A stretch of 48,579 nucleotides of DNA from Myxococcota bacterium (GTDB lineage Bacteria; Myxococcota_A; Polyangia; Polyangiales; Houyiibacteriaceae): contig JALOQC010000024.1 in assembly GCA_025453555.1 (NCBI GenBank), forward strand, positions 1-48,579, written 5' to 3'. Below, piece after piece: positions 1-48,579 of this stretch. The translations under genes were made by a program, and so were the position numbers. The notes under the pieces were generated by a model. It was not told the origin of the DNA, made no database searches, and saw only the letters and a list, made by a program, of their open reading frames with translations. How positions within the stretch are numbered: position 1 is the first letter of the stretch; each line of letters begins with the position of its first letter.

Positions 1-2064
1 GCCCATCAATCGCAGATGCATCGCCGCGATCACACTGCCCATGTCGTTGCGCGCGCCCACGTCCGTGAGGCCGCCCGCGCCGACGATCGGCGCCACCGAA
101 CGCACCGCGGGCTCCGCGCCACCGACGATGCCGCTCACGATCCCGCCGAGTGACCCGCCGGTGAAGAAGATCGTCTGGTCGCGACCGCCGACGTCGGGGC
201 GGCCGTCGCCGTCGAAGTCGCCCGCGACGTCGAGGCCTTCGTAGTCGTGGGTGTCCGCGTCGTAGACGAGCGGCATGTCGCGCGGTCCTTCGGCGAACTC
301 GACCGGGCGCGCGTCGCGGCCGTCGAACGAGCGCAGGATCTGGATGACGCGCATGTGATCGAGCACCGTCTGCCGCACCACGTCGCGCGTGTGGAAGACG
401 TACGCGGTCCAGAAGTTCACGCCGCTGTCGACGAGCCCGTCGCCGTCGATGTCCTCCGCGCGACCGTCGAGCAGCGCCTCCGCGGTCGGGGTGAGGCACG
501 CGTCGTTGAAGAGGCCGCCGATGATGCGCAGGAGCCCGTCGTCGACCGGCACGCCGTGGCCTTCCGCGTTCAGCATCGCGGTCGCCACGCCGTGCTGGAG
601 CATGTAGCCCGCGAAGGGCAGCGGCTCCGCGGAGGCCGATCCGTAACCGTGCACGTAGAACGCGATCGGGTGCGGCTGCACGCCTTCCTTCGGCACGAAG
701 AGGATCATCGACATCGCCTCGCGCGAGACCTCCGCGCGTCCGCGCTCGGCGTCCATGCGCCACGTGTCCGGGAGATCCGTCGTCTTCGGATCGCCCAGCA
801 AGAACGGGGAATCGAAGTACATCACGACCACGTGGCCGAGGTTCGAGTAGCTGTCGATCACGCGCGCGGTCTGCTCTTCGTCGAGCCCGAGCGCGAGGCC
901 CGCGACGCCTTCGAGCGCCGCGACGAAACGTTCCCCCGGCGCGACGTAGATCTTGCCGGGCTCGACCTCGCAGCCGCGACCGCCCTGCATCGGCGCGAGC
1001 GCGTAGTCGGGCGGGAAGTCCTGCGCGAGCCACGAGAACGGGCCCTCGCCGTAGAGGCCGGTGCGGAGCGCGTCGAGATCCTGCGTGGTGCTCTGCGTGG
1101 TGAAGGTCCACGCGAACGCGACGCCGTCCCAGCCACGCGCCGCGAGATCGCCGTAGAGATCCGGATGGCGCGCGAAGTGATCGGCGAGCGGCTCGAGCGC
1201 GTCGCGCTGGGAGAGCGGGTGCGCGGCCTCGAAGGGCGAACGGATCGGCTCGCCGTTCTCGCCGCGCAGACGATCCGTGATCACGACCGCGTAGGTGCGG
1301 CGCGGCCGCAACGGCAGGGTCGGACGCAGCACGAGCGTCTTGGTCTCGCGCTCGTAGAACCACGTCATCTCGTCGACGGTGTCGAGCGGATCGTCCACCG
1401 TGCCGTCGAAGGTGTTGGGCGCGTCGAGCGTGCCGTCGAAGTCGGTGTCCTCGCCCGGATCGAGCACGCCGTTGCCGTTCACGTCCTCGTCGACCGTCTC
1501 GAAGAGCAGGTTCGACTCGCCCGCGCGCGGGTCGTTGCGCCAGTACTGCGAGGGATTGTCGAGCGCGTATTGGAAAGAACCGCCATTGAGATCGAGCGGC
1601 ATCGGCTCGCCGGTCTCGAGATCGACGAGGTAGATCGCGTGCTGCGCGAACTGCGCGGTGGAGAACGCGCGACTGCCGCCGCCCTGGCGCTCGACGAGAT
1701 CGCGGGTGTTCAGGTGCGCGTCGAAGGGGATCGTGATGCCGGCGTAGGTGCCCCAGCCGTCGATCTCGCCGAAGAGCGTGCGGGTCAGGGTCTCGAAGTC
1801 GGTCGGCGCGACGAGCGAGACGTTGATGCGGCGCCCGGTGGGCGAGGTCGGATCGGGCCAGGTCGCCACGTCGTTGGGCAGCGGCAGCTCCGGCAGCGGC
1901 TCCGCGTTGAGGTTCCAGAGCACGCGCGGCCCGTCGCCTTCGAGCGACAACCCCCACGCCTCTTGCGGCGCGTCCGAACAACCGACGAACCCGAGCGACC
2001 CGAGCAGCCCGCTGCAGGCGAGCCAAGCGAAGCGAGATCCCATCCGCGACATCGCGCGCAGCAT
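1..2064 (-). CDS. Lipoprotein with alpha/beta-hydrolase-like C-terminal region (partial, runs off window start)
   Basis: Open reverse frame absent from the ORF track because it has no stop in the window. N-terminus MLRAMSRMGSRFAWLACSGLLGSLGFVGCSD (lipobox). Asp-rich DEDVNGNGVLDPGEDTDFDG and DFDGDGRPDVGGRD segments. GGSLGG nucleophile-elbow-like motif near the window edge. Confidence 0.8.
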   Translation of the reverse strand, partial: MLRAMSRMGSRFAWLACSGLLGSLGFVGCSDAPQEAWGLSLEGDGPRVLWNLNAEPLPELPLPNDVATWPDPTSPTGRRINVSLVAPTDFETLTRTLFGEIDGWGTYAGITIPFDAHLNTRDLVERQGGGSRAFSTAQFAQHAIYLVDLETGEPMPLDLNGGSFQYALDNPSQYWRNDPRAGESNLLFETVDEDVNGNGVLDPGEDTDFDGTLDAPNTFDGTVDDPLDTVDEMTWFYERETKTLVLRPTLPLRPRRTYAVVITDRLRGENGEPIRSPFEAAHPLSQRDALEPLADHFARHPDLYGDLAARGWDGVAFAWTFTTQSTTQDLDALRTGLYGEGPFSWLAQDFPPDYALAPMQGGRGCEVEPGKIYVAPGERFVAALEGVAGLALGLDEEQTARVIDSYSNLGHVVVMYFDSPFLLGDPKTTDLPDTWRMDAERGRAEVSREAMSMILFVPKEGVQPHPIAFYVHGYGSASAEPLPFAGYMLQHGVATAMLNAEGHGVPVDDGLLRIIGGLFNDACLTPTAEALLDGRAEDIDGDGLVDSGVNFWTAYVFHTRDVVRQTVLDHMRVIQILRSFDGRDARPVEFAEGPRDMPLVYDADTHDYEGLDVAGDFDGDGRPDVGGRDQTIFFTGGSLGGIVSGIVGGAEPAVRSVAPIVGAGGLTDVGARNDMGSVIAAMHLRLMG

Positions 2065-2200
2065 CGCACAGCCCCGCGAAAAGAGAGAACGGCGGTCACG
2101 CACGCGGCACCGGGTGAAAGGCCGTCGCTTTCGACCCTCGGCCCGGATTCTCTCTGGCCCCGAATCGCCCGCGCCCCGTCGGCCCGTTTCCGCGCCGCTC

Positions 2201-2268
2201 CGTGTGACCGAGGGACCCGAGAAGTCGATCCCGCCGTGTGACCGAGGGCCCCGAAAAGTCGATCCCGA
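2201..2268. repeat. 34-bp direct tandem duplication upstream of mpl
   Basis: CGTGTGACCGAGGGACCCGAGAAGTCGATCCCGC (2201-2234) followed by CGTGTGACCGAGGGCCCCGAAAAGTCGATCCCGA (2235-2268); 3 differences. Confidence 0.85.
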
Positions 2269-2329
2269 GCCCCGGCCAGATTCGCCCACGTTCTTGACCG
2301 GCTCCCGCATCGCAGGCACGTCCGGCCAC

Positions 2330-3757
2330 ATGCACGTGCACCTCATCGGCGTCGCCGGCACCGGCATGGGCGCGCTCGCGGGACTGCTCAAGGCCCAGGG
2401 CCACCGCGTGACCGGGAGCGACCTCGCGTTCCACCCGCCCATGGGCCCGGCCCTGCGCGCGTGGGGCATCGAGCTGATGGAGGGCTGGAAGCCCGAGCAC
2501 GTCGCTTCCCGCCCGGACCTCGTCGTGGTCGGCAACGTGTGCCGCAAGGACAACCCCGAGGCCCGCGCCGCCATCGACGGCGGCCTCCGCTACGCGAGCT
2601 TCCCGCAGGTGATGGAGGAGGTCTTCCTCGCCCCCGAAGGCGGCGTCGCGCGCCCGGGCTTCGTGGTCGCGGGCACCCACGGGAAGACCACCACCACGAG
2701 CCTGCTCGCGTTCCTCTTGCGCGAAGCGGGCCTGAATCCGGGATTGTTGGTCGGAGGAATCCCGAAAGATTTCTCGGTGAGCCACCGCCTCGGCGGCGCA
2801 GGCGCGCCCTTCGTGATCGAAGGCGACGAGTACGACAGCGCGTTCTTCGAGAAGACCCCGAAGTTCTGGAGGTACCGCCCGAGCCGGGTGATCCTCACGA
2901 GCTGCGAGCACGATCACGTCGACATCTACCCCGACGAGGCGAGCTACCTCGCGGCCTTCGAGGGCCTGATCGATCGCATCCCGGACGACGGTCTGCTCGT
3001 CGCGTGGGCCGGTGATCGAAACGTGCGCGCGCTCGCCCGCCGCGCGCGCTGCGAGGTGCGCTTCTACGGGATCCACGGCGACGACTGCGGCGACGTCTCG
3101 CCCATCTGGTACGCGGCCCCCGCGAAGGCCGGCGGCGGCATCCAGCCCTTCGACCTCTACGGCGGCGGCACCTTCCTCGGCCGCGTCACCAGCCCGCTGC
3201 CCGGGATGCACAACGTCCGCAACGCGCTGGCCGCGATCGCGCTCGCCTCCGAGGGCGGCGGCGCGGACGTCGCGACGGTGATGAACGCCGTCTCGCGCTT
3301 CGGCGGCGTGAAGCGACGCCAAGAGCTGCTCGGCGTGATCGGCGGCGTCTTCGTCTACGAAGACTTCGCGCACCACCCGACCGCGGTCTTCGAGACCCTG
3401 CGCGCGCTGCGCTCGTTCCACCCCGAAGGCCGCCTGCTCGCCGCCTTCGAGCCGCGAAGCGCCACCGCGTCGCGCCGCCTCCATCAAGACGCCTACGTCG
3501 ACGCCTTCGCCTCCGCCGATCTCGCGGTGCTCGCCCCCGTCGGGCGCCCCGAGATCGCGGCCGACGAGAAGCTCGACACCGACGCCATCGCCACCGAGCT
3601 CCGAGCCCGCGACACCGACGCCCTCGCCGCGAGCTCGCTCGACGAGGTCGTCCGGAAGCTCACCACCGACGCCCGACCGGGCGACGCGATCGTGCTCATG
3701 AGCAACGGCGCGTTCGGCGGCATCTACGACCGCGTGCTGGCGGACCTGGTGCGCTGA
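2330..3757 (+). CDS. mpl: UDP-N-acetylmuramate:L-alanyl-gamma-D-glutamyl-meso-diaminopimelate ligase (Mur ligase family)
   Basis: MHVHLIGVAGTGMGALAGLLKAQGHRVTGSD N-terminus, GTHGKTTTTSLLAFLL ATP loop, EGDEYDSAFFEKTPKFWRYRPSRVILTSCEHDHVDIY typical of Mpl, EDFAHHPTAV motif. Confidence 0.92.
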   Translation: MHVHLIGVAGTGMGALAGLLKAQGHRVTGSDLAFHPPMGPALRAWGIELMEGWKPEHVASRPDLVVVGNVCRKDNPEARAAIDGGLRYASFPQVMEEVFLAPEGGVARPGFVVAGTHGKTTTTSLLAFLLREAGLNPGLLVGGIPKDFSVSHRLGGAGAPFVIEGDEYDSAFFEKTPKFWRYRPSRVILTSCEHDHVDIYPDEASYLAAFEGLIDRIPDDGLLVAWAGDRNVRALARRARCEVRFYGIHGDDCGDVSPIWYAAPAKAGGGIQPFDLYGGGTFLGRVTSPLPGMHNVRNALAAIALASEGGGADVATVMNAVSRFGGVKRRQELLGVIGGVFVYEDFAHHPTAVFETLRALRSFHPEGRLLAAFEPRSATASRRLHQDAYVDAFASADLAVLAPVGRPEIAADEKLDTDAIATELRARDTDALAASSLDEVVRKLTTDARPGDAIVLMSNGAFGGIYDRVLADLVR

Positions 3758-3884
3758 AGGCCCTCCCGCTCGAGCCACCGCCCCCCCCGGAACCTCCTCG
3801 GTTTCGACACCGAGCGCTGACGCACGCCCGCAACCGTTCGTTTTGATTCACAAAAGCAGAACGGCGTGAGAATCTGCACACTCA

Positions 3885-3911
3885 TCAGCACTCTCCCCCC
3901 TTGAGTGCTGA
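3885..3911. promoter_or_regulatory. CIRCE operator (HrcA binding site) upstream of groES
   Basis: TCAGCACTC-N9-GAGTGCTGA, perfect 9-bp inverted repeat with 9-nt spacer, matching the TTAGCACTC-N9-GAGTGCTAA consensus closely. Confidence 0.95.
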
Positions 3912-4051
3912 CAGGGTGTGCTTACAGGTTCGCCCCGCTTCGGGCCCGCCTTCATCGGGCGACTCGGAGCCTTCTTCCGGCCTCAGCCAGGCCACTAGCC
4001 CTGCCCCTTCGCGCAAACCGCGTCCGATCGGGGCACCCAGAGGAGACACCC

Positions 4052-4339
4052 ATGAAGGTACGTCCGCTCCACGATCGCGTTCTCGTCAAGCGCCTCCCCC
4101 AGGAAGGCATGACCAAGGGGGGCATCATCATCCCCGACACCGCGAAGGAGAAGCCCATCGAGGGTCAGGTCGTCGCGGTCGGCAACGGCAAGCGCGACGA
4201 GCAGGGCAAGGTCCACGCCCTCTCCGTGAAGGCCGGCGACAAGGTGCTCTTCGGCAAGTACGCCGGCACCGAGGTGAAGATCGACGGTGAGGAGCACCTG
4301 ATCCTCCGCGAGGACGACCTCGTCGGCATCATCGAGTGA
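4052..4339 (+). CDS. groES: Co-chaperonin GroES
   Basis: 95 aa, [44 protein letters not shown]...[13 protein letters not shown]. Confidence 0.98.
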
Positions 4340-4350
4340 TCTTCTTTTCG

Positions 4351-4437
4351 GAGGGGCGGTCCGGCGCCCCTCCCCCATCGGGCAAAGCCCGAGTGGGGCC
4401 CCCTCCACCCACCCGTCCGCGGGGTCAGCCTGCGGAC
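4351..4437 (+). other. Cluster of stem-loops in the groES-groEL intercistronic region
   Basis: GAGGGG-N10-CCCCTC (4351-4372); CCCCA.CGGGC-AAA-GCCCG..TGGGG (4373-4398); GTCCGC-GGGGTCAGCCT-GCGGAC (4415-4437). Confidence 0.7.
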
Positions 4438-4548
4438 GCGGGGTCCGGTCAATCCAAATTTCGTGTCCGAGAGGCGCCTCGTGAGGCTGCGGCCCCAGCT
4501 CCTCTCAAACAAACTTCTCACTCAGATTTCAACCGGAGATAGAACGAC

Positions 4549-6204
4549 ATGGCTGCAAAGCAGATGCGTTACGGGACCGACGCGCAGCGCCGCATCGGTC
4601 GTGGTGTCGATGCCCTCGCCAACGCGGTGAAGGTCACGCTCGGGCCGAAGGGCCGCAACGTCGTGATCGAGAAGAGCTGGGGCTCGCCGAAGATCACGAA
4701 GGACGGCGTGACCGTCGCCAAGGAGATCGAGCTCTCCGACAAGTTCGAGAACATGGGCGCACAGATGGTGCGCGAGGTCGCCAGCAAGACGGTGGACGTC
4801 GCGGGCGACGGCACCACGACCGCGACCGTGCTCGCGCAGGCGATCTACCGCGAAGGCGCGAAGATGGTCGCCGCGGGTCACAACCCGATGGACCTCAAGC
4901 GCGGCGTCGACAAGGCGGTCGAGGTCGTCGTGAAGTCGCTCGAGAAGCTCAGCCGCAAGGTCGAGGGCGCCAAGGAGATCGAGCAGGTCGGCACGATCAG
5001 CGCGAACGGCGACGAGACGGTCGGCAAGCTCCTCGCGGAAGCGATGGAGAAGGTCGGCAAGGAAGGCGTCATCTCGGTCGAAGAAGCGAAGGGCATGGAG
5101 ACGATCCTCGAGGTCGTCGAAGGCATGCAGTTCGACCGCGGCTACCTCTCGCCCTACTTCGTCACGGACACCGAGCGCATGGAGTGCGTGCTCGACGATC
5201 CGTACATCCTCTTCTACGAGAAGAAGCTCTCGAACATGCGCGACCTCGTCCCGCTGCTCGAGCAGGTCGTCAAGCAGCAGAAGTCGCTGCTCCTCGTCGC
5301 GGAGGACGTCGAGGGCGAAGCGCTCGCGACGCTCGTCGTCAACCGCCTGCGCGGCACCCTGAAGATCGCGGCCGTCAAGGCGCCGGGCTTCGGTGATCGC
5401 CGCAAGGAGATGATGAAGGACATGGCCATCCTCACGGGTGGTGAGGTCATCTCCGAGGATCTCGGCATGAAGCTCGAGAGCGTCACGCTCAAGCAGCTCG
5501 GCCGCGCCGCCAAGGTGAAGATCGACAAGGACAACACCACGATCGTCGACGGTCAGGGCAAGAAGGCGGACATCAAGGGCCGCACCGACCTGCTCCGCCG
5601 CCAGATCGAGGAGACCACCAGCGACTACGATCGCGAGAAGCTCCAGGAGCGCCTCGCGAAGCTCGCGGGCGGCGTCGCGGTGATCAAGGTCGGCGCGGCG
5701 ACCGAGGTGGAGATGAAGGAGCGCAAGGACCGCGTCGACGACGCGCTCCACGCGACGCGCGCGGCGAGCCAGGAAGGCATCGTCCCGGGCGGCGGCGTGG
5801 CGCTCGTTCGTGCGCAGGCCGCGCTCGACAAGATGCAGGGTCTCTCCGACGAGGAGCTCATCGGCGTCCGCATCGTGCGCCGCGCCCTCGAGGAGCCCCT
5901 CCGCCAGATCGCGCAGAACGCCGGCCTCGAAGGCTCGGTCGTCGTGGACAAGGTCCGCGCTGGGAAGGGCGCGTTCGGCTTCGACGCGCGCGCCGAGGAG
6001 TACGTCGACCTGCTCGCCCGCGGCATCCTCGACCCGACCAAGGTCGTCCGCACCGCGCTGCAGAACGCGGCGAGCGTCTCCGGCCTCCTCCTCACCACCG
6101 ACGCGCTGATCGCGGAGCTTCCGAAGGACGAGAAGCCGGCGGCCGGCGGCCACGGCGGCGGCGGCATGGGTGGCATGGGCGGCATGGACGACATGGACTT
6201 CTGA
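4549..6204 (+). CDS. groEL: Chaperonin GroEL
   Basis: 551 aa, canonical GroEL with [47 protein letters not shown] and C-terminal GGM-type tail [16 protein letters not shown]. Confidence 0.99.
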
Positions 6205-6228
6205 TCGTCGTCGCACCCCACGAACGAG

Positions 6229-6256
6229 AGGCGCGTCCCGAGAGGGGCGCGCCTTT
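6229..6256 (+). terminator. Intrinsic-type terminator hairpin downstream of groEL
   Basis: AGGCGCGTCCC-GAGA-GGGGCGCGCCTTT, 11-bp stem (one G-T), short T run, 25 nt after the groEL stop. Confidence 0.75.
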
Positions 6257-6422
6257 CGCGTTACCGTCGTGCGCTTCGTTCGGCGGACGTGGAGCTCGAC
6301 CCCCGCCCACCCTCGGGACTCATCCTCGGGCCATCGATCGCGTGCCGCGTGAGGGCTGCTCGCTGCGTGTCGCTTCGACGCGCGTTGTCTCGGGCGTCTG
6401 TCACGTCCTACCGTCCGACCCG

Positions 6423-6863
6423 ATGACGACGAGGAATCGGATGGGACGGAGCTTCTCTCGTTTGGTCCTCGCAACGCTCGCGTGGGGGTGCGCAGCGCAA
6501 CAGCACGAGGAGACGACCACGACCGACACGCCTCCTTGCATGCGGGAGTGCAGTGGCGAGCTCACGCGAGATCAGATCCTCTCCGTGGTCGGTGCCGCGC
6601 GCTCGCAAACACGTGAGTGCTACGAACGGCGCCTGGAGGAGAACGACGCCCTCCGGGGCATGGTCACCGTTGCGGTGCTCGTGGATCATGACGGGAGCGT
6701 CGATCAGAGATGGGTCGGCGGCTCGTTGCGCGACCCCGAAGCCTTCGCGTGTGTGGGCCGTGTCGTCGATGGCTGGCGCTTCGCGCCCCCGTCAGGCGGA
6801 TGCGTGCAGGTCAACGTGCCGTTCGCGCTGTGGCCACGTGACCGCTCCGCGAACCCGGAGTGA
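6423..6863 (+). CDS. Putative lipoprotein with AgmX/PglI/TonB-C-like C-terminal domain
   Basis: MTTRNRMGRSFSRLVLATLAWGCAAQ lipobox; IRECYERRLEEN...GMVTVAVLVDHDGSVDQRWVGGSLRDPEAFACVGRVVDGWRFAPPSGG...VNVPFAL pattern. Confidence 0.75.
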   Translation: MTTRNRMGRSFSRLVLATLAWGCAAQQHEETTTTDTPPCMRECSGELTRDQILSVVGAARSQTRECYERRLEENDALRGMVTVAVLVDHDGSVDQRWVGGSLRDPEAFACVGRVVDGWRFAPPSGGCVQVNVPFALWPRDRSANPE

Positions 6864-6905
6864 CCGTGAGCGCGACCCGGCGCGACCGGCGGGACCCGAC
6901 CGGTC

Positions 6906-6997
6906 GCACGACCGACCATACGAGCCGATTGCACGACCGACCGTACGAGCTGGTCGCAGGACCGACCGTACGAGGTACGCACGACCGACCGTACGAG
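6906..6997. repeat. Four copies of a 19-bp repeat with 4-6 bp spacers
   Basis: GCACGACCGACC(A/G)TACGAG at 6906, 6931, 6956 (GCAGG variant) and 6979; period 25, 25, 23 bp. Confidence 0.85.
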
Positions 6998-7133
6998 GTA
7001 CACGGGGACCACCCTCTGGACCGCTGGTCGCTGGGCGGCCCTCCCGCGCGGTGCAGAGGGGTTCTCGGGAACAACTTTTGATCGCGCTGCAATCTACTCG
7101 CGATTCCGGAATCACTCCGCGCGACGGACGCAC

Positions 7134-7170
7134 CGATGCGCGGCTCGGGCTGGGGCCGGGCCGCGCATCG
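7134..7170. other. Perfect 11-bp inverted repeat just beyond the 3' end of the transposase-like gene
   Basis: CGATGCGCGGC (7134-7144) / GCCGCGCATCG (7160-7170), 15-nt loop; 20 bp from the 7191 stop. Confidence 0.7.
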
Positions 7171-7190
7171 CCGCTTCGGGCGTTCTGCGA

Positions 7191-8621
7191 TCACGCAGGT
7201 GGGTCGTTGGCTCCACGAGGAAGCCGTCGACGGCGCTTCGACGTCTTCCCCGCCTCCGCGTCGCGCGTGCGGAGAACGACGACCCGCCGGCCCTCGCTCT
7301 TCCTGACGCGCGCATCGTCGAGGCCACGGCGCACGATGCTCTTCGGCTCCGGTGTGTCGTCGACGTTCGGCTTCAGCAGCACAGGCTTCTTCATCAAGTC
7401 GACGTCGATCACTCGCACGCGGCGGGCTGCGTCTTCGAGCTCTCGCTCGAGGTCTTCGTGCTCGGCGAGCTCACGTGCACGCTCGCGTCGCTGCTCACGC
7501 ACGCGCATCCGCTCTCGCTGCGCCTCTTCCATCTTCGCGCGTTGCGCACGCTTCTCCGCGATCTCCGCCTCGACCTCTTCGCGCGAGGGATGCGGCGCGC
7601 CGAGGATCGCCCCGAACGCCAGCACGTCGAGCGGCATGCCGAGGAACGTATGCCCGCGCAGCGTCCCTGCCGGAAACGCGCTCGTTCGATCGCCGGCCTT
7701 CCACCGAACGATCCGCGCCGCATGGGCGTGACGATGCCCGTACATCTCTCGAGTGCATTGCTTCCGGATTGCGATGCCTTCCTCGTCATCACGACCCACC
7801 GCGAAGCTCGGGGCCGTTCGCGCAAACATCTCCGTGTCGGTGTCGGGCTCGTCCCACGGGTGGACCGCCCGCATCTTCTTCACGCCGCGCACCGGACCGA
7901 GCCGCTCCCGCGCGAGCGTTGCAAGCCGCACGTCGCGCAGCTCGGTCAACGCCGAAACAACCGCGTCGAGGTCGCCGTCAAACTGACGAACGAGGGCGAT
8001 GGGAGGCGTCAGCCGAAGCTCGAGCTCCTTCGGCAGCTTCTTCGAAGAGAACGCCTCGTTCTCCGGCTTCGGCACCGCGATGCCGCCCGCCTTCCAGAGG
8101 TCGAAGCCCAGGTGATGCCCGAGCGGCACGTCGAGAGGATGCGCAACCCATCCCGCCGCGACGCAGTTCACGTCGTCGTAGATCGTCCGCAGCGTCACCG
8201 CCTCGGCGTCGACCAAGGTCATCCAGTGCGTCTGTCGTTTGTCGAAGACCGAGCCCGGCGCGTCGAACCCGTGCTCCCGCAACGACTCGTTCAGCGCACA
8301 CGACGTCGTGCGGTGCAGGATCCTCGTGGCCTCCGCGAGCTCCCGATCGCGCGGCGTAGCCTGTGAGTGGTGGTGCGTCACGTTCAGGACGAGCTGATGC
8401 CAGTCGATCTTCGTCGCGCGCTGCGCGAGCGCGGCCGCGTACGCGAAGATCTGCCCGACCTCGTCCCAGCGCGGCGAGCTCGACTTGCGCTTCGACGCCT
8501 CCGCCGCCACCGGCGCCACGTCGCGCGACGACCCCGCCCACGGCGCCAAGAACGCCTTGCGAAAGCTCGTTCGCCGCGTGATGGCGACGCAGGCGTTCTC
8601 GGTGATGAGCCGCGGATGCAC
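7191..8621 (-). CDS. Y1/REP-associated (RAYT-like) transposase-related protein with long basic C-terminal extension
   Basis: VAITRRTSFRKAFLAP..., IDWHQLVLNVTHHHSQATPRD (HUH-like position), DDVNCVAAGWVAHPLDVPLGHHLGFDLWKAGG region resembling IS200/RAYT-type proteins; GTG start. Confidence 0.6.
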   Translation of the reverse strand: MHPRLITENACVAITRRTSFRKAFLAPWAGSSRDVAPVAAEASKRKSSSPRWDEVGQIFAYAAALAQRATKIDWHQLVLNVTHHHSQATPRDRELAEATRILHRTTSCALNESLREHGFDAPGSVFDKRQTHWMTLVDAEAVTLRTIYDDVNCVAAGWVAHPLDVPLGHHLGFDLWKAGGIAVPKPENEAFSSKKLPKELELRLTPPIALVRQFDGDLDAVVSALTELRDVRLATLARERLGPVRGVKKMRAVHPWDEPDTDTEMFARTAPSFAVGRDDEEGIAIRKQCTREMYGHRHAHAARIVRWKAGDRTSAFPAGTLRGHTFLGMPLDVLAFGAILGAPHPSREEVEAEIAEKRAQRAKMEEAQRERMRVREQRRERARELAEHEDLERELEDAARRVRVIDVDLMKKPVLLKPNVDDTPEPKSIVRRGLDDARVRKSEGRRVVVLRTRDAEAGKTSKRRRRLPRGANDPPA

Positions 8622-8774
8622 CGCCGCCGCTCAATCCACCTTTCGTGCCGGAGCCCGCATCAACGATTCCGCATACCTACGCGAGGGGTGGCGGCGGATT
8701 GGCGGCGAACGAGTGGCGGCCGCCACCTCTGTCGCGCTGCGATCGATCGGTTTCTGCTCCTGCCGAAATGAAGC

Positions 8775-8822
8775 GAATCGTGCGATGCGAAGCGGACGCG
8801 GTCCGCGAAGCTGCACGATTCC
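8775..8822. other. Composite stem-loop (dispersed element copy 1), downstream of the A2M-like operon
   Basis: GAATCGTGC (8775-8783) / GCACGATTC (8813-8821) outer stem enclosing GCGGAC-GCG-GTCCGC (8792-8806). Confidence 0.75.
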
Positions 8823-8874
8823 GGCGCGTGAGCGCAGAGGGGATGAACGGAGATGGGGCCAGAACGTCGCTGCA

Positions 8875-11800
8875 TCACTCCACGTCGATCGGCTCCCCCA
8901 CCGCGCTCGACGTGTTCCACGGGGTCGCGTCGTCCCACGCCGCGAGGCTCGGGCCGGGGCGGGTGCCGGAGGCGAGCCAGCGAAGCCTGAGCGGGATGCG
9001 GCGCTCCTCGTTGCTGGCGAGCGGATGGAGGCGCACGTAGAGCGCTCCGTCGCGGGCGTCCTCCACGCTGCGCACGCCGGGTGCGGCTTGCAGAGCCTGG
9101 CGTGCGGGGAGATCGAAGACCGACGAGGCGGGGAGGCGCACGAGCAACACGGGGGCGTCGCTCGCTTCGAACGCGCGCACGACGAGCTCGAGCGCGGCGG
9201 GGCGATCGGCGCGGCCGGGGTGGCCTTCGATCGACAACCCGAAGGTGCCAGCGTGGTGCACGAGCGGGCGCTCGTAACGCGCGGCGTAGCGCACGAGGAC
9301 CAAGCCCTCACCGCTCGCGTTCAAACGCGCTTCTCGTGCGCCTTCCGCGAGCGGAATGCGTGCGATTCCGTCCGCGTCGAAGCTCGCGCCTTCGAGGGTC
9401 GCGTCTTGGCCCGCGACGCCGTACGCGGACGCCGCGATCCACCAGAAGGTCGTCTCGTCGGGGCGCTCGAAGAGGCGCCAGACGCGGCGGGCGTCGCGCG
9501 CGAGGATCGTGCGCGCACGCTCGGGCTGATCCGCGCGGTGCAACGCGAGCGCGAGGGCCGCGTTCGTGGCGAGGGCGTCGCGCTCCGGATCGCCGGCGAC
9601 GGCCGGTGGATCCTCGGGCGGGCTCTCGAGGATCTCCAACGCGCGGGCCAAGATCGCGCGGCCGCTCTCGTCGCGCGCGTCCGCGAGGAGCAGCGCCGCC
9701 GCCGCGCGGGCGAGCACCGGGAGGTCGTCCGCGTGGGTGACGGAGGCGTCGCGCAGCGCACGACGCAGGCGCTCGAAGACGTCGTCGCCCACGCGCCAGG
9801 GAGGCGGGGCGGCGGGCGCGAGGGCGGCGAGCATCGCGGCGTCGACGCGCAGGTCGCCCGTGATCTCCGGGGTCGTGCGCGCGAGCTCGGGGGCGGCGAG
9901 CGCGGCCGCGACGATCGCGGAGCAGGCGCGGTCGAGGGCATCCCCTGGCGTCGCCGCGAGCACCTGCCGCGTCCGATCGTCGGGCGCGCCACCGCCGAGA
10001 ACCTCCGCCCACGCGCCGATCGCGGGGCGCGCACGTGTGGCTTCGACGAAGGTCGGGTCACGATGCCAACGGCGCGGGGCGAGCGCGACGAGCTCGGCGC
10101 GGACGTCGAGCGCGTCGTCGGGGATCTCGGTCGGGAGACGCAACGGCGTCCCCGCGCTCACGACTGCCGCCGCACGACGATCGCGGGTCGCGTTCTCGGT
10201 CGCGAGGGTGAAGCGACCGCCCGCCCGCGCGTGCACGCGGCCGCTCGCGTCGACGAGCCGCACCGCGAGCACACCGTCGTCGCTCGCGCGCACCTCGGCT
10301 TCGAGGATCCCGAGGGTGCCCGGCGTGAGCGCCTCCGGCGACGCGAGAACACGCACCTCGGCGCCTTCGACCTCGAGCTCCGGGCGCAGACCGTCGAGCG
10401 CCTCGAAGGCCACGAAGGGCAGGCGCAGACGTAGCGGCTCGCGCGGAAGTCGACGTGGGAGCTGGCCCACGAAGCTGGCCGCCCCACCACGCACGTGGGG
10501 CGCACGCGCGACTGGTTCACCCGCGTCGTAGAGAACGACCACGTAGCGGCCCGGACGATCGCCGAGCGCTAGGCGCGCGAGCGCGGTGCCGGGGCTCACG
10601 AGCTCTGCGTGGGGGCGGGTCGCGAAGGGGCGCGGATCGATGGGCGGGATCGTCAGCGGGCTCGGCACGTCGCTCCACCGCGCGAGCGGCGTCGCACCTT
10701 CGCTCGCGCCCGAGTCGACCGCCTCGTAGATGGCGCCGAGCTCGGTCAGCGTGGCGTGCGCGAGCGAGACGCCGCGCAGCCGCAGGAGCAGCCCCTCTTC
10801 GTCGACCGCGTCCGCGTAGAGTCCGCTCGGCAGCACCCGCGCGAGGGGATCCCAGAGATCGTCGCGGCTGCCGATCGCTCCGTCCGGACCGGGGGCGAGC
10901 AGCTCGTACCCTGCGACCGGCGTGAAGAGCGAGAAGCGGGGGCGCGCACTCGGTCGAAGCGCGATCGCGCCGCCCCAGCCGTCGCGCAGATCGGAGGTCT
11001 CGATGCGGCCTTCGTCGACCAACGCGAGGAGCCACGTGCTCACGTCGCCGCGGCGCGCAAAGACGAGATCGAGACCACGCTCCTGCACGAGCTCGCGGAG
11101 CGCGACGAGCACGCGCAGCAGCCGCGTGCGAGTCACGCGAGCCGCCAGGTGATCGAAGTCGATCGCGCGATCGGCGGCTTCGAGCTGATCGAGGCTGAGC
11201 GGCAGCCCCCCGAGATCGCGCGCGCCCTCCGCACCGAGGGGCTGGCCGCTGATCGCGCGCTCGAGCAACGCGCGGTTGAGCTGCCAGCGTCCACCGACAC
11301 GGTGCGCGACGTCTGCGAGATCGCCCTCCGCGCTCGCGTTGGCGACCTCCGCCTCGAGCGCACGGAGCACCAGCGCGAGCCGGCCCGTGCGGTAGACCGC
11401 GCGCTGACGCCAGGGATCTCGGAGCAACCCGCGGCTGACCGGCTCCTCGGGCGGCGCCAGGAAGACGACCTGACCGCGGCGCCACACCGCGGGGGCCGCG
11501 TCGTCGAAGGGGGCATCGTCTGCGAGTCGCGCCGCGAGGAAGGTGGGCGAGCGCGGAAGGGGCGCGATGGCGGCCGCTTCGTCCTCGGGGAGCGCGATCG
11601 CGAGGAGCGATCGACCGGCGACCAGGGTGTCGTTCTCGATGCGCGCGTCGACGGTGGCTCCAGGCTCGACGAGCACGGTGCTGCCGCGCACCTCGACGTG
11701 GGTCTCGGTGACGAGCGCGCGCGCACGCACCATCCAGGGCTCGTTCGGGGATGGGAAACGCGTGGTCGAAGTGCCTGCAGCGAGCACCGTCGCGTGCACG

Positions 11801-13323
11801 GGGACGAGACCCTGCGGCCGCGACGCGAGAATCACGATCGACACGGGCGCGCGCGTGACGTCCTCGCGGCGTCGCACCGCGACCTCGAGCTCGCCTTCGC
11901 GCGGCTCGGCGCGCACCCGCACGACACCGTCCGGATCGGTCGGCAAACAAAGGCGATTCTCGGTACCCGCGATCGCCACCGAGGCCTCGACCGCGGTGCC
12001 ACCGCCGCAGCCGTCCGGCTCGCCGAGCTCGTCGGTCGGCATCGGGATCGACACCTCGAGCACCGCGACGCCCGCTGCGTCCGTGGTCGCGGCGAGTGAC
12101 TGCTCGCCGATCCGCAGTGTGAGCGGCGTCTCCGCGAGCAAACCGCCGTCCGCGCTGACGGCGCGCACGAAGACCCGCGACGGCAAGCCCGCGAGCAGCG
12201 CGCCACCTTCGACCACCGCGCGGACCACGGGGCGCCCGCGGGTGACCCGAATCGTCGACGACACCGCGGAGCGCGCGAGGCCTGGAACCACGACCGAGAA
12301 CGCGATGGCGTGATCACCCTCCGGCGCGGGGACGCGTGCACGCAGGGTCGCGACGCCGCGCGCGTCGGTGGTGGCGCGCTCTTCCGCTTCGTCGGGATCG
12401 AGCGCGGGACCTCGGACCTCCGCGCCTTCGAGCGGCAACCCGCGGGCATCGCGCGCTTGCACGTCGACCTCCACGATCGCGCTCGGCGCGACCACGGGCG
12501 TGCGTGCGACGGCGCGAAGTACCAACGAAGGAGGCGCCACCGGGGTGCCGACGATCGCGGTGCGGGCCGTCACCGTGCGGCGGTCGCGCGTGACCTCGGC
12601 GTCGACGCGGAGTGGGCCCTCGATCGCGCGGACGAACGCGACGAACTGACCCTGCGCGTCCGTGGTGAGCTCCCAGCGGTCGCCCTCGGGTGCCGCGCCA
12701 CGCCACGCTTGCAGCGCGACGGTCGCGTTCGCGCGCGGGCCGCCGAGAGGATCCGTCAGGGTGCCGACGATCGCGACGCGCTCGCCCGGTCGTGGGGTCG
12801 GGCGCATCGGCGCGAGGGTCAGGCGGTCGCTGGTGTCGACCGCGACCTGCACCCGGAAGCGACGCGTGAGGCGCGCGCGCTCGGAGCGCAGATCGATTTG
12901 AAGCTCGAAGCCCGAAGGAAGCTCGGCCGGGATCGCGACCTCGACGACCGCGCGTCCGTAGGCGTCGGTGCGGGTCTCGGCGACCGGGTGCGCCGGCTCG
13001 TAGCTCGCGAGGGCTTCGATGCGGGCGTCGCGGGCGGGTCGAAGGTCGCGGTCGCGCACGACCTCGTGGGCGACGACGAACCAACGCGCACGTGTGCCGG
13101 GCGTCACGGTCATGGGGCCTTCGATGCCGAGCTCGAGGCCGCTGAGCTCGCCCATGGGCAACGCGCGGCGGAGCGGTTGGGCGGAGGCAGTCGCGCCGAA
13201 GACACCCGCGAACGCGACGAACGCGACGAACGCGACGGTCCGCGACGTGGGAGGCGAAGAGTGCATCGAACGATCTCCCACGAAATCCGAACGTTCCGAT
13301 GAACGAACGAGGGAAGCAGACAT
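8875..13323 (-). CDS. Large exported MG2/alpha-2-macroglobulin-like protein (paralogue B)
   Basis: Up to 1482 aa (or start at 13266 immediately before signal peptide MHSSPPTSRTVAFVAFVAFAGVFGATASAQ); repeated Ig-like MG-type segments with TDAxGxA motifs; helical C-terminal half; same module order as its neighbour. No CxEQ thioester seen. Confidence 0.7.
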   Translation of the reverse strand: MSASLVRSSERSDFVGDRSMHSSPPTSRTVAFVAFVAFAGVFGATASAQPLRRALPMGELSGLELGIEGPMTVTPGTRARWFVVAHEVVRDRDLRPARDARIEALASYEPAHPVAETRTDAYGRAVVEVAIPAELPSGFELQIDLRSERARLTRRFRVQVAVDTSDRLTLAPMRPTPRPGERVAIVGTLTDPLGGPRANATVALQAWRGAAPEGDRWELTTDAQGQFVAFVRAIEGPLRVDAEVTRDRRTVTARTAIVGTPVAPPSLVLRAVARTPVVAPSAIVEVDVQARDARGLPLEGAEVRGPALDPDEAEERATTDARGVATLRARVPAPEGDHAIAFSVVVPGLARSAVSSTIRVTRGRPVVRAVVEGGALLAGLPSRVFVRAVSADGGLLAETPLTLRIGEQSLAATTDAAGVAVLEVSIPMPTDELGEPDGCGGGTAVEASVAIAGTENRLCLPTDPDGVVRVRAEPREGELEVAVRRREDVTRAPVSIVILASRPQGLVPVHATVLAAGTSTTRFPSPNEPWMVRARALVTETHVEVRGSTVLVEPGATVDARIENDTLVAGRSLLAIALPEDEAAAIAPLPRSPTFLAARLADDAPFDDAAPAVWRRGQVVFLAPPEEPVSRGLLRDPWRQRAVYRTGRLALVLRALEAEVANASAEGDLADVAHRVGGRWQLNRALLERAISGQPLGAEGARDLGGLPLSLDQLEAADRAIDFDHLAARVTRTRLLRVLVALRELVQERGLDLVFARRGDVSTWLLALVDEGRIETSDLRDGWGGAIALRPSARPRFSLFTPVAGYELLAPGPDGAIGSRDDLWDPLARVLPSGLYADAVDEEGLLLRLRGVSLAHATLTELGAIYEAVDSGASEGATPLARWSDVPSPLTIPPIDPRPFATRPHAELVSPGTALARLALGDRPGRYVVVLYDAGEPVARAPHVRGGAASFVGQLPRRLPREPLRLRLPFVAFEALDGLRPELEVEGAEVRVLASPEALTPGTLGILEAEVRASDDGVLAVRLVDASGRVHARAGGRFTLATENATRDRRAAAVVSAGTPLRLPTEIPDDALDVRAELVALAPRRWHRDPTFVEATRARPAIGAWAEVLGGGAPDDRTRQVLAATPGDALDRACSAIVAAALAAPELARTTPEITGDLRVDAAMLAALAPAAPPPWRVGDDVFERLRRALRDASVTHADDLPVLARAAAALLLADARDESGRAILARALEILESPPEDPPAVAGDPERDALATNAALALALHRADQPERARTILARDARRVWRLFERPDETTFWWIAASAYGVAGQDATLEGASFDADGIARIPLAEGAREARLNASGEGLVLVRYAARYERPLVHHAGTFGLSIEGHPGRADRPAALELVVRAFEASDAPVLLVRLPASSVFDLPARQALQAAPGVRSVEDARDGALYVRLHPLASNEERRIPLRLRWLASGTRPGPSLAAWDDATPWNTSSAVGEPIDVE

Positions 13324-16300
13324 CAGCGGGCCTCCGGCGACGCGACGTCGAGGGCGACGGGTGGGAGCGAGGTGACGGTGTCCGTGCGGTCGACGGGCCA
13401 GGCCGCGGTGCCGAGGGCGGCGAGGCGTCCGCCGACGCTCCAGCGGAGCGCGAGGGGAAGGCGTGTGGAGCGCGACGGGAGGATCGCGGGGAGCTGAATC
13501 GTGAGCACGCCGCCCATCACGAGCGCAGTGCGGCCTTGACTACGAAGACGCGCGAGCGCGGTCTCGTCGAGCTCGGCGCCCGCGGGGAGCTGCACCTGCA
13601 CGACGACGCCGGGGAAGGTGCGCGGCGTGCGGTTGCGGACCTCGAGGATCAGCTCGTCGCGTGCGTCGCGGCGCGCGCGAAGGCGCGCACGGCCGTCGTC
13701 GTCGGGCTCGGCCGGATCGAGGGATCCATCGGCGGTCGGGATCCGCCAACGCAGCGCGATCGGGCCGCGTTCGTCGCGCCACGGACGCCGCACCTCGCCC
13801 TCGATTCGCACGTGCACCGCACCGTCGCGCGGCCCCTCGACCAAGCTCGCGCGATGTTCGCCCGGCGCGAGATCCGGCAGGCGGAGCGTGCCGCGGCCGT
13901 GCTCCAGCGCGACGTCGTGCACGACGCCGTCGACCTCCACGCGGACCGCGCGACGCGTCATCGGCGCGTCGAAGGCGAAGGCCGCCATCGCGAGCTCGGT
14001 GGCGGTCGCGCCGAAGCTCGCGCGGCGGGGCGGCATGGTCGAGGTCTCGAAGGCCCAACGCGTCAGCGTGCGGACGAGCGGGAACGCTTCGAGGCGCCGA
14101 TCGTCCGCGATGCGCGCGAGGGCGAGCAGCGCGGTGGGCGCGACGTTCTGCGAGCCAGCCGCGTCGGAGTAGGCCTGCAACCAGGTCTCGTCGCCGAAGG
14201 TCGCGAGGTGACGCGAGGCGCGACGATCGGCCTCGCGCGCGGAGCGAGGCTCTCCCGTCCACGCGAGCGCGGCGGCGGCAGCAGCATGGAACGCGGGGCG
14301 CGAGGAGCTGAGCGCGACCTCGTCCTCGAGGCGCCCACGCAACGTCTCCACGAGGCGCACGAGGTTCGGCGCGACGCGCCGGCGCACGCTCGGGTCGCGC
14401 TGCGCGGGCGCGAGCGCGAGAAGCACCAGCGCTTCGGCCTCCGTCGCGGTGCTTCCATCGGCCGGCGTCAGCGCGGCGAGCGACTCGAGCAGGGTGTCGT
14501 CGCGCGTCTCGCGGTCGTGCCAGAGAAGACCGAGGGCGAGCGCGTTGCCGAGGTGACCGCTGCGCACACGCTCGCGCCATCGCCGAAGCTCTTCGGCATC
14601 GATCGCGAGACCGCGCACGCGACGCGCCCACGCCGCCCAGCCGGTGGCATCACGCGTGAGCACACTCGACGCGAGCGAGACGTCCAGCGTCGCGGGACGT
14701 CGCCAGTGCGCGCCCTCCGGTACGGTCCACGTCAGGGCGCCGCCCACCGGAACCAGCGAGTCCACCGCGAGCGTCTCGAGCCGACCGGCCGGGAGCACCT
14801 CCATCGTGCGCGCGAGCGCGTCGCGTGGGGTATCCCCCTCGAACGCCGCGACCACCACACGCCCGCGACCCGCTTGGAGCAGCGGGACCCGCGCGAGCAG
14901 CGACCGCGCATCGTCCGCCGGGACGCGCACCTCGCCCGCGTCGAGCGCGTCGAACGCGATCCCTCCTTCGCCGCGCGTGAGCAGGCGGAGCGTGCGATCG
15001 GCGCCTCGGCTTCGCGCGCGAATGGGGAGCTCGAGCACGTCACCGACCGTCGCGCCGTCCGGCACCGGGGCGTCGACCACGACCTCACGATCGACCCGCA
15101 GTCGGGTGTGTGCGGACCAGGTCCAGCCGTCTTCGCGCCAGTGGATCGCCTCGACCAGATACGTCGTCGCGGCGTCCGCGAGCGGGATGCGGACCTGCGT
15201 CGTGCCGTTCAACGCGACGCTCGGGACGAAGCGCAGCGTGGCCGGGAGGTCATCACGGATGAGACCCCGGAGCGAGCCCATCGCGACCGCGGGCGCGAGG
15301 CGGATGCCCGCCGTCCCGCTTCCGCGACCGAAGCCGCCGCCTCGTCCGTAGCCGACGCCGGAACCGCTGCCTCCGCCCCCCATGCCGGAGCCCGACATCC
15401 CGAGGCCACCGTGGCCCTCGAAGAGCGTGGAGTCCGCGAGCCCTTGGGTGGCGTCCGCCGTCGCGGCGTCGCCGATCTGCGCGGCCAGCATCGCGCGCGT
15501 GATCCGCTCGAAGGCTTCGAGCATCGCTTGCAACGCCGCGGGACCGGGCGCGAGGAGCGCGAGCTGGCGCTGGAGCTCGTCCTCCCCGGAGGCGACGGCG
15601 TACGGCGTTCCGGCGGGCACCTCGCGCGCGAAGGGATCGAGGACGTCGTCCGCGGTGCCGAGCCTTCCGTCGGGACCGGGGAACGCGAAGGCACGACCCG
15701 CGAGCTCGACCGCGAGCGCAGGGACCTGGGCGGGACGCGCGCGCAGGCCGAGCACGTGATCCCACGGGTCGCGCAGGTCTTCGGCGGAGAGGCGGCCCGA
15801 ACGAACCAAGATCGAGAGCCACCGCTCGGGGGGCTGCTCTTCGAGCGCGCCCTCGGAGAGCGCGCCTGCGAGGGTCGCGAGCACCCGAACCAGACGCGCG
15901 CGGGCCACGCGCCGCGCCGCGCGTTCGAAGGTGAAGCTCGGATCGGCGTCCTCGACCGCAGCGAGGGTCGCGACCTCGCCGCCGACGGTCTCGATCGTGA
16001 GACCGAGCTCTTCGAGCGCTTCGTCCGCGAACCGGCGCCGCGGACCTTCGCCCACGAGCGACACGCTGCCCTCCGCGATCCCCGCCTCGAGCCCGCGGTA
16101 GACGTCGAAGAGCCCGCGCCGCACGAGCTCGAGCGCCTCTGGACGCGGATCGCGCAGATCGCCGAGCTGCTGCGCCCAGTACTCGCCGTCGTGCTCGGAC
16201 TCGACCGCGCGCCCGAAGTCGTCCACCACCGGCGCGATCGAGGTGTCGGGCGCGATCTGCTCCACGTGCGCGACCAGCGCCGCGCGCACGAGGCGATCGG

Positions 16301-18149
16301 CTTCCGGCGTGCTCGGATCGAGCACCGCGCGCTCGAAGGCGCCGTTCAAGAACCACGCGACGAAGGGCCGCTCGCCGCCGTGCTGCGCGAGATCGCGGAC
16401 GTCGAGCGCGACCCAACCGGCGGGCGCGTCGGCGATGGTCAGTGTCGCTTCCGTGCCCACCTCGTGCACCGGCGCGTCGGAGCTCAATCGCGGAAACGAA
16501 GGCTCTCGCGGACGAATCAACGTCACATCCGTGAACGCGATCCCCAGCGTGGTCGTTCCGTCCGGCTCGACCGGGCGCGCCTCCACCGACGCCACCCCGT
16601 GCACGTGCGGCGCCTCGAAGCGCGTCCGGTCGCGACCCGCGCCGAGCACCTCGAATCCCACGAGCTCGCCACGCGCGTCGCGCACGATCACCGCGACGGG
16701 CCAGCTCCGCGCGTGGGGGCGGCGCATCACGCGCACCTCGAGCGGCTCGCCCGGCGCGGCCACCGCGGGCTCCACGCGCACACGCACCGAGCCCTCGTGC
16801 ACCGGCACGCAGCGCCGCGCGACCCGATCGCGCGGGCCCTCCACGCGCACGTCGAAGATCGCGCCCCGCCCTTCCCCACACGAGCCGTCGTGAAGCGTCG
16901 CGACCGCGTGCGCTGGCACCGTCGTCTCCACGCGCGCGAGGCCGTGGCGATCGGTGCGCACGTCGACCTCGCCCCGGGGCAGCCCCGGCCCACGCACGTG
17001 CACCCGCGCGTCCGCCGAGGGCTCGCCGCGCGCGTCCGTCACCCGCAGGAGGAGCCCCGACGGCACCTCCGGCACGAGCGCGCCACTCTCCGCGACCAGC
17101 TCGAGCTCGAGCGCGAGCGGGACCGCGAGGGTGACTTGGCCGCTCGCCCGCGCGCTGCCGTGCGCGGCGTGCTCGACCTGCGCGAGCACACCCACCGAGC
17201 CGCTCTCGCCGGGCAGATACGCTGGCGCGCGCGCCTCGAAGCGCGCGACACCTTCGCGATCGGTGGTCCCGACGAGCGGATCGAGGCCCGACACCGTCAG
17301 CGTCACCTGCGCGTTCGGGACCGCGGCGCCGCTCGTGGTCGTGACGTGCACCGAGGGCGTGAACGCGGCGGCGGGCGCGACCTCGACGTCGACGCCGCGC
17401 AGGTCGACCAGCAGGCGCTCCGAGGTGCGACGGCCGACCGAGATCGGCAGCACGGCTCGGGGGCCTGCGGGCACGTCGGTCAGACGTACGCTCGCTTCGG
17501 TGTGGAGCACGACGTCGTCGTTCGACAACGTGATCTGCACGTGCGCGACACCCGAGGCGTCGGTGCGGACCTCGCGCGGCTCGAGCACGCCCGCGACCGC
17601 GAGCTCCACCACGCGGCCTGGAAGGGGTCGACCGTCGCGGAGGTCGCGCACGAGCGCCCAGAGGTGCACCGGCTCGCCGGCCTCGTAGAAGCGACGGTCG
17701 GTGTGGAAGGTGATCTGTTCGGCCGCGGTGAGCCCGATCGGGACCTCGAACGAGCGCTCGTGCTCGGCCGCGTCGGTGAGCACGAGCTCGACGTGACCCG
17801 CGCCGTGCGCGCCGGCGGGAATCGGGACCTCGAGCACGAAACGTCCGTCGATTCCGGCCGCCACGCGCACGCTCACGCCGGTCGGCGCGTCGTCGGCCTC
17901 GCCGATCCAGCGCGCCTCGATCTCGCCGCGCGGGAGCGGGCGCAGGCGCGCGAGCCCCCGCACCTCGAAGGCTTGGCCGGCCACGCGCCACGGTCGGCCG
18001 GGGGTCGCGGCGTCGGAGCCGTGGAGCGCGAGCTCGAGCCCACCGAAGGGAGCCTGCGCGGCGGTGTTGCGCGGGAACATCAGTGCGCCGACGACACACG
18101 CGAGGACGAGCACGCAGACGACGGCGCGAGGAGCGGCGGCTCGAAGCAT
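13323..18149 (-). CDS. Large exported MG2/alpha-2-macroglobulin-like protein (paralogue A), no thioester motif
   Basis: 1608 aa, signal-like MLRAAAPRAVVCVLVLACVVGALMFPRNTAAQA; FHTDRRFYEAGEPVHLWALVRDLRDGRPLPGRVVEL (MG2-like); TTYLVEAIHWREDGWTWSAHTRLRVDREVVVDAPVP (A2M-like); Gly-rich loop; toroid-like helical region without CxEQ. Confidence 0.75.
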   Translation of the reverse strand: MLRAAAPRAVVCVLVLACVVGALMFPRNTAAQAPFGGLELALHGSDAATPGRPWRVAGQAFEVRGLARLRPLPRGEIEARWIGEADDAPTGVSVRVAAGIDGRFVLEVPIPAGAHGAGHVELVLTDAAEHERSFEVPIGLTAAEQITFHTDRRFYEAGEPVHLWALVRDLRDGRPLPGRVVELAVAGVLEPREVRTDASGVAHVQITLSNDDVVLHTEASVRLTDVPAGPRAVLPISVGRRTSERLLVDLRGVDVEVAPAAAFTPSVHVTTTSGAAVPNAQVTLTVSGLDPLVGTTDREGVARFEARAPAYLPGESGSVGVLAQVEHAAHGSARASGQVTLAVPLALELELVAESGALVPEVPSGLLLRVTDARGEPSADARVHVRGPGLPRGEVDVRTDRHGLARVETTVPAHAVATLHDGSCGEGRGAIFDVRVEGPRDRVARRCVPVHEGSVRVRVEPAVAAPGEPLEVRVMRRPHARSWPVAVIVRDARGELVGFEVLGAGRDRTRFEAPHVHGVASVEARPVEPDGTTTLGIAFTDVTLIRPREPSFPRLSSDAPVHEVGTEATLTIADAPAGWVALDVRDLAQHGGERPFVAWFLNGAFERAVLDPSTPEADRLVRAALVAHVEQIAPDTSIAPVVDDFGRAVESEHDGEYWAQQLGDLRDPRPEALELVRRGLFDVYRGLEAGIAEGSVSLVGEGPRRRFADEALEELGLTIETVGGEVATLAAVEDADPSFTFERAARRVARARLVRVLATLAGALSEGALEEQPPERWLSILVRSGRLSAEDLRDPWDHVLGLRARPAQVPALAVELAGRAFAFPGPDGRLGTADDVLDPFAREVPAGTPYAVASGEDELQRQLALLAPGPAALQAMLEAFERITRAMLAAQIGDAATADATQGLADSTLFEGHGGLGMSGSGMGGGGSGSGVGYGRGGGFGRGSGTAGIRLAPAVAMGSLRGLIRDDLPATLRFVPSVALNGTTQVRIPLADAATTYLVEAIHWREDGWTWSAHTRLRVDREVVVDAPVPDGATVGDVLELPIRARSRGADRTLRLLTRGEGGIAFDALDAGEVRVPADDARSLLARVPLLQAGRGRVVVAAFEGDTPRDALARTMEVLPAGRLETLAVDSLVPVGGALTWTVPEGAHWRRPATLDVSLASSVLTRDATGWAAWARRVRGLAIDAEELRRWRERVRSGHLGNALALGLLWHDRETRDDTLLESLAALTPADGSTATEAEALVLLALAPAQRDPSVRRRVAPNLVRLVETLRGRLEDEVALSSSRPAFHAAAAAALAWTGEPRSAREADRRASRHLATFGDETWLQAYSDAAGSQNVAPTALLALARIADDRRLEAFPLVRTLTRWAFETSTMPPRRASFGATATELAMAAFAFDAPMTRRAVRVEVDGVVHDVALEHGRGTLRLPDLAPGEHRASLVEGPRDGAVHVRIEGEVRRPWRDERGPIALRWRIPTADGSLDPAEPDDDGRARLRARRDARDELILEVRNRTPRTFPGVVVQVQLPAGAELDETALARLRSQGRTALVMGGVLTIQLPAILPSRSTRLPLALRWSVGGRLAALGTAAWPVDRTDTVTSLPPVALDVASPEAR

Positions 18150-18309
18150 GGCCCCCCGACACCGTCACGGACGTGAGGTTCCCAGGGTCGATGCGAGGTC
18201 ACCGAGTCGACGTGTTCACGCGCCACGATGAACGCGACGAGGTCGAGAACGCGAGGGAGAAGACGAGGTGCGTGCGCGTAGAAGGCGCGCTCCGATCACA
18301 CCGCTCCGC

Positions 18310-18897
18310 TCACTCCGGCTCGTCGGGTGGGCCGCGACGGAAGAGCGAGACGAGGAAACGCGCGGGCACCACGAAGAGCATCTCGAGGTCGAGCTCGATG
18401 CCGGCGGTCAGCTCCCAGCGCGAGACCTGATCGAGGTGCACGCGCGACGAGACGAAGACGTGGAACCCGAGCTGATAACGATCGTGGAAGTCGTAGCTCC
18501 GGTAGCCCCAAGCGAGGGTGCCGACGAAGATCGGTCCGTCCTCCCAACCCGCGAGCACGTCGTCGCGCCGAAACGCGTAGCCGGCGGTCGCGGTGAGCAC
18601 GATCGGGTATCCACGCGCGATCGGCAACAAGAGGCCGACGCCCGCGGAGCCCTCGGCGCTTCGGAAGAGGCGCGTGCGCAGATCGATCGCGGGGCCGATG
18701 CGAACGTGCTCGTCGCCGCGACCGCCGAAGAGCGCTTCGATGCGGATCGTGTTCTCGTAGACGAACGCGCGCTCGAGCTCGCCCATCGCGGCGCCGAAGC
18801 CGAAGCCGAGGCGTGAGGACCACTGCACGTCGGCGCGCGCCGAAGATGGCGCCAGCGACGCGAGCGCGAGCGCAGCGACGAGAGCGCGAAGGCTCAC
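18310..18897 (-). CDS. Predicted outer-membrane/exported beta-rich protein
   Basis: GTG start, VSLRALVAALALASLAPSSARADVQWSSRLGFGFGAAMGELERAFVYENTIRIEALF..., alternating hydrophobic pattern, aromatic-rich strands; 195 aa. Confidence 0.6.
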   Translation of the reverse strand: MSLRALVAALALASLAPSSARADVQWSSRLGFGFGAAMGELERAFVYENTIRIEALFGGRGDEHVRIGPAIDLRTRLFRSAEGSAGVGLLLPIARGYPIVLTATAGYAFRRDDVLAGWEDGPIFVGTLAWGYRSYDFHDRYQLGFHVFVSSRVHLDQVSRWELTAGIELDLEMLFVVPARFLVSLFRRGPPDEPE

Positions 18898-18992
18898 ACC
18901 GACGCGTGAGCTCGGGGCTCGCGGGCGATTCGATGCGACGTCGCTCGGCCGGACGAGAACGAGCGAGGCGCAGGTTCGGCTCGGGCTCGCGA

Positions 18993-19745
18993 TCAACGCG
19001 CGATCCAGACGAAGCCTCGATCGAGCACGAGGTCCTCGGTGCGACCGTCCGCACGCTTCACGGTGAGGCGCGTCGCCTCCGAACAAGCGCGCGAGAGGGC
19101 GCCCGCGGCGCGCGCTTCGCCGAGATCCGCGATCGACTCGCCGCCGATCGCCACGATCGCGTCGCCCGGCACGAGGCCCGCGCGACCGGCGGGCGAGTGC
19201 TCGAGCACCTCGACGACCCGCAGCTCTTTGCGGCGCACCTCGTACGAGGTGATGCCAGCGCCGCGCGAGGCTTCGGGCGCGAGCACGCGGAAGCCGACCG
19301 ACGCGTTTCCGTCGAGGAGGATGCGCGTGTCGCCGTCCTCCATCGCGCCGCTCGGGAGCCCGCTCCCACGCCACACGCCGATCACCGTCGGCATCACGGT
19401 GTCTTGGTCCCAGAGCTCGATGCGCGAGGGGACGTTGCTCGGAAAGTGGAGGTTGGGAGTCGTCGCCTCGAGGCTCACCTGCAAGCCCTCGACGGGTGAG
19501 CTCTCGAAGATCAACGCGTCCCCGCGGTACACGCGCACGAAGACATCGGGCGGCGTGCCGTCCTCGTCCCACGGCTGATCGCCGCGCTGGCGGGGCGGAA
19601 TCACGACCTCGTGGAACGCGAGACGCCACACGTCCGCGGGGGCCGGTCGGGCCTCGGTGGTGACCGGACAGAGCGAGGTCGAACGGCGCGGATACGCACA
19701 GCCGAGGCCGGCCACGACGAGCAAGAGCAACGAGAGGACGCGCAT
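18993..19745 (-). CDS. PDZ-domain lipoprotein
   Basis: MRVLSLLLLVVAGLGCAYP lipobox; VLEHSPAGRAGLVPGDAIVAIGGESIADLGEA PDZ ligand-loop signature. Confidence 0.8.
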   Translation of the reverse strand: MRVLSLLLLVVAGLGCAYPRRSTSLCPVTTEARPAPADVWRLAFHEVVIPPRQRGDQPWDEDGTPPDVFVRVYRGDALIFESSPVEGLQVSLEATTPNLHFPSNVPSRIELWDQDTVMPTVIGVWRGSGLPSGAMEDGDTRILLDGNASVGFRVLAPEASRGAGITSYEVRRKELRVVEVLEHSPAGRAGLVPGDAIVAIGGESIADLGEARAAGALSRACSEATRLTVKRADGRTEDLVLDRGFVWIAR

Positions 19746-19851
19746 CGCGGCGGATGGTGCCACGGAGTCTCGGGCGGAGACAGAATCCGCGAGGCGAACG
19801 CGTCCGACTCCTCACGCCCCCGTGACCTTGCGTCAGTCGCAGTTGCCGTCG

Positions 19852-19875
19852 GTCGGCAGCTGACCCCGCCGAACC
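19852..19875 (-). repeat. Degenerate copy of the GTCGGCGGGGTCAGCCGCCGAC palindrome
   Basis: GTCGGCAGCTGACCCCGCCGAACC (reverse strand GGTTCGGCGGGGTCAGCTGCCGAC), intergenic. Confidence 0.6.
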
Positions 19876-19901
19876 AGTGAAACGGTCCGAAGCCGTCGCC
19901 T

Positions 19902-21290
19902 TCAGAAGCAGTCGGTGTCGGAGCAGAGACAACGCTGCACGACCGTGAACGCGGCCTCCGGACCTTCCCACGCCCAGAGGTCGTCGGGGTTGGCCGGCGT
20001 TCCCGTCCACGTCACCAGGAGCGTGCGATCGTCGCGCGCGACCACGTCGACCGCCGTGATCGGGAGACGAAGTCCCTCGGCGATCGGCATGCGCATCGAC
20101 TCGCGCACCTCGAGTCCGTCCTCGACGCGATGCACGACGACCAGCGTGGGCGAGCTCGCACCCTGCTCCACGATGGCGACCACGAAGCCCTCGGAGGCGC
20201 TGACCGTCGGCGGCAGGGAAGCGACCCGCGACGGCACTGAGCTGCGCCGCGGACTCACCGTCACGCGCGCACCTTCGGCCCCCGTGATCCCACGCAGCTC
20301 GAGCTCGACCACCCCACCGATCTCGGAACGATCGCGGCAGTCTTGGGCGATCGCGACGCGACCATCGGTCGCCGCGACGGCGTCGAAGCTCTCCACGCCG
20401 CAGCTCGTGCCCGCGATCCCGACCGTCTCGGAGCCGAGCTGCACGAGCTGCACGGTGGGCGGGAAGTCCCAGCCTTGAATCGCCGCGATCCACGCGCTGC
20501 CATCGACCACCCGCGGCGCGCGCACCCCATCGACCACGAAGAGGTCGTCGTAGGTCACGGTGGTCCCGCTCTCGTCGACCGCCACGACCTGCAGATCGTC
20601 GAAGTAGCCTTCTTCGTCGGCGGCTTCGGGCAGATGCACGATCGCGATCCGGGAAGCGCGCGTCGGGATCGCGTGATCGCCGAGCGGGGCGACGTCGACC
20701 ACGCGACGCGCGGCGTAGATCGGATCCGAGAAGTCGAAGGTGCCGTCGTTCTGCCACCCCTCGCGGCGCAGCGGACGCCACTGCCACGCGACCTGCGCGT
20801 CGCTCACCGAGGTCAGCAGCAGGTTCGACGAGCTGCCGGCCTTGCGCGCGTCGAGGCGCGCGGTGGTCACGGCGTCGGACCAATACGCCGGCATCACGAA
20901 GGACGTCTCGAGGACGGCGGTGCGCGGGTCGGTGCCGATCGTCGCCTCCATCACGACCGGGCACGCGCCGTCACACGGGCTCGGGTTGCCGTTGAGGAAC
21001 GCGAGGTAGAACGTCGACCCGTCGTGATCGACGACCGCGGGCACGGTCGCCGACGCGTCGAAGAACGTGGGCGTGAGCGGAGGCATCCAGCCGCCGGGGA
21101 GACACGTGTCGATCCCCGCGTCGCCTCCGTCGGGCTCGAAGCCGCACGCGTCGGACATGCAGAAGGGAGCGTCCTCGAAGGATGCGTCCGCCAGACCTGC
21201 GTCCGGATCTCCGTCGGGGGTGAGCGCCTCGAACGAGCGGCCGCAGCCGAGCACGAAGAGCAGCGCGAAGAAGCACGAAGAGAAGCGCAT
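19902..21290 (-). CDS. Lipoprotein, unknown function
   Basis: MRFSSCFFALLFVLGCGRS lipobox; Asp-rich spacer PDGDPDAGLADA; ends QRCLCSDTDCF. Confidence 0.8.
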   Translation of the reverse strand: MRFSSCFFALLFVLGCGRSFEALTPDGDPDAGLADASFEDAPFCMSDACGFEPDGGDAGIDTCLPGGWMPPLTPTFFDASATVPAVVDHDGSTFYLAFLNGNPSPCDGACPVVMEATIGTDPRTAVLETSFVMPAYWSDAVTTARLDARKAGSSSNLLLTSVSDAQVAWQWRPLRREGWQNDGTFDFSDPIYAARRVVDVAPLGDHAIPTRASRIAIVHLPEAADEEGYFDDLQVVAVDESGTTVTYDDLFVVDGVRAPRVVDGSAWIAAIQGWDFPPTVQLVQLGSETVGIAGTSCGVESFDAVAATDGRVAIAQDCRDRSEIGGVVELELRGITGAEGARVTVSPRRSSVPSRVASLPPTVSASEGFVVAIVEQGASSPTLVVVHRVEDGLEVRESMRMPIAEGLRLPITAVDVVARDDRTLLVTWTGTPANPDDLWAWEGPEAAFTVVQRCLCSDTDCF

Positions 21291-21296
21291 GAAGAT

Positions 21297-21323
21297 CTCC
21301 GAGCCGCCGATGCGGCTCCGGAG
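21297..21323 (-). promoter_or_regulatory. Hairpin sequestering the Shine-Dalgarno of the 19902-21290 lipoprotein gene
   Basis: Minus-strand RNA CTCCG-G-AGCCGC-AUCG-GCGGCU-CGGAG followed by AUCUUC-AUG; GGAG lies in the 3' arm. Confidence 0.6.
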
Positions 21324-21571
21324 GTCAGGCACGTCACGGACGCAGAACGGCTCAACACGAGGGGCGAGCCGCCGTGCCTCGACACCCAACGTTGCCTCGC
21401 CGACGAACGACGCTGCGTCACGAGCTGCGCCGTGAACCCTGACGCGGACGGAGACGGCGTGGACACCAACGGGGCGCTCGGTGACGGCGGCGCAGCGCTC
21501 AGCACGGAGACCCCCGTGAGCGCGATCGGACTGCCGTGAGGCGGAAGTGATCCGCGAGCGGCGTCACGCGA

Positions 21572-22081
21572 TCAGCGCAGCGTCACGTTGCGGGGCGCGA
21601 TCGTCGCCGTGAAGCTGGCTTCGCTCACGGAGCCCTCCACCGTCGCGGCGCCGCTCGCGAAGAGCGGCAGCTCGATGGTGCCGCTCTGGAAGAAGTCGCC
21701 TTCGCGGCGCATCACCCACGCGAGATCGGTCGTGAACTCTCCGTCGGTCGTGGTGATCCGGAGCTGCACGTTGGCGCAGACCTCGTCTTCGGCGTCGCTC
21801 GGCAGCGCAGGCACGCGCACGACGGGGAGCAACATGTCCGAGCCCTGGAAGCCGCGGACGATCGTCGCGTCGGCTCCCTCGCTCCAGGGCACGAAGACCT
21901 CGTCCTGGAGCTCGCCGACCTCGACGGTGCGCTCGGCGGGGAGCGCGGCGTCGCCGGGTCGGTAGCTGCATCGCTCGGCCGAGCCGCGCGGGCCGCTCGG
22001 GCCGGGATCGCAGAGGCACGCGCCCGAGAGCACGACGCCCAAGAGCACGAACGAGCCTGCGATCCAGCCGAGTGTCCTCAT
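21572..22081 (-). CDS. Small lipoprotein, unknown function
   Basis: MRTLGWIAGSFVLLGVVLSGACLCDPG lipobox; 169 aa. Confidence 0.75.
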   Translation of the reverse strand: MRTLGWIAGSFVLLGVVLSGACLCDPGPSGPRGSAERCSYRPGDAALPAERTVEVGELQDEVFVPWSEGADATIVRGFQGSDMLLPVVRVPALPSDAEDEVCANVQLRITTTDGEFTTDLAWVMRREGDFFQSGTIELPLFASGAATVEGSVSEASFTATIAPRNVTLR

Positions 22082-22296
22082 GGAGATTCTCGTGAGAAAC
22101 GAAGAACGAACATCGATCGATCACCGATCGATCACCGTCGATCTCGGATCAATCACGGTGCAATCACCGATGAATCGCTCGAGCATCGCTCGAAGATCCA
22201 TCGGTAATCGCACGCCGTTCGATGGTTCGGTCGCCTGACGGCGACGCTCACGGTGCCGCGAGTCGCTCGGCCTGGCGGCCGGCTCGAAAACGGCAC

Positions 22297-23376
<1,080 letters not shown>

Positions 23377-23413
23377 TTGGGTCGCCAGGTTGCCGCGGCG
23401 CCTGGCGCGCATC

Positions 23414-23438
23414 AAGTCGGCGGCTGACCCCGCCGACC
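23414..23438 (-). repeat. GTCGGCGGGGTCAGCCGCCGAC palindrome copy, 38 bp upstream of serC start
   Basis: AAGTCGGCGGCTGACCCCGCCGACC; 8-bp arms GTCGGCGG/CCGCCGAC, 6-nt loop. Confidence 0.85.
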
Positions 23439-23521
23439 CGGTCGAGAGGTCGGCCGACGTACGGGGACGCCGGACCGAGGAACGATCGGCGAGGCACCGG
23501 CTCGTCGATGCGCGGACTCGC

Positions 23522-24772
23522 TCAACGAGAACGCCAGCCGATCGCCAACGCCGCCCCGAAGGAAAACGCCTCCACGCGGTGCACGACTCGGTCGTCGATC
23601 GTGAAGCGTGGGCGGTGAGGCTGCGCGCCGAGCGACACCGAAGGCCGAAGCTCGAGACCGCGCCCGAGCCGCGCGATCGCCGCCAGCTCGAGCTGCGCGC
23701 TGGCGAACGGAGCGCGCGCGACGCGGTCGTCCTCGGTGCCTTCGCCTTCGGCGCGGACGAAGCGCGCGAATCCGCCGACGCAGGCTTCGACGCGGAGGGT
23801 CCGAGGTCGCGACGCGACGCAGAGCTGCGCGCCGAGGGAGGACGCGCGGTAGTGGGCGCGGACGTCGTCCATCGCGTCGGGATCGAGGGCATTGGGGTCG
23901 ATCGTGTCGGTGCGGGAGAGGCCGACCGACGCGAGGGCCCGGACGCGCCAGCGCGGCCCCGAGACACCGAGCGCGAGGCCGGGCGCGAGGCTCGGGGTCG
24001 GCAGGAGGCCGGTGTCGACGGCGAAGGTGAGGGCGAGGTCGAAGGTGGTGTCTGCGTCGGAGTCCGCGTCTGAATCCGTGACCGTGCCCGTGTCGGAGCT
24101 CGTGTCCGTCTCCGTCTCCGTCTCGGTCTCCGTCTCGGTCTCCGTCTCGGTCTCCGTCTCGGTCTCCGTCTCGGTCTCCGTCTCGGTCTCCGTCTCTGTC
24201 TCCGTCTCTGTCTCCGTCTCGGTCTCCGTCTCGGTCTCCGTCTCTGTCTCCGTCTCTGTCTCCGATTCCGTCTCCGTCTCGGTCGCCGTCTCGGTGCCCG
24301 TCTCCGTCTCCGTTCTCGTGCCGACGCCGGCGGTCGTGCTCCCTCCGGAGCCGCCGGTGACCGGGTCGGTCGGGTCGCTCTCCGCGCGCACCTCGACCCC
24401 GCCGCCGTACGCGAGCGCGAGCACCAGGGTCGCCGCGCGCGCGAGATCGCGGCACTCGCGCGCGTGCACCCGACGGCTCCCCGAGACCCCACCGAGCCGC
24501 GTATCGAGCACCAACACGAAGCGCGCGCCGTCGCGCCGGATCTCGCCTCGCGCGTGAAGCGTCTGCAGCACCACGGACTCGCGCACCACCAACGCGCGCG
24601 CGAGCTCGCCCCGCACCGCGGCTTCGTCGGGACAGCCCGGCGGCGCGCTCCACGTCAGCTCCAGCGGCAACGTCCGCGCGGGGGACGCGAGCCCGCTCGC
24701 GCTCTCTGCGCTCTGTGCGTGCGCGGACGCCACGAGCACCGAACCGATCACGAAGGCGAGAAACGCACGCAA
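23522..24772 (-). CDS. Exported protein with long (Thr-Glu)n linker and C-terminal beta-rich domain
   Basis: Signal peptide [26 protein letters not shown]... array; C-terminal [25 protein letters not shown]...[12 protein letters not shown] resembling an OM barrel. Confidence 0.75.
24100..24318. repeat. Hexanucleotide (6/12-bp) coding minisatellite
   Basis: (GTCTC[C/G])n on the + strand, encoding roughly 30+ TE dipeptides on the minus strand. Confidence 0.95.
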
Positions 24773-24890
24773 GACGGACGAGGGTAGCGCAGACCGTTCG
24801 GTGCGCCGTTCGCGTCGCGCCGTTCGCGTGACACCTTGTCGCCTCGCGGCGTGTCACCTCGCGCCCGTCACGTCGTGTGTCGCCCTCGCG

Positions 24891-25946
24891 TCACGTCGCG
24901 CGGCCCGCCGTGTCACGTCGCGCGCCGCGCCACGTCACGAGCGCGATCCCGCAGAACACCGCGAGGGTCCCGAGCCCCGCGCGGAGCCCGAGCGGCTCGT
25001 CGAGCACCGTCACCGCGAGCGCGAGCCCCACGATCGGCTGCAGGTAGATGAAGATCGCGACCGTCGACGAGCTCGCGTAGCGGAGCGCCCACGCGTTGAG
25101 CAGGTACGTGAGCAGCGTCGGCACCGCGAGCACGTAGAGCAAGAGGAGCCACGCGTGCGCACCCGCGCTGGTCACTCCGTCGAGCTGGCTCACACCGAAG
25201 GGCAACACCGCGAGCGTGGACGCGCCGAAGCCGATCGCCACGATTGGGAGCGTGCCGTAGCGCGCGACGTACGGCCGCACGAGCACGAGGTAGAAGGCGT
25301 AGCAGAGCGCGTTGGCGACGATCATCGCGTCGCCGAGGAGCGAGCTCGCCGCGAGCTCGAAGCGCTCGACCTTCACCAGCGCGAGCACCCCCGCGAAGGC
25401 GACGACGAGCCCGAGCACTCCGCGCGCGGTCGCGCGTTCGATCCCGAGCCCGAGCGCGACGAGGAAGGTGAAGATCGGGATCGTGGTGACGAGCACCGTC
25501 GCGTTGGTCGCGCTCGTGCGCTCGAGCCCGCCGAGGAAGAGGAGCTGGTTGGCGGCCATGCCGAGCAGACCGCAGCCGGCGATGCGCAGCACGTCTCCGA
25601 ACGGAATGCGCACTTTCGTCGCCGAGTCGGCGGGGTCAGCCGCCGACTTCTTGCCTTGGTCGGCGGGGTCAGCCGCCGACTTCTTGCCTTGGTCGGCGGG
25701 GTCAGCCGCCGACTTCGCGCGCAGCATCACGAGCGCGCCGAAGAAGATCGTCGCACCCGCGACCCGCACGAGCGAGAGCCCGAAGGGCCCCACGTGCTCC
25801 ATCGCGAGCTTGCCCGCGACGGGCAGCGTGCCGAACGCGATCTGCACCAGCACGAGCGCGGCCGAGACGGTGTGCGGCTTCGGCGAGGGCGCGACCACGG
25901 TCGCCGACGTCACGAGCGGAGCGGGAGCGGGAACGGCGGTGCTCAC
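24891..25946 (-). CDS. EamA/DMT-superfamily transporter carrying an in-frame repeat insert
   Basis: Ten-TM-like EamA pattern (LVQIAFGTLPVAGKLAMEHVGPFGLSLVRVAGATIFFGALVML..., RTSATNATVLVTTIPIFTFLVALGLG, PIVGLALAVTVLDEPLG); insert [33 protein letters not shown] start proposed. Confidence 0.85.
   Translation of the reverse strand: MSTAVPAPAPLVTSATVVAPSPKPHTVSAALVLVQIAFGTLPVAGKLAMEHVGPFGLSLVRVAGATIFFGALVMLRAKSAADPADQGKKSAADPADQGKKSAADPADSATKVRIPFGDVLRIAGCGLLGMAANQLLFLGGLERTSATNATVLVTTIPIFTFLVALGLGIERATARGVLGLVVAFAGVLALVKVERFELAASSLLGDAMIVANALCYAFYLVLVRPYVARYGTLPIVAIGFGASTLAVLPFGVSQLDGVTSAGAHAWLLLLYVLAVPTLLTYLLNAWALRYASSSTVAIFIYLQPIVGLALAVTVLDEPLGLRAGLGTLAVFCGIALVTWRGARRDTAGRAT
25626..25715. repeat. 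Three tandem copies (33-bp period) of the GTCGGCGGGGTCAGCCGCCGAC palindrome inside a CDS
   Basis: GTCGGCGGGGTCAGCCGCCGACTTCTTGCCTTG repeated at 25626, 25659 and 25692. Confidence 0.95.
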
Positions 25947-26001
25947 GGCGCGCGGAGCATGGCGCCGCGCCGGACGCTCGGCGAGGTGATACACACGCGC
26001 G

Positions 26002-26712
26002 ATGCGTTCGCTCCCGGCTGTCTTCGTCACGTCGATCGGTGTGCTCTTCGGAACGGGTTGCTTCCTCACCTCGCCCACTCCGCCGCTGCGCATCGACGAC
26101 CACGCGACCCTCGGGCCTTCGCGCGCGGACGCGCTCGTCGTCTTCCTGCCCGGCTTCGGCGACGACGGCGGCGTCTTCGATCGCTACGGCCTGATCGACG
26201 CGGTGCGCGCGCACGGGCGCTACGACGCGGTCGGCGCCCACGCGCACTTCGGCTTCTACCGAGACTTCGCGGTGATGCCGCGCCTCGAAGAAGATCTCGT
26301 CGGTCCCGCGCGCGCGATGGGCTACCGAAAGGTCTGGCTCGTCGGCACCTCGATGGGCGGCTTCGGCGCGCTCTCCTACGCGGCCAGGCACCCGCGTGAC
26401 GTCGCGGGCGTAGTGATGATGGCGCCTTACCTCGGGGAGCCCTCCGTGCTCGACGAGATCCGCGCGCAGGGTCTCGACGGGTGGGAGCCCGGCGACGTCG
26501 ACGCGATGGAGGACGGCCGCGAGAAGGTCACGCGACGCAACTGGCGCTTCGTGCGCGAGCAGCTCGCGCGACCCGAAGGCGGCGTGCCGGAGTTCGAGCT
26601 CCTCGCGGCGGCGCTCCCCGAAGGTCGCGTCTTCCATCGTCCGGGCGGCCACGGTTGGGCGACGTGGAGCCCGCTCTTCGACACGATCTTGGAGAGCACC
26701 CCGGAGCTCTGA
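26002..26712 (+). CDS. Alpha/beta-hydrolase lipoprotein
   Basis: MRSLPAVFVTSIGVLFGTGCFLTS lipobox; VWLVGTSMGGFGALSYA nucleophile elbow. Confidence 0.85.
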   Translation: MRSLPAVFVTSIGVLFGTGCFLTSPTPPLRIDDHATLGPSRADALVVFLPGFGDDGGVFDRYGLIDAVRAHGRYDAVGAHAHFGFYRDFAVMPRLEEDLVGPARAMGYRKVWLVGTSMGGFGALSYAARHPRDVAGVVMMAPYLGEPSVLDEIRAQGLDGWEPGDVDAMEDGREKVTRRNWRFVREQLARPEGGVPEFELLAAALPEGRVFHRPGGHGWATWSPLFDTILESTPEL

Positions 26713-26748
26713 GTCGGAAGATCGGCGGCGACGCGAGCGCGATCGTCA

Positions 26749-26822
26749 GGGTCGTCGTGAACGTGGTCGTGAACGTGGTCGGTCGTGGTCGTGGACGTGG
26801 ACGGCGACGTGATCGGCGACGA
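26749..26822. repeat. Low-complexity GTCGTGAACGTG/GTGGTCGTGGACGTGG array
   Basis: Degenerate 6/12-bp periodicity in the intergenic region; resembles the reverse complement of 30721-30780. Confidence 0.6.
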
Positions 26823-26962
26823 AAGCCGAGAGCGGAGTCCCGAAGCCACGAGCGTGTCGTTGCCATGAACGGCGACGTACGAGTCGAGAATCCGTGCGAC
26901 CTCGCGCTCACGATCCGCCCGCTTTTTTCGGGTCGTTCGCTGCATCGGGTACGTTCGCCCCG

Positions 26963-29171
26963 ATGCGCGCGCTCCTCTGCCTCCTGCTCTCGGTCGGCTG
27001 CTCCAGCGCCGCGCCGACGCTCACGCCGTCCACGACGACTGCGGCGGCTCCCGCCGATCGCACGAACGATCCCGCGCGCGCCCCGACGACACCGAGCGAT
27101 GCCGTCGCCGCGAACGCACCCGCGACGCCCCCGCCGGTACGCGTCCGCTACGACCTCGCGCGCCACGCCGATCGCGCCGATCGTTTCTTCGGAAGCACCC
27201 ACGTGCTCGACCTCACCGGCCTCGACGGCGCCCGCGCGACCCGAGGCGGCTGGCGCACCGGCTTCTCCCGCGCGCGCTTCGACGACGCGGACGCGCTCGT
27301 CAGCGAAGGTCGCCAAGGACGTCTGATCTTCGGCCGCGTCCGCGCCGCCGAACGCGACGTGCGCGCGCGCTTCGTGGGTCGCGCCGCGGTGCCGGGCGCG
27401 ATCGCGGTTTACCTCGACGGCGAGGAGCTCGCGCCGATCACGCTGCCCACCGATGCGTGGGGCAGCGCGGAGGTCGTGCTCCCGCGCACGCGGCTCGGCG
27501 CGGGCGAGCACGAGCTGCTCCTCCGCGCGGCGGGCTCGCGCACCGTCGACGGCATGCGCGGTCGCGTGGGCCTCGCGTTGCGCGAGCTGCAGCTCGTCGA
27601 AGGCGACGACGTCGCCGAGCTCGCACCGCTCGCCCACGAAGAGGACGGCGTGCGAGGCCTGAAGCTCGCTGCGCGCGAGACCGCCGGCTTCGTCGCGGAG
27701 GTCGCGGAGGGCGAACGTCTGCGCGCGATCGTGCGTGGCGAAGGCCGCGCGATCGTCCGGGCGGTGCGCGAGACGGCGAGCGGCACGACGAGCGGCACCG
27801 AGACGATCGAGCTCGCGCGGCTCGAAGCCAACGCGCAGGGCCAGACGCTCGACGTGGATCTCTCGCGCGCAGTGGGCGTCTCGCGCCTCGAGCTCACGGC
27901 CGAGGGAGGCGCGCTGCGTCTGCTCGCGCCCGCGATCGTGGCCCCGCTCCCCGAAGGTACCGCGCCCCCGCGCCCGATCCGCAACGTGCTCCTCGTGCTC
28001 GTCGACACCCTGCGCGCCGACAAGCTCGGCCCCTACCGCCAAGACACGCGCGTGCAGACGCCCGGCCTGCTTCGCTTCGCGGAGCGCGCGAGCACGATGC
28101 TGCACGCGCACTCGCAGGAGAACTGGACCAAGCCGAGCGTCGCGACGCTGCTCTCGTCGCTCATGCCCTGGGAGCACGCGACCACCCAACACGAGTCGGT
28201 GGTCCCGCGCACGGTGCGCATGCTCCCCGAGATCCTGAAAGACGACGGCTTCCACACGGGAGCCTTCATCTGCAACGGCTACGTCTCCGATCGTTTCGGC
28301 TTCGGCCGTGGCTGGAGCACTTACCGCAATTACATCCGCGAAGGTCGCCGCACGATGGCGGAGTTCGTGGCGGCCGACGTCCTGCAATGGCTCGACGCGC
28401 GCCCCACCGACAAACCGTTTTTCCTCTACGTACACACCATCGATCCGCACGTGCCCTACCGACCGCCGGCCGAGCACCTCGCGCTCTACGGCGACCCGAG
28501 CTACCGCGGCCGCGTCGACTTCTCGCGCGACGCCACGCTGCTCGAGAACGTGAAGCTCGGGCGCCTGCGCCTCGACGATCGCGACAAGGCGCACCTCCAA
28601 GCGCTCTACGACGGCGAGATCACCTACACCGACGTGCACTTCGCCGCGATCCTCGACGGCCTCGATCGCCGCGGCCTCTCCGACGACACGATGGTCGTGC
28701 TCACGAGCGATCACGGCGAAGAGTTCTGGGACCACGGCTCGGTCGGCCACGGTCGACGTGATGCCCACGATCCTCGAAGCGCTCGGTCGCCCCCTCCCCG
28801 AGAACCTCTCCGGCCGCAGCTTCCTGCCCTCCCTGCGCGGCGCCGGCTACGACGCGCCCCAAGCCACCGTCAGCGGCTTCATGGAGCATTGGCGCACCGT
28901 CAACGTCGGCCGCTACAAGCTCGTCCAGCGCCCCGGACACCCGCCCGTCCTCTACGATCTCGCGGAAGATCCGGGCGAGAACACCAACGTCGCCGGCGCG
29001 CATCCGCTCATCCTCGGCTGGCTCCGCGGCCTGCTCGGCGCGTCGCTGGACGCCACCCGCGGCGCGAGCACGCCGACCGCTGCGCGTCGTCCGACGCACG
29101 CCGCCGAGACCACCGCGATCGATCCCGAGACCGCGGCGCAGCTCCGCGCGCTCGGCTACGTGGGCGACTGA
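26963..29171 (+). pseudogene. Sulfatase/alkaline-phosphatase-superfamily lipoprotein disrupted by an internal frame-shifting deletion
   Basis: MRALLCLLLSVGCSS...NVLLVLVDTLRADKLGPY...TSDHGEEFWDHGSVGHG in frame 2, then VDVMPTILEALGRPLPENLSGRSFLPSL...YDLAEDPGENTNVA...QLRALGYVGD in frame 3 from about 28752. Confidence 0.75.
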
Positions 29172-29221
29172 GCTCGTCGCAGACAAATCGCGCTCATCGC
29201 GTTTGCGCCGCTTCGCTCCGA

Positions 29222-30469
29222 TCAGGGAGTCGTCGGCGCGGAGCTCGGCGCAGGCTCCGCGGCAGGCGTGGTTGCCACAGCCGGAGCTGGGGCCGGAGCT
29301 GGGGCTGAAGCTGGGGCCAGCGTCTCGACCGGCGTCGCTTCCGGGACGGGCTCCTCCACCACCTCCTCGATCACGATCTCCTCGACCACCTCTTCGGTCG
29401 GCGGCGGGGCGACCGGTTCCTGCACGCTCGTGCGCACCCCGAGCGTCACGTACACGCTCTGAACCAGCGAGGTGTTTCGGCCCCAGAGCGTGCGGTTGTA
29501 TCCGACGTTGATCTCGACGTTGTCCGTGATCTTCACGATCCCGCCCACCGCGAGCTCGAGCCAGTCGCGATCGAGCGTGACCGTGCGGAGCGCGAGGTTG
29601 TTCAGACCGACGTACTCGCTCGCCGGCAACGTCGGATCGATCGCCGCGACGCTGACGCCGATCACGCGTCCCTGCTGCCACGCGTAGGCGAGGCGGGTGT
29701 CTGCGTAGAGCAAGAGCCGCCGCCCGAGAAGCTGCCCCGCCTTCACCGACGCGAGGATCTGATCGCCGGCCCCGCCGAGCCGAAGGTCGTAGCCCGCGTC
29801 CACGCGGATGAAGGTGCGCGAGGGCAACGAAACGCCGAAGAGGATCGAGAGCCCGAGGTCGACCTGACCGTCGCCGAGGGTGACGTCGTCCTGGACGTTC
29901 TCGGGACGCACCAGCTCGCCGACTCGATCGAGGAAGTCCTGTTGATTGCGCGGACGGTCACCGAAGGTCCCCGAAGGTCCGTCGTATCCGGCGGGCGCTT
30001 TCAATCGACCTTCAATCGCGAGCGCGACTGGCCACCGGATCAGATTGTAGCGACCGAACAATCGAATGTCGCCGACGCCTTGAACGGTCTGACTCAGATC
30101 GAGCACGTTCTCCTGGTAGAAGTCGATCCCTTCTTCCCCGCCCGCCGACGAGGCTGGGACCAAGATCACCGGATCGGCCTGGTAGCTCACGAGCTTGAAC
30201 GGCACTTGGATCTCGAGCTCCAGCCGGTCGCTGAAACCCGCGCGCACCCCGAGGCTCATGGTCGAGCCGCGGAAGCTCCCGTCCAACGAGAAGGGCACGT
30301 CGCGTCCCGCGTCGTCGAGGTACTCGCGCGTCGCCCACGCTTGGTCGTAGGCCGCGGTGACGGCGATCTCGCCCCGCCGCAACGTCCACGGCGACGCGCT
30401 CGCGGGTGCGGCGAGGAGCCACGCGCCCACCATCACGACCGCCCCGATCCAACTCGCTCGCGCCGTCAT
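29222..30469 (-). CDS. Outer-membrane beta-barrel protein with Glu/Val and Pro/Ala C-terminal tail
   Basis: Signal peptide MTARASWIGAVVMVGAWLLAAPASA; LELEIQVPFKLVSYQ, GDIRLFGRYNLI, LELAVGGIVKITDNVEINVGYNRTLWG strands; tail EEVVEEIVIEEVVEEPVPEATP. Confidence 0.8.
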   Translation of the reverse strand: MTARASWIGAVVMVGAWLLAAPASASPWTLRRGEIAVTAAYDQAWATREYLDDAGRDVPFSLDGSFRGSTMSLGVRAGFSDRLELEIQVPFKLVSYQADPVILVPASSAGGEEGIDFYQENVLDLSQTVQGVGDIRLFGRYNLIRWPVALAIEGRLKAPAGYDGPSGTFGDRPRNQQDFLDRVGELVRPENVQDDVTLGDGQVDLGLSILFGVSLPSRTFIRVDAGYDLRLGGAGDQILASVKAGQLLGRRLLLYADTRLAYAWQQGRVIGVSVAAIDPTLPASEYVGLNNLALRTVTLDRDWLELAVGGIVKITDNVEINVGYNRTLWGRNTSLVQSVYVTLGVRTSVQEPVAPPPTEEVVEEIVIEEVVEEPVPEATPVETLAPASAPAPAPAPAVATTPAAEPAPSSAPTTP

Positions 30470-30489
30470 CGATCCTCCACCACCTCGAA

Positions 30490-30715
30490 CACCGACACCG
30501 ACTCGGACACCGACCCGGACTCACTGACTCGGACACTGACTCGGACACGGACACGGACACGGACTCGGACACTGACTCGGACACTGACTCGGACACTGAC
30601 TCGGACACTGACTCGGACACTGACTCGGACACTGACTCGGACACTGACTCGGACACTGACTCGGACACCGACTCGGACACTGACTCGGACTCCGACTCCG
30701 ATTCGGACTCACTCT
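30490..30715. repeat. 12-bp minisatellite (ACTGACTCGGAC)n, intergenic
   Basis: About 15 near-perfect units in the gap between the OM-protein start (30469) and kinase stop (30795). Confidence 0.9.
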
Positions 30716-30794
30716 TCGACGTCGTCGCCGTTGACGTCGCCGTTCACGACCACGACCACGACCACGTCCACGATCACGAGCTCGTCGTCGCCGC

Positions 30795-32456
30795 TCAGAA
30801 CGTCACGAAGCCCGGACGGGTCGGCGTGTTCGTCGCCGGCCGCCGCACCACGCGTCGCACCGTACGGGTCATGGGCGTGCTCGGTTCGGTCGTCGGCGCA
30901 GAAGCGCTCGGAGCGCTCGGGTTGTCCGCGCTCGGCGCGTTCGCGGCGGCCGCCGTCGGCGCGGAGGCGCTCGGCGTGTCCACACTCGGCACGCTCGGCG
31001 CGACGATCGTGTCCTCGGGCACGCTCGGCGTCGCGCTCGCGACGTCGTCCGTCGCGTCCACCTCGCCGACCTCCTCACGCTCCACGTCAGACTCCACGCT
31101 CGGGGCCACCTCGCGCCCTCGCGCCATCGACGTCGCGCGTCGCACGCTCACCTCGGGCGCGGGTCCCGGCCCGTCGTCGAACGCATCGCGTCGCTCCTCG
31201 CCGTCGTCCGTCGGTTCGGGCGCGTCGGCCGGCGGCGGTGGCTCTTCCGTCGCGGGTCCGCCCGAGCGCTCCGCGGCGACGATCGGTTCCTCCGACGAAT
31301 CGCTCGAAGACGCGACCGACGGCACGCTCGAAGCCGGCGCGGTCGCGCCCTCCGACGCGCGGGTCCACGCCCATGCGCCGAGCCCACCGATCGCGAGCAA
31401 CACGATCGCGGCGATCGGCGCCCACGAGCGCTGCGGCAGGTCGATGCGCCGCAACCCACTCGACGACGGCGTCGCGCTCCCTTCGTCGAGCGTCTCGTCC
31501 GCGCGCACGCGCAACTCGATCGGCGCCGCGTCACCCGAGGTCGGCCGCGAGCTCAGCCGAAACGGAGGCGTCGCCGCAAAGCCGTCGATCGTATTCACCA
31601 CCTCGGGTCGCGCGAGCAGGGCACCGAGCAGCGCCTCCAGCTCGCCGGCGTCGCGCGGACGTCGGCTCGGATCCTTCAGCAGGCACCGCTCGACCAACGC
31701 GAGCAGGTCTGGATGCAGCTCCGGCGCGCGCTCCGCGAGCGGCACGTGGGCCTCCGTCGCGACCGCGATGATCACCGCGTGCGGCGTGTCTCCGTCGAAC
31801 GGCAGCTCTCCACAGAGCGCCTCGTACATCATCACACCGAACGACCAGACATCCGTCGGCTGGCTCGCGAGCCGCGGCTTCGTCGCCTGCTCGGGGCTCA
31901 TGTACACCGGCGTGCCGACCGCCACGCCCGTCGCGGTCTTCGACTTCGCGTGCTCGTCGATGTCGCGCGCGATGCCGAAGTCGAGCAACCTCACGCGCCC
32001 GCGATCGTGCCGATCGAGCACGAAGACGTTCTCCGGCTTCAGATCGCGGTGCACGATCCCGAGCCGGTGCGCCACCGCGAGCGGACCGAGCGCCTCGAGC
32101 AGGAGCTCCATCGCGAGCGCGCGGGGACGCCCCGGCGTCTCCCACCATCCTTCGAGACTGTCGCCGTAGAGGCGCTCCATCGCGAGGAAGAGCCGACCGT
32201 CCGGGAGCTGACCCCAGTCGAAGATCTCGGGCACCGCGGGGTGCTCGATGCGCCGCGCGAGCTCCACCTCGCGCTCGAAGCGCGTCAGCGCCATCTCGTG
32301 CTCGGCGACCTCCGCGTGGAGGATCTTCAGCGCGACCACGCGCCCATCCGCGTCCGTCGCTTCGTACACCGCGCCCATCGAGCCACGACCGATCAGCGAG
32401 CCGAGCTCGTAGCGCTCGATCTCGGGAACGTTCGATGCTCGAAGGGCCTCCGTCAC
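30795..32456 (-). CDS. Transmembrane Ser/Thr protein kinase (PknB-like)
   Basis: YELGSLIGRGSMGAVYEA, ALKIL, GIVHRDLKPENVFV, LLDFGIARD, GTPVYMSPEQ, DVWSFGVMMYEAL; TM helix SWAPIAAIVLLAIGGLGAWAW; low-complexity Ser/Pro/Ala extracytoplasmic tail. Confidence 0.95.
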   Translation of the reverse strand: MTEALRASNVPEIERYELGSLIGRGSMGAVYEATDADGRVVALKILHAEVAEHEMALTRFEREVELARRIEHPAVPEIFDWGQLPDGRLFLAMERLYGDSLEGWWETPGRPRALAMELLLEALGPLAVAHRLGIVHRDLKPENVFVLDRHDRGRVRLLDFGIARDIDEHAKSKTATGVAVGTPVYMSPEQATKPRLASQPTDVWSFGVMMYEALCGELPFDGDTPHAVIIAVATEAHVPLAERAPELHPDLLALVERCLLKDPSRRPRDAGELEALLGALLARPEVVNTIDGFAATPPFRLSSRPTSGDAAPIELRVRADETLDEGSATPSSSGLRRIDLPQRSWAPIAAIVLLAIGGLGAWAWTRASEGATAPASSVPSVASSSDSSEEPIVAAERSGGPATEEPPPPADAPEPTDDGEERRDAFDDGPGPAPEVSVRRATSMARGREVAPSVESDVEREEVGEVDATDDVASATPSVPEDTIVAPSVPSVDTPSASAPTAAAANAPSADNPSAPSASAPTTEPSTPMTRTVRRVVRRPATNTPTRPGFVTF

Positions 32457-32460
32457 GTCC

Positions 32461-32512
32461 TCACCTGCTCGCGCGCCGCGTGGCCCTCACCTGCTCGCGC
32501 GCCGCGTGGCCT
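32461..32512. repeat. 26-bp tandem duplication
   Basis: TCACCTGCTCGCGCGCCGCGTGGCC[C/T] at 32461-32486 and 32487-32512. Confidence 0.85.
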
Positions 32513-32789
32513 CTGTGGCCACCGCTGGCGTACGTCCAGAACCGCCGGCGCGTTTCGTCAAAACGACACGCTGCGCCTCGTCGCGCCGCCAGTGCACGTC
32601 GATCGCGCGCCCCGCGCTCATCGCCACGAGCTGCAGATGCTCGGCGACCTGCGCGCACGGCAGATGCTCGAGCTCCTTCAAGAGCTCGGCGACCCAACGA
32701 AGCGTCGTGGGATCCAGCAGCTCGTGCCGATGGCTCTCGTGGGCGAGCGCGGCGTCACGGTGCAGGGGCGTGGGGATGGCTCTGGTCAC
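32487..32789 (-). CDS. Hypothetical protein
   Basis: GTG-start ORF VTRAIPTPLHRDAALAHESHRHELLDPTTLRWVAELLKELEHLPCAQVAEHLQLVAMS..., not contradicted by a better ORF on the opposite strand. Confidence 0.4.
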   Translation of the reverse strand: MTRAIPTPLHRDAALAHESHRHELLDPTTLRWVAELLKELEHLPCAQVAEHLQLVAMSAGRAIDVHWRRDEAQRVVLTKRAGGSGRTPAVATEATRRASR

Positions 32790-32816
32790 GTTCGGCCTCC
32801 AGGACTTCTCGACCCA

Positions 32817-32840
32817 GTCGGCGCGGTCAGCCGCCGACTT
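32817..32840 (+). repeat. GTCGGCGGGGTCAGCCGCCGAC palindrome copy (one mismatch), intergenic
   Basis: GTCGGCGCGGTCAGCCGCCGACTT. Confidence 0.75.
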
Positions 32841-32928
32841 CCGCGCCAGCGGACCTCGTGTCCGCCGTGCGCATGGCGAGCGAAACCTCCTCCTCGAAAG
32901 CAGGGTCCCGCTCGAAAGCAGGACTCGG

Positions 32929-33744
32929 TTACTCCCCGCGTCCGAGGAGGAGCTCGCCCGGATCGGCGATCCCGTCCGCGTCGTCGTCGCGGTACAGCTC
33001 GAAACCATCCGCCACGCGCGCGAGGAACGCATCGCGGAGCGTGGGGTTCTTCGTCTCGTCGATGCGGAGCACGCCGTCGGGGTCGAGCTCGCCGCTCGCG
33101 AGGTCGAGCCCGCCGATCCAGCGCGCGACGTCGACCGCGAGCAGGAGCGACGCGCTCGACTCGTCGAGCTCGAACGCGTCGATCGGCACCACGAGCTCGG
33201 CGTCGAGCGGCAACGCGATCTCGAACGGCACACCCGAGGCATCGAGTCCTCGTACGAGCGTGCTCCGCGATCGGAGCGCGTCGGGCCCGGAATCCGCTTG
33301 CACGAAGCGCGCGCGCACGCGGCAGATCGCCGTCTGAGCGGCGAGGAACGCGTGACGATCCGCCGCCTCGCCCGCGTGCTCGCGGACGCCCAGATCGGTC
33401 ACCACGAAAGGCGCCTCGTCGTCGCAGCGCTCGACGAGCACGTCGCCGAAGCCGATCCAGAGCTCCTCCACCACCGCGCCGCCCTCCGGAGCGCGGAGCG
33501 CGACACTGACCGAGTCGGACGAGTGCGAGTTGACGGAGAGCGTCCCGTCGAGGGGCGGGTTGCCCGTCTCCGTCCCCCCGCACGCGCTCGCGAGCGCGAC
33601 GAGCGACGAGGCGACGGCAGACGGAAGGCGCGACCACGCACGCACCGACGACACCGACGTCAGCGCGCGCGACGACGCACCCGACGACGTGGACGTCAGC
33701 GCGCGCGACGCGAGGCGCGTAAGCGAAAGAAGCAAGCGACGCAT
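32929..33744 (-). CDS. Lipoprotein with N-terminal CGGTETGNP motif
   Basis: SSLVALASACGGTETGNPPLDGTLSV; ends DDDADGIADPGELLLGRGE; ATG overlaps the upstream TGA. Confidence 0.8.
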   Translation of the reverse strand: MRRLLLSLTRLASRALTSTSSGASSRALTSVSSVRAWSRLPSAVASSLVALASACGGTETGNPPLDGTLSVNSHSSDSVSVALRAPEGGAVVEELWIGFGDVLVERCDDEAPFVVTDLGVREHAGEAADRHAFLAAQTAICRVRARFVQADSGPDALRSRSTLVRGLDASGVPFEIALPLDAELVVPIDAFELDESSASLLLAVDVARWIGGLDLASGELDPDGVLRIDETKNPTLRDAFLARVADGFELYRDDDADGIADPGELLLGRGE

Positions 33745-34589
33745 CACTCGACCTCCGCGCGCGAGAGCGGGAAGAGCTGGAAGTTGATCTGAACCACCTG
33801 GCGAGGATCGTCCTCCAGCGCCGAAAGCTCCAGCAACTCGCGACGGAAACGCTGAATCCGCTCCTTGATGGTGCGCAGCCCGTCCTCGCTCAGGCAGAGC
33901 GTCAGCGAGGAGATGTCGCGGTCGGCGGCGGGGACGAGATCGATCGCGCTCGCGGCCCGCTGCATCATCGTGCGGTGGTAGTTGCCGATGTGGAGCCCGC
34001 GCGTCTGCGGCCCCGTCGTCACGAGGTTCTCGGTCTGTCGGAGCGACCCGTCCTCCGCGCGCTCCAGCAGCCCGAGCTCCAGCAGCAGGTCGAGCGCCTC
34101 ACGCGCCTCCGCGCGCGAGATCGTCGGCACGAGCGCCTTGCCGATCCACTCCGGATCGTCGCGAAAATCCGGACGCGCCGCCAGCTCGCGAATGGCCGGG
34201 AGGTACCAAGTCGAGTGGTACGCCGCGTGGTGCAGATCGAGCTGGTGCGCCTGCCGGTAGCGACGAAACCCCGTGAGCCGCCCGTAGGCCGCGTTCCGAT
34301 CCGTCGCCGTCCGCGCCTGGTTGAACGCGACCAGCGCAGTGAAGAAGTCTGCCCCCTCGTCGTCGAGGCCACACGCCCGCGCGAACCGATCCGCCATCGC
34401 GGCGGTGAGGTTGCGGTCCCCGTCCATCACGAGCTTCAGGTAGTTGGGCGACTTCAGCCCCGCGCGCTTCGAGAACCCGCGGAACGAGAACCCCCGCGGG
34501 CTCGCCTTCTTCGCTTCGTAGAAGTCGCGGAGGTACGCCCGGTAGTCCAGGTATCCGTAGACGTCGAGCTCTCGGGGGGCGCGCGGCAT
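33744..34589 (-). CDS. TIGR02147-family putative regulator
   Basis: MPRAPRELDVYGYLDYRAYLRDFYEAKKASPRGFSFRGFSKRAGLKSPNYLKLVMDGDRNLT...FFTALVAFNQA... highly typical of the family. Confidence 0.9.
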   Translation of the reverse strand: MPRAPRELDVYGYLDYRAYLRDFYEAKKASPRGFSFRGFSKRAGLKSPNYLKLVMDGDRNLTAAMADRFARACGLDDEGADFFTALVAFNQARTATDRNAAYGRLTGFRRYRQAHQLDLHHAAYHSTWYLPAIRELAARPDFRDDPEWIGKALVPTISRAEAREALDLLLELGLLERAEDGSLRQTENLVTTGPQTRGLHIGNYHRTMMQRAASAIDLVPAADRDISSLTLCLSEDGLRTIKERIQRFRRELLELSALEDDPRQVVQINFQLFPLSRAEVE

Positions 34590-34738
34590 GACGCCCTCCC
34601 ATCGTGCGCCAAAGAGCGGGGCGATCAAGGGCCGAGGGCGGCTTTTCGTATACGCTCAGAATACGTCGCTCCAACCCAAGTCATCGCAATCATTGATTTG
34701 TATCGAAGATCATCGCGGCTCGACGGGCTCCACAGTAT

Positions 34739-36238
34739 TCACGACGCCGCGCCCGTCGGCGGCTCGCCGCGCCACAACGGAGCGATCCCACCCGGCGCCG
34801 GGCAGCACGCATCGGTGGGGGTCGACGGCGCATCCGACACGGATGGGTCGGGCGTCGTCAGACCGGACGTCAGACCGGACGTTGGGCTGGTCGGGCCAAC
34901 CCCCATCGGGCCAGACGTCGATGGACTCTCCTTCGCGTCGTCGTTCGGCGAGGCGTCCGGCGGCTCGTCCCACCCGCGCACCCGAGAGGGCTCCACCCCC
35001 GCCCGTCCGGTGACGAGCAACGGGAATCCCTCGAGGACCTGCTCGGTCACGCTGCGTTCGGTCGCGTCGCGATCCGAGAAGAGCGACCAAGCGTCGTCGA
35101 GGCATCGCGCCGGGGATCCCACGCCTCGCTCCTCCGCCACCGCGCGCACCCACTCGAAACGTTCGAGCGGGCTCGGGTGGCTGTCGTAGGGCCCCGCAGG
35201 CCGCTCGAGCTCCTCCTGCACCACGACATCGAAGTCCACCGTCTCGAGCGCAGCCGGTCGAGCGCGAAACAGGTTGTGAATGGGGCGCTGGAGACGGATC
35301 GACTCTTCGAGGGTCGCGTGGAAGGCCAGCTCGCTCCGCGCGGCGTTGCGCACGACGTGTCGAAAACCTTCTTCGAACGCGTCGGGGCCGTAGGCGACCG
35401 CCGCCCACTGGTCCGCGAGGTACTCCTGCAGCCGAGATGCGCCTTGAGAGACTCGCAGGAACACCGAGCGGAAGCCGCTCAAGAAGAGCCACGTGGGGTT
35501 GAGGAAGTCCATCAGAGACTCGGATTGTCGGGGATCCCGCAGCGTCGCCAGCATCCCCTCGAGGCTGCGACGCACCGCGAGCGCCTGCGTCCCGCCCGCG
35601 GTGTCACGGTTCGCGAAGTGCCCGTATTCGTGCGCGAGCACCGCACGAAAACCACGCAGCGAGAAGCCGTCGAGCAAACCGACTCCGAGGATCAGACAAC
35701 GTTCGCCGCGCCGCTCGAAGACCGCGAGATCGCCCATCGGCGTGAGGAAGACCGTGTCGATGGGGCGCGTCCCGATCTGCGCGGCGACCTCGTCGAGGAG
35801 CGCGCGAAGTCGCGGCGCGGTCGCGAGATCGAGGCGCACGCCGGGGTCGTCGTGTACGCGCCGCACGAGCGCGATCAATCCGCTGATCGCCGCGAAGAGC
35901 GTGATGAGCACGAGCGCCCCGAGGAACAGGATCAGCTTCACGTTGAAGCTGCCCTCGGAGAGGGCGTACCAGAGGAGCGCGATCGCGCCTCCGATCGTCG
36001 CGACGATGACGACGGGGGTGACGAGGTAGAACACGCCGACCGTCACCGCGATCACGAACGCGTATGCGCGACCGAGACCACGCGACGGCAACGCGCTGGA
36101 GCCGACGAGTCGGGCTCGTCGAGTCGAGCGTAGCGTCCAGGTGCTCAAGAGGATGCCGCCGAGAAGAACTGCGGCGAGCAGCGCGGCGACGACCCCGAGG
36201 GAAGTCCACGCGATCGAAGAAGCATCGAGAGAAGGCAC
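34739..36238 (-). CDS. M48-family membrane metallopeptidase
   Basis: N-terminal TM helices; FRAVLAHEYGHFANRDTAGG (HExxH); EYLADQWAA third-ligand motif. Confidence 0.9.
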   Translation of the reverse strand: MPSLDASSIAWTSLGVVAALLAAVLLGGILLSTWTLRSTRRARLVGSSALPSRGLGRAYAFVIAVTVGVFYLVTPVVIVATIGGAIALLWYALSEGSFNVKLILFLGALVLITLFAAISGLIALVRRVHDDPGVRLDLATAPRLRALLDEVAAQIGTRPIDTVFLTPMGDLAVFERRGERCLILGVGLLDGFSLRGFRAVLAHEYGHFANRDTAGGTQALAVRRSLEGMLATLRDPRQSESLMDFLNPTWLFLSGFRSVFLRVSQGASRLQEYLADQWAAVAYGPDAFEEGFRHVVRNAARSELAFHATLEESIRLQRPIHNLFRARPAALETVDFDVVVQEELERPAGPYDSHPSPLERFEWVRAVAEERGVGSPARCLDDAWSLFSDRDATERSVTEQVLEGFPLLVTGRAGVEPSRVRGWDEPPDASPNDDAKESPSTSGPMGVGPTSPTSGLTSGLTTPDPSVSDAPSTPTDACCPAPGGIAPLWRGEPPTGAAS

Positions 36239-36512
36239 GGTCGTACGTTATCGGTTCGAGCCGAAGCGCGCCTCCCTCAAACGAGGTAGTCGCTTGGTCG
36301 AAAACCGCTCGATTCGTCCTGAACCACGCATTCGCTTCGAACGAATCCGCTACGAGTCGCCGCGCGCGACCACGAGCACGGCTCGAGCGGTTCGCGTTCG
36401 GCCACGAGTGGGTTCGCGTTCGATCGCGAGCGGAGCTCGTGAACGGACGTCATCCGCGGTTCTCGGGGTCCATGCCTTGGAGCGAGCCCAGGGTCGACGG
36501 CGAATCCGACGT

Positions 36513-37778
36513 TCACCCCGCAGCGCTCGACGGCGCCCAAGGGCTCGTCGGCGCGCGCACCAAGTAGGTGACGAGCTCGACGAGATCCTGCTCTCCACCG
36601 GGCGGGCTGGCGAAGGCATGACCGCGCAGGTAGTCCGACGCGATCGCGGGGAACCCGTCGTACCGAGCCTCGAGCTCCTTCGTGGCGGAGAAGATCCAGT
36701 CCCACGTCTCGCGCTCGGAGAGGTACCCCGCGGAGTGTGCGAGGCGCGCGAGCTCGACCACCCTCACCAGATCGAACGCGAGCGCATCGTGGGCGGCGTA
36801 GCCCGCGCGGTCGTGAGACAGCAGGCGGCGACGCCGCTCGGTGGCCGGATCGGCGCTCGGCCCTTCCACGTCGGCGAGCCCGCGCTGAATCGCGCTTCGA
36901 ACGCCCACCTGCGCGAAGAACTGCAGGCGTTCCCGCGCCGTCGGCCCGTCGTGGACCTCGTACCACTCGCGCAAATACGCTCGGCACACGACGGCAGGTC
37001 TCGGATCTGCGAGCGACACGCGCCGATCGATTGCGGGCGACGGAAGCACCGCGAAACGAAGCGCGTGACGCTGCGAATCGGTGAGCGCGCCCGTGGAGGC
37101 GCTCTTGTCTCCCACGACGCGAAGAAACCGCACCACGGTGTCGTAGTGGTTCTGACTCGGCGCCGAGACGAGCATGTCGCGGACCCAGCCGAGCACTTCG
37201 GCACGCAGGACCGAGTGGGCACGAAGCTGGCCGAGCGACTGCACCGCGATCTCCAGCGCGCCCACGGAGAGCGCGGCAGGCACCAACGCCGCGTGGACCG
37301 CGAGGCCCGGCCGCGGACCGCTCGCGCGACGAGCGAGCTGCTCGGCGACCCGCGGGCGAACGGGCGATCGAACCGGCCACCCCGCGTGACGAGGGTGCCC
37401 GAGCGCAGCGGCACGGATCGCCACCAAGAAGACGCTCGCCTGTTCGTCGGGGCGCAGTCGGGTCACGTCCCTCGTGCGGCTCCGCGTCGCCGCCAGCTCG
37501 AAGCGTTCGCGCACGACGCGATCGGCGTGCTCGAGCGCCTCCGACGACACGACGCCGGTGGTCGCCCACTCCGTGAACGTCCGGTCGAGCTCGTCGATCG
37601 CTTCCGCGGTCGCGGCGTCTTCGGGGGCCAACACGGACTTCGGAGCTTGGGGCGCAGGACCGTCTTTCACGTAGCGGGTTGCCAAGAGCACGCCGACGCC
37701 GATCACGACGAGGCTCACCACGAGAACGACGACACCGGTCGTCAACGGACTCCATGCGAAGACGAGCGGAATCGACAT
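36513..37778 (-). CDS. Membrane-anchored protein, DUF1266-like
   Basis: N-terminal TM GVVVLVVSLVVIGVGVLLATRYV; C-terminal ETWDWIFSATKELEARYDGFPAIASDYLRGHAF. Confidence 0.65.
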   Translation of the reverse strand: MSIPLVFAWSPLTTGVVVLVVSLVVIGVGVLLATRYVKDGPAPQAPKSVLAPEDAATAEAIDELDRTFTEWATTGVVSSEALEHADRVVRERFELAATRSRTRDVTRLRPDEQASVFLVAIRAAALGHPRHAGWPVRSPVRPRVAEQLARRASGPRPGLAVHAALVPAALSVGALEIAVQSLGQLRAHSVLRAEVLGWVRDMLVSAPSQNHYDTVVRFLRVVGDKSASTGALTDSQRHALRFAVLPSPAIDRRVSLADPRPAVVCRAYLREWYEVHDGPTARERLQFFAQVGVRSAIQRGLADVEGPSADPATERRRRLLSHDRAGYAAHDALAFDLVRVVELARLAHSAGYLSERETWDWIFSATKELEARYDGFPAIASDYLRGHAFASPPGGEQDLVELVTYLVRAPTSPWAPSSAAG

Positions 37779-37898
37779 CCGCCCAGGAATAGCTGCAACG
37801 GTGTTCGATCTCCAGGACGAGAAACGACCATGTCGGCCGCTTGCGCTCGAGGATTCGTGTGGAGCGGCGGCTCGATCGAATGTCGCTCTCGCGCGACG

Positions 37899-37982
37899 GA
37901 TCGCGCGACCAATCGCGCCACCGATCGCGCAACCGATCGCGCAACCGATCGCGCAACCGATCGCGCAACCGATCGCGCAACC
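37899..37982. repeat. 12-bp minisatellite (GATCGCGCAACC)7, intergenic
   Basis: Seven units, the last five perfect, upstream of the M23 peptidase gene. Confidence 0.95.
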
Positions 37983-38079
37983 GACAACCGAGAGTCGGAT
38001 CCGAAGCGGAAGATCACCGGTTCATGCTCCAGAATCGCAAACACCGCCTCCCGCGTCCGGCTCTGGTACCCTCGCGGCC

Positions 38080-38916
38080 GTGCTTCGTGTCCTCGTCGCG
38101 GCCTCGTGCCTGATCGCCTGTGGCGACGCGCCTGCGCCGACCTCGGAGCCCAACCAACCACGCATCATCGAGCCGGCCGAACGCGTGGGCGACGTGGGCG
38201 ACGTCCGCGAGCTCCGTGAGCCCCGCGAGGTCGGGCCTCGCCTGCACGCGTCCGACGAGCGCTCGGCGTTGCCCGCGGTCGCGCGCTGGTTGCCCGAAGC
38301 ACGTCGCTGCGGTCGCTTCGGCGCGCGTCGCTACTGCAACGGACCACGCCGCGCGCCGGAGCCCGAAGGTGCGAGCGCGGAGCTCGCAGCGCAGCTCGGG
38401 CTCGGTACGCACCGCGCGGCCGCGGAGCTGATCCGCGCGACCCCACGACCGGAGTGGATCGCGGCCGTGCGTGGGCTCGTGGCGGCGCCGCGCTTTCCGA
38501 TGACGTGGCCGGTCGACGAAGGACGCTTCGGGCGCGGCGTGCAGCGGCGAGGCCGCAAGATCGTGCACCGCGGCGTCGACGTGACGGCCGAGGTCGGGAC
38601 CCCGGTGCGCGCGGTGGCTGCCGCCCTCGTGGGCTACGCGGACAACACGGTCGACGGCTACGGCAACCTGCTCGTGCTCGTGCACGGCGGGGGCGAGGTC
38701 AGCGCGTACGCGCACCTCGACGCGATCCACGTGCACGCCGGCCAGCTCGTCGACGAAGGCCAGCTCGTCGCGCGCGCCGGCAACACCGGCCTGTCGCGCG
38801 GCCCGCACCTTCACTTCGAGTGGCGCGAGGACGGCGAGCTCGCCGATCCGATGCGCCGCTTCGAAGAGGCCCACGTGCCGGCGTGGATGCGCCCCCTCCT
38901 CTTCGCCGCGCGCTGA
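38080..38916 (+). CDS. M23-family peptidase lipoprotein
   Basis: GTG start VLRVLVAASCLIACGD lipobox; HRGVDVTAEVGTPVRAVAAALV, GNLLVLVHGGGEVSAYAHLDAIHVHAGQLVDEGQLVARAGNTGLSRGPHLHFEWRE. Confidence 0.92.
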   Translation: MLRVLVAASCLIACGDAPAPTSEPNQPRIIEPAERVGDVGDVRELREPREVGPRLHASDERSALPAVARWLPEARRCGRFGARRYCNGPRRAPEPEGASAELAAQLGLGTHRAAAELIRATPRPEWIAAVRGLVAAPRFPMTWPVDEGRFGRGVQRRGRKIVHRGVDVTAEVGTPVRAVAAALVGYADNTVDGYGNLLVLVHGGGEVSAYAHLDAIHVHAGQLVDEGQLVARAGNTGLSRGPHLHFEWREDGELADPMRRFEEAHVPAWMRPLLFAAR

Positions 38917-38993
38917 GAGGGCGCGTGTCGGCGGAGCGCCGTCTCTGCCTCGGCGTCCGATCCGCAGGCGCGAAGCGCAGTGCCGAATCGAAA

Positions 38994-39039
38994 CGGAATC
39001 GTTCGAGGGGACGTAAGTCCGCGAAGCCGAACGATTCCG
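38994..39039. other. Composite stem-loop (dispersed element copy 2), between convergent genes
   Basis: CGGAATCGTTCG (38994-39005) / CGAACGATTCCG (39028-39039), inner GGAC-GTAA-GTCC (39009-39020). Confidence 0.8.
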
Positions 39040-39120
39040 CGAAACCATCGGGCCGCGCGCGAGCGCGGAGCCGATGAATCGACCGAGAAGGCTCAGCCCC
39101 ATTCTCTTGGCGGCACGACG

Positions 39121-40260
39121 TCACTCGCAGACGAGCGGGAGCGCCTCGAAGCCCGCGACCAAGTCCCGGTAGTCGTCGAAGATCACGCCGCCCATCGCGT
39201 CGCCTTCGAGTCGGTAGAGCAGGCGGTGCTCCGGGACGATGTCCGCCTCGACGTAGGCCGCGGCGTCCGACTCGCGGTTGCCGATCCCGAAGTCGATCGT
39301 CCGACCGAGCGTCGCGCCCAGCGCCGCGAGCTCCTCGCGCTTGAACGTCGCCGCCGCCTCGTTGAGCGCGCCCGTGAAGGTGAAGGTCGTGTGGACGAGC
39401 CCGGGGGGCAGGCCGCGCTCGTCGAGCCATTCGTGCGTGCGGGTGGTGAGCCAGCCCGGCCGCGCGGTGAGGTAGAGGATGCGGTAGCCCCGCGACGCGA
39501 GCGCCGAGAGTGCCTCCGGCGCGCCCGGTTGCACGGCGGGCGACGGTCCATTCAAGAGCGTGAGCACCTCGGCGTTCTCGCTCTCGGTCAGGGTTCCGTC
39601 GACGTCGCTCACCACGAAGCGAGCGTCCGGGCCGACGATCTCCACGAGCTGATCGGCGGTCGTCAGGTCGCCCTTCACCACGAAGTGGAAGCGATGCCGC
39701 CCGACCCCGAGCCGCGCGCTCTCCGGGACCTCGAAGAACACCCAGCCGCCCGTGTCCTCCACGCCGTAGACCGTCGCGTTGTCGCCGTCCTCGCTGGTGC
39801 GCACCGTGCCGAGCTTCTCCCACGCGCCCGCGCAGTCGCGCTGGAGCCAGACGTCGACGTCTTCGTCTTGGAGGTCGTCGTCGTTCGCGCCGTACGCGAA
39901 CTTCGCCAGCGCGAGCTGCCGATCCGTCGGTCGCAAGATCAGATCGCGGCCGCGGTGACGCGCGCTTCCGAGCGTGGTCGTGGCGCCCGATTGGATTGGG
40001 TTCTCCCAGTCCGCGCGCTCGCCCGCATCCGGCGGCGCGTCGTCGCAGCTCGGCGTCGGCGGACAGCTCGTGGGCCCGGCGTCGGTGCCCTCCCCCGCGT
40101 CGTCGCTCGCGTCGTCACGATCGCCCGCGTCGACGAGCGCACCGTCGACGGCCGCACCGTCGACCGCTCCGTCGGGAACGCTTCCGTCCAGGCTCACGCC
40201 GCCACCCGAGCCCCCGCCGCACGCGAGGACCCAAACCAAGCCACACACCCGACCACGCAT
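39121..40260 (-). CDS. LNS2 (lipin/Ned1/Smp2)-like HAD phosphatase lipoprotein
   Basis: MRGRVCGLVWVLACGGG lipobox; Asp-rich spacer; FVVSDVDGTLTESENAEVL...YLTARPGWLTTRTHEWLDERGLPPG...DFGIGNRESDAAAYVEADI. Confidence 0.8.
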   Translation of the reverse strand: MRGRVCGLVWVLACGGGSGGGVSLDGSVPDGAVDGAAVDGALVDAGDRDDASDDAGEGTDAGPTSCPPTPSCDDAPPDAGERADWENPIQSGATTTLGSARHRGRDLILRPTDRQLALAKFAYGANDDDLQDEDVDVWLQRDCAGAWEKLGTVRTSEDGDNATVYGVEDTGGWVFFEVPESARLGVGRHRFHFVVKGDLTTADQLVEIVGPDARFVVSDVDGTLTESENAEVLTLLNGPSPAVQPGAPEALSALASRGYRILYLTARPGWLTTRTHEWLDERGLPPGLVHTTFTFTGALNEAAATFKREELAALGATLGRTIDFGIGNRESDAAAYVEADIVPEHRLLYRLEGDAMGGVIFDDYRDLVAGFEALPLVCE

Positions 40261-40461
40261 ACGCGGATGGATAGCAGACGCGTGGAGTGTCGACGAGGTG
40301 TCAGGCCACACTTTTCCCCGCGTTGCGCGGACGATCCGCGGTGACGTTCGTTCGTCGAGCAGCCACGCACCATCGCCGATCCGCCATGGCGACGCCGACT
40401 CGACGACGACTCGACGCCGCCGACCCGATGTCGGGCACGCGCGCTGCACAGCGGCACGCAC

Positions 40462-41301
40462 ATGCGCACGTGGCACACCTTCGCACTGTCGGCCGCCGTC
40501 CTCGTGACGGGTTGCAGCAGCTCCTACACCCCCGAAGACGAGCCGATCGGCGGCGAGGGAGTGTGTTGCCCCATCGCGGACTTCTCGGGCTGCTCGCCTG
40601 GCTTCGATCCCCTACCCGCCGGCGGGTGGGCGCCGCGTCGGTCCGAATGTGTCTCCACCATTCAAGGCTTCGACGGGCTGCCCTACGTGCGTACGACCGA
40701 CCGTCGAGGTTGCCCCGTGCTGGTCGAGGACCGGACTGCGCCCTGGTGCGGCGCGGTGCACGACGGGGGTCCCTTCCCGAGCGACGGCGGTCCCTTCTTC
40801 CCCGACGCTGGTCCGCCGATCGACGCGGGGACGCCCTGCGACGGGCTCGGCCTGAGCGCATGCCTCGGTACCCCCGGCTGCACGCCGCGCTGGGACGACG
40901 CATGCTGCCCTTCCTGCTTCGAGCCCGGAGAGCCGGTGGCTTGCGCCGATTGTTTTCGACCGACCTTCCATGATTGTGAGACCACGGACATCGCGTGCTC
41001 TCTCGTCGGAATCTCGTGTGGAATCGTCCCTCCCGAGTATTGTACGGGTGGCGTCGTCGACTGCGCGGGCGCGAACCCGACCTCGGTCGACGCGTGCGAT
41101 CGCTACGGCTGCATCCCGGCGTTCCCGAGCGGCGAGGGCGAGCCACGCTTCGAGGATGCGGTCTGCGTGCCCGTGGTGGCCGGGACGTGCCGCACGGCCT
41201 GCCGGCGCCTGCCTCCGACCTGCCCGAGCGGCACCGTGCCCGAGGGCGACGGCTTCTGCTACACGGACCGCTGCGTGGCGGCCGACGTCTGCGCGCCGTG
41301 A
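40462..41301 (+). CDS. Cysteine-rich lipoprotein
   Basis: MRTWHTFALSAAVLVTGCSSS lipobox; about 30 Cys in 279 aa. Confidence 0.8.
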   Translation: MRTWHTFALSAAVLVTGCSSSYTPEDEPIGGEGVCCPIADFSGCSPGFDPLPAGGWAPRRSECVSTIQGFDGLPYVRTTDRRGCPVLVEDRTAPWCGAVHDGGPFPSDGGPFFPDAGPPIDAGTPCDGLGLSACLGTPGCTPRWDDACCPSCFEPGEPVACADCFRPTFHDCETTDIACSLVGISCGIVPPEYCTGGVVDCAGANPTSVDACDRYGCIPAFPSGEGEPRFEDAVCVPVVAGTCRTACRRLPPTCPSGTVPEGDGFCYTDRCVAADVCAP

Positions 41302-41340
41302 GCGCTCCCCGCTCGCATGACGTGAAAGATTCGCGCAACG

Positions 41341-41370
41341 CTCCGGAACGAATCGCGATTCGAAGGAGTG
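41341..41370. terminator. Hairpin between the Cys-rich lipoprotein gene and the next gene
   Basis: CTCC-GGAA-CGAATCGCGATTCG-AA-GGAG, perfect 14-bp core palindrome. Confidence 0.5.
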
Positions 41371-41441
41371 AAGAAGACTCGCCTCTCGGAGCGTGACGCG
41401 CATCACGTCCACGCGGCCGTGGGCGCAGCGACGCTCGCGCC

Positions 41442-42992
41442 ATGCGTCGCTCCTCGCTCCTCGTCTTGCTCGCCGCGTGCTCGGGCGGAGGCTCCTCGCC
41501 CGCCGCCCCCGACGAGAGCCGTCCTCGCTCGGAGCCGATCGAGAGCGTCGGGCTCGCCGTCACCCTGCCCTTCGCGGAGACCGCGGACGCGGTGCGTTTC
41601 CTCGATCGGCTCTTCGGAGACCTCGCTCAATCCGGAGATCGTCACACCGACACCGAGCTTCAATCCGGATTGCGGCTCACCTCGTACCCGGACGAACGCA
41701 CCCCCGAACAAGCGGTGGTCGTGCTCGAGATGGACACGATGGCGCGCGACCCGCGGACCATCCTGCAGGTCCCCGCGAGCTACGCGTACGGGCGGGTGCT
41801 CGTCGACGCCGCGGAGGTCGCGTTCGCGCGCGCCGACGCGGTCGAGGCGGAGTCGCCCGGGAGCATGGAGCCCTTCGTGCTCGAGTACCGCGCGTGGAGC
41901 CCGAACGGCGGCGTGCTCACGGTGCGCGCGCGCTTCGAGGCGAGCCGAAAGACCGTCGAGCTCGACACCACGACGCCCGAGACCTCGCTGCGCCCGACCA
42001 CGCTGAACACGCCCGCCTTCGCCGGCGAGCCGTGGGAGACCCTCGGCGGCACCGTCTGGTTCACGCTCAGCCGCGACGAGTTCGACTTCTTCTCGACCCG
42101 CGCCTACGGCCTCTCTGCCGGCGCCGAGCAGAACTTCTCCGACTTCCGCTTGCTGCCGCACGACTGGCTGCGCCTCACCGTCACGCCGCAGCTCGAGGAG
42201 GAGCGCGTCGACGTCGCATTCGAGGTGCTCACCACCGACGGCCGCCGCGTGCCCTTCGCGCGCGCGCCCGCCTCGCTCGTGGCGGGCGAGCAGTTCCGCG
42301 AGAACGTCTTCCGCATGGTCGCGAACATGAACGCGACCGAGCGCGAGACTCCGGGCCGGAGCGCGTCGTGGCGCGTGCCCTTCTACTACGACGACCCCGA
42401 GGGCGGCGGCGTGGTCAGCGTGATCGCGCAGGGGCAGGGTGGGGTGTTCCGCATCGCCTACGCGGTGGAGGCGCCGCGCAAGCGCCTGCGCGACGTGAGC
42501 TTCCTGCCCTACCAGGGTGTGATCGAGGTGCCGGACACCCTCGAGCCTCCGCGCCGCACCTGCGCGGACGTCGGCAGCGAGCCCGCGCTCCGCGGCCAGT
42601 TCCGCGTGCGCTTCGACGCCTCGACCACGGTGCGCGCGAGCGACGCCCTCACCCATCCGCTGCGCGGTCCGATCTGGGGCGACGTCTACCGCGCGGAGGA
42701 CGTGACCCTCGGCGGACCCCGCGAGGGCGCAGAGCCGCTCGGCAGCTTCCAGTTCGCCGACGTCGACGCGACGGTCGCCGGCGAAGGGGTGGTCTACCCG
42801 ATCGACCTGGATCTGCCGGTCGGGGAGTACCAGTTGCTCGGCTTCATGGACATCGACGGCAACGCCGATCCCGCGTCGCCGCGCCCCGACGAGGGCGATC
42901 CGGTGACGCTGCCGATCGGGAGCTACCCGCTCGAATGCGCGGAGCAGCCGATCGTGGTGGAGTTCGCGCTCCTCCTGCCGCCCGGGCGTTGA
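41442..42992 (+). CDS. Lipoprotein, unknown function
   Basis: MRRSSLLVLLAACSGGGSSPAAP lipobox; 516 aa; first gene of the cytochrome cluster (5-bp gap to the next start). Confidence 0.8.
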   Translation: MRRSSLLVLLAACSGGGSSPAAPDESRPRSEPIESVGLAVTLPFAETADAVRFLDRLFGDLAQSGDRHTDTELQSGLRLTSYPDERTPEQAVVVLEMDTMARDPRTILQVPASYAYGRVLVDAAEVAFARADAVEAESPGSMEPFVLEYRAWSPNGGVLTVRARFEASRKTVELDTTTPETSLRPTTLNTPAFAGEPWETLGGTVWFTLSRDEFDFFSTRAYGLSAGAEQNFSDFRLLPHDWLRLTVTPQLEEERVDVAFEVLTTDGRRVPFARAPASLVAGEQFRENVFRMVANMNATERETPGRSASWRVPFYYDDPEGGGVVSVIAQGQGGVFRIAYAVEAPRKRLRDVSFLPYQGVIEVPDTLEPPRRTCADVGSEPALRGQFRVRFDASTTVRASDALTHPLRGPIWGDVYRAEDVTLGGPREGAEPLGSFQFADVDATVAGEGVVYPIDLDLPVGEYQLLGFMDIDGNADPASPRPDEGDPVTLPIGSYPLECAEQPIVVEFALLLPPGR

Positions 42993-42996
42993 GCGC

Positions 42997-44886
42997 GTGC
43001 GCGAGCGACACGAAGTCGTCTCGGGGCCCGCGCGCCGCGGCGACCTCACCCGCGGGCCGCTCGCGACCTTCGCGCGCCGGACGTTCGCGACGCACGTGGC
43101 CCTCGCGCGGCGCAGGGCGCTCGCGACGTTGGCGACGCTCGCGCTCGGCTGCGCCGACGACGTGACCGCGCTCGCCGCGCACGCGAGCACGATCCTCGTC
43201 GACGGCGACACCGTGCTCGTCGCCTCCCCCGACGACGACGCGGTGGTGGCGCTGGACGCGACCACGCTGATGGAGCGCGCGCGGCTCACGATCGCGGGCG
43301 CGCCGACGAAGCTCGCCCGCCTCGACGGTTCGCCGGAGGGCGCGGACACGCTCGTGGTCTCCCTCGCGCAGGCCGCCGAGGTGGCGTGGATCGAGCGGGA
43401 CACGGACGGTGCGCTGGAAGACGCGCGCATCGTTCGCGTGCCCGTGCCCTGCGGGGGGACCGGCGCCGTGCTCGCGCTCTCGACCGACGAGGCGCTCGTG
43501 GCGTGCCCACACGACGATCGCCTCGTGCATCTCCGCGATGCCGCCGTGATCGCGACGTACACGAGCCCCGGCCGACCCACCGCGCTCGCTCGGCTCGGCG
43601 ATCGGATCCACGTCGGGCTCTCGCGCGCGGGCCGCGTGCGTGTCCTCGACGCGGCGACCTTCGCGCCGCGCGAAGAGCTCGTCCTCGAGTCGACGCGCGG
43701 GGTCGCGGCGGTGCAGCTCGACGCCTTCGCCGCAGACGGCGCCGCCGTGATCGCGAGCTACCAACGCGTCGACTTCGACCGCGATCGAACCCGCGATCCG
43801 AGGCTCGGCGGGTACGGCGCAGTGAACGACGGAACGCCGCGCCTCGAGCCCCGCCTGCTCGCGCCGTGCGGGGGACGCTACGCGCGCTTCGACGGAGGCG
43901 AGCGCGTCGCGAGCGGCCCCTCCGCGCTCGCGTTCGACGCCGCGCGACGGCGGCTGTGGATCGCGCACCGACAGACCGGCAACGTGGTGCTCGTCGCGTG
44001 CGACGGTCGGAGCGCCCGCACGGGGCTCGCGGCGCCGAGCGAGCGCGAGGCCCAGGTGCTCGGCGCGGTCTACGTCGGTCGTGGCCTCGAAGGGCTCGCG
44101 CTGGCCGACGACGGAGCGGTCTTCGTCGACGTCGCGTTCGACCACGCGATCGCGAAGGTGCGCGAAGTCGAGGGCGCACCGTCGATCGTCGCGCAGCGCA
44201 CGCGATCGCTCGGCGCGACCGCGATGAGCGCCGCCGCGCTGCGAGGGCGCGCGCTCTTCCACGACGCGCGCGACACCCAGCTCACGCCGAGCGGCGTCGT
44301 CACGTGCGCGAGCTGTCACCCGGGCGGCGGCGAGGACGGGCTCGCGTGGTTCCTCCACACGTCGACCGTGGGACCGAAGCTCCGCCGCACCCCACCCGCG
44401 TGGGGCGCTCGTACCTCCCTCGCGCCGTACCACTGGGACGGCGAGCACGAGAGCGCTCGGGAGCTCACGCTCGCGACCATCCGCGCGCTGCTCGAAGGCG
44501 ACGGATTGCTCGTCGAGCTCGACGCGATCGCGGCCTACCTGGAGGAGCTCGCGCCGCCACCCCCGCGACCCGCGGACGACCCTGCCGCCGCCGCGCGCGG
44601 ACGCGCGCTCTTCGACGCGCGCTGCGCGAGCTGTCATCCCGGCGGTGGCAGTGACGGCCTCGCGCACCCGATCGCGCCTCCGAGCGAAGACGCCGCCGCA
44701 CGGCTCGAGCGCGCGTTCACGCCGACACTCCAGGCGGTCCGCGCGCGGCCGCCGTACCTGCACGACGGCCGCGCCGCGACGCTGCGCGACGTGCTCACCA
44801 CCGCCGATCCCGACGCCCGCCACGGCGCCGCGGATCTGTCCGCCCCCGATCTCGACGACCTCGTCGCCTACCTGGAGACGCTCTGA
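42997..44886 (+). CDS. Di-heme cytochrome c lipoprotein with N-terminal beta-propeller-like domain
   Basis: LATLATLALGCADD lipobox; repeated DGDTVLVASPDDDAVVALDATT-type repeats; two heme motifs, CASCH (CASCHPGGGEDGLAWFLHTSTVGPKLRRTPPAWG and CASCHPGGGSDGL). Confidence 0.85.
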   Translation: MRERHEVVSGPARRGDLTRGPLATFARRTFATHVALARRRALATLATLALGCADDVTALAAHASTILVDGDTVLVASPDDDAVVALDATTLMERARLTIAGAPTKLARLDGSPEGADTLVVSLAQAAEVAWIERDTDGALEDARIVRVPVPCGGTGAVLALSTDEALVACPHDDRLVHLRDAAVIATYTSPGRPTALARLGDRIHVGLSRAGRVRVLDAATFAPREELVLESTRGVAAVQLDAFAADGAAVIASYQRVDFDRDRTRDPRLGGYGAVNDGTPRLEPRLLAPCGGRYARFDGGERVASGPSALAFDAARRRLWIAHRQTGNVVLVACDGRSARTGLAAPSEREAQVLGAVYVGRGLEGLALADDGAVFVDVAFDHAIAKVREVEGAPSIVAQRTRSLGATAMSAAALRGRALFHDARDTQLTPSGVVTCASCHPGGGEDGLAWFLHTSTVGPKLRRTPPAWGARTSLAPYHWDGEHESARELTLATIRALLEGDGLLVELDAIAAYLEELAPPPPRPADDPAAAARGRALFDARCASCHPGGGSDGLAHPIAPPSEDAAARLERAFTPTLQAVRARPPYLHDGRAATLRDVLTTADPDARHGAADLSAPDLDDLVAYLETL

Positions 44887-46394
44887 TGGAACCGATCCGA
44901 ACCGCGAGCCGCGCCGTGGCCGGAGCGAGCCGCGCCCGCCGAGCCCTCGGGAGCTGCCGGGCCGCACGCCGCACGTTCGCGGGGAGGAGGTCCACCGCGG
45001 CGAGCACGTCCTTCGCGGCGATGACGCTCGCGTCGATGGTGCTCCTCGCGTGCGGAGACGACGACGTCGCGGCCGACGCACACGTGCCCGCGCTCGACGG
45101 CGGCAGCGGCGACGCGGACGCCGGTCGGCGACGCGACGCCGGGCCCCCCGTCGCGCCCGTCGATCGCCCTCCCCTCGCAGCTGCGAACGCGGTCGGCCCG
45201 GAGGACCCCGAGCTCTACGACGGGATGCTGCGATTCCTCTACGATGCCTTCGGAGCCGAAGCGGTGAGTCACTGGCCTCCGCCTGACTTCTTTCTTCGAT
45301 TGATGGAGGACGAACCCGAGGTCTTCGGCGATCAGTTTCGCGCGTTCGGTTTCGTTCGCGACCCGAACGACGACTTCCCCGTCGGATTCAAGCGAGGTCT
45401 CGACGATCCGACGAAGATGAAAGAGACGTGCGCGATCTGCCACGTGGCGCGTCTACCGGACGGCCGCGTGTGGCTCGGCGCACCCAACGGCGCGCTGGAC
45501 TTCGCGGGATTCACGGTCGCGGTGAACGAGCGTTGGGTCGCCGAGGGGCACGAATCCTTCTTGAGCGCGCTCGAAGAATCGAAGCTTCGCGAGCTCGGAC
45601 CGGGGCGATTCGGCGCAGAATCGGGCGAGTATCCCCAGGTGGTCCCCGCGGATTTCCCTCCCTATTTCGGGCTCGGAGATCGCGACCGACTCAACTACCT
45701 CGGCACCGGTCGCGACGTGCGCAGCGAGGTCTATCTCTCACTGTTCTCGGCCGGCGTCGGAAATCCCAATCCGGAGGACGCGCGGGTCGCGTGGCCACCC
45801 GCCGCACGCGTCGACCCGTTCGTTCGCTGGATGGGCGCGATGGCTGCCCCGGAGGGCCCTCCTCAGAGTGCGACGCTCGTCGCGCGCGGCCGCGAGGTGT
45901 TCCGGGAGGCGCGCTGCGCGAGCTGCCACGTCGACGACCCCGCGGAGCTCGGCGTGGTCCCCTACGCGCCCGACGGGATCGAACGCCACCCCGACGACGA
46001 CGAGGCGTTCCCCGAAGGAACCATCGCGACCTCGCGCTTCCACCGCATCCTGATCGACGGCGACGAGATGGGCGGCGGCATGCCGAGCGACGAAGGACGC
46101 GCCGCGCTCGTCACCTTCATCTTCCGCAACATGCTCCGTGTCTCGCCCTCCGACGGCTACCGCGTCGCGGACCTCCGAGGCGTCTGGTCCACCGCACCGT
46201 ACCTCCACAACGGCAGTGTCCCCACCCTCGAGGCGTTGCTCGCCCCACCGGACGCGCGGCCGACGACCTTCGACCGCCACGGCTTCACCGTCGACACGAT
46301 GCGCGCCGGGAACGGCAACGAAGGCCACGACTTCGGCACCGATCTGTCCGAAGACGATCGCTCCGCGTTGGTCGCGTACCTGCGCACGCTCTGA
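44886..46394 (+). CDS. Di-heme cytochrome c lipoprotein
   Basis: MTLASMVLLACGDDD lipobox; CAICH and CASCH heme motifs; TAPYLHNGSVPTLEALL typical of cytochrome-peroxidase/MauG-like proteins; TGATG overlap with the preceding gene. Confidence 0.85.
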   Translation: MEPIRTASRAVAGASRARRALGSCRAARRTFAGRRSTAASTSFAAMTLASMVLLACGDDDVAADAHVPALDGGSGDADAGRRRDAGPPVAPVDRPPLAAANAVGPEDPELYDGMLRFLYDAFGAEAVSHWPPPDFFLRLMEDEPEVFGDQFRAFGFVRDPNDDFPVGFKRGLDDPTKMKETCAICHVARLPDGRVWLGAPNGALDFAGFTVAVNERWVAEGHESFLSALEESKLRELGPGRFGAESGEYPQVVPADFPPYFGLGDRDRLNYLGTGRDVRSEVYLSLFSAGVGNPNPEDARVAWPPAARVDPFVRWMGAMAAPEGPPQSATLVARGREVFREARCASCHVDDPAELGVVPYAPDGIERHPDDDEAFPEGTIATSRFHRILIDGDEMGGGMPSDEGRAALVTFIFRNMLRVSPSDGYRVADLRGVWSTAPYLHNGSVPTLEALLAPPDARPTTFDRHGFTVDTMRAGNGNEGHDFGTDLSEDDRSALVAYLRTL

Positions 46395-46437
46395 TCGCCC
46401 GCGCACCACACGCAGCACGATCAGCCGCGCCGCGGTA

Positions 46438-46469
46438 CCGAGACCGCGAGTCGGTCGGGACCGTCTCGG
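46438..46469. terminator. Stem-loop between convergent genes
   Basis: CCGAGAC (46438-46444) / GTCTCGG (46463-46469). Confidence 0.4.
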
Positions 46470-46502
46470 AGGACCGCTTCGTGATGCGATCCGATCGCAC
46501 GA

Positions 46503-48314
46503 TCACTCGATGCGGAGGCCCGAGATCAATCCGTGAATCTCTCCCGATGGACCGCCCGTTCCGACGACGAAGCGGTCGAACGTCTCCACCGCATCGAGCC
46601 CCGCCGGGACGTCGTCGGTGTCGAGCGTCTCACGGGCACGGAGCGACACACCCTCCGCCGACCAGCTCGCTTCGACGTCGATCACGCGGCCGTCACGGAC
46701 GCTCGCGCCGTGCAGGTTCCACTCGAAGGGTCCCCCGGTCGCGGCGAAGGTCACGCGCGTGTCGAGGCTGTAGTAGAGGTTCACGATCTGCGGGTCGCTC
46801 GCGAAGTGCACGATCGTTCCGTCGTGCAGACGCGTCCACGCGTCGACCAACACGCGCGCGGAGATCGAGGCGCGATCGCGCGGCACGTTGCCCGAGGTCG
46901 CGTAGGCCAAGACATCCGTCTCGCGGGGGCCGAGGGAGCTCGGATCACGGCGGTTGCTCTCGACACGTGCGCCCGCGACGAAGAGCAGCGGGCCGCTGGC
47001 GGCGAACGTGCGCGCGCCGCCGCGCAGGACGCGCACGATCGCGTCGGGCTCGCCCGCCTCTTGGCTGACGATCCAGACGCGGTGCCAGCCGTCACCCCAA
47101 CGCTCGTCGTGCGCGCGGAGCCCACCTTCGACGACCGGTGCGCCGTCGAACGAGAACGACGCGCGTCCACGGAGCCCCAGGTCGAGCTCGAGCGACACGT
47201 CGGCCGCGGCAGGTCGCACGAAGAACGAGAGCACCTGATCGTCGTCGGCCCCGAAGGGCAGCGTGACGTGGTGCTCGCCTTCCCCGATTCCGTCGACGCG
47301 CTCGACGCCGATCGCATCGCCTGGACCCGGCGCGGTCGCGCTCGAGACCGAGAGGCCGAGGAGCGGTCGGTCGACCAGAGCGATCGACGTCGCGCTCGAC
47401 TCGGTCTCCGCGAGGTAGCCACACACCACGGCGGACCCGAGCGCATCGAGCGCGTCGGCGGGTGCGTTCGGTCGACACGCGATGCGGGGCCACCGCGGGC
47501 CCACGCGATGGAGACGCCGCACACCCGCCTGCACGAGGTCGACGTACGCATCGCTCTCGCGCGCGAGCGGGAGGGGCGCCGCGCGACCGGCGGCCGTGCG
47601 CGCCAACGTACCGGTGAGGGCCGCGAAGCGTTCGGGCACGTCGAGCACCGCGGGCCGCTCCGACACCGAGAGCCACGCGATCGCGGCGGCACCGCCGACC
47701 TCGAGCACACCCTCGTAGGTCGCGTCGGCCCCGGCGAGCGTCGCGAGCTCGCGCGCGTTCACGAACACCCGCGTCGCGTCCGGTGAACGCGCGATCACGA
47801 CGTGCTGCCACGCACCGGCACCGATCGGCGCCTCGATCCGATCGTCACCCACCGTCCACGAGCCACCCTCGTTCGTGTCGAGAGCGACTCGAAGCGGCGC
47901 CGAGATCAGCTCCGCGCTCGTCGCGTCGACCGGCGCGGCGAGCACGAGCTCGATCACGATCGACGCGGGCGTCGCGATCGAACCGACGTAGCGACCCCGC
48001 GCGCCGCGTGTGCCGTCGACGAAGGGTCCTCGGAGGCCGACCTCGCCCTCCGAGCTCGAGAAGCTCGGACCGATCCGCGCCGGCCACGCGTCGCTCCGTG
48101 CGTCCTCGCCTCGAAGCAAGAGGAGCGGCGCGACGTCGCCGAGCGCACGCTCCCCGAACCCTGACGTGCCAGACGCGTCGAGAGGCACCGCGAAGCGACC
48201 CTCGCTCGGGTCGGCGCCGGCATCGCCGTGCGTCGCGCCCCCGATCGGATAGACGTCCGCACAGCCCGACGCTCCGACGACGCAGAGGAGCATCATGGCG
48301 GCGACCGTACGCAT
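46503..48314 (-). CDS. Lipoprotein with LamG/concanavalin-like repeats
   Basis: MRTVAAMMLLCVVGASGCADVYP lipobox; GAWQHVVIARSPDATRVFVNARELAT and GDGWHRVWIVSQEAG LamG-like strands. Confidence 0.75.
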   Translation of the reverse strand: MRTVAAMMLLCVVGASGCADVYPIGGATHGDAGADPSEGRFAVPLDASGTSGFGERALGDVAPLLLLRGEDARSDAWPARIGPSFSSSEGEVGLRGPFVDGTRGARGRYVGSIATPASIVIELVLAAPVDATSAELISAPLRVALDTNEGGSWTVGDDRIEAPIGAGAWQHVVIARSPDATRVFVNARELATLAGADATYEGVLEVGGAAAIAWLSVSERPAVLDVPERFAALTGTLARTAAGRAAPLPLARESDAYVDLVQAGVRRLHRVGPRWPRIACRPNAPADALDALGSAVVCGYLAETESSATSIALVDRPLLGLSVSSATAPGPGDAIGVERVDGIGEGEHHVTLPFGADDDQVLSFFVRPAAADVSLELDLGLRGRASFSFDGAPVVEGGLRAHDERWGDGWHRVWIVSQEAGEPDAIVRVLRGGARTFAASGPLLFVAGARVESNRRDPSSLGPRETDVLAYATSGNVPRDRASISARVLVDAWTRLHDGTIVHFASDPQIVNLYYSLDTRVTFAATGGPFEWNLHGASVRDGRVIDVEASWSAEGVSLRARETLDTDDVPAGLDAVETFDRFVVGTGGPSGEIHGLISGLRIE

Positions 48315-48400
48315 CGCCTCAACAATGAACGACGCCACTTCGGACGTCGACGGCATCTGGGGCTACGGGTTGGCGCTGCGTGCGCCACGACGGACAACCA

Positions 48401-48577
48401 TCAGCGAAACGTTGGTGGCGAGCTGGGGCACGCCGTGAAGCATGGATTGGATGCGCAGCCGACCACACCACAGTTGTAAAAAGCCGTTTCCACGGCCTGA
48501 GCGGAGGAGTGGGCCCCATCACAGCTCATCGCGATATCTCTCTCCGGGTTGCTCGTGCCGCGACCGTTGCACGTAAC
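48401..48577 (-). CDS. C-terminal fragment of a Cys-rich exported protein (partial, runs off window end)
   Basis: Open reverse frame VTCNGRGTSNPERDIAMSCDGAHSSAQAVETAFYNCGVVGCASNPCFTACPSSPPTFR*; 6 Cys in 58 aa. Confidence 0.55.
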   Translation of the reverse strand, partial: VTCNGRGTSNPERDIAMSCDGAHSSAQAVETAFYNCGVVGCASNPCFTACPSSPPTFR

Positions 48578-48579
48578 TT

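What the first reader, a model, noticed from the sequence alone, without database searches (positions are those of the whole stretch)
19852..32840. Dispersed REP-like palindrome family GTCGGCGG-GGTCAG-CCGCCGAC
The same about 24-bp palindrome (8-bp arms, 6-nt GGTCAG loop) occurs at 23414-23438, 25626-25715 (x3), 32817-32840 and, degenerate, at 19852-19875, with a structurally related copy at 4415-4437. It appears both intergenically and within a CDS and in both orientations. It may be a mobilised small palindromic element (REP/RPE-like), perhaps mobilised by the RAYT-like protein in this window. Repetition and symmetry are read from the sequence; the mobility mechanism is inference.
Basis: partly seen in the sequence, partly recalled or inferred. 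Interest (0 to 1): 0.8.

Follow-up and report, generated by a model that had tools for sequence, protein, structure and literature searches.

The report
A 33-bp hairpin repeat invading genes
One myxobacterial genome has been invaded by hundreds of copies of a 33-letter DNA hairpin unit that slots, usually in frame, into genes and gaps at sites resembling its own ends, and since neither searched-for HUH transposase family was found, it gives a clean case for asking how such repeats move.

Summary
The palindrome family is real. Six copies (<=3 mismatches) lie in the window against 0 expected. The genome holds 429 copies (<=2 mismatches; reversed control 0), a sister species of the genus one, and 182 other genomes of the order none.

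The insertion unit is not the palindrome alone but 33 bp: an 11-bp 5' segment X plus a 22-bp hairpin (8-bp stem, constant GGTCAG loop, stems varying by compensated changes). Orthologous empty sites show clean gains of exactly 33 bp, and 99 bp for one three-unit array, without target-site duplication, at sites like CGAC^TTC or CGAC^GGA. X's first bases match the target. Arrays are head-to-tail with period 33. Single copies are as intact as arrayed ones, unlike REPINs. About half of the sites lie inside predicted genes (84% expected); clear in-gene copies favour two frames, encoding SAGSAAD or SAADPAD.

The RAYT link is not supported: no Y1 or Y2 HUH transposase domain was detected in this 89%-complete genome. 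The hairpin resembles the last hairpin of an older 89-bp repeat (window 4350-4437).

Best reading: a REP-like, non-autonomous hairpin element outside the GTAG and CGTC superfamilies, moving as single-stranded DNA. The enzyme is unknown; microhomology template switching remains a serious rival.

The parts
25615..25713 (+). three tandem 33-bp units (X + hairpin), 99 bp, inside an EamA-family transporter gene on the - strand (ORF 24891-26093); encodes ...[35 protein letters not shown]...
   Evidence: (EamA, E 1.4e-35); the G001 orthologue lacks the array (residual -3 after removing 99 bp, alignment locally gapped)
25626..25647 (+). hairpin 1 GTCGGCGG-GGTCAG-CCGCCGAC
   Evidence: exact
25659..25680 (+). 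hairpin 2
   Evidence: exact
25692..25713 (+). hairpin 3
   Evidence: exact
25648..25658 (+). internal X segment TTCTTGCCTTG, identical to 25681-25691
23416..23448 (-). one 33-bp unit (hairpin 23416-23437, X 23438-23448) preceded on its strand by target-like CGAC (23449-23452); appears intergenic, upstream of an ORF starting near 23376
32806..32838 (+). one unit (X 32806-32816, hairpin 32817-32838, one arm mismatch), preceded by GGAC
19852..19884 (-). degenerate unit (hairpin 19852-19873 with 2 mismatches, X 19874-19884)
4350..4437 (+). older composite ~89-bp repeat of three hairpins, ending in a compensated-stem GGTCAG hairpin (4415-4437); upstream of the cpn60 gene at 4549

Best explanation
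This is a non-autonomous, REP-like mobile hairpin element whose insertion unit is a single 33-bp module: 11-bp 5' segment X (consensus KKMTCSACCGR) plus a 22-bp perfect hairpin with a constant GGTCAG loop, ending in CGAC. SHOWN: it burst in one species; copies lie at sites that are empty in a sister species; clean insertions add 33 bp (99 bp for three units) at CGAC^KKM-like sites without target-site duplication; X's first bases match the target; insertion re-creates the target motif at both ends; within-locus spacer identity shows that most arrays grew by local tandem duplication. INFERRED: the element moves as folded single-stranded DNA, cut after CGAC at both ends and pasted after a CGAC-like tetranucleotide, with X acting as a guide as the segment 5' of the hairpin does in IS200/IS605 and REP systems, catalysed in trans by an unidentified nuclease. 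Copies between genes or in frame in tolerant protein regions survive. The hairpin probably derives from the last hairpin of an older 89-bp composite repeat of the genus.
For: Copy number and restriction. Insertion length and junctions: at seven loci, removing the unit(s) leaves a co-linear alignment with the orthologue, residual 0 (six +33, one +99); others among the 15 compared leave -3 or, in gappy regions, -15 to -27. The retained target is the downstream 11 bp (74/110 identical to the orthologue), not X (47/110). Target motif before insertion: the orthologue reads CGACTTC at the L058 site and GGAC|GGA at L147. X-target matching; X positions 1-4, 6 and 8 carry information on target class above every shuffle, and position 10 less strongly. 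Hairpin constraint: five stem types, 8/8 paired, 5 of 8 pairs with compensated changes; GGTCAG is the loop of 172 of the perfect 8-bp/6-nt hairpins in 1.43 Mb, next best 13 (part of that sample was chosen for the element). Arrays: 72 of 80 spacings are exactly 33. Singles 78% perfect against 74% in arrays; 80 direct and 1 inverted neighbour pair. Coding filter: 56/117 sites inside predicted genes against 98.6 expected; 28/36 clear in-gene sites in two of six frames, p 6e-8. Origin. Guide precedent: PMC8266576.
Against: No enzyme found: Y1_Tnp and Y2_Tnp are not detected and no gene flanked by copies looks like a nuclease. X matches the target imperfectly: the first two bases agree at about 58% of loci (from the counts). 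No orientation bias expected of lagging-strand insertion was seen, but the test is weak. Compensated stems can arise by template-directed correction of palindromes without selection. Nothing here observes movement.
Confidence: 0.55

Rival explanations
1. Enzyme-free spread: during replication or repair a nascent strand ending in CGACTTC-like sequence switches to an existing unit by 4-9 nt of microhomology, copies X plus hairpin, and returns through the CGAC at the hairpin end. Hairpin-stalled forks drive it.
For: Both junctions show microhomology to the unit (CGAC on the left, first bases of X on the right); donors and targets match by type; local array growth is evident; no transposase found.
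Against: The same microhomology and hairpins would exist in the sister species and 182 other genomes, where no expansion occurred; boundaries are uniform (exactly 33) at unrelated loci.
Confidence: 0.25
2. Ordinary REP element mobilised by a RAYT (TnpA_REP) encoded in the unassembled part of the genome or recently lost.
For: Short perfect hairpin preceded by a fairly conserved tetranucleotide (YCGR), like group 3 REPs; single-strand guide logic fits; the genome is 89% complete.
Against: No Y1_Tnp in the genome or sister; no GTAG tag; head-to-tail single units instead of inverted doublets, and singles not decayed, unlike REPINs.
Confidence: 0.12
3. Functional binding site (for example for a chromosome-organising protein) multiplied because it is useful.
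For: Hairpin and loop strongly conserved; 33-bp spacing is about three helical turns.
Against: Present in one species; inserted inside unrelated genes in both orientations, without a common gene context.
Confidence: 0.06
4. Codon or k-mer background of a GC-rich genome.
For: Arms are GC-rich (sequence itself).
Against: 0 expected in shuffles; reversed control 0; 183 relatives of the order lack it apart from one copy; empty orthologous sites.
Confidence: 0.01

Closest known systems
REP elements of the GTAG superfamily / REPINs with RAYT (TnpA_REP)
   Same: 20-40 bp hairpins in hundreds of copies, mostly between genes, families differing in stems; a conserved short segment sits 5' of the hairpin
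   Different: no GTAG tag; insertion unit is one hairpin plus 11 bp; almost only head-to-tail arrays; singles not decayed; no Y1 transposase found
CGTC-tagged REPs, including Rickettsia RPE-4 and RPE-6 (PMC3733652)
   Same: short hairpins inserted in frame in genes; reported to lack a dedicated transposase
   Different: no unpaired CGTC tag, no AT pairs at the stem base, 6-nt instead of 4-5-nt loop, head-to-tail instead of head-head dimers
IS200/IS605-type single-strand transposition
   Same: insertion 3' of a short tetranucleotide without target duplication; a sequence 5' of the hairpin correlates with the target
   Different: no transposase or element ends of an IS; 33-bp unit with one hairpin
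PARCELs (PMC2996958)
   Same: palindromic DNA repeated in tandem within coding sequence and dispersed
   Different: those encode a 25-residue amphipathic motif in ORFs of unassigned function; this is an 11-residue filler in unrelated proteins and is also intergenic
CRISPR arrays
   Same: palindromic repeats at regular spacing
   Different: spacers 11 bp and mostly identical within an array, dispersed at many loci, inside genes

Membership tests
REP (GTAG superfamily) mobilised by RAYT | short hairpin in high copy number, mainly between genes | tested here: met
   429 copies; 52% of sites outside predicted genes, which cover 84% of the DNA
REP (GTAG superfamily) mobilised by RAYT | unpaired GTAG tetranucleotide at one end | tested here: not met
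   5' tetranucleotide is CCGR/TCGR/CTGG
REP (GTAG superfamily) mobilised by RAYT | Y1 (HUH) RAYT gene in the genome | tested here: not met
   PF01797 absent from G000 and G001, found in control genomes and in G010; the genome is 89% complete
REPIN | inverted pair of REPs is the replicating unit; singlets decayed | tested here: not met
   80 direct against 1 inverted neighbour pair; singles 78% and arrayed 74% perfect
CGTC REP / RPE | CGTC tag, AT at stem base, 4-5-nt loop, CCA tail | tested here: not met
   stem starts GTC/GAC, 6-nt GGTCAG loop, no consistent tag, compared with the description in PMC3733652
CGTC REP / RPE | in-frame insertions in functional-looking genes | tested here: met
   EamA, DabA; frame-biased peptides
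IS200/IS605-like single-strand element | insertion after a defined short target without target duplication | tested here: met
   the motif is loose (CGAC about 50-75% per position)
IS200/IS605-like single-strand element | HUH transposase acting on the hairpin | tested here: not met
   Y1_Tnp and Y2_Tnp not detected in the assembled genome; an unknown or missed enzyme is not excluded
IS200/IS605-like single-strand element | strand-specific cleavage of folded ssDNA | not testable with these tools
   needs biochemistry
CRISPR | unique spacers and cas genes beside the array | tested here: not met
   adjacent spacers match at 10.2 of 11 positions and arrays lie in unrelated genes; cas genes were not searched for

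The most novel reading that the evidence does not exclude
A 33-bp unit with a single hairpin is by itself the complete insertion module of a mobile DNA class that uses neither RAYT nor IS91-type enzymes, and its 11-nt 5' segment specifies the target, so that each insertion re-creates its own target and the class retargets by changing X.
Probability: 0.3. Interest if true: 0.85.

Novelty: new variant of a known kind. Interest (0 to 1): 0.62.

Why it matters
How REP-like hairpins spread is described as unresolved (PMC8266576). This burst is recent enough to leave near-identical copies, and a sister species keeps the empty sites, so the insertion rule can be read directly: unit length, junction, target motif, target matching and compensated stems. 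It contradicts the inverted-doublet rule of REPINs, offers a short list of testable cleavage positions, and is a clear case of a mobile repeat that adds 11-residue fillers to ordinary proteins.

Tried and rejected
11-bp or 3-bp target-site duplication: rejected, because X resembles the pre-insertion target only at its first bases and flank identity is far from complete. RAYT: searched, absent. IS91-type Y2 transposase: absent in G000, present in G001, which has no burst. A mobiliser gene flanked by copies: ten intervening or neighbouring proteins scanned, mostly housekeeping. The single G001 copy: intergenic; the query matched G000 almost only through the element itself. Lagging-strand bias: no signal in 31 pairs. 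An elevated-copy relative among 184 genomes of the order: none. Viral contigs: none. Rfam families in the window: none. Literature on palindromic repeats in myxobacteria: nothing matching found in the open library; subscription papers could not be searched.

Full report
OBSERVATION. The palindrome GTCGGCGG-GGTCAG-CCGCCGAC is present six times in the window with up to three mismatches, against none expected. The genome G000 (8.33 Mb, 699 contigs, about 89% complete) has 230 forward and 199 reverse copies with up to two mismatches, and none of the reversed control pattern. Only one exact copy exists in the one other species of the genus (G001; it matches the MAG ACE_MYX12, 'Myxococcales bacterium'), and the sporadic two-mismatch hits in other relatives look like chance. 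In 184 genomes of the order, the perfect hairpins of three stem types number 325 in G000, 1 in G001 and 0 elsewhere. Chance and codon bias are excluded.

THE UNIT. I fetched 1.3-1.4 Mb of G000 around copies and elsewhere. The stretch 5' of the hairpin is conserved for 15 positions (CGAC + KKMTCSACCGR), and the stretch 3' for about five. Arrays are head-to-tail, with 72 of 80 spacings exactly 33 bp. In 15 orthologous loci of G001, seven align co-linearly with residual length 0 once X(11)+hairpin(22) is removed: six times 33 bp, and once 99 bp for a three-unit array. The rest are off by 3 bp or lie in gappy regions, residuals -15 to -27; the EamA array of the window leaves -3 in a locally gapped alignment. 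At ten loci the orthologue's sequence matches the 11 bp downstream of the hairpin (74/110) much better than X (47/110). So the inserted piece is X+hairpin, between CGAC-like and KKM-like sequence, and X is not a target duplication. The target motif predates the insertion at some loci: G001 reads CGACTTC at the L058 site and GGAC|GGA at L147.

TARGET MATCHING. Within a locus, the first bases of X match the first bases of the retained target (positions 1-3: 0.66, 0.77, 0.60 against 0.42, 0.41, 0.37 expected; for the last internal spacer of arrays 0.94, 0.88, 0.76). Two main X types, TTCTYGMCCGR and GGATCCNTCGR-like, sit before TT and GG targets respectively; X positions 1-4, 6 and 8 carry mutual information with target class beyond every shuffle, and position 10 less strongly. 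This is what a guide segment, or donor choice by microhomology, would give. Adjacent internal spacers are nearly identical within an array (10.2 of 11 against 6.2 expected), so most arrays grew by local duplication.

HAIRPIN. Among perfect 8-bp hairpins with 6-nt loops in 1.43 Mb, GGTCAG is the loop 172 times; the next is GGCGAC with 13 (part of the sample was chosen for the element). Stem types GTCGGCGG (144), GTCGGCCG (12), GTCCGCGG (11) and CGCGGCGG (1), plus GCTCGCGG in G001, are all fully paired; five of eight pairs show compensated changes. This points to a folded single strand as the form that matters, though template-directed correction of palindromes could also keep arms matched.

GENES. 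56 of 117 sites lie inside predicted genes against 98.6 expected from the 84% coding fraction (gene calls are my own simple codon model). Of 36 clear in-gene sites, 28 are in two of six frames (p 6e-8 against one third, 4e-6 against two fifths), giving SAGSAAD or SAADPAD fillers of 11 residues per unit. Selection for harmless peptide is one cause; codon phase of the target (GAC|TTC) may be another. In the window the array adds three fillers to an EamA transporter; another triple array lies in a DabA gene.

ORIGIN. The window copy at 4415-4437 is the last hairpin of an 89-bp three-hairpin repeat, found about ten times full length in G000 and once in G001, where the terminal hairpin keeps the GGTCAG loop with another stem. 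The first two hairpins recur in other genera and families of the order. The 33-bp family plausibly arose from that terminal hairpin; this step is inference.

ENZYME. No Y1_Tnp (RAYT, IS200/IS605) and no Y2_Tnp (IS91) in G000, and no nuclease-like gene flanked by copies.

COMPARISON. Literature read: GTAG and CGTC REP superfamilies (PMC3733652), REPINs (PMC3116915), TnpA_REP guide logic (PMC8266576), PARCELs (PMC2996958). The element works like a REP or RPE, and its junctions look like single-strand insertion after a tetranucleotide, but it fails the defining tags of both REP superfamilies, the inverted-doublet rule, and the presence of a Y1 gene. I file it as a new variant of the REP-like kind. 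Of 96 single copies 78% are perfect, of 121 arrayed ones 74%, so the single unit behaves as the mobile entity.

LIMITS. Everything is comparative; no movement was observed. Flank statistics come from about a sixth of the genome, chosen partly for the element. The sister is about 75-83% identical at DNA level, so only coding sites could be aligned. Whether a nuclease or template switching does the job is undecided; I favour a nuclease because the burst is confined to one species and the unit boundaries are uniform.

Noticed in passing
window 4350-4437: Composite ~89-bp repeat of three hairpins (GGAGGGGC..GCCCCTCC, GGGCaaaGCCC, GGTCAG hairpin) upstream of the cpn60 gene; about ten full copies in the genome, relatives across the order (58 matches in G035, 19 in G005).
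   Followed up: partly
L038:4999-5020 and 116 other places of G000: Another hairpin family GAGGGKCT-GGCGAC-AGMCCCTC with compensated stem variants: 117 copies in G000, 32 in G001, 5 in G005 with loop GGCCAC; probably related to the composite repeat.
   Followed up: partly
window 24100-24320: Long run of GTCTCCGTCTCGGTC-type hexamer repeats inside an ORF (23522-24772, - strand); similar low-complexity tracts are common in the sister genome.
   Followed up: no
window 26745-26820: Short GTCGTGAACGTGGTC-like repeats between genes; the motif CACGTTCACGACCAC recurs at nine places in the fetched DNA.
   Followed up: no
L132:8956-9109: Five-unit array read in the alternative frame, giving [11 protein letters not shown]-type repeats instead of SAADPAD.
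   Followed up: no
L199:7442-7463: The only exact copy in the sister genome G001, intergenic beside an ORF that looks like argC by eye; no orthologous copy recognisable in G000.
   Followed up: partly
L191-L198 (G001): Y2_Tnp (IS91-type) domain matches occur eight times in the sister genome but not in G000.
   Followed up: no
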